Assembly: GCA_018662225.1 (NCBI GenBank)
Contig: JABJGO010000077.1
Span: 1 to 57,802 of the forward strand
Direction of reading: 5' to 3'
Source: Rhodospirillales bacterium
Lineage (GTDB): Bacteria; Pseudomonadota; Alphaproteobacteria; Rhodospirillales; Casp-alpha2
Length of the DNA: 57,802 bases
Made by a program: the position numbers and the translations under genes. Below the pieces are notes generated by a model that made no database searches, was not told the origin of the DNA, and saw only the letters and a program-made list of their open reading frames with translations. Below, piece after piece: positions 1 through 57,802 of this stretch (its first letter is position 1; each line of letters begins with the position of its first letter).

Positions 1-356
1 CGCTGGATACCGGCGAGCGGATCGCCATTAACCGGCCCACAGAAGCTGATCGCCTCCATCATACGTGTTCGCTGGATAAGTCGGCTCTTGCTGATGCCAG
101 CAGCGCTGTAGACCGGGCCATTCGGGCTGGTGTGGATTTGATCGTCATTGAGAAATACGGCGAGCAGGAACAAAACGGCGATGGGCTGGCTGGTGATATC
201 CTGCATGCGGTATCTGAAGGCATCCCCACGCTGGTCGCAGTACCCGATGGGGTGCGCGATAAGTGGGATGAATTCAGCGGTAATCTGGGACAGGACCTGG
301 GCTTTGCCAATGTGGCATTCACCGATTGGTGGGATTCTGTCAAACCAGACCGCTAG
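1..356 (+). CDS. DUF2478 family protein, 3' part only
   Basis: Only the C-terminal part is present; the reading frame is open from base 3 to the TAG at 354-356. The residues VDLIVIEKYGEQEQNGDGL followed by a stretch on 'GIPTLVAVPD' match the DUF2478 family, small P-loop-like proteins often found near molybdate transport genes, where they are annotated as possible nucleotide-binding or THEP1-like proteins. The true function is not established. The start and any upstream partner lie outside the window. The next gene begins about 150 bases later and need not be in the same operon. Confidence 0.72.
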   Translation, partial: LDTGERIAINRPTEADRLHHTCSLDKSALADASSAVDRAIRAGVDLIVIEKYGEQEQNGDGLAGDILHAVSEGIPTLVAVPDGVRDKWDEFSGNLGQDLGFANVAFTDWWDSVKPDR

Positions 357-419
357 AGCAAAACCCGAGCAAATAGACTCAATTTGTGAAGGTGGCTTTG
401 CGTAACATCTTATAGTGAT

Positions 420-429
420 AGGTATACCT
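420..429. promoter_or_regulatory. perfect 10-bp palindrome upstream of amidinohydrolase gene
   Basis: AGGTATACCT is a perfect 10-base palindrome about 75 bases before the start at 504. It lies in the only gap where a promoter for the 504-3473 gene group can sit, so it could be an operator, for example for a GntR-type repressor. It is short enough to arise by chance. Confidence 0.25.
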
Positions 430-503
430 CAAGCTGGTTATAGAATTACGGGTCTGATTAGATGTTAGATGCGTCTATGAAACGTATATTGGGGATCAAA
501 TAA

Positions 504-1454
504 ATGAACAATATGAGCAACGCCACAGAAAGTCGTTTTCGCCGCCGCAATCTGGACGGCAATACAGAGCCCCTGACCGATTGGGGGATCAACAGCGAAT
601 ACGGCACCCTTCGCGATGTGCTGCTGGGGCCGGCAGAGACATTCCGCTGGATGACATCAGAGAATGCGCAGTGGAGCTCGGTTGTTCGTGCGTCGACACG
701 TGACGGCTTGCAGTTTGATCATCAGGTCGCCATGCGCCAACACCGTGAAATGGTGGAAGCCTACGAAGAAGCGGGCGTCACCGTGCACCAACATCCGGCG
801 CAGGAAGAACTTTGTTATCAGGTGTACGCTCGTGATTCCAGTTTCATGACCCCATGGGGTGCGGTTATCACACAAATGGCGAACCCGCGGCGGCGAGGTG
901 AGTATTCAGCCGCGTTACGTTTCTATGAATCGCGCGGTATTCCCATTTACGATATGGTATCAGCCGGGAACTTCGAAGGCGGCGATTTCAATATTATCGA
1001 GCCGGGTGCGGTCATGGTTGGCTACACAGGCCTTCGCTGTGAAGAGGTCTCGGCTAATCAAATCGCCGGATGGATGGAAAAAGAAGGTTGGGAAGTACAC
1101 TACGCGCCCATCGATAACTTCTACGTCCATATCGACCTGATGGTGTGCATGATCGCGCCGAAACTGGCCGCTGTGTGTCTGGATACAACACCGGACCACA
1201 TCGTCAACTGGCTTAAAGGAAAGAAGATCGAGATTATCCCGGTCAGCTTTAAGGACACCATGGCCCTCGGCTGTAACGTGGTCTCGTTGGGTGATGAGCG
1301 GGTCTTGGCCCCTGAATCCAGCAAGGATCTGGTATCTAAATTACGCGCCAATGGCTTCAAGGTATATGATCCGGATATGTCCATGTTCCTGAACGCGGGC
1401 GGTGGCGTGCATTGCATGTGCCAGCCGTTGAACAGGGATTTGGTATCGGTTTAG
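504..1454 (+). CDS. dimethylarginine dimethylaminohydrolase / amidinotransferase-fold hydrolase
   Basis: A 316-residue cytosolic enzyme of the arginine deiminase/DDAH superfamily, which hydrolyses guanidino groups through a covalent thiouronium intermediate on cysteine. The catalytic set is visible: YARDSSF (109-114), EGGD (158-161), the H-x-D pair H209/D211 in YVHIDLM, and the nucleophile C304 in GGGVHC. The length suits single-domain DDAH-type enzymes. ATG 504 is used; ATG 513 is an alternative, and neither has a strong Shine-Dalgarno. The gene is followed by a flavin reductase and an FAD amine oxidase on the same strand, which suggests use of a guanidino or amino compound. The substrate (dimethylarginine, arginine or another guanidine) cannot be told from sequence alone. 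Confidence 0.85.
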   Translation: MNNMSNATESRFRRRNLDGNTEPLTDWGINSEYGTLRDVLLGPAETFRWMTSENAQWSSVVRASTRDGLQFDHQVAMRQHREMVEAYEEAGVTVHQHPAQEELCYQVYARDSSFMTPWGAVITQMANPRRRGEYSAALRFYESRGIPIYDMVSAGNFEGGDFNIIEPGAVMVGYTGLRCEEVSANQIAGWMEKEGWEVHYAPIDNFYVHIDLMVCMIAPKLAAVCLDTTPDHIVNWLKGKKIEIIPVSFKDTMALGCNVVSLGDERVLAPESSKDLVSKLRANGFKVYDPDMSMFLNAGGGVHCMCQPLNRDLVSV

Positions 1455-1516
1455 GTTGCGCCCCAGCGCATTCGGTCGTTACGGTGGCAACTCGTTAAGT
1501 ACAGGAGTTCCCCCAC

Positions 1517-2161
1517 ATGTTCTACCGCACAGATGAGCCACATGGTTTGCCTCACAATCCCTTCAATGCACTGGTTGTGCCCCGGCCGATCGGTTGGATA
1601 TCGTCACAAGACAGCAAGGGGCATGTTAATCTGGCACCCTATTCATTCTTCAACGCGGTGGCTTATAGCCCGCCCCAGGTTATGTTCGCCACAAGCGGCC
1701 CGCACGAGGAAGATGACGGCCTCAAAGATACCATCAGCAATATTCAGGAAACCGGTGAGTTTGTGGTCAATATCGCCACATGGGACCTGCGCCACGCCAT
1801 GAACGCGACCTCCGCACCCGCACCGCGGGATGTGGATGAGTTCGAGGCCGTAGGCTTGGAAAAAGAAGCATCACAGATGGTCGGACCACCCCGGGTGGCG
1901 GCGAGTCCCATTCATCTGGAATGCACCTACGATCAAACGGTGGAGTTGCCAAAGACCGACCCCAACGATTCCAATCTGGTGGTGTTTGGCACCGTGGTGG
2001 GCATTCATATCAATGATGACATCATGGCGGGTGGCAAAGTGGATTTGATGAAAGCCGATATTATCGGGCGTTTGGGATATCGCGATTATACGCGGGTAAC
2101 AGACATATTCTCGTTGGCGCGTCCGGACTGGCCTATTGAGCCAGTTGAACCTGTGGAGTAG
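1517..2161 (+). CDS. flavin reductase family protein (FMN-binding split barrel)
   Basis: A 214-residue protein with the flavin reductase-like split-barrel fold. Near the N-terminus 'NALVVPRPIGWISSQD' followed by 'VNLAPYSFFNAVAYSPP' is the FMN-binding signature of this family; 'GEFVVNIAT' and the C-terminal 'LGYRDYTRV' are also typical. Such proteins use NAD(P)H to reduce FMN for a partner monooxygenase or act as reductases themselves. ATG 1517 is preceded by ACAGGAG (1501-1507) with a usable spacing. The gene lies 62 bases after the amidinohydrolase and 4 bases before the FAD oxidase, so the three are probably one operon. Confidence 0.85.
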   Translation: MFYRTDEPHGLPHNPFNALVVPRPIGWISSQDSKGHVNLAPYSFFNAVAYSPPQVMFATSGPHEEDDGLKDTISNIQETGEFVVNIATWDLRHAMNATSAPAPRDVDEFEAVGLEKEASQMVGPPRVAASPIHLECTYDQTVELPKTDPNDSNLVVFGTVVGIHINDDIMAGGKVDLMKADIIGRLGYRDYTRVTDIFSLARPDWPIEPVEPVE

Positions 2162-2165
2162 AGCC

Positions 2166-3473
2166 TTGGCTCATCCGAATTTCCCCACAGACAACCATGG
2201 TTGGGCAGAGTTGTTACCTGCCCGCAAACCTTGCCCGCCATTGACGGGAAGCCACCGGTTCCCCTGGGTTGTCATCGGGGCTGGGCTGACCGGACTGGCG
2301 TGCGCGCGACGTTTGGCTGCCCTGCACCCGAATGATGAAATTGCATTGCTGGACGCGCGGCAGGTAGCCCAAGCCGCATCGGGTCGGAATTCCGGTTTCG
2401 CCATGGCGGTCAGTCATTTTACGGGCCCCTTCGATCCGGCCCAATCTACAGAGTACAAGCGCGTCAATAGCATCAATCAGGCAGGCTTGGATGTGCTGCG
2501 TAACTGCATCTCAGATGGCCATATTGATTGCCAATGGCGCGAAGAGGGCATTTATCATGCCGCCGTGGACACCATGGCCGTTCGTGAGCATGACAACTTT
2601 GTTGGCTACCTCAACGCCATGGAGGTTGCTCATACAAACCTGAATCAGGATGAAGTGTCGGCGCGGTTGGGTACCACCTTCTACAAATGCGGTGTCCACG
2701 TCAAAATGGGCGCTCTTGTTCAACCGGCCGCACTGGTACAAGGGTTAGCGGATACCCTGCCGTCCAATGTGCATCTATATGAACAATGTCCGGTTCTTGA
2801 GGTTACAGGCAATGAGCCGGTCAGCTTGCGCCTGAACGACGGTGAGGTTCGTGCCGACAAGGTGATCCTCGCCACCAACTACGAATGCGGCAAGCTGGGG
2901 TTTCAGCGCCGCCAGATACTGGGCAGCACTTTGGCCGGTAGCTTCACCCGCGTTTTGACGGAGGATGAACGGCGCAGCCTTGGCAATCTCTCTGATTGGG
3001 GCGTACTTTCGCTTCACGGTGGCGGTGCCACTATTCGGTTAACCACAGATGGTCGGATTAGTTTGCGGAATACGGCTGAGTATCATGGCAGTGTCCTTCT
3101 ATCGGATGCGGAACTGGCGAAGCGTCAAATTATTCACCGCGAGGTTTTCGAGAAACGCTTTCCGCAACTTAGCGATGTGCCTTTTGAATTTTCCTGGTCC
3201 GGTGTGGAAGGTGTCAGTCGCAACAGCACCAATTTTTTTGGCCGCCAACAAAACAACATCTACATGGCCGGTGGATATAACGGATCCGGCGTCAGCCGAG
3301 GAACGGCGTTCGGTACCGCCATGGCGGAATATGCTAGTGGGGGTCAGTCGTCATTAATAACCGACTGTTTGGCATCAGCCCCCGCCACCTGGATTCCGCC
3401 TCGCCCGTTTCTTGACGTGGGCGCGTTCTTCACCGTCCGGTCCCGTTTTAAGGGCGTTGGGTTAGATCGTTAG
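2166..3473 (+). CDS. FAD-dependent amine/amino acid oxidase (DAO family)
   Basis: About 435 residues with a Rossmann FAD site, VVIGAGLTGLACARRL, near residue 35, then 'ASGRNSGF', the second motif of the glycine/D-amino acid oxidase family. The C-terminal 'YMAGGYNGSGVSRGTAFG' matches the FAD-contacting end of gamma-glutamylputrescine oxidase-like enzymes. These oxidise primary or secondary amines to imines with release of peroxide. The start is chosen at TTG 2166 because GGAG at 2155-2158 lies 7 bases before it; TTG 2136 would overlap the upstream gene by 26 bases. It closes a probable three-gene operon with the amidinohydrolase and flavin reductase. The substrate is unknown. Confidence 0.82.
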   Translation: MAHPNFPTDNHGWAELLPARKPCPPLTGSHRFPWVVIGAGLTGLACARRLAALHPNDEIALLDARQVAQAASGRNSGFAMAVSHFTGPFDPAQSTEYKRVNSINQAGLDVLRNCISDGHIDCQWREEGIYHAAVDTMAVREHDNFVGYLNAMEVAHTNLNQDEVSARLGTTFYKCGVHVKMGALVQPAALVQGLADTLPSNVHLYEQCPVLEVTGNEPVSLRLNDGEVRADKVILATNYECGKLGFQRRQILGSTLAGSFTRVLTEDERRSLGNLSDWGVLSLHGGGATIRLTTDGRISLRNTAEYHGSVLLSDAELAKRQIIHREVFEKRFPQLSDVPFEFSWSGVEGVSRNSTNFFGRQQNNIYMAGGYNGSGVSRGTAFGTAMAEYASGGQSSLITDCLASAPATWIPPRPFLDVGAFFTVRSRFKGVGLDR

Positions 3474-3534
3474 GCAGGAAAATAAGAACCATTTAGGTGG
3501 TGACCATTCAACCAATCATTACTATCGTAGTGAA

Positions 3535-4431
3535 ATGGTAAAAGCAGTTTTTACAACCAAAGAGATATCTATCTACAATGATAGGCCGTGGGAGTTTTAT
3601 AATTTCCCTAAAACTTATCTGAATCAAGTAGAGCAGACAGTTGGTGATCTCATTATTTACTACGAGCCGCGTAGGATTTCGAAGGATTTATCGAGCCGGG
3701 GCGGTATGCAGTCCTATTTTGCGGTCGGACACGTTTCAGGTATTCGAAGTGATCCAGATCGAGAGGATCACTTCTATGCGGACATAGAAAACTATGTTCG
3801 GTTCGAAGAGCCCGTACCCTTTCGCCATAGCGATGGGTATTTTGAAGGGAATTTGCAGCGAGATGATGGGGGCACAAATAAAGGAGCTTTTGGTAGGGCC
3901 GTTAGGTTACTTCGCGATGAGGAATTCGATTTAATAGTAAGAACAGGCTTCACTGAAAGTCTACTGGAACCATCAGAAACGCAGATCTATTCGGGCGGGT
4001 TGAATGAGCCTCCAGCAAGTTTTGAACGGCCAATCATTTCAACAATTGTTTCACGCCCCTTCCGGAAAAGGGCTTTTGCGCTACAAGTGCAAAAGGCCTA
4101 TGATAATCGTTGCGCTGTCACCGGTTTAAGGTTGACCAACGGCGGTGGCCGACCTGAAATTGAGGCAGCACATATTAGGCCTGTCGCTGAAGATGGGCCT
4201 GACATGGTTCAAAATGGAATTGCACTTTCTCGAACGGCACACTGGATGTTTGATCGTGGGCTAATCTCAATCTCCGATGACATGAAAATTTTGCGCTCTA
4301 AAAAATATGCGATGGGGGACGCGGAGAGATTAATCAACCCCGATGGAGCACTTATTTTGCCAGAAAACACCGCCTTGCATCCTCACCCAACATTTCTTCA
4401 TTTTCATCGTGAGGCTGTGTTTTGTGAATAG
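3535..4431 (+). CDS. HNH endonuclease with possible N-terminal reader-like domain
   Basis: A 298-residue protein with a C-terminal HNH_2 nuclease domain from about residue 190: C193-x-V-T-G, then 'EIEAAHIRPV' with H213, N227 in 'QNGIALS' and H236 in 'TAHWMFDRG', a complete H-N-H set. The N-terminal half (about 30-150) has 'VGDLIIYYEPRR', 'YFAVGHVSGI' and 'HFYADIENYVRFEEPVPF', which resembles EVE/ASCH (PUA-like) base-reading folds. That would suit a modification-dependent restriction nuclease, but this is inference. The gene is visibly richer in A+T than its neighbours and has no clear Shine-Dalgarno before ATG 3535. No methyltransferase is adjacent. Both points fit a laterally acquired defence gene. 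Confidence 0.8.
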   Translation: MVKAVFTTKEISIYNDRPWEFYNFPKTYLNQVEQTVGDLIIYYEPRRISKDLSSRGGMQSYFAVGHVSGIRSDPDREDHFYADIENYVRFEEPVPFRHSDGYFEGNLQRDDGGTNKGAFGRAVRLLRDEEFDLIVRTGFTESLLEPSETQIYSGGLNEPPASFERPIISTIVSRPFRKRAFALQVQKAYDNRCAVTGLRLTNGGGRPEIEAAHIRPVAEDGPDMVQNGIALSRTAHWMFDRGLISISDDMKILRSKKYAMGDAERLINPDGALILPENTALHPHPTFLHFHREAVFCE

Positions 4432-4435
4432 GAGA

Positions 4436-4663
4436 TCAAGGGCGTTGGGCCGGACCGGTAGACTCAAGCCATTTGACAGAAACCTTCGCCGTATCAAGCG
4501 CCTCGCGCTCAGATGCAAAAACCTGCTCCCCATAAAATCCAATGGGAAACCAGCCGCTGGCATCTTCCGTGTCGCGGCGAAATTCTTCAAAGCCGTAGGT
4601 GGCGTCGGGGCGCAGGAACACATCCACGCACCGGCTGCCATCCACGGCGTTGATTGATTTCAT
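4436..4663 (-). CDS. small hypothetical protein
   Basis: A short acidic and aromatic protein of about 75 residues from ATG 4663; an in-frame GTG at 4684 would give 82. It contains 'CVDVFLRPDATYGFEEFRRD' and 'SGWFPIGFYGEQVFAS', patterns that read like a compact soluble domain rather than noise. No family is recognised. Neither start has a good Shine-Dalgarno. It lies downstream of the copper chaperone gene on the same strand with a gap of about 46 bases, and could be the last gene of that leftward group. The 3' end faces the HNH gene, 4 bases away. Confidence 0.55.
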   Translation of the reverse strand: MKSINAVDGSRCVDVFLRPDATYGFEEFRRDTEDASGWFPIGFYGEQVFASEREALDTAKVSVKWLESTGPAQRP

Positions 4664-4709
4664 GACTTTGTTGGTATGTGCCACTGCGGCTGAGCTAACG
4701 CAAAAGGCG

Positions 4710-5237
4710 TTAGTCCATATCCATGGTGCTGTGATTCATCATGCCACCATCCATTTCCATACCGGCATCCACGTCCAGAATTGGTATTTCAATGGTCATC
4801 TCACCGGCTTTCTCGAACGTCACGGTCAGCATGAAGTTTTCACCTTCTTCCAACGGGGCTTTCAGGCGCATGAGCATAATGTGCAGGCCACCTGGCTGCA
4901 TCATAACCATGCCGTTTGCGGGCACCTCCACACCGCCATCGACCCGGCGCATCTTCGCCACATCACCTTCCATGATGTGAGTGTGAATTTCGGCTTTCTT
5001 GGCCACGTCGGCGCTAACGCTAACGGAAACCAGTCGATCGGCTGTACTGCCGTTATTATGAAGCCCTATAAACGCCGCACCCATTTTAGCTGGACCAGCA
5101 GAGGCGCGGGCAAAGGGATGGACGAGGGTGATATTACCAAACGTGACCTCATGGGCTTGAGCGGTGGGGGCTGTGAAAGCGAAAGCCACCAGCACAAATA
5201 TGATGGCGGGTAGCATAGACAGTTTTGAAATTTTCAT
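4710..5237 (-). CDS. periplasmic copper chaperone PCuAC
   Basis: A 175-residue exported protein of the PCuAC (DUF461) family, which delivers Cu(I) to the CuA and CuB sites of cytochrome oxidase. A signal peptide ends near 'PTAQAHE' (residue 29). The metal ligands follow the family pattern: H85/H87 and M89, M96, then H119-I-M121 in 'GGLHIMLM'. The C-terminal tail (about 159-175) carries many Met plus a His, 'MEMDGGMMNHSTMDMD', a likely extra copper-binding tail. The aa3 oxidase genes 11 kb away in this window are the obvious client. It lies 55 bases after the epimerase gene on the same strand, so it may share that transcript, though its role is unrelated. Confidence 0.9.
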   Translation of the reverse strand: MKISKLSMLPAIIFVLVAFAFTAPTAQAHEVTFGNITLVHPFARASAGPAKMGAAFIGLHNNGSTADRLVSVSVSADVAKKAEIHTHIMEGDVAKMRRVDGGVEVPANGMVMMQPGGLHIMLMRLKAPLEEGENFMLTVTFEKAGEMTIEIPILDVDAGMEMDGGMMNHSTMDMD

Positions 5238-5292
5238 AGGTGTTCCGTTTTGTTAGGCAACCTCAGGCCAACACAAATTCTTGTTTGCGAAT

Positions 5293-6321
5293 TCACGCAA
5301 GCATAAATCCGTGGGCAAAGGGGTCGCGATCATCAATATAAATCGTGTTGTCGCCTGTGATCCGGGCCCAGCCTTCAACCGAGGGGATGATGGCTGGCAG
5401 GTCGCCGACCATGGTTGTGTCTTCGACCCGTCCTTTAAACAGGCTGCCTATAATACTCTCGTGGGTGAAGTCTTCGCCTTGACTTAGGTCACCTCGCGTC
5501 CACAGATGCGCTAGGCGGGCGGATGTGCCCGTGCCGCAAGGGGAGCGATCAATGGCCTTGTCACCATAGAACACCGCATTGCGCGCGTGGGCCGTATCGT
5601 CACGTGGAACGCCCGTCCACATGACGTGGGAAAGCCCTTTTATTTCAGGCTGTTCCGGGTGCTGGAAGTCGTACTTGTCGTTCATACGCTGGCGAATAAT
5701 AGGGCTTAGAATCTGGATATCATTGAGGCTGAGTTCAGCCATATCGCGGTAATTGTCCTGTGGTTCCACAATGGCGTAGAAATTTCCACCATAGGCCACA
5801 TCCATATGAAGCGTGCCCAGGTCAGGCACTTCCACATCCAGATCGGTGGCATAAACAAACGACGGGATATTGGTCAGACGGACGCTGTCAACGTGGCCGT
5901 CTTTTTCTGTATACCGTGCTTCAACCAGTCCGGCTGGTGTATCCAGTCGCAAAATACCGGGCTCTCTGGGCGTTACCAACCCGCGTTCCAGCGCCACTGT
6001 TACGGTACCGATGGTGCCGTGTCCGCACATGGGCAGGCAGCCGGATACTTCGATAAACAAAATCGCCACATCGCAGTCTACACGCGTCGGCGGGTACAGG
6101 ATGCTGCCCGACATCACATCGTGGCCGCGCGGCTCAAACATCAGCCCGGTACGGACCCAGTCGTATTCATTCAGGAAATGCTGGCGTTTCTCGATCATGG
6201 TGTCGCCGATCAGATCGGGGCCGCCTTCAACCACCACGCGTACAGGGTTGCCGCACGTATGGGCGTCTATACAAACAAACGTGCCGGTCTTTGGGCCAGT
6301 TTTCGATTCAGTATCGGTCAT
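5293..6321 (-). CDS. proline racemase family epimerase (4-hydroxyproline 2-epimerase type)
   Basis: A 342-residue enzyme of the proline racemase family. Both catalytic cysteines are present: C99 in LPMCGHGTIG and C262 in DRSPCGTGTSAR, which indicates a racemase/epimerase rather than the dehydratases, where one Cys is Thr or Ser. The expected substrate is trans-4-hydroxy-L-proline or a related betaine. The start is set at ATG 6321, preceded by CGAGGG; an upstream in-frame ATG at 6366 would overlap the preceding SDR gene by 44 bases. The SDR stop is one base before this start, so the two are translationally coupled. Ferredoxin and ferredoxin reductase genes lie upstream in the same direction. 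Confidence 0.87.
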   Translation of the reverse strand: MTDTESKTGPKTGTFVCIDAHTCGNPVRVVVEGGPDLIGDTMIEKRQHFLNEYDWVRTGLMFEPRGHDVMSGSILYPPTRVDCDVAILFIEVSGCLPMCGHGTIGTVTVALERGLVTPREPGILRLDTPAGLVEARYTEKDGHVDSVRLTNIPSFVYATDLDVEVPDLGTLHMDVAYGGNFYAIVEPQDNYRDMAELSLNDIQILSPIIRQRMNDKYDFQHPEQPEIKGLSHVMWTGVPRDDTAHARNAVFYGDKAIDRSPCGTGTSARLAHLWTRGDLSQGEDFTHESIIGSLFKGRVEDTTMVGDLPAIIPSVEGWARITGDNTIYIDDRDPFAHGFMLA

Positions 6322-6322
6322 A

Positions 6323-7072
6323 TCAGACCCTCGCTGTGATGCCGCCATCAACGGGTAGCTCGACACCGGTTATGTAGCAGGCCGCATCCGACAATAGGAA
6401 CAGGCATGCGTCCGACATATTTTCGGTGGTACCAAGGCGGCCCAAAGGCACAAACCCGGCAGCCCGACTTTGGGCGTCTTCATTGCCTTGCCAGCGTTCC
6501 TGCATGGGGGACATGGTGCCACCCGGCAGAATAACGTTCGATCGGATGCCGTCCCCTGCGTACTGAATAGCCAGCGATTTTGCCAACCGGATAACACCGG
6601 CTTTTGAGGCACCGTATGCATCCTGTGAAGGTGCATCGCCGCCGGTGGCATCGACGGACGAGAAATGCACCATGGCGCCGCCACCATTTTTTTGCATATG
6701 CGGGATGGCATGACGGGACGTGAGCGCAAAAGACTTCAGGTTAATAGCCATGACCTGATCCCACACATCCATGTCCATATCGACAACGGATTTGTCATGG
6801 TCAAACCACAATACACCGGTTGTGTTGACTAGATAGTCCAGCTTGCCAAAGGCGTTCACGGTGTCGGTTATGGATGATTGAACGAAGGCATCATCCGTCA
6901 GGTTGCCTTCATGATACAGGCTTTGGCCGGGGCCGGGTATTATATCATCTGGCGATGGCTTCACATCGGCCATGCCCACATGGCATCCGGCGCTGATCAG
7001 ACTGTTGGCGATGGCGAGGCCCATGCCACCGCCTGCGCCTGCAACAAAAGCAACCTTATCCTGAAATGACAT
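6323..7072 (-). CDS. short-chain dehydrogenase/reductase (SDR)
   Basis: A 249-residue classical SDR: cofactor motif AGAGGGMG (11-18), catalytic S138/S139 in 'VHFSSVDA', Y153-G-A-S-K157, and the C-terminal 'GVELPVDGGITARV' typical of FabG-like enzymes. One departure is 'LVNTTG' (82-86) where most SDRs have NNAG. A preference for NAD(H) is suggested by D36 at the end of the second beta strand. It sits between ferredoxin (8-base gap) and the epimerase (1-base gap), clearly one operon. The reaction is unknown; oxidation of a hydroxyl product from an upstream oxygenase is plausible. Confidence 0.87.
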   Translation of the reverse strand: MSFQDKVAFVAGAGGGMGLAIANSLISAGCHVGMADVKPSPDDIIPGPGQSLYHEGNLTDDAFVQSSITDTVNAFGKLDYLVNTTGVLWFDHDKSVVDMDMDVWDQVMAINLKSFALTSRHAIPHMQKNGGGAMVHFSSVDATGGDAPSQDAYGASKAGVIRLAKSLAIQYAGDGIRSNVILPGGTMSPMQERWQGNEDAQSRAAGFVPLGRLGTTENMSDACLFLLSDAACYITGVELPVDGGITARV

Positions 7073-7080
7073 AGGGATGC

Positions 7081-7398
7081 CTACTGCTCTTCAGGAACGT
7101 GGACGACCAGACCATCGAAGTCGTCGGTTATGTCTACCTGGCAGCTGAGGCGGCTGGTTTCTTTGGGCTCAAACGCAAAATCCAGCATGTCTTTTTCCAC
7201 GCCTTTGGCGGGGCCCACTTTTTCAAACCATGCATCATCAATATAAACCTGGCATGTGGCACAGGCGCAGGCACCACCGCATTCAGCCAGAATGCCCGGA
7301 ACCAGATTATTGATAGCGCCGTCCTTGATGGACTGGCCGTTGGGGACGTCGACTTCATTCTTTGTGCCGTCCGTCTGGACGAAGGTGATCTTTGCCAT
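7081..7398 (-). CDS. [2Fe-2S] ferredoxin, putidaredoxin/adrenodoxin type
   Basis: A 105-residue vertebrate-type ferredoxin. The cluster ligands are C40-x5-C46-x2-C49 in 'AECGGACACATCQVY' and a fourth Cys near residue 86 in 'SRLSCQV'. This class passes electrons from an FAD-dependent reductase to cytochrome P450s or Rieske oxygenases. The reductase gene lies immediately upstream on the same strand (47-base gap). No oxygenase is adjacent; the nearest are the two Rieske proteins at 44.7-47 kb, which have no reductase of their own in their operon. That link is inference. Confidence 0.92.
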   Translation of the reverse strand: MAKITFVQTDGTKNEVDVPNGQSIKDGAINNLVPGILAECGGACACATCQVYIDDAWFEKVGPAKGVEKDMLDFAFEPKETSRLSCQVDITDDFDGLVVHVPEEQ

Positions 7399-7445
7399 GT
7401 TTTATTCCTGTTGAGGTAGGTTGTTCAAATGTGCGGGGGACCGTA

Positions 7446-8654
7446 TCAGACCAGTTCCTTGACGGAAATACCTGTGTCCGCAATTCGTGCCGGATCCGGT
7501 TTGGCGTGTTCGGTGACGAGCTTTCGGCCCATCATGTATTCGCGGGGGCTGTTGATGGCATCAACGGCAATCAGCGTGCCTTCGCGTAAGTAAAATACTG
7601 AAAATTCGGCATCAATCGGGTTGCCGCGAACGACCGCCTGATCATAGCCCTGTGACAGGCCTACGATCTGTAATTTGATATCGTATTGATCGGACCAGAA
7701 CCAGGGCACAGCACTATAGACTTCAGGCTTTCCGCAGATAGACTTGGCGGCAGCTTTGGCCTGATCCACCGCATTCTGTACCGATTCCAGACGCAGGTTG
7801 ATGCCAAAAATACCGTTGGGATGATTGGTGCAATCGCCCGCCGATACGATATCAGGATCTTCAGTTTGGGCGGTGTTATCAACAACGATCCCATTGTCGC
7901 ATTTGAGGCCCGCTGCTTCGGCCAGTTCTATATTGGGGATGACACCGACGCCGACCACGGCCAGGTCAGCTTCATAGGTGCTGCCATCTTCGCAACTGAC
8001 CGCTGAAACGCTTCCTTCACCCACAAAGCCGGAGACCAGCACATCGGTGACGATGGTGACGCCATGATCGCGGTGTGCCTTTTCGTAGAACGCAGAGACT
8101 TCGGGGGCTACAACCCGGTTCATAACCCGATCAGCCATTTCTAGCACAGTCACATCCATGCCTTGCTTGCGGGCCGCTGCGGCAACTTCCAAGCCGATGT
8201 AGCCACCGCCAACCACAACCATTTTCTTGCCCGGTGCAAATTGCGCGCGCAGCCCCAGCGTGTCATCGATAGCGCGAACATAATAGATGCCGTTCAGGTC
8301 TGATCCGGGGATGGACAGTTTGCGGACCCGCGTGCCTGTGGTCAGGGCCAGTTTGTCATAAGCAACCGTTTCGCCGTCATCCAGTGTTACTGTTTTGGCG
8401 CTGCGGTCGATGGATTCCACCCGTTTGCCAAGGGTGAGTTCCACGCCGTTGGTCTCATAAAAGTCACCCGGCTTCAGGTACACTTGCTCCAGTTCCATAT
8501 CACCGGACAGCAACTGCTTGGAAAGCGGCGGTCGTTGGTAGGGCGGGTAGGGCTCATCGCCGATAATACGGATTGCGCCGTCATAGCCTTCCATGCGGAG
8601 AGAGGCCACAAGTTGCCCCGCTGCATGACCTGCCCCGATGATGAGAACTGACAT
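7446..8654 (-). CDS. FAD/NAD(P)-dependent ferredoxin reductase
   Basis: A 402-residue flavoprotein of the putidaredoxin/rhodocoxin reductase type. It has the FAD motif 'IIGAGHAAGQLVASLR' at the N-terminus, 'PPYQRPPLSK' typical of this group, the second dinucleotide motif 'VVVGGGYIGLEVAAAA' near residue 150, the FAD-binding 'VSAGDCTNHPN' near 275, and a C-terminal dimerisation-type domain. It should reduce the adjacent ferredoxin with NADH. It is the first gene of the leftward operon reductase-ferredoxin-SDR-epimerase. Confidence 0.92.
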   Translation of the reverse strand: MSVLIIGAGHAAGQLVASLRMEGYDGAIRIIGDEPYPPYQRPPLSKQLLSGDMELEQVYLKPGDFYETNGVELTLGKRVESIDRSAKTVTLDDGETVAYDKLALTTGTRVRKLSIPGSDLNGIYYVRAIDDTLGLRAQFAPGKKMVVVGGGYIGLEVAAAARKQGMDVTVLEMADRVMNRVVAPEVSAFYEKAHRDHGVTIVTDVLVSGFVGEGSVSAVSCEDGSTYEADLAVVGVGVIPNIELAEAAGLKCDNGIVVDNTAQTEDPDIVSAGDCTNHPNGIFGINLRLESVQNAVDQAKAAAKSICGKPEVYSAVPWFWSDQYDIKLQIVGLSQGYDQAVVRGNPIDAEFSVFYLREGTLIAVDAINSPREYMMGRKLVTEHAKPDPARIADTGISVKELV

Positions 8655-8767
8655 GATATAGTTTCCCGATTGGCCACATATGTTTGTATTAGCCCATCTA
8701 TCACGATTATGCAGCGGCTGCTACGCCGAAATGCCGCCTCGTAATGATTAGCGCCGGGGCAGCAAGG

Positions 8768-10261
8768 CTAGTTCAAATACCGCCCGCTCAGATGTGTCTT
8801 GAAGACTTGGGGGTCTAAAGCTCTACCGGTTGCCTCAACCAGTATCTGGGAAGGCCCGACTGATCGCCCTTTGCCATGAACGTTGGATCGTAACCAACCC
8901 ATCAATGGACCAAAGTCACCCGTAGCGATGCTGGTTTCGATGTTAGAATCCCCGCGCCTTGCTGCGTCATAGAGCTGTGCTGCGGTCATCGCGCCCAAGG
9001 TGTAGGTCGGGAAGTACCCCCACGCACCATCGTACCAGTGCACATCCTGAAGGCCGCCCTCGCGGTCACTGGGCGGAACAATGCCCAACAGTTCTTTCAT
9101 GCCGTCATTCCAGGCGCCGGGCAGATCAGCCAGCGCCAGGTCACCGCTCAGGATTGCCTTCTCCAGCCTGTAGCGCAGGATGATATGTGATGGATAGGTT
9201 ACTTCATCGGCATCGACGCGGATAAAGCCGGGTTCCACCCGAGTATAGAGCCGGAGCAAATTGTCGGGCTCCCACGCTGGGCCGCTACCACCAAAAGTAT
9301 CCCGCATAATGGGGGCTGCGAACTGAAGAAATGCTTCGGAACGACAGACCTGCATTTCGATGAGCAACGACTGGCTTTCATGGGTGCTCATGCCTAATGA
9401 TTGTCCCACGGGTTGGCCGCGCCATTCTTTTGGCAGACCCATTTCATACATGGCATGGCCGGTTTCGTGCAGCACACCCATCAGCGATGAGGTGAAATCC
9501 GTTTCGTCATATCGGGTGGTAATCCGAACATCGTCAGGCACACCACCACAGAAAGGATGCAGGCTTACGTCCAGCCGACCGTGACCGAAATCAAACCCGA
9601 CCACATCCATCAGTCGTTTCCCCAGTTCGCGTTGTTTATCGATGGGAAAGGGGCCTTCGGGAATCTGGATGGGTGGCTGACTGGCCTGGTGGTCCAGAAC
9701 CTGTTGGGTGAAGTCGGGCAGGAACGAGCTTAAGTCATCGAACACCGTATCTATATCGGCGGTCCGACCACCCGGCTCGAAATCATCCAGCAAGGCATCG
9801 TGCAGGCTCAGGCCCAGCTTTTCGGCTTTGGCTTCACCCGCTTCTACTACCAAATCCAACAGGTCACTGAGTTGTGGTAGAATGGATTTAAAATCTGCGG
9901 CCGGGCGGGCATCGCGCCATTTTGCTTCACAAGCGGCGGATGCCTTGGTCAGAGCCTCAACCAAACCCTCATTGAGGGCCGTAGCCTTTATCCAGCGATG
10001 GCGGATTTCTGCCAGGTTAGCCTGCTGCCAGGAACCCAGACTGGTGTCGGCTTCGGCTGCATCAAGCAGATCGGGCAGGTCCGCCGCTGTCATCATACCG
10101 TGCGTGACCGCATTCAGGGCGGCCAGCTGTTCAGCGCGGGCCTCTCCACCACCGGAAGGCATCATGGCGGCCATATCCCAGTAAAGAACCTCGGTGGCTT
10201 CGTTTAAGGCGTTCAGTCGGGCCATGCGGTTTTCAAGCTGTTGGTAAGGTGTTGCGTTCAA
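8768..10261 (-). CDS. carboxypeptidase Taq, M32 metallopeptidase
   Basis: A 497-residue cytosolic zinc carboxypeptidase of family M32. The zinc site H265-E266-T-G-H269 lies in 'GVLHETGHAMYEMG'; the family marks 'HPFCGG' (235-240) and 'DDVRITTRY' (243-251) precede it, and the length matches the usual ~500 residues. It removes C-terminal residues from peptides with broad specificity. It reads away from the znuA gene; the start codon is about 90 bases from the Zur operator, so control by that site is unlikely but not excluded. Confidence 0.93.
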   Translation of the reverse strand: MNATPYQQLENRMARLNALNEATEVLYWDMAAMMPSGGGEARAEQLAALNAVTHGMMTAADLPDLLDAAEADTSLGSWQQANLAEIRHRWIKATALNEGLVEALTKASAACEAKWRDARPAADFKSILPQLSDLLDLVVEAGEAKAEKLGLSLHDALLDDFEPGGRTADIDTVFDDLSSFLPDFTQQVLDHQASQPPIQIPEGPFPIDKQRELGKRLMDVVGFDFGHGRLDVSLHPFCGGVPDDVRITTRYDETDFTSSLMGVLHETGHAMYEMGLPKEWRGQPVGQSLGMSTHESQSLLIEMQVCRSEAFLQFAAPIMRDTFGGSGPAWEPDNLLRLYTRVEPGFIRVDADEVTYPSHIILRYRLEKAILSGDLALADLPGAWNDGMKELLGIVPPSDREGGLQDVHWYDGAWGYFPTYTLGAMTAAQLYDAARRGDSNIETSIATGDFGPLMGWLRSNVHGKGRSVGPSQILVEATGRALDPQVFKTHLSGRYLN

Positions 10262-10353
10262 TTTAAATGTCCTTGGGCATGTGTATTAAGGCTTAGTTGA
10301 TTATCCCAACCCGTCACGGAATGCAAAGTTCTATCGGCCAGAAACAATGATCA

Positions 10354-10359
10354 TTGACA
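10354..10359 (+). promoter_or_regulatory. -35 element of znuA promoter
   Basis: A perfect TTGACA. A spacing of 17 bases places the -10 at about 10377-10382 (CATTAA, a weak match), so the Zur palindrome lies across the spacer and -10, the usual position for a repressor. Transcription starting near 10389 also rules out translation starts upstream of it. Confidence 0.55.
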
Positions 10360-10361
10360 AT

Positions 10362-10380
10362 AATGTTATATTATAACATT
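10362..10380. promoter_or_regulatory. Zur operator (zinc uptake repressor box)
   Basis: AATGTTATATTATAACATT is a 9-1-9 inverted repeat, perfect apart from the central base. It matches the known alphaproteobacterial Zur consensus built on GTTATA-TATAAC. It stands 27 bases before the znuA start and overlaps the predicted promoter, so zinc-bound Zur should repress znuA. The zur gene itself is not in the window. Confidence 0.85.
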
Positions 10381-10407
10381 AAACGACTGATGATTTTACA
10401 GGAAAGA

Positions 10408-11334
10408 ATGCTACCGATGCATCGCTCTATTATCTTGTTGATTGGATTGGTCTTGATGTCGATCGTTTCCGGACGGTCAGGCCTTGCGGCTGAACCACCG
10501 GTTGCGATGGCATCGATTGGCCCGTTGCATGCGTTGCTTACACAAGTGACGCATGGCGTTTCGAAATCTGAAGTCCTGTTGCCACCCGGCGCATCACCAC
10601 ATCACTTTGCGCTACGTCCCTCGGATATGCTGCGCCTGCAAGAGGCTGACGTCCTCTTTTGGGTTGGCCCTGCATTGGAAGAGGCATTGGTTAACCCAAT
10701 CCAGGCATTGGGTGCGAATATCCATACCGTTGAGGTTATGAATGGGAATGAGTTGCCCCTGTTACCTCGGCGTGAGGCTGGTGTACTGAACGCTGGGGGC
10801 ATGGGTGCGCCGGTTAGTGGAGAGCCTGATCCACATATCTGGCTTGATCCTCAGTTGGCGGGCATGATTATGGGAACGATGGCCGACGAATTGGCGAAGA
10901 TTGATCCGGCGCACGCCTCTAAATATCTGGAAAATGCGATAGCGGGCCAACAGGCAATGGAAGCCTTGATCATTGCCGCTTCGGCGTATTTGAAACCCAT
11001 CAAAGACCGCCCATACGTGGTCTATCACGATGCATACCAGTATTTCGAAAACCGTTTTGGCCTGCATCCAATGGCTATCGTCAGTATTGATTCAGACTAT
11101 GCGCCCAGCGCCAAGCGTGTTCATGAAATACGGGAATTGGTGCGTGCGAATGCCGGGGTATGTATATTTGTGGAACCTCAGTTTACCCCCAAGATCGTGG
11201 AAACATTGCGGAAGGGTACCGACACACGCGTTGGCATTCTTAACCCAACGATCGTAAAAGGTAGCGATGGATTGGTTGCATATGAAAGAATGATATGGCA
11301 ACTAGCCCACCGAATTGGCCAGTGTTTCGCGTGA
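10408..11334 (+). CDS. znuA: zinc ABC transporter substrate-binding protein ZnuA
   Basis: About 308 residues, periplasmic. A signal peptide runs through 'IILLIGLVLMSIV' to near 'GLAAE'. Zinc ligands expected for cluster A-I binding proteins are visible: H65/H66 in 'GASPHHF', H143 in 'DPHIWLDP', H207 in 'VVYHDAY', and an acidic residue E256 in 'FVEPQF'. The His-rich loop seen in many ZnuA proteins is missing. ATG 10408 is chosen because the Zur box and promoter occupy 10354-10382 and AGGA ends 4 bases before it; ATG 10417 is possible. No znuB or znuC follows, so the permease and ATPase must be encoded elsewhere. Confidence 0.9.
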   Translation: MLPMHRSIILLIGLVLMSIVSGRSGLAAEPPVAMASIGPLHALLTQVTHGVSKSEVLLPPGASPHHFALRPSDMLRLQEADVLFWVGPALEEALVNPIQALGANIHTVEVMNGNELPLLPRREAGVLNAGGMGAPVSGEPDPHIWLDPQLAGMIMGTMADELAKIDPAHASKYLENAIAGQQAMEALIIAASAYLKPIKDRPYVVYHDAYQYFENRFGLHPMAIVSIDSDYAPSAKRVHEIRELVRANAGVCIFVEPQFTPKIVETLRKGTDTRVGILNPTIVKGSDGLVAYERMIWQLAHRIGQCFA

Positions 11335-11462
11335 ATTCGGTCACTGGTTGAATAATGGATGAGGAACAACCATTTAACTTTATTGGGCATGTCTGCGCCC
11401 TGTGAATACAGGGAATAGACTTGGCACCGATACAGACTTTTTGTGGATGATGAAGTATTTAC

Positions 11463-13010
11463 ATGGGTACGGATAGCACAACTCGTGAAGCCAGCTTTCA
11501 GGGCATTCACCACTTCATTGCAGTCATTGAAGATGGCCAAATTGTCTATGCAAATCCGGCCGCTGCATCGCTGCTGAGCATGGCGGACTGTAGCAATCTA
11601 ATTGGCCAATCGATCGCCAGTTACGTAAGCGATGACTACGTGGATGTCATTAATATTGGGTTCGATGAACTAACGGGTGAGGCAGGCGGTCTCCCCCTCA
11701 AGCTTGTTCGGTCTGATAAGTTAGAGATCGATGCGCGAATGTGGGTGACCGTTTGGGAGCATAACAATGGCGTTGGTGACAAGTTTCTTGTGGAAATTCA
11801 CGATCTGACTGTACAATTGCGGGCCGCAAAAATACTGCAAGAACGTGAACAACGCCTGGCGGACATTATCAGTAGTGTCGCTGATGGCATTGTAACGATC
11901 AATACCTCCAGACTTATTACGACTTATAATCCGGCTGCAGCCAGTATTTTTGGTTATGAGGCGAATGAAGTTATTGGTACCAGTATCGATGATCTGGTGC
12001 CTGGGCTTGAAAAAGCTATCAGCGCAAATCCTGACACCATGGTGTTATCGATTAATGTAGAGCGAAAAGATGGCGTCGTGGTCGTTGTTGAATTTGCTCG
12101 AAACTCGTTGCTTCGTGATAACGGAACCACGCTAACGTGGATTGCACGTGATGTATCGGCGCAAATAGCGGTGGAAGAATTACGGGAACGCCAAATGATG
12201 GAGGCGGAGGAATCCCGAAAACTCATGGAAGATCAGGCCATGACCATGGTCAACCAAGCTGAGGAGTACTATATCCTCAAAAATCAAGCAGAGTCTGCGG
12301 ATCAGGCAAAGACATCGTTTCTGGCAAATATGAGCCACGAGCTTCGAACCCCGCTGAATGCGATCATTGGTTTTTCAGAAATCATGAAGGATCAAATGTT
12401 TGGTCCAATGGGGAACGATCAGTACGCTCAATATTCCGGCGATATCCATGGCTCAGGCAAGTATCTGCTCAATCTTATCAATGACATCCTGGATCTTTCC
12501 AAAGTCGAAGCCGACGCCATGGAACTTCACGACGAGACCATTGATATCAGGAGCCTCGTGCGCGACGCACTTTCAATGGTTCGCGAACGAGCGGCCAAAT
12601 CACGCACCAGTGTGTTTGCCGAAATTCCAGAGGGAAGCCCTTCTATCAAAGCTGACCATATCAGGATCAAACAAATTATCCTCAACCTGCTGACGAACGC
12701 TATCAAGTTTTCCCCAGTGGGCAGCTCTATTGATATTGAGGTTCTTACGGACAATTCAAACAGAGCCGTCATCCGGGTCGTTGACCATGGGAATGGTGTC
12801 GCACCAGAGGACATCGAAACCGTCCTGAAACCATTTGGCCAGGTGTCAGATATGATGACACGCGAGCAGGAAGGCACAGGGCTTGGATTACCGTTGTGTA
12901 AGTCCTTTATGGAACTCCACGATGGCACTCTGGCCTTTGAAAGCGAACTGGGTGTCGGGAGTACGATCACCCTGACGTTCCCGACTGAGCGGACAATACT
13001 GGCCGGGTGA
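11463..13010 (+). CDS. PAS-domain sensor histidine kinase, orphan
   Basis: A 515-residue hybrid-free histidine kinase with no transmembrane segments seen, so probably cytosolic. The order is PAS-like (about 12-115), second PAS (about 130-235, with 'NPAAASIFGYEANEVIG'), a coiled linker (235-285), HisKA with H292 in 'MSHELRTPLNAIIGFSE', and HATPase with N box 'NLLTNAIKFSP', G1 'DHGNGVAPEDI' and G2 'GTGLGLPLCKS'. No response regulator is adjacent. It converges on ctaB with a 6-base gap. Signal and target are unknown. Confidence 0.9.
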   Translation: MGTDSTTREASFQGIHHFIAVIEDGQIVYANPAAASLLSMADCSNLIGQSIASYVSDDYVDVINIGFDELTGEAGGLPLKLVRSDKLEIDARMWVTVWEHNNGVGDKFLVEIHDLTVQLRAAKILQEREQRLADIISSVADGIVTINTSRLITTYNPAAASIFGYEANEVIGTSIDDLVPGLEKAISANPDTMVLSINVERKDGVVVVVEFARNSLLRDNGTTLTWIARDVSAQIAVEELRERQMMEAEESRKLMEDQAMTMVNQAEEYYILKNQAESADQAKTSFLANMSHELRTPLNAIIGFSEIMKDQMFGPMGNDQYAQYSGDIHGSGKYLLNLINDILDLSKVEADAMELHDETIDIRSLVRDALSMVRERAAKSRTSVFAEIPEGSPSIKADHIRIKQIILNLLTNAIKFSPVGSSIDIEVLTDNSNRAVIRVVDHGNGVAPEDIETVLKPFGQVSDMMTREQEGTGLGLPLCKSFMELHDGTLAFESELGVGSTITLTFPTERTILAG

Positions 13011-13016
13011 GGCTTT

Positions 13017-13973
13017 TTAGTTTGCCAGAAAAGCCATCAAACCCTTGTCGGCCAGCAACAGCAGAAAAATCATAAACAAATAGAATATAGAGAACAGGAA
13101 CAGTGGCCGTGCTGCGGCTTCGTCGGCCTGTTTCCACATGCGCCAGGCGCGGCGAAGAAACTCAACACCCAGCGCGAATGTGCCAAAGGCATATAACCAC
13201 CCGGACATGCCGATGATGACCGGTGCTGCGGTCGATGCCACCATCAGGACCGTATAGAAAAGAATTTGTTTTCGGGTTTCGCGCTCGCCCGCAACCACAG
13301 GCAGCATGGGGATTCCGGCATTCTCATAGTCGCCACGACGGAACAGCGCCAAGGCCCATGTGTGCGGGGGGGTCCATAGAAATATTATTAAAAACAAAAC
13401 GATAGCACCCAACCCCACATCACCCGTAACCGCTGCCCATCCGATGACGGGCGGCAGGGCACCAGAGGCACCACCAATGACAATGTTTTGGGGCGTGCGA
13501 CGCTTTAACCACACGGTATAGATAAACACGTAATAGAGAATGGTTAGCGCGAGCAGAATAGCGGCGGCCTGATTGACCCATTCGGCCATGATGATCACGG
13601 AACCGGCGCTTAGAAAAATACCAAAGCTCAGGGCTTCCCAAGGTTCCAGACGGCCAGCTGGAATGGGACGGTTGGCTGTTCGTGCCATGATCAGATCAAT
13701 ATCGCGATCATACCACATGTTAATAGCACCCGATGCACCGGCACCCACAGCAATACACAAAACAGCGATCAGGGCCGGAACAAAATCAATGGCACCGGGA
13801 GCCATCATCAGGCCGACCCAGCCCGTAAATACCACCAGTGACATGACACGGGGTTTCAGGATCAGGGCGTACTCAACCAGTCGGTAACGCGGTCCGCGCG
13901 CTTCCGGTGTTTCAACATTTTCCGCCGTGTCTTGTTGCGTGGTGTCCGCGGGCGTTTCGGTGGCGTCTGTCAT
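13017..13973 (-). CDS. ctaB: protoheme IX farnesyltransferase (heme O synthase)
   Basis: A 318-residue integral membrane prenyltransferase of the UbiA superfamily that converts heme B to heme O, the first step to heme A for the aa3 oxidase. The signature 'NMWYDRDIDLIMARTANRP' supplies the D-x-x-x-D and R residues for diphosphate binding; the second conserved loop 'RRGDYENAGIPMLPVV' is also present. About nine membrane segments are apparent. In many alphaproteobacteria ctaB lies inside the cta operon between ctaD and ctaG; here it is moved to the leftward transcription unit, 59 bases after the oxidase-like gene. Confidence 0.95.
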   Translation of the reverse strand: MTDATETPADTTQQDTAENVETPEARGPRYRLVEYALILKPRVMSLVVFTGWVGLMMAPGAIDFVPALIAVLCIAVGAGASGAINMWYDRDIDLIMARTANRPIPAGRLEPWEALSFGIFLSAGSVIIMAEWVNQAAAILLALTILYYVFIYTVWLKRRTPQNIVIGGASGALPPVIGWAAVTGDVGLGAIVLFLIIFLWTPPHTWALALFRRGDYENAGIPMLPVVAGERETRKQILFYTVLMVASTAAPVIIGMSGWLYAFGTFALGVEFLRRAWRMWKQADEAAARPLFLFSIFYLFMIFLLLLADKGLMAFLAN

Positions 13974-14032
13974 ATTTTCTTCTTATCCTGCCATGAAGAT
14001 GCGGCACTATATCGTATAACCATGAGGAATGA

Positions 14033-15418
14033 CTAGCGCCGTAAAAGCGCGCGTGCGCATACCCAGATAAACATGGTGCCGCCAATCACGGCGACGAGGG
14101 CGCCTAGCCCGTTCATGTACAAGCCGGCAATGGCGCCAATTTCTTCCAACCCTTGCGCGTCGCCAGCCGTCTTTCTTGGGGCGCCATAACCACCTGCCAG
14201 AAAAAGACCAACAGAGGCGATCATCTGGCCGACGGCATAAAGCCATAAAAGCCAGTGAACGGCTCGGCCCAACGTGACGGGTCTGCCCATGACGGGTAAC
14301 AAAAAGCGGAAGAACAATCCCATGAATACCAAATTGATGGCTGCAATTACGGCATGATAATGGGCCGGTGTGCGAGTATCAGCTCCGTCTACGAATAAGC
14401 CCAGTGTGCCGCCAATGGCGAACGTTACGGCCGATAGGGCAATGCTGACAAATGCCACATCCTGCCACAGTTTGCCGCCCTGGATAGCATGCTGGGCAAA
14501 CATGAAAATGAGCGCAAACCCCAAGAGGGCTACAGGTGGCGCCATCAGGTACTGCATGTCTGTGAAGGCGCTCATCAGTTCACCTGTACCGGCACCGTAA
14601 GACCCGTACAGATAGGGCGCGCCAAAAGCCGGAATAAGGCAAAGCCCCATAACCAGACGAAGTCGTCCGCGCGAAACAGGCTCAATGTTCAGGACCAGCG
14701 CTGCGAGCAAATACCAGCCCAGCAGCATAAGCCCTGTGTTCAAGTATTGCAGAACGTGGCCGCCGCCCCAAAACAGGTCTTCGTTATACCGGATTGATGG
14801 CACCTCATCGGCCATCGGGTAATAAGCCAACCCGAAACAGGTAAGGGCAAAGATCAGGATCAGGCCGCAAACGGCCCCGGCATCCATGAGAGGTTTAATT
14901 TCCATCGGCGCTGATGTCATGTTGGCCGAGAATCGGACCACGATCAGCACAAGGGACGCCGCAAAGCTGATCAAACCCGCATAATAGAGGGGATCAATAA
15001 TCACCGGTATATAATTGTTTAGTGATGCTTCGCCCCGGTCCAGCATCGCCGGAATGGCCAGCAACGCGAATCCGGTTGTGGCCAATGCGATCGCTGGGTT
15101 ACCGATAAACGCAAGGCGGGGTCTTGAGTCTGCTGCCAACGCGGTCAGAACAGTCATTAGTGCGCCAAAGATCGCCAGAAACCAAACCACGAAAGACATG
15201 ATCACATGGATGACCAGGCCCTTTTCAAAGAATCCAATCGGCCAGGGGAATGTGTTTTCAATGCCTGGAATACGACTGATGGCGAGTAGCAAGGCAAAAA
15301 TACCCGCTACGGCAAGGGCACTGATTCCCAGTATGCCCCAATACCGAACCTCTTTGACCAACCCTGAAGATTGAAGGGTGTTTGCGATCCGGTCCAGGAA
15401 TGCGTCAGAATAAGCCAC
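14033..15418 (-). CDS. divergent heme-copper oxidase subunit I-like membrane protein lacking the CuB His-His pair
   Basis: A 461-residue, roughly 12-segment membrane protein with the layout of heme-copper oxidase subunit I. Likely heme ligands are H71 in segment 2 ('VIHVIMSFVVWFLAIFG') and H353/H355 in 'PAHYHAVIAAINLVFMG', corresponding to the H-F-H-Y motif. H221 with Y225 in 'WGGGHVLQYLNTG' matches the first CuB histidine and its Tyr partner. The segment 7 His-His pair is absent: there is no His from 222 to 309, and the matching place reads 'PYLYGSYGAGTGELMSAF'. It is therefore either a diheme protein without CuB or one with altered ligands. GTG 15418 has AAGGGTG before it. The gene follows DUF420 by 6 bases. 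NorB-like or cbb3-like ancestry is possible; activity is unknown. Confidence 0.78.
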   Translation of the reverse strand: MAYSDAFLDRIANTLQSSGLVKEVRYWGILGISALAVAGIFALLLAISRIPGIENTFPWPIGFFEKGLVIHVIMSFVVWFLAIFGALMTVLTALAADSRPRLAFIGNPAIALATTGFALLAIPAMLDRGEASLNNYIPVIIDPLYYAGLISFAASLVLIVVRFSANMTSAPMEIKPLMDAGAVCGLILIFALTCFGLAYYPMADEVPSIRYNEDLFWGGGHVLQYLNTGLMLLGWYLLAALVLNIEPVSRGRLRLVMGLCLIPAFGAPYLYGSYGAGTGELMSAFTDMQYLMAPPVALLGFALIFMFAQHAIQGGKLWQDVAFVSIALSAVTFAIGGTLGLFVDGADTRTPAHYHAVIAAINLVFMGLFFRFLLPVMGRPVTLGRAVHWLLWLYAVGQMIASVGLFLAGGYGAPRKTAGDAQGLEEIGAIAGLYMNGLGALVAVIGGTMFIWVCARALLRR

Positions 15419-15424
15419 GTCTGA

Positions 15425-15853
15425 TCACCCTTGAAATGGATACAGGTGTATGGTCATCACATAGACACCAACCCCGGACACGCCCACCCAGATCCAAAGA
15501 GGCAATGTAAACCGGGCGATGCGACGATGTTTTTCAAAATTCCCGCTCAAGGCCCGCCACATCGTAAGGGGCACAAGCCCTGTAATCGCGATAGCGCCCA
15601 GAACATGGGTGATCAGGAATGTAAAATAGAATGGTCGTATAAGGCCTTCGCCGCCAAATTTGGCGAAACCCGAATGCGCTTTGTAATAAAGATAGAATAT
15701 CAGAAAAACGCCTGAGACCACCAAAGCGCCAATCATGGCGGCGCGGTGCCGCGTCCGGTCACCGAGTCGAATGAATACGTAACCAGCACATAAGAATATC
15801 ACCGACAAGGCGTTAAGGCCTGCAATAATATGAGGGAAGTCCGTAATTTCCAT
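15425..15853 (-). CDS. DUF420 membrane protein (CtaM-like oxidase assembly factor)
   Basis: A 142-residue protein with four membrane segments, starting 'MEITDFPHIIAGLNALSVIF', typical of DUF420. Conserved His residues lie in 'YYKAHSGFAKFGG', 'FLITHVLGAIA' and 'NFEKHRRIARFT'. CtaM of Firmicutes, a DUF420 member, is needed for assembly of certain heme-copper oxidases. ATG 15853 is preferred; the upstream in-frame ATG 15898 would overlap the small membrane peptide gene. The stop lies inside the Shine-Dalgarno of the oxidase-like gene, so the two are tightly coupled and probably work together. Confidence 0.82.
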   Translation of the reverse strand: MEITDFPHIIAGLNALSVIFLCAGYVFIRLGDRTRHRAAMIGALVVSGVFLIFYLYYKAHSGFAKFGGEGLIRPFYFTFLITHVLGAIAITGLVPLTMWRALSGNFEKHRRIARFTLPLWIWVGVSGVGVYVMTIHLYPFQG

Positions 15854-15869
15854 AGTGGGTGCGCTGTAC

Positions 15870-15968
15870 TCAGGACATCTTGATGATGATGCTGGCATAA
15901 CTCACTGCAGATGCACCAAGTAGTACGGCCAAAATAATCCATTTGTTTTTCATGCGACTCTGTTCCAT
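15870..15968 (-). CDS. small single-span membrane peptide upstream of DUF420
   Basis: An open frame of 32 codons from ATG 15968, or 27 from ATG 15953. It encodes a charged N-terminus (MEQSRMKNKW), one hydrophobic span (IILAVLLGASAVSYASIII) and a KMS end. The shape resembles the tiny accessory peptides of oxidases and the CoxF-like peptides that end in a similar 'iivkm' pattern. It stops 16 bases before the DUF420 start on the same strand and is the first gene of this leftward unit. The Shine-Dalgarno is weak (GGAAC before the second ATG). Comparison with other genomes would decide if it is translated. Confidence 0.5.
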   Translation of the reverse strand: MEQSRMKNKWIILAVLLGASAVSYASIIIKMS

Positions 15969-16295
15969 TTGAGGCTGACAACGATTGTGTATGATAATGC
16001 CGCGCATCATTAGGCGGCGAGCGCAGAAAGATCAATCCTGCGCCTCAAGAAAGGTGAAAAAAAACACTTCACATATTCTCGTATGATCCCCATCTTGTTC
16101 ATATAATGGCCGTGTTTTCCTTCGCTTTAGCGCAAAAATACCTTTGCAAACATGAGGGGCCATGGTAGCAGAAACGAAGAAAGATGAATTAGCCACAAAC
16201 GAATTGTGGTTTTAGGGAAGGGTGATGCGCATATGGCTGCAAGTTTGCAGTATGAGCGTGTGATCTGGAAAAATGTTTAACCGAAGTTAACTTGG
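15969..16295. other. divergent intergenic region between the two oxidase units
   Basis: This 327-base gap separates the leftward DUF420/oxidase-like unit from ctaC and must hold both promoters. On the plus strand it contains two very short frames with good Shine-Dalgarno sequences: 16162-16215 (17 codons, preceded by GAGGGG) and 16225-16263 (12 codons, preceded by GGAAGGG). They could be leader peptides of ctaC or chance. No convincing -35/-10 pair or perfect hairpin was found. Confidence 0.4.
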
Positions 16296-17153
16296 ATGGG
16301 TGACATGCTGAAAAGATTGTATGTCTTCGTAACGGCTCTGCTTGCAAGTGCTGTTATCGTTGGTAACGAAGCAATGGCGGAGCAGTTTCGCTCAACGCCG
16401 TGGCAGATGGGGTTCCAGGAACCACGTTCGCCGTCTGCGGAGCGAATTTTCGCGTTCCATGATTTATTGCTATGGATCGAGGGCGCAATCGTCGTCTTCG
16501 TTCTGGCGTTGATGATTTATATCATCATCAAGTTCAATGCGAAGAGCAATCCGGTACCGTCCACGACAACGCACAACACGTTGCTGGAAGTCGTTTGGAC
16601 CGTTGTGCCGATTTTGATTTTGGTGTTTATTTCCGTACCATCATTGAAGTTGCTGTACTTCACAGACCGCACGGCTAATCCGGAACTGACCATTAAAGTG
16701 ACCGGGAACCAGTGGTACTGGACCTACGAATATCCAGATAATAATGAAATCGAATTCGATAGCGTTATTCTCTCCGACGACGAGTTGGAGGAAGGCCAGC
16801 CCCGCATGTTGAGCGTGGACAATGCTCTTGTTCTGCCCGTAAACACGAATATCCGTTTTATTCTGGGCACCAATGACGTCATTCATAATTTTGCCATGCC
16901 CGCACTGGGCCTGAAGCTGGATACAACGCCTGGTCGGGTTAACGAGACCTGGGTCAGTATCAATGATGAAGGCATGTATTACGGCATGTGTTCAGAGCTG
17001 TGTGGTGTTAATCACGGCTTTATGCCCATCTCGATTGAAGCCGTTTCCAAGGAAGCCTTTAACGAGTGGCTTGTGGACGCTGAAGAAGAATTCGGTGCCA
17101 ACGACTCTGACGAAGATGAAACTGTTAAACTAGCTGCGGCGGTTAGCCAGTAG
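16296..17153 (+). CDS. ctaC: cytochrome c oxidase subunit II
   Basis: A 285-residue subunit II of the aa3 oxidase. A signal peptide ends near 'NEAMAEQF' (residue 29). Two membrane helices (about 57-80 and 97-120) anchor a periplasmic cupredoxin domain. The aromatic electron-entry patch 'GNQWYWTYEYP' and all CuA ligands are present: H197, C232, E234, C236, H240 and M243 in 'MCSELCGVNHGFMPI'. There is no fused cytochrome c domain, so this is an aa3 rather than caa3 type. ATG 16296 and ATG 16305 are both possible; GGGTG before the latter is the better Shine-Dalgarno. It heads the operon ctaC-ctaD-ctaG-ctaE. Confidence 0.96.
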   Translation: MGDMLKRLYVFVTALLASAVIVGNEAMAEQFRSTPWQMGFQEPRSPSAERIFAFHDLLLWIEGAIVVFVLALMIYIIIKFNAKSNPVPSTTTHNTLLEVVWTVVPILILVFISVPSLKLLYFTDRTANPELTIKVTGNQWYWTYEYPDNNEIEFDSVILSDDELEEGQPRMLSVDNALVLPVNTNIRFILGTNDVIHNFAMPALGLKLDTTPGRVNETWVSINDEGMYYGMCSELCGVNHGFMPISIEAVSKEAFNEWLVDAEEEFGANDSDEDETVKLAAAVSQ

Positions 17154-17189
17154 GCTGCGTTGTGCTGACGAATGAAATAGGTGAGAAAT

Positions 17190-18776
17190 ATGTCTGACGA
17201 TCATCATACTCCTACAGGAGCGCGTCGCTGGTTGATGTCCACAAACCACAAGGACATCGGCACGCTTTATCTTATCCTGGCAATTATCGCCGCCGTTATT
17301 GGTGGCGCTATGTCATGGTATATCCGTCTGGAGTTGGCAGAGCCCGGCATCCAGTATATTGACGATTTCCAGTTCTATAACGTGCTGGTTACCGCGCACG
17401 GGTTCCTTATGGTGTTCTTTGTTGTGATGCCGGCCATGATTGGCGGCTTTGGCAACTGGTTCGTACCGCTGATGATTGGCGCGCCTGATATGGCGTTCCC
17501 TCGTTTGAACAACGTCAGCTTCTGGCTGTTGGCTGCGGCTCTTGTGTTGCTGGTTATCGCTGGTTTGACCGGTGGTGGACCTGGCACAGGCTGGACCGTG
17601 TATCCGCCGCTATCATCGTCTGCTTTCCATCCCGGCCCGGCTGTTGATTTCGGTATTCTGAGCCTGCACCTTGCCGGCGCATCATCCATCCTGGGTGCGG
17701 CTAACTTCATTACGACCATCTTCAATATGCGTGCACCGGGTATGACCATCCACCGCATGCCTCTGTTCGTATGGGCTATTTTGATTACAGCGTTCCTGCT
17801 GTTGCTGGCATTGCCGGTACTGGCTGGTGCGTTGACCATGTTGCTGACTGATCGTAACTTCGGCACGTCATTCTTCATCGTTGAAGGTGGTGGTGATCCG
17901 TTGTTGTGGCAGCATCTGTTCTGGTTCTTCGGACACCCCGAAGTGTACATCATCATCATCCCGGCCTTTGGTATCATCAGCCAAATCGTAACCACGTTCT
18001 CCAAGAAACCGATTTTCGGCTACCTTGGCATGGCTTATGCCATGGCATCCATCGGCGTGGTCGGGGTCGTTGTGTGGGCGCACCACATGTACATGACCGG
18101 ACTTGATGTGGATACACGGGCTTACTTTACGGCGGCAACGATGGTTATCGCTGTGCCCACGGGTGTGAAGATCTTTAGCTGGCTGGCAACAATGTGGGGC
18201 GGTTCAATCGAGTTTAAAACCCCCATGCTGTACGCCTTTGGCTTTATCTTCCTGTTCGTTCTGGGCGGTGTGACGGGTATTACCCTCGCCAACGCCGGTA
18301 TGGATACGGCCTTCCACGATACATACTTTGTTGTGGCGCACTTCCATTATGTGATGGCAATTGCCGCCATTCTTGCCATGTTCGGTGGGTTCTTCTACTG
18401 GATCGGCAAGATGTGTGGACGTCAGTACAATGAAGGTCTGGCCAAGATTCAGTTCTGGATTTTCTTCATCGGCGTGAACCTTACGTTCTTCCCGCAGCAC
18501 TTCTCTGGCATGGCCGGTATGCCGCGTCGTATTCCGGACTATCCAGACGCCTACGCAGGGTGGAACTACGTAAGTTCTGTTGGTGCGGCTATCACCATGA
18601 TTGGAACATTCCTGTTCCTCTATATCGCCTGGAAAACCATTACATCCGGCGAGAAGGCAGAAGCCAACCCTTGGGGTGAAGGTGCAACCACGCTGGAATG
18701 GACTGTGGCTAGTCCTGCACCGTTCCACACCCACGAGCAGGTGCCAGACATGACAGGTAAGGCACCGGCTGAATAA
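17190..18776 (+). CDS. ctaD: cytochrome c oxidase subunit I (aa3 type)
   Basis: A 528-residue catalytic subunit. All ligands are present: low-spin heme His in '[10 protein letters not shown]', CuB His with the crosslinked Tyr and A1-type Glu in '[14 protein letters not shown]', the CuB pair in '[11 protein letters not shown]', and the two heme His in 'AHFHYVMAI'. It oxidises cytochrome c, reduces O2 and pumps protons through D and K channels. ATG 17190 is chosen because AGGTGAG lies just before it; GTG 17181 is in frame but overlaps that site. It forms a direct contrast with the CuB-poor relative encoded at 14033-15418. Confidence 0.97.
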
Positions 18777-18828
18777 GCCGGTACCACCTGCCTTAAGGCA
18801 ACTGGACCAGAGTTAAGGGCAAGAGCAA

Positions 18829-19416
18829 ATGAGCAAGACCAATACAACCACAAAGAACCGTCGTGTAGGCATTGCGCTTACATTCGCGGCTGTGGGTATG
18901 CTCGGTCTGTCGTTTGCTTCTGTCCCGCTCTACAAGTTGTTCTGTCAGGTAACGGGTTACGGTGGCACGCCAAAAATTGGTGAACCTATTGCACAAGCGA
19001 CAGGCGATGCCATTGGTCACAAGATTACCGTGACCCTGGATGCCAACGTAAACCCGGCACTGAAATGGGATTTTAAGGCACGCGTCCATAATATTGACGT
19101 GGCTTTGGGGGAAGAGACTCTGGCGATCTACTCAGCGCGTAATATGGGGAGCGAAGCGGTCACAGGAACGGCTGTCTTCAACGTTACCCCCTTTAAGGCC
19201 GCGCAGTACGTGAGCAAGATCGACTGTTTCTGTTTTACAGAACAGCGCCTGAACCCTGGTGAAGAAATGCCCATGCCGGTGTCTTTCTATATTGACCCGG
19301 AAATTTTAAATGATCCGGATACTGAGTATCTGGAGAATATTATTTTGTCCTACACCTTCTTTCCGTCCCGTAAAGCAGCGGAAGCGGAAAGTGGTGCGGA
19401 CGAGATCAATGGGTAG
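18829..19416 (+). CDS. ctaG: cytochrome c oxidase assembly protein CtaG/Cox11
   Basis: A 195-residue copper chaperone that inserts CuB into subunit I. It has one N-terminal membrane anchor (about 13-32) and a periplasmic immunoglobulin-like domain with the Cu(I) motif C-F-C-F in 'KIDCFCFTEQRL'; the membrane-proximal Cys in 'LYKLFCQVTGYGG' is also conserved. The gene lies 52 bases after ctaD and 58 before ctaE. The small CoxF-type gene often found just upstream in related bacteria is missing here. Confidence 0.95.
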   Translation: MSKTNTTTKNRRVGIALTFAAVGMLGLSFASVPLYKLFCQVTGYGGTPKIGEPIAQATGDAIGHKITVTLDANVNPALKWDFKARVHNIDVALGEETLAIYSARNMGSEAVTGTAVFNVTPFKAAQYVSKIDCFCFTEQRLNPGEEMPMPVSFYIDPEILNDPDTEYLENIILSYTFFPSRKAAEAESGADEING

Positions 19417-19474
19417 AATGATTTTTTGAATGGTCGGCTATTCGGCCAACCGTTCCCGTTAGGAGAAGAAAAAC

Positions 19475-20287
19475 ATGTCAAGTGACGCACAAACTCATCC
19501 GTTTCATATGGTGGACCCCAGTTCCTGGCCATTTGTCGGCTCAATCGCCGCCTTTACCACGGCCGTCGGCGCTATCATGTATATGCATGGTGCACCGCTG
19601 TTGACCACGGTGCCGGGCTTTGCCCTCATCGCCTACACCTTCTATGTGTGGGGGCGTGACATTGTTCGCGAGGCCAACGATGGGGTCTCTCATACTGAGC
19701 CAGTTAAACATGGCCTTCGTATGGGCATGGTTCTGTTCATTACGTCGGAGGTCATGTTCTTCTTCGCGTTTTTCTGGGCATATTTTAATGCGAATATTCC
19801 ATTCCTGAGCTTTGCCGCCAGTGATGTTTGGCCACCCGAAGGCATCGTGCCTATGGAAACATGGGACCTGCCATTCCTGAACACGCTGATTCTGCTTACC
19901 TCTGGTGCGACGGTGACCTACGCGCATCACGCACTGCGTGCTGGTAATCGCGGTGGTTTGAAACTGGGCCTGTTGTTGACGGTTATTCTGGGTGTTCTGT
20001 TCACAGGTCTTCAGGGCATGGAGTATATGCATGCTTCATTCTCGATTACTGATGGCATCTATGGCTCAACCTTCTACCTGGCCACAGGTTTCCACGGCTT
20101 CCACGTTATCGTGGGTACGATTTTGCTGATCATCTGCTACTTCCGTGCCGTCAAAGGTGACTTTACGGACAATGCTCATGTGGGTTTTGAAGCGGCTGCA
20201 TGGTACTGGCACTTTGTTGATGTGGTGTGGTTGTTCCTGTTCTGCGCCATATATTGGTGGGGCGGTGCCGGATACGTTCACGGCTAA
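19475..20287 (+). CDS. ctaE: cytochrome c oxidase subunit III
   Basis: A 270-residue, seven-helix subunit III beginning 'HPFHMVDPSSWPFVGS', the family N-terminus. 'SEVMFFFAFFWAYF' with the conserved Glu, 'HHALRAGNRGG', 'GFHGFHVIVGT' and the C-terminal 'WYWHFVDVVWLFLF' are all hallmarks. It stabilises subunit I and helps sustain proton uptake. ATG 19475 has TTAGGAGAAG before it. A strong terminator follows at 20316-20358. Confidence 0.97.
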   Translation: MSSDAQTHPFHMVDPSSWPFVGSIAAFTTAVGAIMYMHGAPLLTTVPGFALIAYTFYVWGRDIVREANDGVSHTEPVKHGLRMGMVLFITSEVMFFFAFFWAYFNANIPFLSFAASDVWPPEGIVPMETWDLPFLNTLILLTSGATVTYAHHALRAGNRGGLKLGLLLTVILGVLFTGLQGMEYMHASFSITDGIYGSTFYLATGFHGFHVIVGTILLIICYFRAVKGDFTDNAHVGFEAAAWYWHFVDVVWLFLFCAIYWWGGAGYVHG

Positions 20288-20315
20288 TACCACCCATTAA
20301 ATAAGCAACTAATTA

Positions 20316-20358
20316 GCCTCGGGTAACGAACATGAGTTGTCGTTATCCGGGGCTTTTT
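20316..20358 (+). terminator. rho-independent terminator of the cta operon
   Basis: Left arm GCCTCGGGTAACGA (20316-20329) pairs with TCGTTATCCGGGGC (20340-20353) with G-T wobbles, followed by CTTTTTG. It lies 28 bases after the ctaE stop and just before the DUF983 gene, so the latter may depend on read-through or its own promoter. Confidence 0.85.
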
Positions 20359-20389
20359 GTTTCTAAAATGGCGATACGGAGCGAACTCA

Positions 20390-20782
20390 ATGGTGCCTAA
20401 ATCTGATCAGGGTTCACACGTGGAGCCGGGTTTGTGGCAGCACGTGCAACGCGGTCTGCGCGGACGCTGTCCTCAGTGCGGTCAGGGTAAGCTATATGCA
20501 GGCTACCTGAAAATTGCCGATCAGTGCGCAACGTGTCATCACGTTCTATCAGGCCATGATGTGGGCGATGGGCCCGTGGTGCCGGTCATGCTTCTCATCG
20601 GTGGTGTGGTTGTGGGGATGGCATTGTGGCTTGAACTATCGTTTGAGCCGCCACTTTGGGTTCATGGCGTGATTTTGGCTCCCTCTACAATCGGGCTGGC
20701 ATTGGCCGTCATGCCCTTGGTCAAAGGCGTAAATGTGGCGCTACAGCATCGATACCGATCCACCGATGATACGTCTAAGTGA
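20390..20782 (+). CDS. DUF983 family zinc-ribbon membrane protein
   Basis: About 130 residues. An N-terminal four-cysteine zinc ribbon, C-P-Q-C and C-A-T-C in 'GRCPQCGQGKLYAGYLK' and 'DQCATCHHVL', precedes two membrane helices. DUF983 genes are regularly found next to ctaE in alphaproteobacteria and are thought to help oxidase biogenesis, though the mechanism is unknown. ATG 20390 is chosen for GGAG at 20378-20381; a TTG at 20357 lies within the terminator T run and is unlikely. Confidence 0.85.
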   Translation: MVPKSDQGSHVEPGLWQHVQRGLRGRCPQCGQGKLYAGYLKIADQCATCHHVLSGHDVGDGPVVPVMLLIGGVVVGMALWLELSFEPPLWVHGVILAPSTIGLALAVMPLVKGVNVALQHRYRSTDDTSK

Positions 20783-20802
20783 GGCGGGAATCCCCGCACC
20801 CA

Positions 20803-20831
20803 TTGACATATTTATTAAATGCTTTTAGATT
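20803..20831 (+). promoter_or_regulatory. sigma-70 promoter for the cold shock gene
   Basis: TTGACA (20803-20808), a 17-base spacer and TAGATT (20826-20831). The -35 is perfect and the -10 matches 4 of 6. It predicts a 5' leader of about 140 bases before the start at 20980; long leaders are typical of cspA-type mRNAs. Confidence 0.6.
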
Positions 20832-20928
20832 TTTAAGCACGTGTTGCATTTGTTTGGCCTGCCTAATGCGCCGGTCCGCCGATTAGCTTAGCTACTTCCC
20901 TTACAATGTGAGCGTTAAACCAAGTGTG

Positions 20929-20945
20929 TTGCACATAGTGTGCAA
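20929..20945 (+). promoter_or_regulatory. inverted repeat in the leader of the cold shock gene
   Basis: TTGCACA-TAG-TGTGCAA is a perfect 7-3-7 inverted repeat lying 34 bases before the start codon inside the predicted leader. It could be an RNA hairpin that opens or closes with temperature, or a protein-binding site. Confidence 0.4.
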
Positions 20946-20979
20946 TATGAAAACAACACTCCTTTGAGAGGATATTACG

Positions 20980-21189
20980 ATGGCTACTGGTACAGTAAAA
21001 TGGTTCAACCCAACTAAGGGTTATGGTTTTATCGAGCCTGAAGGTGGTGGCAGCGATGCCTTTGTTCATATTTCAGCCGTTGAAAGCGCTGGTTTGAGCA
21101 CACTGAACGAAGGGCAGAAAGTTTCTTTCGAACTTCAGGCCGGTCAGAATGGCAAAAGTTCTGCTGAAGATTTGGCCATTATCGACTAA
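20980..21189 (+). CDS. cspA: cold shock protein, CspA family
   Basis: A 69-residue single-domain nucleic-acid chaperone. RNP1 'KGYGFIEP' and RNP2 'DAFVHIS' are present, and the N-terminus '[14 protein letters not shown]' is diagnostic. GAGAGGA stands before the ATG with correct spacing. A long leader with its own promoter precedes it and a hairpin follows it, so it is probably expressed alone. Confidence 0.95.
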
Positions 21190-21217
21190 TCAATCAGTCG
21201 TATGACAATGCAATGCG

Positions 21218-21242
21218 CCGCCTCCACCTTTGTTGGAGGCGG
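21218..21242 (+). terminator. hairpin after the cold shock gene
   Basis: CCGCCTCCA (21218-21226) and TGGAGGCGG (21234-21242) pair perfectly over 9 bases with a 7-base loop. The downstream stretch is TAGCAGCTTTG, only weakly T-rich, so termination may be partial. Confidence 0.6.
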
Positions 21243-21290
21243 TAGCAGCTTTGTCAAATGATGCAGCGTTCTGGCCTGGAGCCGACTATA

Positions 21291-22121
21291 GTGTCCGAGC
21301 ACGGCATCAAATCCATGAAGCTCTATTCACATCTGGACCGCGTCACCAATGAGTTGATTGCCGCTGGATGTGACCCGAACGGTCCCCTGACCGTCGCTGA
21401 TCTCAGCCCCTTTGATAATCTCCACTACCACGGCACTGACGCTGTCCAGTTGGCCATCCACGAGTTGGATCTGGCCGTGGGCCACCGGGTGGCTGAAGTA
21501 GGCTCTGGCTTAGGTGGGCCTGCACGTTTTCTCGCCGCGCAATCGGGCTGTCACGTAACAGCGTTGGAGCTTCAATCCGATTTAAACGAATTCGCAGAAG
21601 GCCTGACCGCGCGCTGTGGCCTGACCGAGATAATTTCGCACCTGTGTGGTGATGCCCTTGATGGCCCGCTGGAAAACAATGCATTTGATGCGGTCGTCAG
21701 TTGGCTGGCTTGTTATCACATTCCTGACCATACGTCATTATTTGCTAAAATCGCCGATGCCCTGAAACCATCAGGCATGATCTATATAGAAGACCTGATC
21801 AGCCGTGGCCCTTTCACGTCAGCAGAGTCTGAGTTGTACGGCACCAGATTATACGGTCAGACCGCCCCAAGTGCGGACGGCTATTTCGGTGAACTTGAAC
21901 GGGCCGGGTTTACCAACATTCGCATCGATGATCTGTCAGATGATTGGGCTAGTTTTACGAACCAGCGCCTCGCTGAATACCGCTCGGAACGGGAGCGTCA
22001 TCTTCGTATCCATGGACCGGACACCGTTGATGCGATTGAGGAGTTCTATGATGCTGTCGATCAACTGTTTCAAGGCGGCAATATGGGGGGAATCCGGGTC
22101 GTTGCAACGCTAGCTGCATGA
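21291..22121 (+). CDS. SAM-dependent methyltransferase (sarcosine/dimethylglycine methyltransferase-like)
   Basis: About 276 residues, class I Rossmann methyltransferase. Motif I is 'VAEVGSGLGGPARFLA', with the acidic motif II in 'VTALELQSD' and the post-I 'HLCGDALDGPL'. An N-terminal stretch, 'LTVADLSPFDNLHYHGTDAV', and the 'SWLACYHIPD' region resemble the sarcosine/dimethylglycine N-methyltransferase group, but the substrate is not certain. The start is set at GTG 21291, with GGAG 9 bases before it; ATG 21258 is the alternative and lies close to the cspA hairpin. The 3' end overlaps the convergent GDCCVxC gene by 12 bases. Confidence 0.8.
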   Translation: MSEHGIKSMKLYSHLDRVTNELIAAGCDPNGPLTVADLSPFDNLHYHGTDAVQLAIHELDLAVGHRVAEVGSGLGGPARFLAAQSGCHVTALELQSDLNEFAEGLTARCGLTEIISHLCGDALDGPLENNAFDAVVSWLACYHIPDHTSLFAKIADALKPSGMIYIEDLISRGPFTSAESELYGTRLYGQTAPSADGYFGELERAGFTNIRIDDLSDDWASFTNQRLAEYRSERERHLRIHGPDTVDAIEEFYDAVDQLFQGGNMGGIRVVATLAA

Positions 22122-22319
22122 ATTTCCAGCCTGAATAGGTGGGCAGGGCACCGTGCCATACGAGCAGAATACGCAACAGTCGCCGGACAGTGGCTTCAAT
22201 AGGGCGCCACACCCTGTGCAATCATAAAAATACATACAGGCGTCCTGGGGCATGGTTTCTGTATGTTTATGCCCACATTCCGGGCATGTAAGCTCTGATT
22301 TAAGAATAATGGTACTCAT
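22110..22319 (-). CDS. GDCCVxC domain-containing small protein
   Basis: A 69-residue cysteine-rich protein with ten Cys, including C-P-E-C-G-H, 'DCTGCGALL' and the diagnostic 'GDCCVFCSYGTVPCPP'. This matches the GDCCVxC family, some members of which carry selenocysteine; here every position is Cys and no in-frame UGA is present. It is likely a metal- or redox-active protein of unknown function. ATG 22319 is preceded by AAGGAAAG, better than the upstream start at 22343. Confidence 0.82.
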   Translation of the reverse strand: MSTIILKSELTCPECGHKHTETMPQDACMYFYDCTGCGALLKPLSGDCCVFCSYGTVPCPPIQAGNSCS

Positions 22320-22475
22320 TTGCTTTCCTTGGCGGTTCTGCATTTTTCTATGCCTTTCAGCGTATATTTGCCAGCTACCAAAAGAAAGAGGCTTGCGCTA
22401 TGATGCTAGAGAACCATGTTTTACTTCACATACGTGGGAATTTTACTCCTGTGTATGGCTAGGAAAACCCTGAAT

Positions 22476-24308
22476 ATGCCTGATGACAAGCAATCGCGTT
22501 CACAATCTGATGATGAGGCTGCTGAAGACGTTGCTGCTACGCAACAACGTTTGGCGGAGACCTATCAAGATTTGGCCGAGCGCAGCCAGCGTATTGCCCA
22601 GGCATTTCTGACGCGTCAACCAGACAACGATAGCGTACCGATCCCTGACCCTGTGGTGGTTGGTAAGGCATTCATGGAGTTTGCTCAGGCGGCCATGAGT
22701 GATCCAAACAAGCTCTTGGAAGCCCAGGCCAGTATGTGGCAACAGTATGCAGCTCTTTGGGATACCACTGCCAAGCGGATGGCTGGTGAAGAGGTTGAAC
22801 CGGTTATCGCGCCTGGAGAAAGCGACAAGCGCTTCCGAGATGATGCGTGGAGCGAAGAGATCGTTTTTGATTTCATCAAACAGTCCTACTTGCTGGCCTC
22901 TAACTGGATATATTCATCCATCAGAAATGTGGAAGGCCTGGACCCGAAAGTTGTTGAAAAAGTACAGTTCTATACTCGCCAGTATGTGAATTCGCTGTCA
23001 CCCACAAACTTCGCACCCACAAACCCCAAGGTCATGAAGCAGACCATTGAGTCCAGGGGTGAGAACCTTCTGAACGGGTTGGATAACCTGTTACGAGATA
23101 TGGAGAACGGTGAGGGTGAGTTGAAAATTACAATGACCGACATGGATGCTTTCATCGTTGGTGAGAATGTGGGCGCATCCAAGGGTAAAGTAATTTTTCA
23201 GAACGATCTGATGCAGTTGATCCAGTATGCGCCGTCTACCAAGAAAGTGGCTAAACGCCCCCTATTGATCGTGCCGCCATGGATCAACAAATTCTATATT
23301 CTGGATTTGCAGCCCAAAAATTCGTTGATCAAGTGGGCCGTGGATCAGGGGCATACCGTTTTCATCATATCCTGGGTCAATCCAGATTCCAGCCTGTCGC
23401 ATAAACGGTTCGATGACTATATGCTGGAAGGTCCACTGGCGGCAATGGACGCCATGGAAAAGGCCACCGGCGAACGCGAACTCAATATGATCGGCTATTG
23501 CATTGGCGGCACACTTAGTGCCTGTACCCTGGCCTATATGGCAGAAAAGGGCGATGACCGGGTTAAATCCCTGACCTTTTTTACGACGATGCTCGATTTC
23601 AAAGAGCCTGGCGAACTCGGCGTTTTTGTGGACGAAGAGCAATTGGATAGCCTGGAAGAGCATTTGGAGGGGCATGGTGTGCTGGACGGCAGCAGCATGA
23701 GCCAGGTGTTCTCCATGATGCGTGATAACGATTTGATATGGTCCTTCGTCATCAACAACTATCTCATGGGGCGTGAGCCCATGGCATTCGACTTGTTGTA
23801 CTGGAATTCAGATAACACGCGCATGCCTGCCATGATGCACGCATTCTATTTGCGTGAAATGTATCTGAACAACAAGTTACGAGAGCCGGGTGGTCTGTCG
23901 CTGGATGGCATCGCCATTGATTTGGGCAAGATCAAGCAACCTGTTTATTGGGTCTCTACACTGGATGACCACATTGCGCCGTGGAAAAGTACCTATGCCG
24001 GGACGCAGTTGTTACCGGGCCGCAAGAAATTTGTGCTATCGGGGTCCGGCCATATTGGTGGTGTGGTTAATCCGCCTGCGGCGAAAAAATATGCCTATTG
24101 GACCAACCGTTCATTGCCGGAAGGCCCCGAAGATTGGCTGGCTGGCGCTACTCAGCATGCCGGATCATGGTGGAACGATTGGAACAAGTGGGTCAAACGC
24201 CACAGTGGTGGTGAGGCCCAGGCCCGCGTACCCGGTAAAGGCGGTTTGAAGGCGATCGAAGATGCGCCAGGGTCATATGTGAGAGTCCGTGAGGACACAA
24301 AACCATGA
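22476..24308 (+). CDS. phaC: class I poly(3-hydroxyalkanoate) synthase
   Basis: A 610-residue alpha/beta-hydrolase-fold polymerase that joins (R)-3-hydroxyacyl-CoA units on the surface of storage granules. The lipase-like box 'IGYCIGGTLSA' holds the nucleophile C342; D498 in 'TLDDHIAPWKS' and H526 in 'GSGHIGGVVNPP' complete the triad. The N-terminal domain has the usual PhaC_N features such as 'NPKVMKQTIESRGENLL'. ATG 22476 is used, with AGGAAA 9 bases before it; two earlier in-frame ATGs (22416, 22455) lack such sites. phaA, phaB and phasin genes are absent nearby. The stop overlaps the start of the cyclase gene. Confidence 0.95.
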   Translation: MPDDKQSRSQSDDEAAEDVAATQQRLAETYQDLAERSQRIAQAFLTRQPDNDSVPIPDPVVVGKAFMEFAQAAMSDPNKLLEAQASMWQQYAALWDTTAKRMAGEEVEPVIAPGESDKRFRDDAWSEEIVFDFIKQSYLLASNWIYSSIRNVEGLDPKVVEKVQFYTRQYVNSLSPTNFAPTNPKVMKQTIESRGENLLNGLDNLLRDMENGEGELKITMTDMDAFIVGENVGASKGKVIFQNDLMQLIQYAPSTKKVAKRPLLIVPPWINKFYILDLQPKNSLIKWAVDQGHTVFIISWVNPDSSLSHKRFDDYMLEGPLAAMDAMEKATGERELNMIGYCIGGTLSACTLAYMAEKGDDRVKSLTFFTTMLDFKEPGELGVFVDEEQLDSLEEHLEGHGVLDGSSMSQVFSMMRDNDLIWSFVINNYLMGREPMAFDLLYWNSDNTRMPAMMHAFYLREMYLNNKLREPGGLSLDGIAIDLGKIKQPVYWVSTLDDHIAPWKSTYAGTQLLPGRKKFVLSGSGHIGGVVNPPAAKKYAYWTNRSLPEGPEDWLAGATQHAGSWWNDWNKWVKRHSGGEAQARVPGKGGLKAIEDAPGSYVRVREDTKP

Positions 24309-25963
24309 CAAGCATCATCGCAAGCCAGGCCACCGGCCTGTCCACAACCCCCGACTACTCAGTCACGTTTGAGCCGGTAGGCAAACACGTGGTGGGTAAA
24401 TTGTCCGGCGTTATTATCGTTGATTCGCACAACGCGCTTCAATTGAACGAGACTCGCCACGCGCCCACATATTACTTCCCCAAGGAAGACGTCAATATGG
24501 ATGCGTTGACCAGCACATCGCACCGGACCCACTGCCCGTTCAAAGGTGATGCCAGCTATTGGTCTGTGTCTGCGGGGGGGCGCATGCTTGAGAATATGGC
24601 GTGGGCTTACGAGACCCCTTATCCACAATTACCGGAACTGGAAGGTCGCATTGCCTTCTATACGAACAAGATGGATACGTGGCTGGAAGACGGGGTCCAA
24701 ACATCGCCGACAAGTGAAAGCGCAGACGATAATGTGCAGCCGAACCCGTTGGTACAGTGGGTTATATCTGAGGCTTGGGACGCCCCGACCAGCCGCGAGC
24801 TGACAGCGCGGCTTACTCGTCAACTGAACGAAATGGGCATGGCGATTTCGCGTGTGAATATTGTCATCCAGACGCTGCACCCGCTTATCGTGGCGACGTC
24901 CTATCGCTGGAAACAGGGTGAAGAGGGCGTCACGCGACTTGATGCGCCCTATGCATTGCGAGAGGAAACCGGCTACAACGCCAGCCCGTTCATTCCTATT
25001 TTCCGTGGCATGGGTGGGATCAGGCGCTGGATTGGTTCTGATGATGAAAACGACGATTTCCCGGTGCTGGCAGATTTACGGGCCACCGGGGTGACCGATT
25101 ATGTGGCCATGCCCATGCGGTTTTCTGATGGCCAGATAAACGCGGTAACCCTGGCCACAAATAACGCTGATGGATTTAGCACCGAGCACCTGGGGTGGGT
25201 GCATGAGATTATACCTGCTTTGAGCCGGTACTACGAAGTTCATTCCAAACGCCGCACAAGTAGTACGCTAATGCAAACGTTTCTTGGCCGGTATACCGGC
25301 CAACGAGTGCTGGACGGATTAATCCAGCGGGGCGACGGTGAAGATATTCATGCCGTGATTTGGTTTAGCGACCTGCGGAACTCTACGCCGATTGCTGAGA
25401 AGCTCGGCCGGGTGAGCTTCCTGAACTACCTGAACCGATTTTTTGATTGCATGGCTGGTGCTGTCATCGAAAACGAAGGCGAGGTGTTACGATTTATCGG
25501 TGATGCCGTCATGGCAATTTTTCCCATCACCCATCAGTCAGATGACAATTGCGAGCCTGGTGATGAGCGGATGGGAAGTTGTGCGGCCCGCGATGCTACC
25601 GCGCGTGCCGTCGCAGCCGCCCACGAAGCAACAAGGCGAATTCGTCTGGCGAACGAGCTATGTGAAGTGGAAGGCCTGCCCTGTATGGGGTATGGTATCG
25701 GTATGCATGTGGGGCATGTCACCTATGGCAACATTGGCACGGAAGACCGCCTCGAATTTACGGTTATTGGGTCGGCCGCCAATGAAGCTGCGCGGATTGA
25801 AAGTATGTCCAAAGAACTGGGACGTAACGTGATTGTGTCTCAGGCGTTTGAACAGACGTATGGCGGCGATGATCTGATCTCTCTCGGGGAACATAACTTG
25901 CGCGGCGTTAGTGAGGCGCAAACGATCTATACCCTGCAGCCTGATCCTGAAACAAATTCATAA
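24305..25963 (+). CDS. DUF427 - class III nucleotidyl cyclase fusion protein
   Basis: A 552-residue protein. Residues 20-112 form a DUF427 domain ('GVIIVDSHNALQLNETRHAPTYYF' region, then 'DVNMDALTSTSHRTHCPFKG' and 'AWAYETPYP'). A middle part (about 150-320) looks like a GAF-type sensor. The C-terminal class III cyclase domain (about 345-545) carries metal-binding D356 in 'WFSDLRNST' and D400 in 'RFIGDAVMAIFP', and the transition-state N493/R497 in 'GSAANEAARIES'. The two base-selecting positions are R396 and S490 rather than Lys and Asp, so cAMP versus cGMP cannot be called. The ATGA overlap with phaC implies coupled translation and a link to polymer storage. Confidence 0.85.
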   Translation: MTSIIASQATGLSTTPDYSVTFEPVGKHVVGKLSGVIIVDSHNALQLNETRHAPTYYFPKEDVNMDALTSTSHRTHCPFKGDASYWSVSAGGRMLENMAWAYETPYPQLPELEGRIAFYTNKMDTWLEDGVQTSPTSESADDNVQPNPLVQWVISEAWDAPTSRELTARLTRQLNEMGMAISRVNIVIQTLHPLIVATSYRWKQGEEGVTRLDAPYALREETGYNASPFIPIFRGMGGIRRWIGSDDENDDFPVLADLRATGVTDYVAMPMRFSDGQINAVTLATNNADGFSTEHLGWVHEIIPALSRYYEVHSKRRTSSTLMQTFLGRYTGQRVLDGLIQRGDGEDIHAVIWFSDLRNSTPIAEKLGRVSFLNYLNRFFDCMAGAVIENEGEVLRFIGDAVMAIFPITHQSDDNCEPGDERMGSCAARDATARAVAAAHEATRRIRLANELCEVEGLPCMGYGIGMHVGHVTYGNIGTEDRLEFTVIGSAANEAARIESMSKELGRNVIVSQAFEQTYGGDDLISLGEHNLRGVSEAQTIYTLQPDPETNS

Positions 25964-25992
25964 AAAAAGGGGTCAGCAAAAATACTGACCCC
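25962..25992 (-). terminator. rho-independent terminator of the binding-protein gene
   Basis: GGGGTCAG (25969-25976) and CTGACCCC (25985-25992) form a perfect 8-base stem. On the minus strand the stem is followed by a run of seven T, making a strong terminator for the gene ending at 26033. On the plus strand there is no T run, so it would serve the cyclase transcript poorly. Confidence 0.85.
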
Positions 25993-26032
25993 TCGATTGA
26001 GACTGCTTAGTGCTAAATAGGCAGTGGTGTTT

Positions 26033-27658
26033 TTAGCTATCGATCCAGGCGAACTCAGGGAATTCACAGGCACCTAAATCGCCAAGGGCAAGTTTGGGGA
26101 TACCCATAACGTTCGATGCCTTGCCATCAACGTTATTCCGATGCGCGGGAAGGATCACACCAGAACCGTCACGGACGATTTGCTGCATCTGGCACTGTAA
26201 TTCATGACGGTTTGCCGGGTCGGTTTCCGCCTTAGCCTTGGCCAGCAGGACGCCCATGCGTTCATCCTTCCACCAGGTATCACTCCAAGGCGCATCCGGG
26301 TGGTAAGCGATGTCCAACATGATTGTCGCCGTTGGCCGCATGCTCCAGGCCGTGACATTCATAGGGGTTGTCTGCCATACAGATCCCCAGAAACCGTCTG
26401 TGGCCATTTTTTTGACCTGCAGATCAAAACCGATTTTAGAGCACTCGCGCTGCAACATCAAAACAGCATCGGTGACACCACTGGTGACCTCGGCCACATC
26501 AATCTGGGCAGACGTGATACCGGATTTCTTGATCAGGCTCTTGGCCTGATCAGGATCGTAAGCCTGAATGGGGATATCACTGCAGTGATCAACACCATAG
26601 GCGACGTTGATCGGATGGTCGTTACCGACGGTACCATGACCCTTCAACAGGGATTTAACGATCTTGTCGCGCCGCTGAAGCAGTTTCATAGCTTTGACAA
26701 AGTCCGGGTTGTTGCCAGGTGATTTTGTCGCATTCAGACAGATACCCATATATGAGCCAGACGGAATCGACATGATTTCGACACCATCTGTGGATTCGAC
26801 CTGTTTAATGGCTTTGGGGTCGATACTCGACGCAAGGTTCACATCTCCCGATAGCAATGCATTCACGCGGGCAATCGGGTCTGTGATCCCAAAGATTTCC
26901 ATGGAATCTACATTAGCGCCTTCACGCCAGTAGTTCTCGTTACGCACGTGGCTGGAACGAACACCGGGTTGGAATGATTCCAGTTTGAACGGGCCAGTAC
27001 CGGTCGGCAAACTGAAGTCCGTCGTTCCGTCCTTGACGATCTTGAATTGTTTTTCGCCCAGCACCGCAGCCAGATCAGAGTAGGGACTGTCGACAATGGC
27101 TTTGACTTCGTAGGGACCAACTTTCTTCCACTCAGTGACACCTGAAACCAGTGATTTCACGACAGATGTTGAGTCATCGCCGTAGTGGCGGTTCATGCTA
27201 TAGACAACGTCATCGGCGGTAAGCTTGCTACCGTCATGGAATGTTACATCTTTGCGCAGCTTGAACGACCATTCTGTCGCATCTGAATTGGCACTGAATT
27301 CTTCCGCAAGTTCTGGCTGCGGAACGAGATCATCCCTAAGTTGAATGAGGCTGTTGTAGGTGGCGCGGCCACGGCTGTAATCCGTTGCTGTGCCCGTGCC
27401 AATTGGGTCCATTGTATCGTCTGGTCCCTGAATATGGGTGGCGACCTTCAGATGCCCGCCCTTCTCTGGCGTTGCGGCCATCGCATCCGAAGCTGATATC
27501 ACAATGCTGCCAGCGGCGGCGATCGAGAAACCAGCCGCAGCCATCATTTGCATGGCATCACGGCGTGTTGCGCCACGATTCAGCGCGGATTTCAACGCGT
27601 CCTTTTCCGCCCCGGTGAGGCGGTCATAGGCGCTATTATCTTTTGCTTTGCTTGTCAT
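26033..27658 (-). CDS. ABC transporter substrate-binding protein, family 5 (peptide/nickel/opine type)
   Basis: About 541 residues. After a charged N-terminus, 'ATRRDAMQMMAAAGFSIAAAGS' is a twin-Arg-like export signal ending near 'SDAMAATPEKGG'. The SBP family 5 marks are 'WSFKLRKDVTFHDGSKLTADDVVYS' region and 'LPTGTGPFKLESFQPG'. It should capture oligopeptides or similar solutes in the periplasm. ATG 27658 is chosen for AGGGAGAAG just before it; the start at 27748 is unlikely. No permease or ATPase genes are adjacent, so it is an orphan or its partners lie elsewhere. Confidence 0.88.
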   Translation of the reverse strand: MTSKAKDNSAYDRLTGAEKDALKSALNRGATRRDAMQMMAAAGFSIAAAGSIVISASDAMAATPEKGGHLKVATHIQGPDDTMDPIGTGTATDYSRGRATYNSLIQLRDDLVPQPELAEEFSANSDATEWSFKLRKDVTFHDGSKLTADDVVYSMNRHYGDDSTSVVKSLVSGVTEWKKVGPYEVKAIVDSPYSDLAAVLGEKQFKIVKDGTTDFSLPTGTGPFKLESFQPGVRSSHVRNENYWREGANVDSMEIFGITDPIARVNALLSGDVNLASSIDPKAIKQVESTDGVEIMSIPSGSYMGICLNATKSPGNNPDFVKAMKLLQRRDKIVKSLLKGHGTVGNDHPINVAYGVDHCSDIPIQAYDPDQAKSLIKKSGITSAQIDVAEVTSGVTDAVLMLQRECSKIGFDLQVKKMATDGFWGSVWQTTPMNVTAWSMRPTATIMLDIAYHPDAPWSDTWWKDERMGVLLAKAKAETDPANRHELQCQMQQIVRDGSGVILPAHRNNVDGKASNVMGIPKLALGDLGACEFPEFAWIDS

Positions 27659-27770
27659 TGTTTGTCTTCTCCCTGTGTTGTGTTGTTCTTTGTGGCCCCA
27701 AATCAAGTGGCTTGGTACCACTCGTATTGACCGAGTGAATTTTATCACTGCCAGCTTGCCATATAAATGT

Positions 27771-27799
27771 ACTTATTCGACAGTTGGTGTCGAATAAGT
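27771..27799. promoter_or_regulatory. perfect 12-5-12 inverted repeat between divergent genes
   Basis: ACTTATTCGACA (27771-27782), loop GTTGG, TGTCGAATAAGT (27788-27799). The arms pair without mismatch. It lies 112 bases before the binding-protein gene and 93 before the phosphatase/kinase gene, with no T run on either strand, so an operator is more likely than a terminator. Confidence 0.6.
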
Positions 27800-27892
27800 C
27801 ACATCCATTAAGCCCATAATCTCACCAATGAGACGGCCAAAATCAATTTTCCCGACATTGCACCCTACGGCGCTTCCGGGCATAGTCGCACC

Positions 27893-29641
27893 ATGGCTCA
27901 CAGCGCACAGACAGGCTTGGAAGATGCTTCCCGCACGGCGACCAGCGACACGCTGGGCTTGTTGGCGGAAATGGGAAAGTTGTTCGTTTCCACAGGAGAT
28001 CTGGATGCATCGTTACAGTTGGCGGTGGCCCATATCACGGATTATGTGGGCGCGGCTGGTGGTGCTCTGTTTATGCTGGATGAGGCGGGGGAGACCCTCA
28101 CCTGTGAAGCTTGTTACGGGGAAACCGATATTACGGGCATGACGGTTGGTGCATCGCAAGGGGTGGTGGGGGCCTGTGTTCAGGCCGATACGGGCGAGAT
28201 TGTCCGCGATGTAAGCCAGGATGATCGTTTCCACAAGGGCGTGGATGAGAAGACCGGGTACACCACACTTTCCATTCTATGTGCGCCTATGAGCGTTAAG
28301 GATGTGAAAATCGGCGCTATCGAGCTGATCAACAAGCGCGACAACGACGGATTGTTTGAAGAGGCGGATCTGGCACTGTTATCTGCCCTGGCCAGTTCAG
28401 CAGGCCTTGCGATCATTAATGCCCGCATGGCCGAGCAGTTGGTCGAACAGGAGAAGCTTGCCCGTGAACTGGAATTGGCGGCCGAAATCCAGCGCTCGCT
28501 TTTGCCTGTCGGTGATGAAGGCCTACCCATCGCCGGTATCAATATCCCGGCTCGCACTGTATCCGGGGATTTTTTCGATTATTTCCAACTATCGGATGGC
28601 CGCATCGTCTTCAATTTGGGTGATGTATCCGGGAAAGGCATGAATGCCGCCTTGCTAATGGCCAAGACAGCCAGCCTGTTTCGGTGCCTGGGCAAAACCA
28701 TTGACCATCCGGGCCGTTTAATGGCGCGGGTCAACGAAGAGATTTGCGAAACGGCCACACGTGGCATGTTTGTGACCATGGTTGGCGGTATCTATGATCC
28801 AACCACGGGCCGGCTGCGTATTGCCAATGCGGGACACGAGCCACCGTTGCTACAGGGGTCAGACGGCCGTTTTCAGGATTTTCCTGCTGATGCCCCGCCG
28901 TTGGGTATTTCACCACTGGTGGTGCCTGAGAGCGGTTATCCAGTGGAAGATATCGACATGAATGGTGGCGCCTTTTACCTGTTCACCGATGGCCTGACGG
29001 AAGGCTACGTAGAAGGTGAGAGCGAATTAGGTGTGGATGGCGTATTGGCCTTGCTGGAGCATGGTCGAGATGACCTGATCCCAGAACGTATTGCCGCTGT
29101 GATTGGTGCAATTGAGCAGACCGAAGACACCGTCTTGCGGGATGACCTGACCATGTTGGGACTGGATGATTCAGCCGCCTTGCTGGAACGTGCCCGACTG
29201 GCCGAGGAACAGGAAGACGTGCCCCAGGCTGACGTCGTTCTGGCCACGGTATCGGTTCCTGCTGTCGCAAATCGGCTGAAACTGGTGCGGTCAGTTGTGG
29301 GTGACAGTGCCCGGTTGGCCGGTGTTATTGATGCCGCTATCCACGATGTGGTGTTAGCCGTTGATGAGGCCTGCCAGAATGTCATTCGGTATGCCTATAA
29401 AGGTTGCGACGATGGCGTGATCGAAGTTTCTATTGCCCATTGTGGCGATAATTTGGTGTTTGAGATTTCCGACGATGCAGATACGGTTGACCCAGACACC
29501 ATTAAGCCCCGTGACCTTGATGACATACGGCCGGGTGGGTTGGGTACGCACCTAATTCAGGAAATCATGGATCAGGTGGAATTTTTACCACGAAGCGCAG
29601 AAGGTGGTAATATCCTGAGAATGATAAAGAAGATTGGCTGA
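27893..29641 (+). CDS. GAF - PP2C phosphatase - HATPase kinase fusion (RsbU/RsbW-like)
   Basis: A 582-residue regulator joining both enzymes of a partner switch. GAF sensor (about 20-178), a short coiled linker ending in 'ELAAEIQRSLLP', SpoIIE/RsbU-type PP2C (about 215-425) with metal-binding Asp in 'VSGDFFDY', 'GDVSGKG', 'FTDGLTE' and 'RDDLT', and an HATPase_c_2 domain of anti-sigma-kinase type (about 455-582) with N box 'AVDEACQNVIRYAY' and 'PGGLGTHLIQE'. The phosphatase should remove, and the kinase add, a phosphate on the STAS protein encoded next. The gene starts an apparent operon with STAS, MlaE, MlaF, MlaD and a lipoprotein. No sigma factor is nearby. Confidence 0.88.
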   Translation: MAHSAQTGLEDASRTATSDTLGLLAEMGKLFVSTGDLDASLQLAVAHITDYVGAAGGALFMLDEAGETLTCEACYGETDITGMTVGASQGVVGACVQADTGEIVRDVSQDDRFHKGVDEKTGYTTLSILCAPMSVKDVKIGAIELINKRDNDGLFEEADLALLSALASSAGLAIINARMAEQLVEQEKLARELELAAEIQRSLLPVGDEGLPIAGINIPARTVSGDFFDYFQLSDGRIVFNLGDVSGKGMNAALLMAKTASLFRCLGKTIDHPGRLMARVNEEICETATRGMFVTMVGGIYDPTTGRLRIANAGHEPPLLQGSDGRFQDFPADAPPLGISPLVVPESGYPVEDIDMNGGAFYLFTDGLTEGYVEGESELGVDGVLALLEHGRDDLIPERIAAVIGAIEQTEDTVLRDDLTMLGLDDSAALLERARLAEEQEDVPQADVVLATVSVPAVANRLKLVRSVVGDSARLAGVIDAAIHDVVLAVDEACQNVIRYAYKGCDDGVIEVSIAHCGDNLVFEISDDADTVDPDTIKPRDLDDIRPGGLGTHLIQEIMDQVEFLPRSAEGGNILRMIKKIG

Positions 29642-29675
29642 CACAAGCCGACAATACGAAAAAGGAAGGCTGGAG

Positions 29676-30008
29676 ATGGAGTATTCAAAACGAGAAGAAA
29701 GTGGTGCGCAGGTCGTATCGTTTAAAGGCGATATCGATTTGCAAAGCTCGCCAGAGGTTCGCAAAGTCTTGATCAGCGCCGTGGACGAAGGTTCAACAGT
29801 TCTGGTGGATCTGTCGGGCGTCGATTACATCGACTCTTCCGGTGTGGCATCCATGGTGGAAAGTTTCCAGAACGCACGAAAGAAAAATCAGGAATACGTC
29901 CTGGTATCCGTGTCTGACGCTGCCATGCGCGTGTTGCAGCTTGCCCGCCTTGATAAAGTCTTCACGATCAGTGATAGCGTCGAAGATGCGCTCAAAGCGA
30001 CCGAATGA
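29676..30008 (+). CDS. STAS domain protein (RsbV/MlaB-like)
   Basis: A 110-residue single STAS domain. The phosphorylation loop reads V-D-Y-I-D53-S54-S55-G56; S54 is equivalent to the Ser phosphorylated in SpoIIAA and RsbV. 'GDIDLQSSPEVRKVL' is the usual N-terminal strand-helix unit. In Mla systems the STAS protein MlaB binds the ATPase MlaF; here the same slot is filled by a protein with a classical phosphorylatable loop. ATG 29676 with a GGAG just before it is the start; TTG 29634 overlaps the upstream stop. It stands 34 bases after the phosphatase/kinase gene and 21 before mlaE. Confidence 0.9.
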   Translation: MEYSKREESGAQVVSFKGDIDLQSSPEVRKVLISAVDEGSTVLVDLSGVDYIDSSGVASMVESFQNARKKNQEYVLVSVSDAAMRVLQLARLDKVFTISDSVEDALKATE

Positions 30009-30029
30009 AGTGTTTAGCAGGATAAATCA

Positions 30030-30845
30030 TTGAGCGAAACACCACCCAATCTATTCGTCCGAACCGCCGACAACGTGGGCCGCAAGACGCTTACAGGGAT
30101 CGAAGAGATCGGTAACGGCGCGACTATTATTGCCCAGAGCGTCTTCTGGCTATTTATGGGGCCGCGTTATGGGCAACCTGTTCGGGCAGGTTCCGTCGTG
30201 GTGCAGATGATGGAAGCGGGCATTTTTGCTATTCCTATTCTGGTTTTGCTGAACGCCGCCATCGGCGTCATGCTGGCAATTCAAAGCATCTATATGCTCA
30301 AGATTTTTGGCGCGGAAGCCCGTGTCACTGATGGCATCGGCTTTGTTATCGTGCGGGAATTCGGCCCCCTGATTACCGGTATTCTGATCGCAGGCCGCAC
30401 CGGGTCATCCCTGGCAGCACGGTTAGGCACCATGCGGATCAATCAGGAGTTGGACGCTCTTCATGTCATGGGAATCAACCCCGTGCGCTTCCTTGTGGTG
30501 CCCGCGTTGGTGGCAATGGTAATCATGGTGCCGTTGCTCACCTTTTTGTGCGATGTGGCTAGTTTGCTGGCTGCGGGTTTATACGTGCAGATCACCCTGG
30601 ATATTTCCCTTGCAGCCTTTTTTAATCAGGTCGTGGATGTGCTGAGCGTCGGCGACCTGATGCACGGTCTGGGCAAAAGCGTGTTGTTCGGTATCCTTAT
30701 TTGCATCATCGGCGTGGTTAATGGTGCGTCAGTCACCGGTGGCGCAGAAGGTGTTGGCAAGGTCACCACACGAGCCGTGGTTCAGGCTATTTCGGCTATC
30801 GTACTGACGGATATGTTGATTGTTTACATCGCGACGATTAGCTGA
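30030..30845 (+). CDS. mlaE: MlaE family ABC permease
   Basis: A 271-residue inner-membrane permease of the MlaE family with five to six membrane helices. 'GAEARVTDGIGFVIVREFGPLITGILIAGR' region and 'GSSLAARLGTMRINQELDAL' are highly characteristic. With MlaF and MlaD it forms a lipid (phospholipid) transporter between the membranes. The start is a TTG at 30030 with AGGA about 8 bases before it; no closer ATG is available. Confidence 0.93.
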   Translation: MSETPPNLFVRTADNVGRKTLTGIEEIGNGATIIAQSVFWLFMGPRYGQPVRAGSVVVQMMEAGIFAIPILVLLNAAIGVMLAIQSIYMLKIFGAEARVTDGIGFVIVREFGPLITGILIAGRTGSSLAARLGTMRINQELDALHVMGINPVRFLVVPALVAMVIMVPLLTFLCDVASLLAAGLYVQITLDISLAAFFNQVVDVLSVGDLMHGLGKSVLFGILICIIGVVNGASVTGGAEGVGKVTTRAVVQAISAIVLTDMLIVYIATIS

Positions 30846-30855
30846 GGGTTGAGAT

Positions 30856-31677
30856 ATGGCAGATGAAATCAAAAGCGTTATCGAGGTTCGTGATCTCGTG
30901 ACCCATTATGGCCCTCGGCAAATTCTGAACGGTATTACCATGGAAGTGCGTGAAGGCGAGATCATGGTGATTATGGGCGGGTCCGGGTCTGGTAAATCTA
31001 CGTTGCTCAGGCATTTGATGGCCTTGGAAGAAAAGACGTCAGGGACCATGACAATCCTGGGCCAAAACATTGATGAACTGAACATGCGCGAGATGTTTGA
31101 TCTGCGCAAAAAACTGGGTGTGGCGTTTCAGAGTGGCGCGTTGTTCAGTTCCATGACGGTAGGCGAGAACGTTATGCTGCCGTTGTTCGAACATACCAAG
31201 CTTGACCGCATGACTATGGATATTATGACCCGAATGAAGCTCGAGGTCGTGGAATTGGGCGAGTTTGAGAACCTGATGCCGGCTGAGCTTTCGGGCGGCA
31301 TGATCAAACGGGCAGCCTTTGCGCGGGCGTGCGTTATGGATCCCAAAATCCTGTTCTGTGACGAGCCGTCAGCGGGGCTTGATCCTGCGGTAGCGTCGGC
31401 ACTGGATGATTTGATCCTGCGACTGCGCGATGCGCTGGGCATGAGCATTGTCGTTGTGACCCATGAGCTGGATAGCGCCTTTAAGATTGCTGACCGCATG
31501 ACGGTGCTTGATCGGGGGGATATTTTGTTTATCGGCACACCTGAAGAAATTCGAAATTCGCCAAATGAGCGTATTCAGAAAATTCTCAACCGGGAACCGG
31601 ATAGTGACGATGTGGATATTGATGTTTACCTTAGGCGCCTTACGGGCGAAGACATGTACGGGGGCGCTGAGCTATGA
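30856..31677 (+). CDS. mlaF: MlaF family ABC ATPase
   Basis: A 273-residue ATPase: Walker A 'GGSGSGKST', Q loop 'VAFQSGALFSSMTV', signature 'LSGGMIKRAAFARA', Walker B 'ILFCDEPSAGLDP' and switch His in 'VVVTHELDSAF'. The Q-loop sequence with 'GALFSSMTVGENV' is specific for the MlaF/Ttg2A group. It powers MlaE and is the expected contact of the STAS protein. The stop overlaps the mlaD start (ATGA). Confidence 0.94.
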   Translation: MADEIKSVIEVRDLVTHYGPRQILNGITMEVREGEIMVIMGGSGSGKSTLLRHLMALEEKTSGTMTILGQNIDELNMREMFDLRKKLGVAFQSGALFSSMTVGENVMLPLFEHTKLDRMTMDIMTRMKLEVVELGEFENLMPAELSGGMIKRAAFARACVMDPKILFCDEPSAGLDPAVASALDDLILRLRDALGMSIVVVTHELDSAFKIADRMTVLDRGDILFIGTPEEIRNSPNERIQKILNREPDSDDVDIDVYLRRLTGEDMYGGAEL

Positions 31678-32669
31678 GAAGTAACAAGATCAATTATCTG
31701 GTTGTTGGCACCTTTGTGCTTTTAACCATTGGCGGACTGGTCGTGTCGATCGCCTGGTTGCTGGGGCAGACCGGACCGGTCGAGTCGTATCATGCCATTT
31801 ACCGCAATGTGACCGGGGTGAAATTTGGATCTCAGGTGTTCTATGAAGGGTACCCAATCGGCCAGATAACCGAGGTCGTGCCGGAAGAACGTGACGGGCG
31901 CATGGTGTTTCGTATTGATTTTGACGTGACCCAGGGTTGGCGTATCCCCAATGATTCTGTGGCCGAAGTGGGGGCTTCCAGTTTGCTGTCCGCGATCAGC
32001 CTGAACATATCGGCGGGACAGTCACAAACCGCCTTGAAACCGGGCGACCCAATCACAGCCATTGAGGCATCAAACCTGTTTGATGTGGTTGAGGGCGTCG
32101 CCGGAAAATTTGCCAATATGGCCGAAGAAGACATCAAGCCACTGTTAGCCAACCTGACCCGAGGCGGTGGCGTTCTAGCCGATTTGCTTGAAAATGATGG
32201 CGCTGCGATATTCGAACAGGCCCGTACATTGATTGAAATACTGTCGACAAGGGCCCCGGTGATTGTTGATCAGTTCGGGTTGTTTGCCGGTGATTTGGAA
32301 GATCTGGGCGAAAGTCTCAGCCGCTCCAGCGCGCAGATCAACGCGTTGGTCACAGACGAAAACCGCGAGATGCTGGAAGGCGTTCTGGCCAATCTGGATG
32401 AGGCCTCCGCCACGCTGGACAACCTGATGGTTGAAGGCAACATCATGATTGGTACGGCCAATGAGATTATGGAAAACAATGGCGAGGATGTAGAACAGGC
32501 CGTTAGCGACCTGCAACACACCGCCGCCACGCTGGCCCGCCATGTGGATTCCATTAATTTCCATCTGGATGGAACCGCCCGTAACATGTACGAATTCAGT
32601 CGTCAGATCAGGCAAAACCCCGGCTTGCTGCTGGGCGGAACGCCACCTGTCGATAACGCGTCAGAGTGA
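31674..32669 (+). CDS. mlaD: MlaD/MCE domain protein
   Basis: A 331-residue protein with one N-terminal membrane anchor (about 8-30) and a periplasmic MCE domain ('YRNVTGVKFGSQVFYEGYPIG' region to 'GDPITAIEA'). A long C-terminal tail (about 140-320) is rich in predicted helix with heptad-like Leu/Val, as in longer MCE proteins that build tunnels or needles. It binds lipid on the outer face of the inner membrane. The ATGA overlap with mlaF indicates coupled translation. Confidence 0.9.
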   Translation: MRSNKINYLVVGTFVLLTIGGLVVSIAWLLGQTGPVESYHAIYRNVTGVKFGSQVFYEGYPIGQITEVVPEERDGRMVFRIDFDVTQGWRIPNDSVAEVGASSLLSAISLNISAGQSQTALKPGDPITAIEASNLFDVVEGVAGKFANMAEEDIKPLLANLTRGGGVLADLLENDGAAIFEQARTLIEILSTRAPVIVDQFGLFAGDLEDLGESLSRSSAQINALVTDENREMLEGVLANLDEASATLDNLMVEGNIMIGTANEIMENNGEDVEQAVSDLQHTAATLARHVDSINFHLDGTARNMYEFSRQIRQNPGLLLGGTPPVDNASE

Positions 32670-32680
32670 GGATTACTGCC

Positions 32681-33283
32681 ATGACGATGATATCCATTCG
32701 CACAATCCTCCTGAACCTGACACTTGTGGTGCTGGTATCGGCCTGTACGGCACAACCGCCCGCGACCCAGGACCGATACTACCGGATCAGTGTGGGCCAG
32801 CCTTCAGCAGCCGGTACAATCTTGTCGGGAACGTTGGTGATGGAGCCATTTGTGGCCGAAGGTTTGGTCGCGGGGCGCGCCATCATCCACGTGGAAAGCG
32901 AGGACTCTACCAGTTTGCAGGAATACAATTATGATTTCTGGGCTGAACCACCGGGTATTATGATCCGTGATGAACTGATGGCCTACTTACGCGATGCGAA
33001 TGTGGCGGGCGCCATCGTCACGCCGGAGATGCGGGCGCAGGCAGACTATATTTTGTCTGGGCATGTGAGCCGCCTTGAAATGGTTCGCGGCCCAGAACCA
33101 AAGGCCTATGTTGAACTGGATATAGCCGTGACCAAAGACAGCAACGGTAAGGTCGTGATGGTGAAAAGCTACGGTCTCTCTGTCGCCGCCAGCGATGGCA
33201 CGGTCAAAGCCGGTGTCGCCGCCGCCAATCAAGGCATCGAGGCAATCTTTGAGCAGTTCCTGAAGGATTTGAATGGCGGTTGA
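32681..33283 (+). CDS. ABC-type transport auxiliary lipoprotein (PqiC/DUF330-like)
   Basis: About 200 residues with a lipoprotein signal whose lipobox is V-S-A-C near residue 22, so it is probably anchored in a membrane facing the periplasm. 'DRYYRISVGQPS' at the start of the mature part and 'ADYILSGHVSRLEM' match the ABC_trans_aux family that accompanies Pqi and some MCE systems. It takes the place of MlaA/MlaC, which are absent here. ATG 32681 follows a GAGG; the GTG 32666 overlapping mlaD is the alternative. Confidence 0.85.
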   Translation: MTMISIRTILLNLTLVVLVSACTAQPPATQDRYYRISVGQPSAAGTILSGTLVMEPFVAEGLVAGRAIIHVESEDSTSLQEYNYDFWAEPPGIMIRDELMAYLRDANVAGAIVTPEMRAQADYILSGHVSRLEMVRGPEPKAYVELDIAVTKDSNGKVVMVKSYGLSVAASDGTVKAGVAAANQGIEAIFEQFLKDLNGG

Positions 33284-33310
33284 TGCTCGGTCGCGATGTG
33301 ACGAAGGGGC

Positions 33311-33727
33311 TTATTTTCGTGAGTCCCAAGCGAACTCGATGCGATTGCCGCCGGGTTCATAGATCATGAAATGCCGTTTCGGTCCTTTGCCAGAAAGCGC
33401 CGGGGCGAACTCTACCTCCACACCTGACCAGTCATGGATACGGTCATAGAGCGCATCAAGTTCGTCGGAACTCGCAATGCGTAGAGCCAGGTGATGAAGC
33501 CCGATGTTGGCGCGTCTGTCGAATTGTATGGCGTGATCCGGTCGAGCCACTTGCCAGAGTGTCAGGACTGCGTTGCCATCACTGACAAAGGTGGCAGGAT
33601 AATCTGGTCGGCCGCCCACTTCCTGCCAACCTAGGCCATTGGTGAAAAATTCTACAGACTGGTCAAGGGAAGAGACCGTTAATCCAACATGGTCGACGCC
33701 ATGGGTCAGGGCATATGATTCAGGCAT
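33311..33727 (-). CDS. VOC family (glyoxalase-fold) protein
   Basis: A 138-residue protein with two paired beta-alpha-beta-beta-beta units. It begins 'HGVDHVGLTVSSLDQSVEFF' and ends 'HFMIYEPGGNRIEFAW', with metal-binding residues likely at H12, H77 and E134. Fold members include dioxygenases, glyoxalases and resistance proteins; the reaction here is unknown. It lies 12 bases after pdxJ on the same strand. Confidence 0.85.
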   Translation of the reverse strand: MPESYALTHGVDHVGLTVSSLDQSVEFFTNGLGWQEVGGRPDYPATFVSDGNAVLTLWQVARPDHAIQFDRRANIGLHHLALRIASSDELDALYDRIHDWSGVEVEFAPALSGKGPKRHFMIYEPGGNRIEFAWDSRK

Positions 33728-33739
33728 GCTCTACGACCT

Positions 33740-34519
33740 CTATCGACTGCTGGCCAGTTGCTGTGGTTTCACGGCACCCGATGCATCGTTAAGCGTTGAC
33801 ACATAGGCACGGACAGCGGCGTCCATGCCCATGATCAGGGCATCGACGGTGAGCGCATGGCCGATGGATACTTCTTCGATATAGGGCATGGCTGCTAAGA
33901 ACTTGGGCAAGTTGTCCAAATTGAGATCATGCCCGGCATTCAGTCCCAGCCCGGCATCACGCATGGCGCTGGCGGCGCGGGCAAAGCTGTCGATAGATTG
34001 CGTGGCGCGTCCTTTGGTAAAGGCATGATGATAGGGGCCGGTGTATAACTCGACCCGATCGGCGCCTGCGTCCCTTGCCGGCCCTGCCATAGACGGATCA
34101 TCATCCACAAACAGGGCTAGTCGCGCCCCGCAACCTTTCAGGCGGGTAATGATCTGCTTCAGCATTTCTTGGTTAGCCGGAATATCCCAGCCGTGGTCAG
34201 ACGTGCTCTGGCCCGGATCATCCGGCACCAGCGTGACCTGTTCAGGGCGGGTTTCTTCCACCAGAGCCATAAAGTCTTCGGTGGGGTAACCTTCGATATT
34301 GAATTCTACGCTACCGGGATACTCGGATTTCAGCATGGCCCCCAACTCGCGCACGTCCGAGCGACGGATATGGCGCTCGTCCGGGCGAGGGTGAACGGTT
34401 ATGCCCCCGGCCCCCGCCGCAATAGCCGAGCGCGCCATAACCAGCAGGTCAGGGTAGGTGAGATCGCGCTGGTTCCGCAGCAAGGCGACTTTATTCAAAT
34501 TGACACTGAGAACTGTCAT
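33740..34519 (-). CDS. pdxJ: pyridoxine 5'-phosphate synthase
   Basis: A 259-residue TIM barrel that condenses 1-deoxyxylulose 5-phosphate with 3-amino-2-oxopropyl phosphate in de novo vitamin B6 synthesis. 'LSVNLNKVALLRNQR', 'GITVHPRPDERHIR', 'FNIEGYPT', 'VTLVPDDPGQ', 'RVELYTGPYHHAF' and 'GLNAGHDLNLDNLP' are all PdxJ signatures. The divergent MocR regulator across a 110-base gap probably controls it. Confidence 0.96.
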   Translation of the reverse strand: MTVLSVNLNKVALLRNQRDLTYPDLLVMARSAIAAGAGGITVHPRPDERHIRRSDVRELGAMLKSEYPGSVEFNIEGYPTEDFMALVEETRPEQVTLVPDDPGQSTSDHGWDIPANQEMLKQIITRLKGCGARLALFVDDDPSMAGPARDAGADRVELYTGPYHHAFTKGRATQSIDSFARAASAMRDAGLGLNAGHDLNLDNLPKFLAAMPYIEEVSIGHALTVDALIMGMDAAVRAYVSTLNDASGAVKPQQLASSR

Positions 34520-34537
34520 GGCATCATTCCGATATTG

Positions 34538-34558
34538 AAATTGTTATAGTAACAATTT
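34538..34558. promoter_or_regulatory. 9-3-9 inverted repeat between pdxJ and the MocR gene
   Basis: AAATTGTTA (34538-34546), spacer TAG, TAACAATTT (34550-34558): a perfect inverted repeat 18 bases upstream of the pdxJ start. Further TTGTT-type half-sites occur at 34576-34590 nearer the MocR gene. MocR proteins often bind repeated half-sites, so this is a likely operator set. Confidence 0.6.
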
Positions 34559-34629
34559 GCTTGTATCTCTTGGGTAATACCTATAATTGTTCTGTTGTTA
34601 CGGTCAATAACTATATTGTGTGCATAACA

Positions 34630-36036
34630 ATGTGGATGCCTGAAGCTCTTGATCCGGATATATCGCTGTACCGCGCCATCGCTGAGCGTTTGCGGGTGGA
34701 CATGGCGTCTGGTGCGCTGAAGCCGGGCGCGCGTCTGCCTACGGTCCGTAATCTGGCCTATGATATGGGTATCAATATGGGCACGGTTTACCGGGCCTAT
34801 ACCCTGGCCGAGCAACAGGGATTGGTCTCCAAGGAATTGGGCCGGGGCACTTTTGTTCGTGATGTAACGGGCGATGGTCAGGCGCTGGGTGCGCAAAGTA
34901 CAGAAGCGGTTGAAACCGGCCCGGTGGATTTGACCCGAAACGAGCCACCATTCGTGCCGCTGGATGCCATGTTGCGTCAATCGCTGGCCGATATCGCGCG
35001 CGACAGTCCGTTGGACGGTATGCTGGAATATGGCCACAGTCAGGGCCTCGCCCGCCACCGTGAAATATTGGCCCGCTGGATGCACCAGTCACAGGGCTTC
35101 GATGCAGACCCGGACCGGTTGGTCATAACCGGTGGCGCACAACAGGGCCTGACCATTGCATTGGGCGCGTTGTGTAATCCGGGCGATACCATTTTGGTGG
35201 AAGAGCTTTCCTACCCCGGTGTACGAAACCTGGCTCGCTTTTTTGGCCTTAACCTGAAACCAGTCCAATTGGATGAACAGGGTATCTTACCTGAAGACCT
35301 GGACCGGGTATGCGGTGAAAGCGGTGCCCGCGTGCTGTATTGCATGCCCCATGCTCAGAACCCCACTACAGCAACCATGGGCGCAGAACGCCGCACGCAA
35401 ATTGCGGCTGTGGCGCAGCAGCATGACCTCATGGTTATCGAAGATGACGTGAACGCCCATGATGACCATAACGGTACGTCGGGTCCTGATTGTTGGGCAC
35501 CATTGGCGTCTGAAATGCCAGACCGGGTGGTTTATATTTCCAGTTTATCCAAAATCATCGCGCCGGGCCTGCGTGTGGGCATGATCACGGCTCCGCCATC
35601 ATTGTTCGATGAAGTATTGGCGGCCAGCCAGACCACCAGCTGGATGGCACCGCCACTGATGGCGGAACTGGCCAGTTTATGGATACGCAACGGCACCGCG
35701 CGCGATCTGGTCATCCATCGTTCGGCCATCACGGCCAAACTGCAACAGACAGCGGCTGAGGTGTTAGCCGAAATTCCCTATCGGTGGCATCCGGCAAACA
35801 CCCATTTGTGGGTGCCCTTGCCACCGCCCTGGTCATCGCGGGAATTTGTGGAAACCGCACAGGCGCGGGGTGTACAGGTTTCACCATCCACCCAGTTCGC
35901 CATTGATCCGGCTACGGTTAAGCCGGGTATCCGTGCGTGCCTTAGTGAAATGCCGGAAGCGCGGTTGCGCGAGGCACTGGGAACAATTACCGAGCTTTAT
36001 TTCGAGCCACCCCGTCCGCAATCGTTCAGGATGTAA
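34630..36036 (+). CDS. MocR/PdxR-type regulator (GntR HTH fused to aminotransferase fold)
   Basis: About 468 residues. The N-terminal GntR winged helix (about 10-80) contains 'LKPGARLPTVRNLAYDMGINMGT'; a linker leads to a fold-type I aminotransferase domain with PLP lysine K308 in 'ISSLSKIIAPGLRVG' and 'YCMPHAQNPTTATM'. Such proteins sense pyridoxal phosphate and regulate B6 or amine genes. The divergent pdxJ makes a PdxR-like role likely. ATG 34630 (or 34636) is preferred over the start at 34561, which lies in the operator region. Confidence 0.88.
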   Translation: MWMPEALDPDISLYRAIAERLRVDMASGALKPGARLPTVRNLAYDMGINMGTVYRAYTLAEQQGLVSKELGRGTFVRDVTGDGQALGAQSTEAVETGPVDLTRNEPPFVPLDAMLRQSLADIARDSPLDGMLEYGHSQGLARHREILARWMHQSQGFDADPDRLVITGGAQQGLTIALGALCNPGDTILVEELSYPGVRNLARFFGLNLKPVQLDEQGILPEDLDRVCGESGARVLYCMPHAQNPTTATMGAERRTQIAAVAQQHDLMVIEDDVNAHDDHNGTSGPDCWAPLASEMPDRVVYISSLSKIIAPGLRVGMITAPPSLFDEVLAASQTTSWMAPPLMAELASLWIRNGTARDLVIHRSAITAKLQQTAAEVLAEIPYRWHPANTHLWVPLPPPWSSREFVETAQARGVQVSPSTQFAIDPATVKPGIRACLSEMPEARLREALGTITELYFEPPRPQSFRM

Positions 36037-36052
36037 AATTCAGCGCAACTAT

Positions 36053-36829
36053 TTAAGCTGATCCGTCCTTGCCGTGCTTTTGGTAATGGCCGGCAGCGCG
36101 GTCCAGATAGGCCTGCTCAATGGTGTCGAAGTTTTCTTCCATGAGTAGCTTACGCACGGCATGGGCACGTTCGCCTGTATCAATATCCAGAAGACCGGAT
36201 TCAATGCCGGCCAAGGTCTCACCGGCTATATCTTCCGGTGTGGCCATCTCGTCTTCGATACCTTCGGTCATGTCCGTTGCAATGAGCCCGGCATAAACGC
36301 CATGAACGGACGTGCCCTGTTCCTGCAATTCGTAACGCAAACTCTGTGTCAGCGACATGGCGGCCGCTTTGCTGACACAATAGGTGCCAAATGGCGCAAA
36401 GCCGTGAAGGCTTCCCACGGACAGCATATTCACAACGGCGCTGTTGTTTTTTGATTTTTTCAGAACAGGTGCAAAAGCCAGACACATACGCGCCACACCA
36501 TAGAGGTTAACCTCCAGTTCCTGGCGCAGCGGCTCAAGATTACCAGCCTCAATCAAACCCAACCTGGTGAGCACACCAGCATTGTTTATCAGCAATGTAA
36601 CATCGCCTGCTATTTTAGCGGCGTTGCTGACGGACACATCGTCGGTCACATCCAGGGAAACAGCCTCAATCTTGTCTCCATAGCTATCGATGAGTGATGT
36701 GAGCGATGCTGTGTCGCGCGCACAAGCGTAGACCTTGGCGGCCCCCCGTGTGATCAGGGCATCCACAAAGCATTTGCCCAGACCCCGATTGGCACCGGTA
36801 ACAAGTGCAACAGAGCCCGCAATCTGCAT
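36053..36829 (-). CDS. short-chain dehydrogenase/reductase
   Basis: A 258-residue SDR with 'VTGANRGLGKCFVDAL', 'LLINNAGVL' and active site Y153-ish in 'GTYCVSKAAAMSL'. The C-terminal part with 'MTEGIEDEMATPEDIAG' resembles the SDR group used as broad carbonyl reductases. It lies 2 bases after the gapR gene on the same strand, probably co-transcribed with it. The substrate is unknown. Confidence 0.88.
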   Translation of the reverse strand: MQIAGSVALVTGANRGLGKCFVDALITRGAAKVYACARDTASLTSLIDSYGDKIEAVSLDVTDDVSVSNAAKIAGDVTLLINNAGVLTRLGLIEAGNLEPLRQELEVNLYGVARMCLAFAPVLKKSKNNSAVVNMLSVGSLHGFAPFGTYCVSKAAAMSLTQSLRYELQEQGTSVHGVYAGLIATDMTEGIEDEMATPEDIAGETLAGIESGLLDIDTGERAHAVRKLLMEENFDTIEQAYLDRAAGHYQKHGKDGSA

Positions 36830-36831
36830 GA

Positions 36832-37080
36832 CTAGATTTCCATTTCCAATGCGCGCATATAGACGGCCATGATTTCATCCATCTCACGCCGGTCAGCGGT
36901 ATCCATCTTGCGTAATTTGATAATGTTGCGCATGACCTTGATGTCAAATCCGGCGCCTTTGGCTTCGGCAAAGACCTCACGCACATCTTCAGCCAGCGCC
37001 GCTTTTTCTTCTTCCAAACGTTCAATACGCTCGATAATTGTTCGCAACCGATCTGCTGCCACACCGCCAACATCAGCCAT
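36832..37080 (-). CDS. gapR: GapR / DUF2312 nucleoid-associated protein
   Basis: An 82-residue helical protein: 'DRLRTIIERIERLEEEKAALAED' followed by 'EAKGAGFDIKVMRNIIKLRKMD' are the conserved helices of DUF2312. GapR of Caulobacter clamps overtwisted, AT-rich DNA and helps replication and topoisomerase action. The family is nearly restricted to alphaproteobacteria (and their phages), a strong taxonomic marker. GAGAGACAAC precedes the ATG. Confidence 0.94.
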   Translation of the reverse strand: MADVGGVAADRLRTIIERIERLEEEKAALAEDVREVFAEAKGAGFDIKVMRNIIKLRKMDTADRREMDEIMAVYMRALEMEI

Positions 37081-37206
37081 GTTGTCTCTCCTTATTCGTG
37101 AATATGAATTCCCATGTCCTATAAGTTAGGGCGTTAGCCGGACATTAACGCCGGGCTACCGCAGGCACAAGTATCCGCCTGTGGAAAACAACTCAATTTA
37201 GACGAT

Positions 37207-38133
37207 TTAGATGGGGCGTGCCTTGTTGCCAAAAAGCCGTGCCCAGGTACCCTTGGGGGCTTCCATGGCGATCAGGCCCAAGGCAACCAGTGCCACACCG
37301 CCCCATTGGCTTACGCTCAGGCGTTCACCGAATATCCATGCCGCAAGCAGGATGGTTGTGATCGGTTCCATGAATGTAAGCATAGCGGCACGAGATGCGC
37401 CAATCAGGCTGGCAGCGATTAGAAACGTGAGATAGGCAATCAGGTACCCCACGCCATTGCCCATGCTGCTGGCCCAGCCCTGGGTGGATGCTGGCCACTG
37501 TGCTTCACCAATGGTGAGCAACACGATGGCAAACAGCACGAACGTCCAAAAGGAAATGTGGAAGCTGGTCGTCATGCCACCCACATGATCGTTCACCCGT
37601 ACCATATAAAGGACCATGGTGGTTGCAAAGAACGCGGCGGCGGACGCGGCAAGCACGCCAGTAAGCGATATGGTGGAGAAATCAACCGCCAGTGCGATGG
37701 CAATTCCGGCAAGCGCGGCAACGCCCCAGAATAACCGAAACCGGGTTAGGTTCGCGCGGCCGGTAGCATGATAGAAGAATGCGACCCACAAGGGGTTTGT
37801 GAACAAAATCAGGCTCGCCAGACTGATCGTCAAATGGTGTAGCGCCATATAAAAGAAGTAATTCATCAGGGCAGAAGAAACGCATGCGGCCAATGCCAAC
37901 ATGCGCACAGGCGCCGGAATGGTAAAGGAGGCCCCTTTGATCGCCATGAAGCCACCCAACAGGACGACGGCGGTAAATGCCCGAATAGCAATCAGGGTTT
38001 CTGTGTTCGTGCCATCATGGAACGCCAGTTTGGCCGTGCTTGGCATAAAGGCAACAGCAACCGCCCCGATGACCAACAGCGCAACAGCAATAACCGTATC
38101 ACGTTTCGATGGCTCCACGGTCGCGTTGCTCAT
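37207..38133 (-). CDS. DMT superfamily (EamA) transporter
   Basis: A 308-residue protein with ten membrane helices in two EamA repeats; the second repeat ends in 'AMLTFMEPITTILLAAWIFGERLSVSQWGG', the typical EamA close. It probably exports metabolites or takes up amino-acid-like solutes; the substrate is unknown. Its start overlaps the end of the carboxylate-amine ligase gene by 4 bases, so the two form a unit. Confidence 0.9.
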   Translation of the reverse strand: MSNATVEPSKRDTVIAVALLVIGAVAVAFMPSTAKLAFHDGTNTETLIAIRAFTAVVLLGGFMAIKGASFTIPAPVRMLALAACVSSALMNYFFYMALHHLTISLASLILFTNPLWVAFFYHATGRANLTRFRLFWGVAALAGIAIALAVDFSTISLTGVLAASAAAFFATTMVLYMVRVNDHVGGMTTSFHISFWTFVLFAIVLLTIGEAQWPASTQGWASSMGNGVGYLIAYLTFLIAASLIGASRAAMLTFMEPITTILLAAWIFGERLSVSQWGGVALVALGLIAMEAPKGTWARLFGNKARPI

Positions 38134-39266
38134 ACTGGGTCAGGTCGCGTGGTTTTGATCAGCATATCGACCACGGCGCGAAGGGCGGTGTCTTGATCAG
38201 CCCCGCCATCGATGGCCGCTTGATAGGCGTTGCGTTGCAGGTGCGCGCTGGTGCCACGGTTCAGGATCGTTCGGACGTGGCCAATCTCCTTTTCGCATCC
38301 GGCTTCAGCGGCATCTTCTGCCGTGAGGTCCAACAGCTCCTCAACCAAATCCGGTACGGGGACCAATTCACCTTTGCCAAAATCGATCAGGGGCTCATCA
38401 ATTCCATAGCGTTGCGCCCGCCAGCGGTTTTCTGCCACCAGCATATTTGAATATCGCCGCCAGCGTTGGTTGCTGCCTTTAAGCCGGTACAGCATACGCA
38501 AGATGCACACGAACAAGGCCCCGATGGCCACCGCATCGTCTACATCGGTGCACACATCACAGATACGCATTTCCAGCGTGGGGTATCGATCGCTGGGTCT
38601 TAAATCCCACCATATTTTTGTGGCGTCCTGTAAAATACCAGCTTGTACCAACACATCCACATGGCGTTGATAATCAACGAAAGTTTCAAACGGTTCAGGC
38701 AGGCCTGTGCGTGGCAGTTCCGTGAAAATGCTGAGCCGGTAACTGGCAAGGCCAGTGTCGTTCTTTTGCCAAAATGGCGAAGAGGTGGAAAGCGCTAACA
38801 GATGAGGCAGGAAATATGTGACCTGATTCATCAAATCCATGCGCAGTTCGTCGTCATCACCCAGACCCACATGCACATGCATGCCACTGATCAACAATCG
38901 GCGAACCACCGTTTGCAGATCGTTGGCGATGTCATTGTAGCGGGTATCGTCCGTGTGCCGGGCTTCCTGCCAGCGGCTGATGGGGTGCGTTGCCGCAGCA
39001 ATTGGGGCAAAGCCGTATTTTTCGGCGACCTCGGCCACCGTGGAGCGCATGTGGACAAGTTGTTCACGTGCCTCGGCTGGTGATGCACACACCGGCGTGC
39101 CGATTTCGATTTGTGAGGCCATGAATTCGTGGCCCACATGGTCGCCAAGTTTTTGCTCGCATTCGGTAAACAGGGCATCGGGTGGGGCGGCTGCTTCGCG
39201 GGTCTCTATATTGACGAGGTGGTATTCCTCCTCGATGCCCATGGTGAACGGTGGTTTGGCAGCCAT
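38130..39266 (-). CDS. carboxylate-amine ligase, YbdK/GCS2 family
   Basis: A 378-residue member of the glutamate-cysteine ligase type 2 family. Hallmarks are 'FTMGIEEEYHLVN', 'EFMASQIEIGTPVC', 'ISGMHVHVGLGDDD', 'PTLEMRICDVCTDVDD' and 'NRWRAQRYG'. YbdK-type enzymes show weak gamma-glutamyl-cysteine ligase activity; the true acid and amine are unknown. It stands between N-formylglutamate amidohydrolase (14-base gap) and a DMT transporter on one strand. Confidence 0.92.
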   Translation of the reverse strand: MAAKPPFTMGIEEEYHLVNIETREAAAPPDALFTECEQKLGDHVGHEFMASQIEIGTPVCASPAEAREQLVHMRSTVAEVAEKYGFAPIAAATHPISRWQEARHTDDTRYNDIANDLQTVVRRLLISGMHVHVGLGDDDELRMDLMNQVTYFLPHLLALSTSSPFWQKNDTGLASYRLSIFTELPRTGLPEPFETFVDYQRHVDVLVQAGILQDATKIWWDLRPSDRYPTLEMRICDVCTDVDDAVAIGALFVCILRMLYRLKGSNQRWRRYSNMLVAENRWRAQRYGIDEPLIDFGKGELVPVPDLVEELLDLTAEDAAEAGCEKEIGHVRTILNRGTSAHLQRNAYQAAIDGGADQDTALRAVVDMLIKTTRPDPV

Positions 39267-39280
39267 GTGTCTCTCCGTTC

Positions 39281-40075
39281 TCAGAACCGCTGGACGCTGT
39301 ACATGCCATCACGCCGAATGATTTGTTGCAGGGCATAAGCCAGAATCTGAGCCCAGCGTTCCTGGCCCTCTTCATCGGCGACCTGGTCCTGCCGAATTTC
39401 GATGACGCCATTGGCAAGGCCCGGCGAGGTGCCGTGGAAATCGATTGTATAGGCGGCTTCCATGCCGGAATAGGGCTCATTATCACCAATGTTCAAACCC
39501 TGTTCACGCAGGATTTCCATCATCGGCTCGCCAATACGGGGGTCGCGGTTATAGAGCACACCGGCGTCCCACGGGCGTTCCTGGGTTCCGAAATTGGGGG
39601 TGAAGCTGTGCACGGAAAACAACACCGGCGGTACACCCTCGGTCCGCCAGCGGTGACCAATCTCCGTTGAGATAGTCTGATGATAGGGCCAGAACAAGGC
39701 GTCCACGCGTTTAAGTGCATCGGGTTCGGACAGCCGCTCATTGCCGGGAATGGCCGTATCGTCACTCACGTCGCCAATGGATTCGGGGTGGCCCAACGGT
39801 CGGTTGCAATCAATGACCAACCGGGAATAGTTGTGCAGGATCGCCGTGGCATCCAGCAGCTCGGACATACGTTCGGTCACAGCGCGCGCGCCAATGTCAT
39901 AAGCGATGTGGCGTTCCATATCGCTGGCTTGCATACCCAAACCGCCCAGTGCGGTCGGCACGGCGCGGCCTGCGTGATCGCAGATCAGCACCAGATGGGC
40001 AGTGCCATCAGAATTGATTTTCTCAAACGCCGAGGGATCATTAGGACCCAATAAGGGCGTGCTCGTTTCTGTCAT
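39281..40075 (-). CDS. N-formylglutamate amidohydrolase family protein
   Basis: A 264-residue hydrolase of the FGase family. 'LICDHAGRAVP', 'HIAYDIGARAVTERM', 'ILHNYSRLVIDCNRPL', 'LFSVHSFTPNF' and 'YTIDFHGTSPGLANGVIEIRQD' region give the likely zinc ligands and arginines. It could act on N-formylglutamate or a similar amide. ATG 40075 has GGGA 8 bases before it and is preferred over starts at 40093 or 40150. It probably shares an operon with the ligase and DMT genes. Confidence 0.9.
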   Translation of the reverse strand: MTETSTPLLGPNDPSAFEKINSDGTAHLVLICDHAGRAVPTALGGLGMQASDMERHIAYDIGARAVTERMSELLDATAILHNYSRLVIDCNRPLGHPESIGDVSDDTAIPGNERLSEPDALKRVDALFWPYHQTISTEIGHRWRTEGVPPVLFSVHSFTPNFGTQERPWDAGVLYNRDPRIGEPMMEILREQGLNIGDNEPYSGMEAAYTIDFHGTSPGLANGVIEIRQDQVADEEGQERWAQILAYALQQIIRRDGMYSVQRF

Positions 40076-40200
40076 ATTTGTGTTCCCGTCCATGCTCGCA
40101 CTATACCTGCCCTGTACAGGAAATCGAGTGTGGAATCCATGGATAGACATTCACCCCATTTATAGGCAACGTTCCATTGTATTGGTGGGTAGGGGAGAAA

Positions 40201-41124
40201 ATGTCGGAACCAATAACCAAAGCTGGTGTGTCGCGTCGTGGCTTTGCCATGGGTATCATGGTGTTGGGGTCCGTGGTGATCAGTTTCGCCGGTGTTCTGG
40301 TACGAAACATTGAAGATGCGGATCCCTGGCAAATCAATTTTTATCGCGCCGCGGCGCTTGTAGCGGCCACGCTGCTCATCCTGCTCATCCAGTACCGGGG
40401 CGAGACCATCACCCGTATTCGCCGTGTGGGCTGGCCGGGAATATGGGGTGGGATGTTGCTGTCCGTTGCCGGGATTGCTTATCTACAGTCGATCACCAAT
40501 ACAACCGTGGCTAATACACTGTTCATGCTCAGTGCCATTCCTTTTTTTACCGCACTTCTTGCCTGGTTGATTATGAAGGAGAGACTGCAGCGAGAAACAC
40601 TGATTACCATGTTGGTGGCTGCGGCCGGTGTATCGGTGATGCTCACGGATGGGTTCGGTGTGGGTTCCATGTACGGCAACCTGATGGGGGTCGTAACAGC
40701 CCTTGGGTTTTCAGGGTTCGCCGTGATTGTACGAAAATACAGAGACGTGGATATGATGCCCACACTGGTTATTTCCAGCGCTATCATTCTGGTGGTGTCA
40801 TTTTTGGCGCGCTATGACGACCTTGATATCCCGGTGAATGATATTGTGCTGTGCTTTATCTGGGGGGCCATTTTGTCCGGTTTGGCCAACTGGATATTTA
40901 TCGTCGCATCGCGCTACCTGATCGCGGCCGAAGTAACTCTGTTCATGATGTTGGAATTTTCTCTGGGACCGATCTGGGTATGGTTGTTTGTGGCAGAGGT
41001 TCCGTCGCACCTGACCATTGTTGGTGGCGCCATGGTGATTAGCGCCGTTGCGTGCCGTTCTGTGGCCCAACTGGTGGTCGCGAGGAAACACCGCGTACCA
41101 GTCGATCCAGCACCGCCTCTTTAA
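40201..41124 (+). CDS. DMT superfamily (EamA) transporter
   Basis: A 307-residue, ten-helix transporter with two EamA repeats: 'LVRNIEDADPWQINFYRAAAL' in the first and 'LFMMLEFSLGPIWVWLFVAEVPS' in the second. ATG 40201 follows TAGGGGAG and is clearly better than the TTG at 40177. Its last 4 bases overlap the end of the convergent LysR gene. The substrate is unknown. Confidence 0.9.
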   Translation: MSEPITKAGVSRRGFAMGIMVLGSVVISFAGVLVRNIEDADPWQINFYRAAALVAATLLILLIQYRGETITRIRRVGWPGIWGGMLLSVAGIAYLQSITNTTVANTLFMLSAIPFFTALLAWLIMKERLQRETLITMLVAAAGVSVMLTDGFGVGSMYGNLMGVVTALGFSGFAVIVRKYRDVDMMPTLVISSAIILVVSFLARYDDLDIPVNDIVLCFIWGAILSGLANWIFIVASRYLIAAEVTLFMMLEFSLGPIWVWLFVAEVPSHLTIVGGAMVISAVACRSVAQLVVARKHRVPVDPAPPL

Positions 41125-42032
41125 TGTCGGGTGGTATCGGCAAAGTGATTTTTGCACACGGTAGCAAAAGCCTGCGCCATACGCGTGGGGCGGGTTCTGG
41201 CCATGCGGGCAAGCACAATGGCGCCTTGTGGCACGTCATCGCTGAGCGGAATAGCGACGATACGTTTGCCATCGTAGGTCAGATCGCCAGCCGGCCGGGT
41301 CACCAGTACAGAATACCCAAAACCATTACCGACCATGCTGCGGACTGTTTCGAACGATGGTGATCGATACTGAATGTTTGGCTCGAAGCCCAAATGGATA
41401 AACAGGGTGGTGAAGTACCGGGACGATGGCAGCATATCCAACAGGATCATGGGCTCGTCGATCATTTCTTCCAGGCTTAATTCGGCGCGGTTGGCGAACT
41501 TGTGCCCTTCGGGTAACAGGACGTAGGGCGGAAAATCGGCCAGCGGTTCGGTGTCCAGGTTTTCCGGCAGGTCAGCACTGTACACGACTGCCAGTTCGAA
41601 CTGGCCTGTTTCCAATCCGGTAACCAGATCGTTTTGCATGCCTTCGGTCAGCCTGATTTGCGCGTCAGGATAGGCGTCTTGAAAATCCTTGATAAGGCGC
41701 GGCATGTAAAACGAGGCAATGGTCAGGAAGCAGCCCACATCGAAAATACCGGCGACCTCTTCGCCTGTCTGCACAGCACTGTTCAGGACGTCTCCTGCGT
41801 GGCCCAGAAGGGCGCGCATCTCAACCACCATGCGCTGGCCAGCCGGGGTCAGCGACACGCCCTGGGCGTGGTGTCGAATAAACAATTGAATGCCCAGCAC
41901 GTCTTCCAGCTTGGATACAGCGCTGGAAACACTTGGTTGTGCCACGTTAAGCGATGCAGCCGCAGCCGCAATAGAGCCGTGGTCGGCTGCCGCAACAAAG
42001 TATCTGGCCTGACGTAGAGTGTAGTTAATCAA
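41121..42032 (-). CDS. LysR family transcriptional regulator
   Basis: A 303-residue LTTR. The N-terminal winged helix 'TLRQARYFVAAADHGSIAAAAASLNVAQPSVS' region is complete, followed by an effector domain with 'GIFDVGCFLTIASFYMPRLIKDF'. No ATG is available before the HTH, so the start is TTG 42032 with AGG a few bases before it. It is divergent from the monooxygenase-Rieske operon, which it most likely controls in response to the substrate or an intermediate. Confidence 0.9.
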   Translation of the reverse strand: MINYTLRQARYFVAAADHGSIAAAAASLNVAQPSVSSAVSKLEDVLGIQLFIRHHAQGVSLTPAGQRMVVEMRALLGHAGDVLNSAVQTGEEVAGIFDVGCFLTIASFYMPRLIKDFQDAYPDAQIRLTEGMQNDLVTGLETGQFELAVVYSADLPENLDTEPLADFPPYVLLPEGHKFANRAELSLEEMIDEPMILLDMLPSSRYFTTLFIHLGFEPNIQYRSPSFETVRSMVGNGFGYSVLVTRPAGDLTYDGKRIVAIPLSDDVPQGAIVLARMARTRPTRMAQAFATVCKNHFADTTRH

Positions 42033-42049
42033 TAAAACCTATCCAATTC

Positions 42050-42099
42050 AAAGATAAATAATATTTTATCTTTATAACCTATTGGCCTGATAATGCCAA
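42050..42099. promoter_or_regulatory. two inverted repeats in the LysR - monooxygenase gap
   Basis: AAAGATAAA (42050-42058) and TTTATCTTT (42065-42073) form a perfect 9-6-9 repeat, and TTGGC (42082-42086) with GCCAA (42095-42099) forms a 5-8-5 repeat. The first fits the symmetric T-N11-A style of LysR sites. Both sit in the 116-base divergent gap, where LTTR recognition and activation sites are expected. Confidence 0.5.
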
Positions 42100-42148
42100 C
42101 CATCAACAACACCATGTAACGCCGACGTTTCAATAGGAGAGCACGACA

Positions 42149-43666
42149 ATGATCCGCACAGGTGAACAGTATAGAGAATCACTTCGCGATGGCCGCCAAG
42201 TCTATATGGATGGCGAAAAAGTGAAGGACGTCACCACCCATCCGATGATCAAGCCTTTGGTCGATATCAAAGCGCGCATGTATGACATGGCGCACGAGCC
42301 TGAAACCGCTGATATCATGGCGTATGAAGACGGCGGAGAGAAATTTGCTGTTGGCTTGAAGCTTCCCTACACACAGGAAGATTGGTGGAAGAAACGTCGT
42401 TCGACCGACCGTTTGTTTGAAGAGATCAATGGTGTCGTGACCCGCGTGGGTGATGAAACTGTGGGTGAGATGTGGTCTCTGTATGACGGTCAGGACGTAC
42501 TGAACGAAGTTGACCCGCAGTTCTCAGCGAACATCAAGCGGCACATTGCCAAGGTGATCGACGAAGATCCATTCCATGTATCAGCCAACACTGATCCAAA
42601 AGGCGACCGTTCCAAGGCCCCACAGGATCAAGATCCGGACATGCTATTGCATGTGATCAAGGAAACGGACGAAGGTATTGTGGTTCGCGGCGCCAAGTAC
42701 GAAACCGCGGCACCCTATTCCAATCAGGCATTTACCAAACCCACAATCGCGAACTGGGGTAACGAAGCCTATTCAGATTACGCTGTTGGCTTCATTTGTG
42801 AGCTGAATTCACCTGGTATCAAAATCATTTGCCGTACGGGCTTCGCCACGCGTCGGCCCGCCGAAGACTATCCACTGTCGAACAAGTTCGATGAAGTGGA
42901 CGCACTGGTGATCTTCGATAATGTTCTGATCCCGTGGGAGAACGTGCTGTTTTACCGCCATACCAAAGCTGCCACGTTTATTCGTGCGACACTGCACCGG
43001 TATTCCGCCTTTGCCTTTGTTCAACGTAACCTGAAATACGCCGACATGATGATTGGTGCTGCCCTGTTCAACGTGCGACAGACCGGTCTGGAGCATCAGC
43101 AGGCTGTGCAGGAGAAACTGGCCAAGCTGGCTGTGTACCGTGAAGGCATCAATGCTCACCTCACCGCCGCTATTTCGCTGGCTGAAGAAAGCCCCGGTGG
43201 CCTGATGATGCCGAACCAGTCCCTGCTGTATACAGGCCGTGTGCACGCCTGTAGTCAGGCCCACGAAATGATACACATCGCACGCGAATTGTGTGGTGGT
43301 CAGATTTGTGTGACCCCGGACGCGGCCACGTTCGCGGGCGAGGAAACCAGCGAATGGTTGGAGAAATTCTACAGCATCAACGAAAGCTGGGTATCAACCG
43401 ATCGTCGCAAGCTGCTGGCGTTTGCCCGTGATTTGATGAATTCCGATTATGCCGGTCACCGCCTGACCTTCCAGTTGTTCGCTCAGTCGCCACCTTTTGC
43501 ACACCTGGGCGCTGTATATCGGAACTTCAATTGGGATGGTCCGCTTCGTTTCGTAAAAAAGGCGGCTGGTCTGTCCGACAACGTTCACGACCAAAAGCTG
43601 GACGGTCATCAGGATAGCACTGTCGGGCGCTGGTTCAAAAATCACACCGACATGGTGGGCAAGTAA
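42149..43666 (+). CDS. FADH2-dependent monooxygenase, 4-hydroxyphenylacetate 3-hydroxylase (HpaB) family
   Basis: A 505-residue large component of a two-component flavin monooxygenase. It starts 'MIRTGEQYRESLRDGRQVYMDGEKV', the family N-terminus; the acyl-CoA-dehydrogenase-like core includes 'FDEVDALVIFDNVLIPWENV', 'YRHTKAATFIRATLHRYSAFAF' and 'HEMIHIARELCGGQICVTPD'. It should insert one oxygen atom into an aromatic or heteroaromatic ring using FADH2 from the reductase encoded next. AGGAGA precedes the ATG. First gene of the operon; substrate unknown. Confidence 0.9.
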   Translation: MIRTGEQYRESLRDGRQVYMDGEKVKDVTTHPMIKPLVDIKARMYDMAHEPETADIMAYEDGGEKFAVGLKLPYTQEDWWKKRRSTDRLFEEINGVVTRVGDETVGEMWSLYDGQDVLNEVDPQFSANIKRHIAKVIDEDPFHVSANTDPKGDRSKAPQDQDPDMLLHVIKETDEGIVVRGAKYETAAPYSNQAFTKPTIANWGNEAYSDYAVGFICELNSPGIKIICRTGFATRRPAEDYPLSNKFDEVDALVIFDNVLIPWENVLFYRHTKAATFIRATLHRYSAFAFVQRNLKYADMMIGAALFNVRQTGLEHQQAVQEKLAKLAVYREGINAHLTAAISLAEESPGGLMMPNQSLLYTGRVHACSQAHEMIHIARELCGGQICVTPDAATFAGEETSEWLEKFYSINESWVSTDRRKLLAFARDLMNSDYAGHRLTFQLFAQSPPFAHLGAVYRNFNWDGPLRFVKKAAGLSDNVHDQKLDGHQDSTVGRWFKNHTDMVGK

Positions 43667-43692
43667 GATTGCCTGATGCTGGAGGTTACGTT

Positions 43693-44226
43693 ATGAGCAA
43701 AACATCGAAGAAAATGGAGAGTCCCGTGGAAACTGAACTTTTTCTTGAAGCCATGAGTAAAGCATCAACATCGGTGAACATTATTACCACCGATGGTCCG
43801 GCCGGACGGGCTGGTGTAACGGTTAGCGCCATGTGCTCGGTCTCCGCCGGTCGACCAACGGTGATGGTATGTGTCCATCACCTAAGTCCGGCTGCACCGT
43901 TGATACAGGAAAACGGTGTGTTCTGCGTGAATATGCTGACCGATGAGCAGTCACATATTTCCGATACTTTTGCTGGCCGCATCAAAACCGAAGATGGTAA
44001 CAAGTTCAGTTGTGCCGACTGGCATCCATTGGCAACAGGTTGTCCCGGTTTGGTGGGATCCTTGGTGTCACTTGATTGCACACTGGTTGAACAAATGCGG
44101 TGGGATACGCACCACATGTTCCTTGGTGAAGTTGTCGATGTGGAAAGCACGGACGACGATGCCCTGCCATTGCTTTACGCATGTCGTTCGTATGGATCGC
44201 CCAGCTTCGACATGCATGCTGCTTAA
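43693..44226 (+). CDS. flavin reductase component (HpaC-like)
   Basis: About 177 residues with the flavin reductase split-barrel fold: 'ASTSVNIITTDGPAGRAGVTVSAMCSVSAGRPT' region and 'NMLTDEQSHISDTFAGR' are typical. It should supply reduced flavin to the preceding monooxygenase. GGAGG at 43681-43685 stands 7 bases before ATG 43693, which is preferred over TTG 43669. Confidence 0.9.
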   Translation: MSKTSKKMESPVETELFLEAMSKASTSVNIITTDGPAGRAGVTVSAMCSVSAGRPTVMVCVHHLSPAAPLIQENGVFCVNMLTDEQSHISDTFAGRIKTEDGNKFSCADWHPLATGCPGLVGSLVSLDCTLVEQMRWDTHHMFLGEVVDVESTDDDALPLLYACRSYGSPSFDMHAA

Positions 44227-44258
44227 TAACCAACGTTTTATTTCAGGAGTTCAAGACT

Positions 44259-44672
44259 ATGGCGCACAAGCGCATTCGCCCGTTTAACACCAAGGAAACG
44301 TACCCTGAGCAAAGCCTCGATAACGATCTGTCACAGGGCGTTGTTGCCAGGGGAACCATGGTGTTCTTGCGTGGTCAGGTTGCACAGGATCTGGATACAC
44401 GTGAATCTCATCACACCGGAGATGCCGGAAAACAGACCGCCATGACGATGGCAAACATCAAGATGCTGTTGGAAGAAGCCGGCAGTGAGATGTCTCATAT
44501 CTGCCGGATCGTGGTATATCTTACCGATATTCGTTATCGGGACGCTGTGTATCAGGAAATGGGTAAGTGGTTGAAGGGTGTTCATCCCTGTTCAACGGGC
44601 ATTGTGATCCCGGCACTGGCACGGCCGGAATGGGTTGTTGAAATTGAGGTAACGGCTGTTATCCCGGACTAG
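44259..44672 (+). CDS. RidA family (YjgF/YER057c/UK114) protein
   Basis: A 137-residue Rid protein. 'GTMVFLRGQVAQDLDT', 'TAMTMANIKMLLEEAGSEM', 'RIVVYLTDIRYRDAVYQEMGKW' region and 'STGIVIPALARPEWVVEIEVTAVI' follow the family; an Arg before 'PEWVVEIE' matches the catalytic Arg position. Rid enzymes hydrolyse enamines and imines to ketones and ammonia. Its place within an oxygenase operon suggests a nitrogen-containing intermediate. CAGGAG precedes ATG 44259. Confidence 0.9.
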   Translation: MAHKRIRPFNTKETYPEQSLDNDLSQGVVARGTMVFLRGQVAQDLDTRESHHTGDAGKQTAMTMANIKMLLEEAGSEMSHICRIVVYLTDIRYRDAVYQEMGKWLKGVHPCSTGIVIPALARPEWVVEIEVTAVIPD

Positions 44673-44682
44673 GAGTCCCACC

Positions 44683-45867
44683 ATGGTGGCAACACAATCT
44701 GCTACCGAATTGAATGACCTGCTCAGCGCGCTTGTGGCAAATGCCAACAAGCCGTTTGAGGAGGCGCGCGCCATGCCACCGGGCGTATACTCATCGCCTG
44801 AATTCTTGAGCCTTGAAGAATCTGAAGTGTTTCAGAAAGAATGGTTGTGCGTGGGCCGCGCTGAAAGCATCTCAGGTGCCGGTGATTACATCACCTTCGA
44901 TATACTTGAAGAACCGCTCGTGGTCGTCCGTGGCGACGATGGCGAGGTTCGCGCACTCTCCAACATTTGCCTGCACCGCATGTCCCGTCTTTTGGAAGGG
45001 CGCGGCAATGCCAAACGCATTGTTTGTCCTTATCACGCGTGGACCTATGGTTTGGGTGGTGATCTGATCGGTGCGCCCTATATGGAAAACAGTGCTTGTT
45101 TTGATAAACACGAGTACCAGTTACCAAAGGCCCGTGCTCAGGTTTGGCAGGGCTGGATTTTCGTCACGTTAAATGCAGACGCGCCAGACTTGGACCAGCA
45201 TCTGGCACAGTTGGGTGAAACCGTCACCAATCGGTATGCCATGGAAAACTACGTGGAAACATTCCGCGAAGAGCATGTGTGGGATACGAACTGGAAAATT
45301 CTGGCTGAGAATTTCATGGAAAGCTATCACCTGTTCCGGCTTCATGCCGGGACTGTGGGCCCCCATTCAAAGGTCGAAGAAATGGAATGCCCGCCCGGTG
45401 GCGAGGCTTTTAATTACCACTGGATTACCAAGGAATCGTCGCTGGCTTTAGGCAACGCGCATCCCGACAACACCAGACTGGAAGGCGATTGGCGTAAGAC
45501 AACGGCGCTGATCTGTGCCTATCCGGGCCACATGATCACCCTGACGCCGGGATATTTCTGGTATCTGTGCCTGCAACCACGCGGCGTGGATAAGGTTCAC
45601 ATTATTTACGGTGGCGGCTTTGCCCCTGAATATGTGAATGACCCCAATGCGGATCAGATGATCAGTGAGTTGAAGGCATTGCTTGATGAGGTCAATGTGG
45701 AGGACCGCGTCGGCGTGGAAAGCGTTTACCGTGGCGCGCGGGGGGCTCTCGCCAGCAACGGCCACTTATCCTACCTGGAACGACCGAATTTTGAGTTTGG
45801 CCAGTATCTGGCTCGTAAGACTTGCCCTGAAACCACAACAATGGTGAATAGAAATGCCGCCGAGTAA
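44683..45867 (+). CDS. Rieske non-heme iron oxygenase, alpha subunit (first of a tandem pair)
   Basis: A 394-residue oxygenase. The Rieske cluster is C96-x-H98 and C115-x2-H118 in 'NICLHRM' and 'RIVCPYHAWTY'. The mononuclear iron site follows 'NWKILAENFMESYHLFRLH' with H216 and H221, plus an Asp/Glu further on. It can hydroxylate or N-demethylate its substrate. No beta subunit or reductase is in the operon. AGGAG precedes the ATG. Its 3' end overlaps the second Rieske gene by 14 bases; the two share long similar blocks and are paralogues. Confidence 0.92.
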   Translation: MVATQSATELNDLLSALVANANKPFEEARAMPPGVYSSPEFLSLEESEVFQKEWLCVGRAESISGAGDYITFDILEEPLVVVRGDDGEVRALSNICLHRMSRLLEGRGNAKRIVCPYHAWTYGLGGDLIGAPYMENSACFDKHEYQLPKARAQVWQGWIFVTLNADAPDLDQHLAQLGETVTNRYAMENYVETFREEHVWDTNWKILAENFMESYHLFRLHAGTVGPHSKVEEMECPPGGEAFNYHWITKESSLALGNAHPDNTRLEGDWRKTTALICAYPGHMITLTPGYFWYLCLQPRGVDKVHIIYGGGFAPEYVNDPNADQMISELKALLDEVNVEDRVGVESVYRGARGALASNGHLSYLERPNFEFGQYLARKTCPETTTMVNRNAAE

Positions 45868-47029
45868 CCACCTGAATAGCGGTGTGCCATCGCTCGATAA
45901 AGTCCTAAGCACTCTTCGCGCCCTGGCAGAGAAGCCTCTGTCGGAAGCGACCGCCATGCCCCGGGAAGTCTATCTTTCCGATGAGTTACTGGAACTTGAA
46001 AAGAAAAATATTTTCGAAAAAGAATGGCTGTGCGCGGGCCGCACGGACGACATCCCCAACGCCGGTGATTACCTGACCTACGATATTGGCGACCAGCCGA
46101 TCATCGTGATCCGTAACAAGAATGGCTCTATCAGGTCCATGTCCAACGTGTGCCTGCACCGCATGATGAAATTATTGGAGGGACGCGGCAACGCACGCCG
46201 TATTACGTGCCCATACCATGCCTGGACTTATAAACCTGATGGGCAACTCCTCGCCGCGCCTCACATGGAAAAAACGTCATGTTTTGAGTTGAAGAAAATG
46301 AAACTACCCAAGGTGCGATGCGAAATCTGGCACGGTTGGATCTATGTGACCCTGAACCCGAAGGCGGTATCTGTTGGCGATCAGTTGAAGAAACTGGACA
46401 AGGTCGTTGGCCGCTACCGGATGGAAGACTACGTGGGCATTATCTCCGAAGATGTGGAGTGGAATACCAACTGGAAGCTGTTGTGTGAAAACTTCATGGA
46501 AGGTTATCACCTGCCAGTGGCGCACCGGGCGACGGTTGGCGGATTTATTCCGCTGGACGACACCAAGTTTGACGCCCGTGGCCCGTTCGATTCGTTCACC
46601 TATCAGTACTTTGGCAAATCCGCGGATGCGCCCGTGGGCACCGCACACCCCAAGAACAAACACCTCAAAGGCAAGCACCGTTACACGTCTATTTTGCCGA
46701 CGGTTTTCCCCAGCCATATGTATGCGTTGGCACCGGACCACTTTTGGTATCTGTCCATCCAACCCAACGGTACGGACAAGGTACGCATTCGCTTCGGCGC
46801 ATCCGTTGCACCGGAAGTGCTCGAACATCACCTTGATCCGGAAGGCTTCCTGCGCGATACCAAATGGTTCCTGAGCACGGTACAAGAGGAAGATCGCGTC
46901 GTGGTAGAAGGCATTTTCAAGGGTGCGAAAGCGCCGCTGAGCAAATCTGGCCCCCTAAGTTGGTTGGAACACGAAAACCACGAATTCACGCAGTATCTGG
47001 CCCGCCGCCTGACATCGGCGAAAACTTGA
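45854..47029 (+). CDS. Rieske non-heme iron oxygenase, alpha subunit (second of a tandem pair)
   Basis: A 391-residue paralogue of the preceding protein. Rieske ligands C100-x-H102 and C119-x2-H122; iron-site segment 'NWKLLCENFMEGYHLPVAH'. All ligands appear intact, so it should be active in its own right rather than a spent subunit. The two may form a mixed oligomer or perform successive steps. The overlap with the upstream gene and weak Shine-Dalgarno suggest coupled translation. Confidence 0.92.
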   Translation: MPPSNHLNSGVPSLDKVLSTLRALAEKPLSEATAMPREVYLSDELLELEKKNIFEKEWLCAGRTDDIPNAGDYLTYDIGDQPIIVIRNKNGSIRSMSNVCLHRMMKLLEGRGNARRITCPYHAWTYKPDGQLLAAPHMEKTSCFELKKMKLPKVRCEIWHGWIYVTLNPKAVSVGDQLKKLDKVVGRYRMEDYVGIISEDVEWNTNWKLLCENFMEGYHLPVAHRATVGGFIPLDDTKFDARGPFDSFTYQYFGKSADAPVGTAHPKNKHLKGKHRYTSILPTVFPSHMYALAPDHFWYLSIQPNGTDKVRIRFGASVAPEVLEHHLDPEGFLRDTKWFLSTVQEEDRVVVEGIFKGAKAPLSKSGPLSWLEHENHEFTQYLARRLTSAKT

Positions 47030-47053
47030 ACACTAAACAAGGGTAACCAATCC

Positions 47054-47731
47054 ATGACGTTTTCTATTGTCGGCTTTTGTGAACGTACCGGTATGGCCGG
47101 TGTTTCCATTACCACATCCAGCATTTGCGTGGGCAGCCGTTGTCCGTGGGTATTGGCCGGTGGCGGTGCCGTGACCACGCAGAACGTGACTGATCCCACC
47201 ATCGGAAACGAAGTGCTGAATTCCATGGCTGGTGGTATGAGCGCCGCTGATGCCGTGAACGCCGCCATGGATGGCCGTGTTCATGCTGATTACCGTCAGG
47301 TTGCCGCCGTCGATCTGAAAGGTGGTATCGCGCATTTCACCGGAGCCAATATTCTGGGTACCAACATGGTCGCCGAAGGGCGTCACTGTGTCGCCGCCGG
47401 TAATCTGTTGAGCACAACGGACGTACCTGCCGCCATGGTTCGTGAGTTCGAACGGGCCCCGGAGCGGCATATTGCGGAGCGCCTTGTGGCCGCATTGCAG
47501 GCTGGCATTGATGCCGGTGGCGAAGAAGGCGACACCCATTCCGGCGGTTTGCTGGTGGCACACGAACAGCCGTGGCCGCTGGTGGATTTACGAGTGGATT
47601 GGACCGATGATTGCCCCGGTCAGGTCTTGCGTGATCTATGGGACCGCTACGAGCCTGAAATGCAGCCTTATCTCACCCGCGCCCTCAATCCGTCTGACGC
47701 GCCCAGCTATGGCGTGCCCGGCGACCAATAG
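47054..47731 (+). CDS. DUF1028 family protein
   Basis: A 225-residue protein of the DUF1028 family (Ntn-hydrolase-like fold): it begins 'FSIVGFCERTGMAGVSITTSS' and has 'AGGGAVTTQN', 'VAAVDLKGGIAHFTG' and 'HSGGLLVAHEQPWPLVDLRVDW'. Members are often found in catabolic operons and are suspected amidohydrolases or peptidases. Here it would fit ring opening or amide cleavage at the end of the pathway. A hairpin follows at 47736-47758. Confidence 0.88.
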   Translation: MTFSIVGFCERTGMAGVSITTSSICVGSRCPWVLAGGGAVTTQNVTDPTIGNEVLNSMAGGMSAADAVNAAMDGRVHADYRQVAAVDLKGGIAHFTGANILGTNMVAEGRHCVAAGNLLSTTDVPAAMVREFERAPERHIAERLVAALQAGIDAGGEEGDTHSGGLLVAHEQPWPLVDLRVDWTDDCPGQVLRDLWDRYEPEMQPYLTRALNPSDAPSYGVPGDQ

Positions 47732-47735
47732 GGAA

Positions 47736-47758
47736 TAATCAAGGAATCCCCTTGATTA
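47736..47758 (+). terminator. hairpin at the end of the oxygenase operon
   Basis: TAATCAAGG (47736-47744) and CCTTGATTA (47750-47758) pair perfectly with a 5-base loop, 5 bases after the DUF1028 stop. No T run follows, so it may be an mRNA 3'-end stabiliser or a weak terminator. Confidence 0.5.
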
Positions 47759-47812
47759 TAGGTGTCAGAGAGCATACTTCCCTACATAGATTGAGGTAAG
47801 GATTGTGGCCCT

Positions 47813-48031
47813 GTGAACGAAATCGTCTCACCCTGTGTGTCTATTTGTATCATGAGCGAAGCCTCTGGCTTTTGTGAGGGATGTTGGCGTACGCGCGATG
47901 AGATCGCCGGTTGGCGTCGTATGGACGATGATGAGCGCTGGGATGTGATCGACAGATTACGCGATCGCCGGGAAGAAGCGGGTGTTGGGCGAAAACGCCG
48001 ACGCACTCGACGGAGCAATCCCGCCTCTTAG
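47813..48031 (+). CDS. DUF1289 family protein
   Basis: A 72-residue protein with 'SPCVSICIMSEASGFCEGCWRTRDEI', the compact Cys-rich DUF1289 motif (C-x3-C ... C-x2-C), and a basic tail 'GRKRRRTRR'. It probably binds a metal; function unknown. GTG 47813 is the only plausible start, as the Cys motif begins a few codons later. Confidence 0.85.
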   Translation: MNEIVSPCVSICIMSEASGFCEGCWRTRDEIAGWRRMDDDERWDVIDRLRDRREEAGVGRKRRRTRRSNPAS

Positions 48032-48103
48032 GCGTCACCGAATACGGAATCGTAACTATTTGGCCCCACAGTGGACCTGTTTTAATAATCTTTAGGAATT
48101 GTG

Positions 48104-49138
48104 ATGAGCGATCTTTTGATCAAAATGCTGGCCGAACGAGATTACCTGATGGCGGATGGTGCTATCGGCACGAACCTGTTTACCATGGGGCTCGAAGCCG
48201 GTGACTCGCCTGAAATCTGGAATGCTGATAAGCCAGAAAAAATTCGGGCATTGCACGACAGCTTTGTTGAAGCGGGTGCAGATTTGCTCACCACCAATAC
48301 GTTTGGTGCCAACAGCTATCGCTTGAAATTGCACAACGCGCAGGACCGTGCGCATGAGCTGAACTACGAAGGTGTACGGATCGCTCGGGCCGCGGCCGAT
48401 GCAGTGGATCGTCCGGTTGCTGTTGCGGCGTCCATGGGACCAACGGGCGAAATTTTCGAACCTGTGGGTACCGTCAGCATTGAGGAAGGCGAAGCCGCCT
48501 TCCGGGAGCAGGCCATCGCACAGGCCGAAGCCGGGGCCGATGTGCACTGGATCGAAACCATTTCCGGTCGCGAAGAATTGACAGCGGCTATTCGCGGCGC
48601 GTCGGTCACGGGCCTACCCGTGGTGTCCACCATGACATTCGATACGGTGGGCCGCACCATGATGGGTCTGACACCTGAAGACGGCGTGGCGCTTAAAGAC
48701 AGTCTCAGTGATGAATTGGTTGCCGCTGGCAAAGCCAGCGTTTTGGCGTTTGGGGCCAATTGCGGCGTGGGTCCTGGCCAATTGGTGGATTCAGTTTTGA
48801 GCATCAGCCAGGGCGGCACCGATAGCCAGATCATCGTCGCCAAAGGTAACTGTGGTATCCCAGAATATCAGGATGGTGCTATCGTATATTCCGGCACACC
48901 AGAAATCATGGCCGATTATGCCCGCATGGCACGCGATGCAGGCGCACGCATTATTGGTGGTTGCTGTGGCACCACGGCTACGCATGTGAAAGCCATGGTC
49001 GATGCGCTAAATGGTTATACGCCGGGTGACAAGCCGTCCAAAGAAGCTATTGAAGCTGCCCTCGGACCCATCGCGCCACCGCCACCAACCGAAGGTCTAG
49101 GGGGGCGTGAAGGTCGTCGCCGTCGCCGCGCCAGCTAA
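48104..49138 (+). CDS. homocysteine S-methyltransferase family protein (BHMT/MetH N-domain-like)
   Basis: About 344 residues, TIM barrel. Zinc ligands are C220 in 'FGANCGVG' and C287-C288 in 'IIGGCCGTT'; 'MADGAIGTNLF' and 'LLTTNTFGANSYR' bind homocysteine. It would transfer a methyl group from a betaine-like or other methyl donor to homocysteine. The tail is rich in Gly/Arg/Pro. ATG 48104 is preferred to GTG 48101 (AGGAATTG before it). Its position after the oxygenase operon suggests, but does not prove, use of a methylated substrate there. Confidence 0.88.
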   Translation: MSDLLIKMLAERDYLMADGAIGTNLFTMGLEAGDSPEIWNADKPEKIRALHDSFVEAGADLLTTNTFGANSYRLKLHNAQDRAHELNYEGVRIARAAADAVDRPVAVAASMGPTGEIFEPVGTVSIEEGEAAFREQAIAQAEAGADVHWIETISGREELTAAIRGASVTGLPVVSTMTFDTVGRTMMGLTPEDGVALKDSLSDELVAAGKASVLAFGANCGVGPGQLVDSVLSISQGGTDSQIIVAKGNCGIPEYQDGAIVYSGTPEIMADYARMARDAGARIIGGCCGTTATHVKAMVDALNGYTPGDKPSKEAIEAALGPIAPPPPTEGLGGREGRRRRRAS

Positions 49139-49181
49139 ATTCGATCAGCGGTCCCGGTGTAAGTGAATCGGCAGACTGTTG

Positions 49182-49616
49182 TTACCATTCACCAATATTC
49201 TCCATGGACAACCATGGCTCTGCCGGTTCCAGCGGATCACCGGCTTGCAGCAATTCTACGGAGATTCCGTCGGGTGAACGCACGAACGCCATGTTGCCAC
49301 AGCGCGGCGGACGGTTAATCGTCACACCCTTGTCCATAAGGCCCTGACAAGTCTCGTAAATGTTATCCACGGCATAGGCTAGGTGACCGAAGTTCCGGCC
49401 GCCATCATAATTTTCTGAATCCCAGTTATAGGTGAGTTCCAGTTCAGGGCCTTCGCCTTTGACATTGCTGTCTTCGCTGGCGCTGAGGAAGACCAGCGTG
49501 AAACGTCCTTCTTCACTCTCGTAGCGGCCGGTTTCGTGCAGACCTAAGCTGTTGCAGTAAAAATCCATTGATTTATCTAAGTCGCGAACGCGAACCATGC
49601 TGTGAAGGTATTTCAT
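49182..49616 (-). CDS. lactoylglutathione lyase-type VOC protein (glyoxalase I)
   Basis: A 144-residue VOC protein close to GloA: '[22 protein letters not shown]', '[31 protein letters not shown]' region and '[14 protein letters not shown]'. H5, E74, H97 and E140 fit the four metal ligands. It converts the methylglyoxal-glutathione adduct to lactoylglutathione. It is convergent with the methyltransferase gene. Confidence 0.88.
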
Positions 49617-49672
49617 CGGAATCGCCTCTTGCAGTAGTGAACAGGTAAGGCATGATTTATGTACAGGCCTGA

Positions 49673-50659
49673 CTATTCGTCAAGCGCTATACCATTTGGC
49701 TCGAACGCGGCCAACCAGGCATTCAGATTGTCCGATGCCCCGTCCGTAAAGCGTATCTGTCGCAATGCCACGCGCAAGGCTGTACGCCGTAAGCGTGAGT
49801 CTAATTTGCCCATTGTTTCCGGGCCTCGCCCATCAAGCACGGCGGTTCGCACGCGATCCTTTATAGTGATGACGCCCGAGTCGGCAAAGTCAGCCATGAT
49901 AGCCTGAAAAGCATCATGTGTGGGCAGATCAAACCCCTTTGCATTTCCGTCCGTCCCGCGCGCCGGATTAGGCGGAAACAGATTGAGGCCCGGAAGCCAG
50001 CCATCAGGAATCGGTATGGTTGCGGCATGGGTGCGGCCATGGGCCAGCAAGTCGGGCAATATGTGAGTATGCGCTCCATGCGGGGTTTCGCTGTCCGATG
50101 TGGGGATAGGCGTGTGAACTTCGATACGGGCCAGGGCGGATGAAAACACCCGCGTCGGGCTGCGTTCCACAAGGGCAGTGACCAGTTCCTGGCATCCATC
50201 AAATAGAGGTTTGCCCTGAAACCTGTGGAACAGGTCGATCAGGTCTGTATCCTCTGTGCGCACGCAGGCGTCCATGTGTGGCGCGCCGATGCCTAAATCA
50301 AACATCCGCATGCCCTGGCCATCGGATCGAATGGCGTGGGTGTCAGGCCCCCGTTCTGTGATGACAGCGTTTCCGGCCATCTTCGCCTGATCAGCGGGCA
50401 AACACAGTGATACGCCCTGAGACCACAGGGTGGGTACTTTGGACAAACCTTCATAGGCCACCAAAGTCATGCCGGGATGGTACGTTACCCGCATGCCGCC
50501 CTGATCAGAGGTGAGCGTCAGCGCCTTATCCTGTCGTAAACCACTCGCCGGGGCCTCAGGTGTGCTGTGATATTCAGCAATGGCCCCGAACGTGGCCACG
50601 CTCCAAACGCAAGTTGCGTTGTCTGCCTGTGCATTCAGGAATTTGATAGGCTTGTTCAT
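49673..50659 (-). CDS. hypothetical protein, about 328 residues
   Basis: A soluble-looking protein with no signal peptide or membrane span. Recognisable stretches are '[19 protein letters not shown]', '[19 protein letters not shown]' and '[16 protein letters not shown]'; the C-terminus is basic. It looks like the DUF6925-type family of alphaproteobacteria, though this is from memory and not firm. ATG 50659 is used; GTG 50695 would add 12 residues. It is divergent from the MFS gene across a 144-base gap. Confidence 0.7.
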
Positions 50660-50803
50660 GCAGGTCAGCTCGTCAGTCTTTGCCTTGGTGGGCACCGTAT
50701 TGATGGAGTGTCAGTAATTCCTGTATACCCCAAAGTGGCTATCGCGTCATTTGTGCATGCGTGCGAGGGTGAGATTAAATTTGACCAAGGGTGGAGTAAC
50801 GGT

Positions 50804-51967
50804 GTGAGCGAAGCAGCCGTGCAATCAGATCAAAGCGACCGTCGCAAGGCGCTGACCGCCATATTTGTGGCAGCATTTGCTGCGGGCCTTGCCATCGGTG
50901 CGGCAATGCCCATGGTTGCCATGACGATGGAACTGCGGGGCATGAGTGCGTCAAACATCGGTTATGTGGTGGCTGGCGCGCCGTTTGGTTTGATCCTGAC
51001 GAGTCCGTTTATTGGTACGCTGGTCAATCGCTTTGGCCTGTTGGGTTCCATGTTTTTGGGGACTCTTCTGATTATTGCGACTCTTCTTGTCATGCCCAGT
51101 GTATTCGGCGTTGTGCCCTGGGTGATCTGCCGTGTGATTGCCGGGGTCGGGGTCGCTACCATATGGATTCTGAGTGAGACTTGGGTGAATTCACTTGCCA
51201 CCAATGAGAACCGGGGGCGCATAATTGCAGGTTTCATGATTACCATGAGCTGCGGGTTTGGTCTGGGCCCCTTAGTGGTTACGGCCATTGGTGTTGAAAC
51301 CTGGGCCCCATTTTATCTGGCCGCCGGTGTGATTTGCCTTTCGATGATCCCCCTGTGGCTGGCCCGAGATGTGGCGCCTGAATTACCACAATCTCAGGGT
51401 TGGTCTTTTGGTATGGCCATCCGGGCGGCACCCCTGTTGATGGTTGTTGCCTTGTTTGCCGGTGTAACCGATGCCACCCAACTATCGTTCTATCCGGTTT
51501 ACGCCATGCGTGAAGGATTTAGCGCGGACACGGCGTTATACATGCTGACTGCGATCGTTCTGGGTACCCTTCTGGTCCAGTTCCCGCTTGGGGTGCTGGC
51601 GGATAGACTTGGCCGAAATATCCTCATTGCGGTGTTCTTGATTTTGACCATTGTGGTCGGCGGGTTGATCCCCTTTGTGTTGCACCAACCTCTGATTCTG
51701 TGGCCCATTCTCGTGCTGTGGGGTGGGGTGGCATTTGGCTTGTATACACTGTGCATCATTCTGCTGGGTGATCGATTCAATGCGTCTGAATTGGCCGGTG
51801 CGAACGCGGCGTTGGTGGCGCTGTACGAAATGGGTAGTGTCGTCGGCCCTGTTGCAGTGGGGCACGCCATGGATATCTACGGCCCCAACGGGATGCCCAT
51901 GGTCTTGGTTTTGTCGGGCATTCCGGTCGTGATCTTTTATGTGATCAGGCATTTTACCAGGAAATAA
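50804..51967 (+). CDS. MFS transporter
   Basis: A 387-residue, 12-helix carrier. The loop between helices 2 and 3 reads 'GTLVNRFGLLGSMFLG', a variant of the MFS signature, and 'LADRLGRNILIA' is its repeat in the second half; 'RVIAGVGVATIWILSETW' is typical of the YcaD-like group. GTG 50804 is chosen for GGAG 7 bases before it; the frame is open far upstream, but that part overlaps the divergent gene. It is 3 bases from the beta-propeller gene, so the pair is an operon. Confidence 0.88.
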   Translation: MSEAAVQSDQSDRRKALTAIFVAAFAAGLAIGAAMPMVAMTMELRGMSASNIGYVVAGAPFGLILTSPFIGTLVNRFGLLGSMFLGTLLIIATLLVMPSVFGVVPWVICRVIAGVGVATIWILSETWVNSLATNENRGRIIAGFMITMSCGFGLGPLVVTAIGVETWAPFYLAAGVICLSMIPLWLARDVAPELPQSQGWSFGMAIRAAPLLMVVALFAGVTDATQLSFYPVYAMREGFSADTALYMLTAIVLGTLLVQFPLGVLADRLGRNILIAVFLILTIVVGGLIPFVLHQPLILWPILVLWGGVAFGLYTLCIILLGDRFNASELAGANAALVALYEMGSVVGPVAVGHAMDIYGPNGMPMVLVLSGIPVVIFYVIRHFTRK

Positions 51968-51970
51968 CGC

Positions 51971-52867
51971 ATGACTGTTTCGGCCAAACGCCTCAGTGAT
52001 GGACCCATTATCCGGGCCAACATGGATGGCCGTATGGGCACCAATATCAATGGGCCATCGTTGATTGAGTGCCCGCACTGGGTGCCAGACCCGCTTGGAG
52101 TGTATTACCTGTATTTTGCGGACCACCGTGGAACTTATTTGCGGTTGGCCTATGCAGAAGATGTAAAAGGACCATGGCATACTTATGAGCCAGGTGTGCT
52201 GGACGTGGCCCAATCCAGCTTTGTTACTGAGACGCAACTGGATGGTGAATTCGATTACCCCCACGTGGCATCACCTGATGTGCATGTGATGAGCAAAACT
52301 GGTGAAGTACGGATGTACTATCACGGTCTGTGTGAAAACGGTGACCAAATGACCGCCGTTGCTGTATCCACAAACGGCATCAATTTCTCTGCCCGTTCAG
52401 AAATTGTGGCACCACCCTATTTACGGGCTTTCCAGTATGAGGGTGGCTGGTACGGCATCGCCATGCCGGGTGTGCTGATGCGCTCACCCGACGGATTACA
52501 GCCGTTCGAGGCCTGTGGCGAGTTGTTGCCTAAATCCACACGTCATTGCGCTGTACTGGTTCAGGGTTCCGCATTGCATGTGGTGTGGAGCCAGGTGGGT
52601 GAGGCCCCGGAACGGCTATATTACGACCGGGTTGATTTGTCCCAAGATGTATCATCATGGCGAATGTCGGGCGTCCAGGAAATTTTGCGCCCCATTGAGC
52701 CTTGGGAAGGATCACAAGCCGCCCTTGTGCCATCAGCATACGGTGCGGTGGATGATGTGGTGAACCAGCTACGTGATCCGTACCTGTACGAGGGCGGCGG
52801 CCAAATATATCTTCTGTATTGCGGCGGTGGTGAAGCCGGGATCGGGCTGACCAGTCTGGATGTTTAG
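51971..52867 (+). CDS. GH43/GH117-like beta-propeller protein
   Basis: A 298-residue protein with repeated strand patterns of a five-bladed propeller: 'NGPSLIECPHWVPDPLGVYYLYFADH', 'ASPDVHVMSKTGEVRMYYHG' and 'LRDPYLYEGGGQIYLLYCGGGEAG' are blade-like, each with an acidic residue after W/P or S/R. No signal peptide is seen. It may act on a glycan taken up by the adjacent MFS carrier, or be a non-catalytic relative. Confidence 0.75.
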   Translation: MTVSAKRLSDGPIIRANMDGRMGTNINGPSLIECPHWVPDPLGVYYLYFADHRGTYLRLAYAEDVKGPWHTYEPGVLDVAQSSFVTETQLDGEFDYPHVASPDVHVMSKTGEVRMYYHGLCENGDQMTAVAVSTNGINFSARSEIVAPPYLRAFQYEGGWYGIAMPGVLMRSPDGLQPFEACGELLPKSTRHCAVLVQGSALHVVWSQVGEAPERLYYDRVDLSQDVSSWRMSGVQEILRPIEPWEGSQAALVPSAYGAVDDVVNQLRDPYLYEGGGQIYLLYCGGGEAGIGLTSLDV

Positions 52868-52930
52868 GCTTTGAATCGTCGTGGTAATCGAATACACCAA
52901 GGCATGTTTTTTTTGTAAGAGACGTGGCAA

Positions 52931-53887
52931 ATGACACAGATGCTGATCCTTAACGGCCTGACCAAACACTTCGGCTCTATCGTGGCCGTGGATGATGTGT
53001 CTATGTCCCTGAAGAAGGGCGAGGTCCTGGGCTTCTTAGGACCAAATGGGGCCGGGAAGTCCACGACCATGAAAATGATCGCGGGGTTTCTGGAGCCCAC
53101 CGCCGGTACCGCCCACGTGTGCGGCATCGATGTGACTGAGGAACCCATGAAAGCGAAGGCCATGCTCGGGTATTTGCCCGAGGGCGCGCCTGCCTATGAC
53201 GATATGAGCGTGGCGCGGTTCCTTGATTTTATCGCCGGGATTCGGGGATTGCGCGGGAAAACCAAGAGTGCAATGGTGGCGAATGCCGTTGAGCAAGCCC
53301 ATCTGGGTGATGTGCTGGGTCAACGCATTGAAACGCTGTCTAAAGGCTTCAAACGCCGTGTCGGTCTTGCCCAAGCCATTGTCCATGATCCGAAAGTCTT
53401 GATACTGGATGAGCCCACAGACGGTCTGGACCCCACACAGAAGCACCACGTGCGATCGCTGATTCAGGCCATGTCTTCTGAAAAAGCCATTCTGATTTCC
53501 ACCCATATTCTGGAAGAGATCGACGCGGTGTGTACGCGCACGGCCCTTATCGCGGGCGGCAAGTTGTTGCTGGATACAACACCGGACGAGTTGGCCGCCC
53601 GTGCGGCTAATCATAATACGGTTGTGCTGAGTGTTGATTCTGCCAAATCCGGCAGCCTCACCGTAGCACTGTCTGCTGTGCCGGAAATTGGCAATGTGGA
53701 ACAAACGTCTCTTGATGATGGTACTGTTAAACTCCGCATCATGCCAAAAGGCCGGGAATCGGTGTTCTCTACCGTCACCGATATCGTCCACAAAAAGAAA
53801 GTAACCGTGCGAGAAGTCTATGTGGAGCGGGGCGCTCTGGATCAGGCCTTCCGTGAGATCACCGAGAAGGATGACGCAGGTGCGTAA
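52931..53887 (+). CDS. ABC transporter ATPase (GldA-like)
   Basis: A 318-residue ATPase: Walker A 'GPNGAGKST', 'YLPEGAPAYDDMSV' Q-loop region, signature 'LSKGFKRRVGLAQA' (SKG in place of the usual SGG), Walker B 'VLILDEPTDGLDP', and switch His in 'LISTHILEEID'. The C-terminal part (about 220-318) is a small regulatory domain as in GldA and CcmA-like ATPases. First gene of a four-gene exporter unit with a permease, GldG-like and DUF4340 proteins. Confidence 0.92.
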   Translation: MTQMLILNGLTKHFGSIVAVDDVSMSLKKGEVLGFLGPNGAGKSTTMKMIAGFLEPTAGTAHVCGIDVTEEPMKAKAMLGYLPEGAPAYDDMSVARFLDFIAGIRGLRGKTKSAMVANAVEQAHLGDVLGQRIETLSKGFKRRVGLAQAIVHDPKVLILDEPTDGLDPTQKHHVRSLIQAMSSEKAILISTHILEEIDAVCTRTALIAGGKLLLDTTPDELAARAANHNTVVLSVDSAKSGSLTVALSAVPEIGNVEQTSLDDGTVKLRIMPKGRESVFSTVTDIVHKKKVTVREVYVERGALDQAFREITEKDDAGA

Positions 53888-54614
53888 TATTGCCCTGATC
53901 GCGCGTCGTGAACTGGGGAGCTATTTCCTTTCCCCACTGGCCTATGTTTTCATTGCTATATTCGCCGCAGCCACTGGTGCATTCGCTTTTTACCTGGGGA
54001 ATTTCTTTGTGATGGGGCAGGCAAACTTGCAGCCCTTCTTTACCTATCATCCATGGTTGTATCTTCTGCTGGCACCCGCCATCGCCATGCGATTATGGGC
54101 CGAGGAACGTAAATCCGGAACCATTGAGTTGTTGATGACCTTGCCAATTTCCACAACACAAGCGGTGGTCGGCAAGTTTCTGGCTGCCTGGTTGTTCTGT
54201 GGTGTGGCGCTTGTGGCAACCATGCCGTTATGGGTCACGGTCAATGTGCTTGGTGTGCCAGACAACGGCGTTGTTTTTGCCAGTTATCTGGCGAGTTTTC
54301 TGATGGCGGGGGCGTTTCTTGCGATCGGCAGTGCCATTTCCGCCGTGACCAGCAATCAGGTCGTCGCTTTTGTGGTATCGGCGGCAGTGTGTTTCGTGAT
54401 CACAGTGTCGAGCCTTGATATGGTGCTTGATGCATTTCGTGGATGGGCACCTGATCTGATCATCGATTCCATTTCATCCATAAGCTTCCTGAACCACTTT
54501 ATGGGCATCACGCGTGGTGTCATCGCCCTTGGTGATGTGGTGTTTTTTGCCTCAATGATCGGATTGTGGTTATTCATCAACGTGGTCGTTGTTGATGTGA
54601 AGAAGGGATCGTGA
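53871..54614 (+). CDS. ABC transporter permease (GldF-like)
   Basis: About 247 residues with six membrane helices, ABC-2 type. 'RRELGSYFLSPLAYVF' opens the protein, and 'RLWAEERKSGTIELLMTLPIST' is the conserved coupling segment of GldF and NosY-type permeases. ATG 53871 and GTG 53880 are both plausible; AAGG is better spaced for the GTG. It overlaps the ATPase gene by 8-17 bases and the next gene by 4. Confidence 0.9.
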   Translation: MTQVRNIALIARRELGSYFLSPLAYVFIAIFAAATGAFAFYLGNFFVMGQANLQPFFTYHPWLYLLLAPAIAMRLWAEERKSGTIELLMTLPISTTQAVVGKFLAAWLFCGVALVATMPLWVTVNVLGVPDNGVVFASYLASFLMAGAFLAIGSAISAVTSNQVVAFVVSAAVCFVITVSSLDMVLDAFRGWAPDLIIDSISSISFLNHFMGITRGVIALGDVVFFASMIGLWLFINVVVVDVKKGS

Positions 54615-56464
54615 CGGCCATGAGTCCGCATACCCGCCACATACAGTTTGCCACTGGTAGTATTGCACTCGTCGTGTTGATGTTTTTCAGCATTAACATT
54701 CTGATTAGTGATCTCGGAAAGTCGTGGAAATGGGATCTGACCGAAGACAAGATTTTCACCCTTAGCGACAGTACCCGATCCGTGTTGGGTGATCTGGATG
54801 AACCCATCATTGTACGCCTGTTTTTCAGTCGCACGTTGGGTGAACGCGCCCCGGTGTTGGCCATTTATCACGCCCGGGTGAAGGCAGTTCTCGAACAATA
54901 CGCTGCACTTTCGGGCGACAAATTAGTTCTCGAATATTTCGATCCTGAGCCATTCTCTGAAACCGAAGACCGCGCTCTGGCATTTGGCCTGCAAGGCTTG
55001 CCCCTCAGTGAGGCCGGTGACAACGCCTATTTCGGACTGGCGGCCAGCAATTCCACAGATGACAGTGAGGTCATCGCGTTCCTGAGCCAGGACCGGGAAG
55101 AATTTCTTGAATATGATCTGACACGTTTGGTTCACAATTTGGCAGACCCGGATAAGCCCGTGCTTGGTATTCTGTCCACAGTACCTTTGCTGGGCACCCA
55201 ACAAAATGACCGTCCGCTGGCTTTTATGGATCAGGTGTTGGAATTTTTTGATGTTCGCTTTTTATTGCCGGATGACGCCGAAATTCCGGTTGATGTGGAC
55301 GTAATGATGATCGTTCATCCGCACGATATTCCTGACGCGATGCTGTATTCAATTGATCAGTTCGTTTTGAGGGGTGGGCGCGCATTGGTATTTGTTGATC
55401 CCTATGCGGAACTGGATACGTTGCTGGCAGTTCAGCCCGGTACAGAACCGGGCGCATCTGATTTCAACCGCATGCTCAATGCCTGGGGCGTGCATTTGGT
55501 TGAGGGTGTGATTGCCGCCGATATCGACAACGCCCGGGCCGTCTCATTTGCTCAGAATGGTCAAATGATGAGCGTTGATTATGTAGCTTGGTTGGCCATG
55601 GTTTCCCGAAATTTTGATCCTGACGATACTATCATGAGCGAATTGGATGGAATCAACCTGGCCACCAGTGGTGTTCTTGATCTGGTCGAAGGGACGAGGG
55701 CCAGCTTGCAGCCTCTGATCTTCACCGGTCCACGCAGCATGCGTCTGGATGTGGCCGAATTTGGTGTTGAACTGGAGGTGGTTAAGCTGTTCCGTGATTT
55801 CAAACCATCGGGTACGTTGAATGTTCTGGCGGCACGAATCAGCGGCGACGTAACAACAGCCTTTCCAGACTATCAGGAGCCTGAGCACCTGAGTACGTCG
55901 GCAAAACCCACAAACCTGATTGTGATAGCCGATGTCGATCTGCTGCATGACCGGTTCTGGGTGGAACGGCGCGACATGATGGGGCAGGAAATTCAAGTCC
56001 CATTGGCCAACAACGGTGATTTTGTGCTGAACGCGCTGGAAAATTTGTCCGGCAGTCCAGCATTGATTGCGTTACGGGGCCGCGGCACGGCTTACCGCCC
56101 CTTCGTCATGGTGGAAGAAATTCGCTTGGAGGCCGAGCGTCAATTCCGAGCCAAGGAACAGGAGTTACAGACCAGCCTGAAAGCCGCCGAAGCCCGGTTC
56201 AGTGACCTGATCAAGCGTGCCAATGCCGATGTAAATCTGATTCTTTCCGACGAGGACCAACGCGCCCTCGACGATGTTCGCACCCAAATTCTGGAAATTC
56301 GTCGTGGCTTGCGAACGGTGCAGCATGATCTCCGGGCCGATATCGATCGGTTGGAAGGATGGCTGAAATTCCTGAACATTGGCGCGGTGCCAGTTGCGCT
56401 GGGACTTGGTATTATTTTGTTCACGATGGTTCGCCGCCGCGAGAAAAAGGCGGGCCGTGCATGA
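54611..56464 (+). CDS. GldG-like ABC-associated periplasmic protein
   Basis: A 617-residue protein. One N-terminal membrane helix (about 14-33) is followed by 'KWDLTEDKIFTLSDSTRSVL' and 'EPIIVRLFFSR', the GldG/DUF7088 signature; a large periplasmic domain, a long predicted coiled coil (about 500-590, Glu/Arg/Leu-rich) and a C-terminal helix anchor it again. In gliding bacteria GldG is part of the GldAFG ABC complex, but this organism is not expected to glide. GTG 54611 overlaps the permease stop; ATG 54620 is an alternative. Confidence 0.88.
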   Translation: MTAMSPHTRHIQFATGSIALVVLMFFSINILISDLGKSWKWDLTEDKIFTLSDSTRSVLGDLDEPIIVRLFFSRTLGERAPVLAIYHARVKAVLEQYAALSGDKLVLEYFDPEPFSETEDRALAFGLQGLPLSEAGDNAYFGLAASNSTDDSEVIAFLSQDREEFLEYDLTRLVHNLADPDKPVLGILSTVPLLGTQQNDRPLAFMDQVLEFFDVRFLLPDDAEIPVDVDVMMIVHPHDIPDAMLYSIDQFVLRGGRALVFVDPYAELDTLLAVQPGTEPGASDFNRMLNAWGVHLVEGVIAADIDNARAVSFAQNGQMMSVDYVAWLAMVSRNFDPDDTIMSELDGINLATSGVLDLVEGTRASLQPLIFTGPRSMRLDVAEFGVELEVVKLFRDFKPSGTLNVLAARISGDVTTAFPDYQEPEHLSTSAKPTNLIVIADVDLLHDRFWVERRDMMGQEIQVPLANNGDFVLNALENLSGSPALIALRGRGTAYRPFVMVEEIRLEAERQFRAKEQELQTSLKAAEARFSDLIKRANADVNLILSDEDQRALDDVRTQILEIRRGLRTVQHDLRADIDRLEGWLKFLNIGAVPVALGLGIILFTMVRRREKKAGRA

Positions 56465-57474
56465 GCCAGCGATCCTTCAATGTGCTGTTGATTCTGTCAT
56501 TGGGCATAACGTTCATGGCAGTGGCGGTACGCCTGTCGTCACCGGATTACACCGGTCAGACACTTGGCACCGAAATCGCTATGGGCGATCTGGCGAACCA
56601 GATTAATGATGTGGGGTTGGTATCAATCACGACAGCCGACGATACATTGACGATCACACGCGGCGACGGTGGCGCATGGCTGGTTGAAGAACGGGGCGGC
56701 TACCCAGCCGATACACAGAAAGTGCAAGAGGCTGTTCTGGCGTTGTCCCGGCTGACCCTGCATGAGAAAAAAACCACCAACACGGCCCGTTATCACCGTC
56801 TTGATCTGGACCGTGTCGGGAAAGCTACCCAGGTGTTTATCACCACAGACGATGGCACCATGTTGGTCGATGCAGTTATCGGCAAACGCGTAACGGCGCA
56901 AAGCGGATTGCCCAAAGGTGGGGTCTATCTTCGACAGGGGGATGACCCACAAACATGGCTGGCTGCCGGACCATTAAACTTAGGTAGTGACATCAAGGAT
57001 TGGATCGAAACGGTTATTGTTAATGTTCCTGCTCAGAGAATCGACCGCATAAGTTATTTCCACAGTGACGGAGATACGTTAATGCTTGAGCGCTCAGGCG
57101 GGCTTATGACCCTACTGGATATACCGGAAGATCATCAGATCGACAGTGACTATCGCGTGAGCAGCATTTCAAAATTTCTTGAAGAATTGCGGATCGATGA
57201 TGTCCACGCTTTGTCATCTGATCCGGGTGTGGCCATTGTGACCGTGGCCTATGAAACCATGGACGGCTTGCGCGTAGATCTGGATATGTTTGGGAATGAT
57301 GAGGGCGGATACTGGTTACAACTCGACGCATCGGGCAGAACGGCGGAAACCATCACCGAAGCCGATGGCATCAAGGCACGTACCAGCGGTTGGGCGTTCA
57401 AAATTACCGATTGGAAATCAGCCACGTTGACGCATCGTTTGGCCGATTTGATCAAGCCGATAGCAGCCGACTAA
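56461..57474 (+). CDS. DUF4340 domain protein
   Basis: A 337-residue protein with one N-terminal membrane helix (about 7-24) and a long extracytoplasmic part of DUF4340 repeats: 'LTITRGDGGAWLVEERGGYPADTQKV' and 'VLALSRLTLHEKKT' followed by 'AGPLNLGSDIKDWIETVI' are characteristic. DUF4340 proteins regularly follow GldG-like genes. ATG 56461 overlaps the upstream stop by 4 bases (ATGA). Role unknown beyond membership in the ABC system. Confidence 0.88.
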   Translation: MSQRSFNVLLILSLGITFMAVAVRLSSPDYTGQTLGTEIAMGDLANQINDVGLVSITTADDTLTITRGDGGAWLVEERGGYPADTQKVQEAVLALSRLTLHEKKTTNTARYHRLDLDRVGKATQVFITTDDGTMLVDAVIGKRVTAQSGLPKGGVYLRQGDDPQTWLAAGPLNLGSDIKDWIETVIVNVPAQRIDRISYFHSDGDTLMLERSGGLMTLLDIPEDHQIDSDYRVSSISKFLEELRIDDVHALSSDPGVAIVTVAYETMDGLRVDLDMFGNDEGGYWLQLDASGRTAETITEADGIKARTSGWAFKITDWKSATLTHRLADLIKPIAAD

Positions 57475-57524
57475 TTTCTATAATCTAGTCGTAGACAGCC
57501 ACCGGGTCACCAATCAGCCTCGGT

Positions 57525-57802
57525 TCAGGTTCCATCGATATCAATAACAAAGTTCCCCACGTGGGATTTTCTGATGAATTGTTCTTGTGCCTCGCGGATG
57601 TCATCCAGCGGAAATACTTTGGCGAGAAGGGGGCGAATTTCGCCGCGCTCAATGTAACTCACGAGATTGCGGTAAACGGGTGCCTGAAACACGGTGGCCC
57701 CGATCAGCTCCAGATCGTGCAGGTACAGCGTGCGCAAATCCAGATCAACAATCGGTGCCGCAATGGCGCCGGCGGTCACATAACGGCCACCCCGGCGCAG
57801 GC
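57525..57802 (-). CDS. zinc-type alcohol dehydrogenase/quinone oxidoreductase family protein, C-terminal part
   Basis: The frame runs off the right edge; only the last 92 or so residues are in the window. 'LRRGGRYVTAGAIAAP', 'LDLRTLYLHDLELIGATVF' and 'IERGEIRPLLAKVFPLDDIREAQEQF' are typical of the medium-chain dehydrogenase family. A catalytic or structural zinc site cannot be judged from this part. Confidence 0.85.
   Translation of the reverse strand, partial: LRRGGRYVTAGAIAAPIVDLDLRTLYLHDLELIGATVFQAPVYRNLVSYIERGEIRPLLAKVFPLDDIREAQEQFIRKSHVGNFVIDIDGT

Follow-up and report, generated by a model that had tools for sequence, protein, structure and literature searches.

A putative partner-switching module encoded with an Mpc-like lipid transporter in a Rhodospirillales bacterium

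Partner switching of the RsbU-RsbV-RsbW and SpoIIE-SpoIIAA-SpoIIAB types employs a PP2C phosphatase, a STAS substrate with a serine following an aspartate and an RsbW-like kinase. The same three components are encoded next to genes for lipid transport in a Rhodospirillales bacterium, raising the question of whether such a switch could act on a transporter instead of a sigma factor. The window analysed was a stretch of 57,802 nucleotides (contig JABJGO010000077.1 of assembly GCA_018662225.1). The original prediction placed a GAF-PP2C-HATPase fusion and a STAS protein directly before mlaE-mlaF-mlaD and a lipoprotein gene; reading frames, Pfam domains and gene spacing all agreed with this, confirming that the arrangement is real and that the predicted frames and coordinates were right. 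Six genes, all on the + strand, were present between positions 27893 and 33283 (Table 1). Gaps of 34, 21 and 10 bases separated, in order, the fusion, STAS, mlaE and mlaF genes, and overlaps of 4 bases were found at both the mlaF/mlaD and the mlaD/lipoprotein junctions. The lipoprotein, which is presumably PqiC/MpcA-like, had the lipobox LVSAC when read by eye. Scans for promoter-like and terminator-like sites detected 4 and 9, respectively, versus 5.3 (standard deviation, 2.1) and 6.5 (standard deviation, 2.5) in shuffled sequences. As the promoter scan found no + strand site ahead of the fusion gene, these scans were uninformative about the ends of the operon.

Table 1. Genes of the operon and the basis for their assignment
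Feature	Position	Strand	Basis
582-aa fusion of a GAF domain, a PP2C/SpoIIE phosphatase and an RsbW-like serine kinase (HATPase_c_2)	27893..29641	+	Pfam above cut-off; structure match; catalytic residues in relatives
Free RsbV-like STAS protein, 110 aa, switch residue Ser54 (DSSG)	29676..30008	+	Pfam STAS, 72.6 bits; TIGR00377
MlaE/MpcE-type permease, 271 aa, TTG start	30030..30845	+	Pfam MlaE, residues 57-265, 217 bits
MlaF-type ATPase, E. coli-like C-terminal extension DVYLRRLTG	30856..31677	+	Pfam ABC_tran above cut-off; solved-structure relatives; E. coli Y261/L265
MlaD/MpcD-type MCE protein, 331 aa	31674..32669	+	Pfam MlaD, 37.9 bits (cut-off 25.1)
ABC_trans_aux-family lipoprotein, GTG start	32666..33283	+	Pfam PF03886, 41.1 bits (cut-off 26)

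The fusion protein comprised a GAF domain (residues 36-174), a SpoIIE/PP2C domain (234-423) and a HATPase_c_2 domain (456-579), all scoring above Pfam cut-offs. The best solved structure for the kinase domain was RsbW (E value of 1.6e-10), and the histidine-kinase-type model, HATPase_c, scored below its cut-off on this domain. The N-box Glu and Asn, the G1 Asp and the GGxG motif were retained in 86/86 kinases of relatives, while the G1 Gly of RsbW was replaced by Ala in 82 of them. For the phosphatase, the Asp of GDF and the Asp of GDVSG were present in all 92 relatives, the second Asp of the DFFD motif being variable (81 Asp, 6 Glu and 5 Asn). The operon thus encodes a SpoIIE-type PP2C phosphatase, an RsbW-like kinase with its catalytic residues and a STAS protein with a phosphorylatable Ser, as in the Rsb and SpoII systems. 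It differs from those systems in that kinase and phosphatase form a single frame (64/81 loci), no SigB-like sigma factor was found in the genome and the presumed output is an ABC transporter.

The start listed for the STAS gene, TTG at 29634, overlaps the fusion gene, and ATG at 29676 is the likely start. This start gives a protein of 110 residues with a D53-S54-S55-G56 loop, and hence the predicted D-S-S-G motif and Ser54 numbering hold. The protein scored above the cut-off of TIGR00377 but reached only 27 bits, against a cut-off of 90, with the MlaB model mlaB_1 (NF033618). Its match to E. coli MlaB had an E value of 0.31 and its nearest solved structures were anti-sigma antagonists. By family model, therefore, the protein classes as RsbV-like and not as MlaB. 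In E. coli, MlaB Q22 contacts MlaF beside T52 (PMC7784689); the equivalent position was Leu in 85 of 92 free STAS proteins, so that this contact residue is lacking as well.

The switch position was Ser in 92/92 free STAS proteins, whereas the STAS domains fused to MpcE had mostly Thr (30 Thr, 3 Ser and 2 Ala; n = 35). These counts, together with the unchanged state of most of the active-site residues checked in the sets examined, argue against the STAS protein being solely a structural subunit of the transporter, with a kinase and phosphatase that act elsewhere or are vestigial. One genome (G210) fits such a role: a search of the whole genome at 1e-10 gave no fusion match, with the STAS gene and the transporter both present. 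Its STAS protein nevertheless keeps the Ser. We consider a purely structural role very improbable.

The original prediction described an Mla/MCE operon. The MlaE, MlaF, MlaD and lipoprotein assignments stood, but the transporter appears, on gene content, to be Mpc-like: MlaE, MlaF, a long MCE protein (about 331 residues) and a lipoprotein are encoded in one operon, and no mlaC gene was found within the six genes. In the available text on Brucella abortus Mpc (MpcEFDA; PMC12436622), a four-gene operon likewise encodes an MlaE-like protein, an MlaF-like protein, an MCE protein of 331 residues (MpcD) and a lipoprotein. The STAS domain of that system is fused to MpcE, and neither a kinase nor a phosphatase acting on it is mentioned in the same text. 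Here, the 271-residue MlaE had no N-terminal STAS fusion, its Pfam domain starting at residue 57, and the STAS protein is free, carries a Ser and is preceded by two enzymes in one chain. E. coli MlaFEDB resembles the present system in its free STAS protein and, according to the portions available of PMC7367683, PMC7784689 and PMC5016091, in the C-terminal tail of MlaF, in K128, Y261 and L265, and in a switch position, which is T52 of MlaB. The same portions name no kinase for that Thr, while the Ser54 described here has a linked kinase. The E. coli system also differs in gene order and in the presence of mlaC, and its MlaB is distinguished from the present STAS protein by the MlaB model and by Q22.

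Among the best solved relatives of MlaF were two proteins named only as ABC transporter ATP-binding proteins (6.4e-52 and 6.7e-52), with the structures of Pseudomonas aeruginosa MlaF and E. coli MlaF matching at 9.2e-52 and 6.7e-47, respectively. Tail and contact positions were compared across 78 free-STAS loci with a complete MlaF. The tail pattern Y[LMI]xx[LIVM] was present in 76 of the 78, while even the looser Y-x3-[LIVM] was found in only 1/35 MpcF proteins. Of two positions that contact MlaB in E. coli, T114 was kept in 68/78 free-STAS loci versus 15/32 MpcF proteins; K128 was kept in 78/78 but also in 31/32 MpcF proteins and is not, therefore, specific. In the loci sampled, a tail of the kind that grips MlaB thus appears to go together with a free STAS protein. 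Sequence comparison gives a divided answer to the suggestion that this STAS protein serves as MlaB: the MlaF tail and main contact residues are kept, but Q22 is not and the family model points to RsbV. We propose that the free STAS protein does the job of MlaB for this MlaF.

The arrangement was no accident of this one locus. Among 69 sources with all seven parts, the window included, 68 shared the strand and the order GAF-PP2C, kinase, STAS, mlaE, mlaF, mlaD and lipoprotein, the opposite of a fusion gene never linked to Mla genes; in the exception (L171), the switch genes were convergent to the transporter. Across 317 genomes of the order, 185 had both the fusion (E of ≤1e-60) and an Mpc-type MlaE (E of ≤1e-45), 11 had the fusion only, 9 had MlaE only and 112 had neither, the genome sets having been transcribed by hand. 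A contig scan of close relatives gave 7 loci and a plasmid search gave 2 partial matches. The operon was also present in a genome from another class (L172). Furthermore, a Desulfobacula locus (L015) had the order mlaF-mlaE-mlaD-STAS(DSSG)-mlaC with adjoining divergent GAF-PP2C and RsbW-like genes. The arrangement is, from this conservation across the order, more than a chance association.

The switch could still control a remote regulator, such as a sigma/anti-sigma pair, a cyclase or a response regulator, with the transporter genes merely cotranscribed. The RsbV-like character of the STAS protein and the absence of Q22 are in keeping with this. The genome of the window, which is 95.7% complete, was searched for other partners. 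STAS matches were restricted to this protein and two frames of 552 and 594 residues; no other short STAS protein was found, STAS_2 adding none, which leaves no other MlaB candidate for this MlaF. With HATPase_c_2, one RsbW-like domain scored 97.4 bits and the next 27.8, and hence no second strong kinase of this type was detected. Sigma70_r3 had a single match, in a 705-residue frame, and no SigB/SigF-like sigma factor was found with this model, although a divergent one could escape it. On these three results, a sigma factor as output was rejected. Remote control of any of these kinds also contends with the conserved linkage, seen across the order as well as in another class, and with the association of MlaF tail and free STAS protein.

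Genomes that break the linkage bear on the same question. Seven (G115, G134, G135, G141, G245, G427 and G289) had the kinase/phosphatase and STAS genes but no intact transporter, with remnants of mlaE and the lipoprotein gene in G289. In two others (G085 and G132), the kinase was kept with no adjacent GAF-PP2C. The switch genes of G134, G135 and G141 had dN/dS values of 0.10 to 0.22, indicative of purifying selection and hence of a switch that still does something. Lipid transport as the output in place of a sigma factor is thus favoured by the conserved linkage and the lack of another partner in the genome, but is in tension with these seven genomes. The three under selection also speak for a remote regulator, which we judge improbable overall. 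The STAS protein may, rather, have a second target besides the Mpc transporter, the only one left after transporter loss; the retained switch in the six genomes other than G289 is consistent with this. No candidate second target was found, and the genes downstream of the switch in G134, G141, G115 and G427, RNA methyltransferase-like and CcmA-like frames named by eye, look unrelated. Such a dual output is possible but tentative, and it extends the gated-transporter model without conflicting with it.

Taking the evidence together, we consider it probable that the locus encodes an Mpc-type lipid ABC transporter of the inner membrane (MlaE, MlaF, MlaD and lipoprotein) with a separate, phosphorylatable RsbV-like STAS subunit, gated by the linked kinase and phosphatase. 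We infer the STAS-MlaF binding, the phosphotransfer, the on/off direction and the signal as follows. Dephosphorylated STAS protein would dock on MlaF where MlaB sits in E. coli, allowing the transporter to assemble and work. The RsbW-like kinase domain would bind the same face of the STAS protein and phosphorylate Ser54; the phosphorylated form would bind neither kinase nor MlaF, leaving MlaF without a partner, and transport would stop. On sensing a ligand or state through the GAF domain, the PP2C domain of the same chain would remove the phosphate and transport would resume. Phosphorylation of the MlaB switch residue has been hypothesized (PMC5016091) and was described elsewhere as an intriguing idea that lacked experimental support (PMC7367683). 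As described in these papers, the T52E mimic lowered MlaB-MlaF association, while T52A abolished activity but kept binding, a poor fit to a simple switch. Mla or Mpc genes accompanied by a kinase and a phosphatase were described in none of the titles and abstract openings found, a set largely outside the subscription literature and no proof of absence, and a term search of PMC8256260 gave no mention of Mla.

We lean, by a narrower margin of confidence, towards a form of partner switching with a membrane transporter as its output, in which a dedicated serine kinase and phosphatase would decide whether a STAS subunit binds its ATPase, widespread in one alphaproteobacterial order and possibly of separate origin in a desulfobacterium, where its genes adjoin a classical Mla operon that includes mlaC. 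Since a single operon brings together the kinase and phosphatase, their presumed substrate and the transporter, the open question of MlaB phosphorylation becomes directly testable. If the model is true, post-translational on/off control would be added to intermembrane lipid transport.

Open reading frame calls bore out the original prediction of six genes between 27893 and 33283; all are on the plus strand, with intergenic gaps of 34, 21 and 10 bases followed by two 4-base overlaps. Pfam detected GAF, SpoIIE-type PP2C and HATPase_c_2 domains in the first protein, termed the fusion, and, in order, STAS, MlaE, ABC ATPase, MlaD and ABC auxiliary lipoprotein families in the remaining five. The most likely STAS start codon is ATG 29676; counted from it, the D-S-S-G loop noticed previously was confirmed as D53-S54-S55-G56. 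The solved structure nearest to the kinase domain was RsbW (E 1.6e-10) and those nearest to STAS were anti-sigma factor antagonists (TM1442, E 2.9e-15; RsbV, 1.3e-8), the matches to MlaB structures being marginal (P. aeruginosa, E 0.11, species taken from the structure-match listing for MlaF; E. coli, E 0.31). In NCBIfam, STAS exceeded the cut-off for the anti-anti-sigma superfamily and scored 27 bits against a cut-off of 90 for mlaB_1. For MlaF, the solved relatives were headed by two chains labelled only as ABC transporter ATP-binding protein, ahead of P. aeruginosa MlaF and, after it, E. coli MlaF. As described in PMC12436622, the Brucella abortus lipid transporter Mpc shares the layout of the window operon in its MlaD and ABC_trans_aux lipoprotein (the window MlaD has 331 aa, and its lipoprotein is of the ABC_trans_aux family) but has a permease with a fused STAS domain, whereas the window STAS is a separate gene.

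Coordinates of the operon genes and of other features mentioned in the text
Feature	Source	Position	Length (aa)
PHA synthase gene phaC	window	22416-24308	
DUF427-cyclase protein	window	24305-25963	552
GAF-PP2C-kinase fusion	window	27893-29641	582
STAS	window	29676-30008	110
mlaE	window	30030-30845	
mlaF	window	30856-31677	
mlaD	window	31674-32669	331
lipoprotein	window	32666-33283	
STAS pair	L163	1291-2000	
STAS pair	L164	6336-7039	
HDOD-like/SpoIIE-type phosphatase	L015	11593-13308	

Among 317 genomes of the order, the fusion was matched at 1e-20 in 222 and MlaE in 298. At thresholds meant to separate orthologues (fusion, ≤1e-60; MlaE, ≤1e-45; genome sets transcribed by hand), 185 genomes had both, 11 the fusion only, 9 MlaE only and 112 neither (Fisher p 9e-61, ignoring the relatedness of genomes). 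Both occurred together in 26 of the 31 families, by a reading of two match tables by eye. The fusion was matched in 36/385 genomes of the class sample (1e-30) and 17/398 of the phylum sample (1e-40), many weaker matches in these samples spanning the PP2C part alone. A total of 107 regions were fetched (99 around fusion or MlaE matches, one extra flank, L105, and seven second MlaE copies or repeat places), many of which stop at contig ends, and were mapped with profiles together with the window and a Desulfobacula locus (L015). All seven parts were present in 69 sources, including the window, and in 68 of these the order GAF-PP2C, kinase, STAS, mlaE, mlaF, mlaD, lipoprotein was kept on one strand. 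This is the opposite of the refuting pattern named in the original prediction, a fusion gene never linked to Mla genes. The exception was L171, with the partner switch convergent to the transporter; a locus from another class, L172, had the full operon. Kinase and phosphatase shared one frame in 64 of the 81 sources holding both and were separate in 17, indicating a two-gene module of which the window fusion is one version. Loci L163 and L164 carried a tandem pair of STAS genes between the kinase and mlaE, with YLDSSGIE in the kinase-side and YIDSSGVA in the mlaE-side copy.

Among the fusion-only genomes, three (G004, G036, G064) had matches at or near a contig end, and G222 had the GAF-PP2C part alone; in G178 the fusion gene was broken, no STAS was found and an Mpc-type MlaE was absent. 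G289 retained the switch and STAS, and of the transporter just remnants of mlaE and the lipoprotein gene. The switch and STAS were kept without the transporter in G115, G134, G135, G141 and G245 (the G245 fusion has one TGA, its two parts being in separate frames), and likewise in G427 from outside the order. In G134, G135 and G141, our own Nei-Gojobori script gave dN/dS values of 0.10-0.22 (phosphatase part), 0.14-0.15 (kinase) and 0.12-0.16 (STAS); STAS values were 0.28-0.51 in three transporter-bearing genomes with the same genus label. These low values indicate that the switch is still in use there without the transporter, and of all results this purifying selection argues most strongly against a single output. 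Partner-switch genes were retained after transporter loss in L136-L138 and L141, being under purifying selection in L136-L138; STAS may serve a second target.

Eight of the nine MlaE-only genomes were inspected, G163 being left out. Contig ends cut the locus in four (G039, G040, G155, G301), and in G144 the contig begins within the phosphatase part. G085 and G132 had the kinase without an adjacent GAF-PP2C, and unlinked PP2C-like matches exist. G210 lacked both at the locus, and a search of its genome with the fusion at 1e-10 gave no match. Outside the order, G470 had a GAF-PP2C part adjoined by none of the operon's other genes, G463 a match of PP2C type neighbouring unrelated ABC frames, and the G323 stretch stops at a contig end.

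Other possible partners were sought in the window's own assembly (3.5 Mb, 103 contigs, 95.7% complete). Of 15 matches to RsbW-like domains, the operon kinase scored 97.4 bits and the next 27.8; the operon kinase is the sole strong RsbW-like domain of this genome. Besides the operon protein, STAS was matched in two longer frames (552 and 594 aa) that, by length only, are of SulP transporter size, and a STAS_2 search detected no further STAS protein. A second MlaE lies on a 3.4-kb contig with mlaE and mlaF, beside which no STAS was found, and MpcE with its fused STAS gave no match at 1e-60. Sigma factor region 3 had one match, though a divergent sigma factor could escape this model, in a 705-aa frame whose size fits RpoD.

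According to PMC7367683 and PMC7784689, Tyr261, Leu265 and Leu266 in the C-terminal extension of E. coli MlaF insert at the adjacent interface between MlaF and MlaB, and MlaF K128 and T114 are contacted by MlaB T52 and Q22. The tail pattern Y[LMI]xx[LIVM] was present in 76/78 complete MlaF proteins from free-STAS loci (all but L162 and L171); the looser Y-x3-[LIVM] occurred in 1/35 MpcF, the corresponding ATPases of fused-STAS operons, within a common YFHG core. Aligned to E. coli, position 261 was Tyr and 265 Leu in 76/78 each, but Leu266 was not kept, being mostly Thr (54 of 78). K128 was kept in 78/78 but likewise in 31/32 MpcF, and T114 in 68/78 versus 15/32. The free STAS had Val, Ile or Leu at the MlaB L55, L59 and L90 positions in 92, 91 and 91 of 92, and Leu at the Q22 position in 85/92.

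All 92 free STAS proteins (>40 bits), including those of transporter-less loci and G210, had Ser at the switch position; the profile was built from such sequences and would miss strongly divergent members. The residue is Thr52 in E. coli MlaB. In STAS fused to MpcE (35 loci: the 30 best-scoring of 107 matching genomes plus five from fetched MlaE regions; three residues assigned by eye where the pattern missed) it was Thr in 30, Ser in 3 and Ala in 2, or 27, 3 and 2 without three second copies of the same gene (n = 32). The N-box Glu and Asn, G1 Asp and GGxG glycines were invariant in 86/86 kinases, with the G1 Gly of RsbW replaced by Ala in 82. In the phosphatase, the Asp residues of GDF and GDVSG (92/92), TDG (89/89 covering) and RDD (88/88 covering) were invariant, and the second Asp of DFFD was Asp in 81, Glu in 6 and Asn in 5 (n = 92).

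In E. coli, MlaB T52 is close to the middle of the interface with MlaF, and association is lowered by T52E (PMC7367683); the equivalent Ser of SpoIIAA is phosphorylated by its partner SpoIIAB, breaking their binding (PMC5016091). The kinase and MlaF should, on these grounds, compete for one face of STAS. Phosphorylation of STAS would hence deprive MlaF of its partner, and transport would resume once the GAF-gated phosphatase acts. This direction fits E. coli, where MlaF needs MlaB to join the complex, but T52A is bound yet inactive, and the residue may thus also be important in its own right for activity (PMC7367683 and PMC5016091).

In the Desulfobacula genome (L015), the operon reads mlaF-mlaE-mlaD-STAS-mlaC; mlaF was identified with our own profile and the other genes were confirmed by Pfam. 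Its STAS carries DSSG and sits in place of MlaB, the MlaF tail also ends with a correctly spaced Tyr and Ile, and a GAF-PP2C gene and an RsbW-like kinase gene are divergent from the mla operon. That this arrangement arose separately is a guess made from the arrangement, not from a tree. Convergent to the kinase gene is an HDOD-like (by eye) and SpoIIE-type phosphatase, possibly a second phosphatase for the same STAS. Three loci of one family elsewhere in the phylum (L173-L175) had a GAF-PP2C gene, upstream of a STAS gene (VDSSA) in L173, and no match to an RsbW-like gene in these stretches.

In the window, phaC precedes the fusion gene, and it is also close upstream in several relatives, including L051-L055, L057, L059 and L065; a link to carbon storage is possible. 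The end of phaC overlaps by 4 bases a gene for a protein with DUF427 (NTP_transf_9) and adenylate/guanylate cyclase domains.

No description of a partner switch coupled with a lipid transporter was found in the literature searched. The architecture of the coupled operon is firm, and the proposed switching mechanism is well supported by sequence. The partner switch coupled to a lipid transporter is conserved and combines two known kinds of system.
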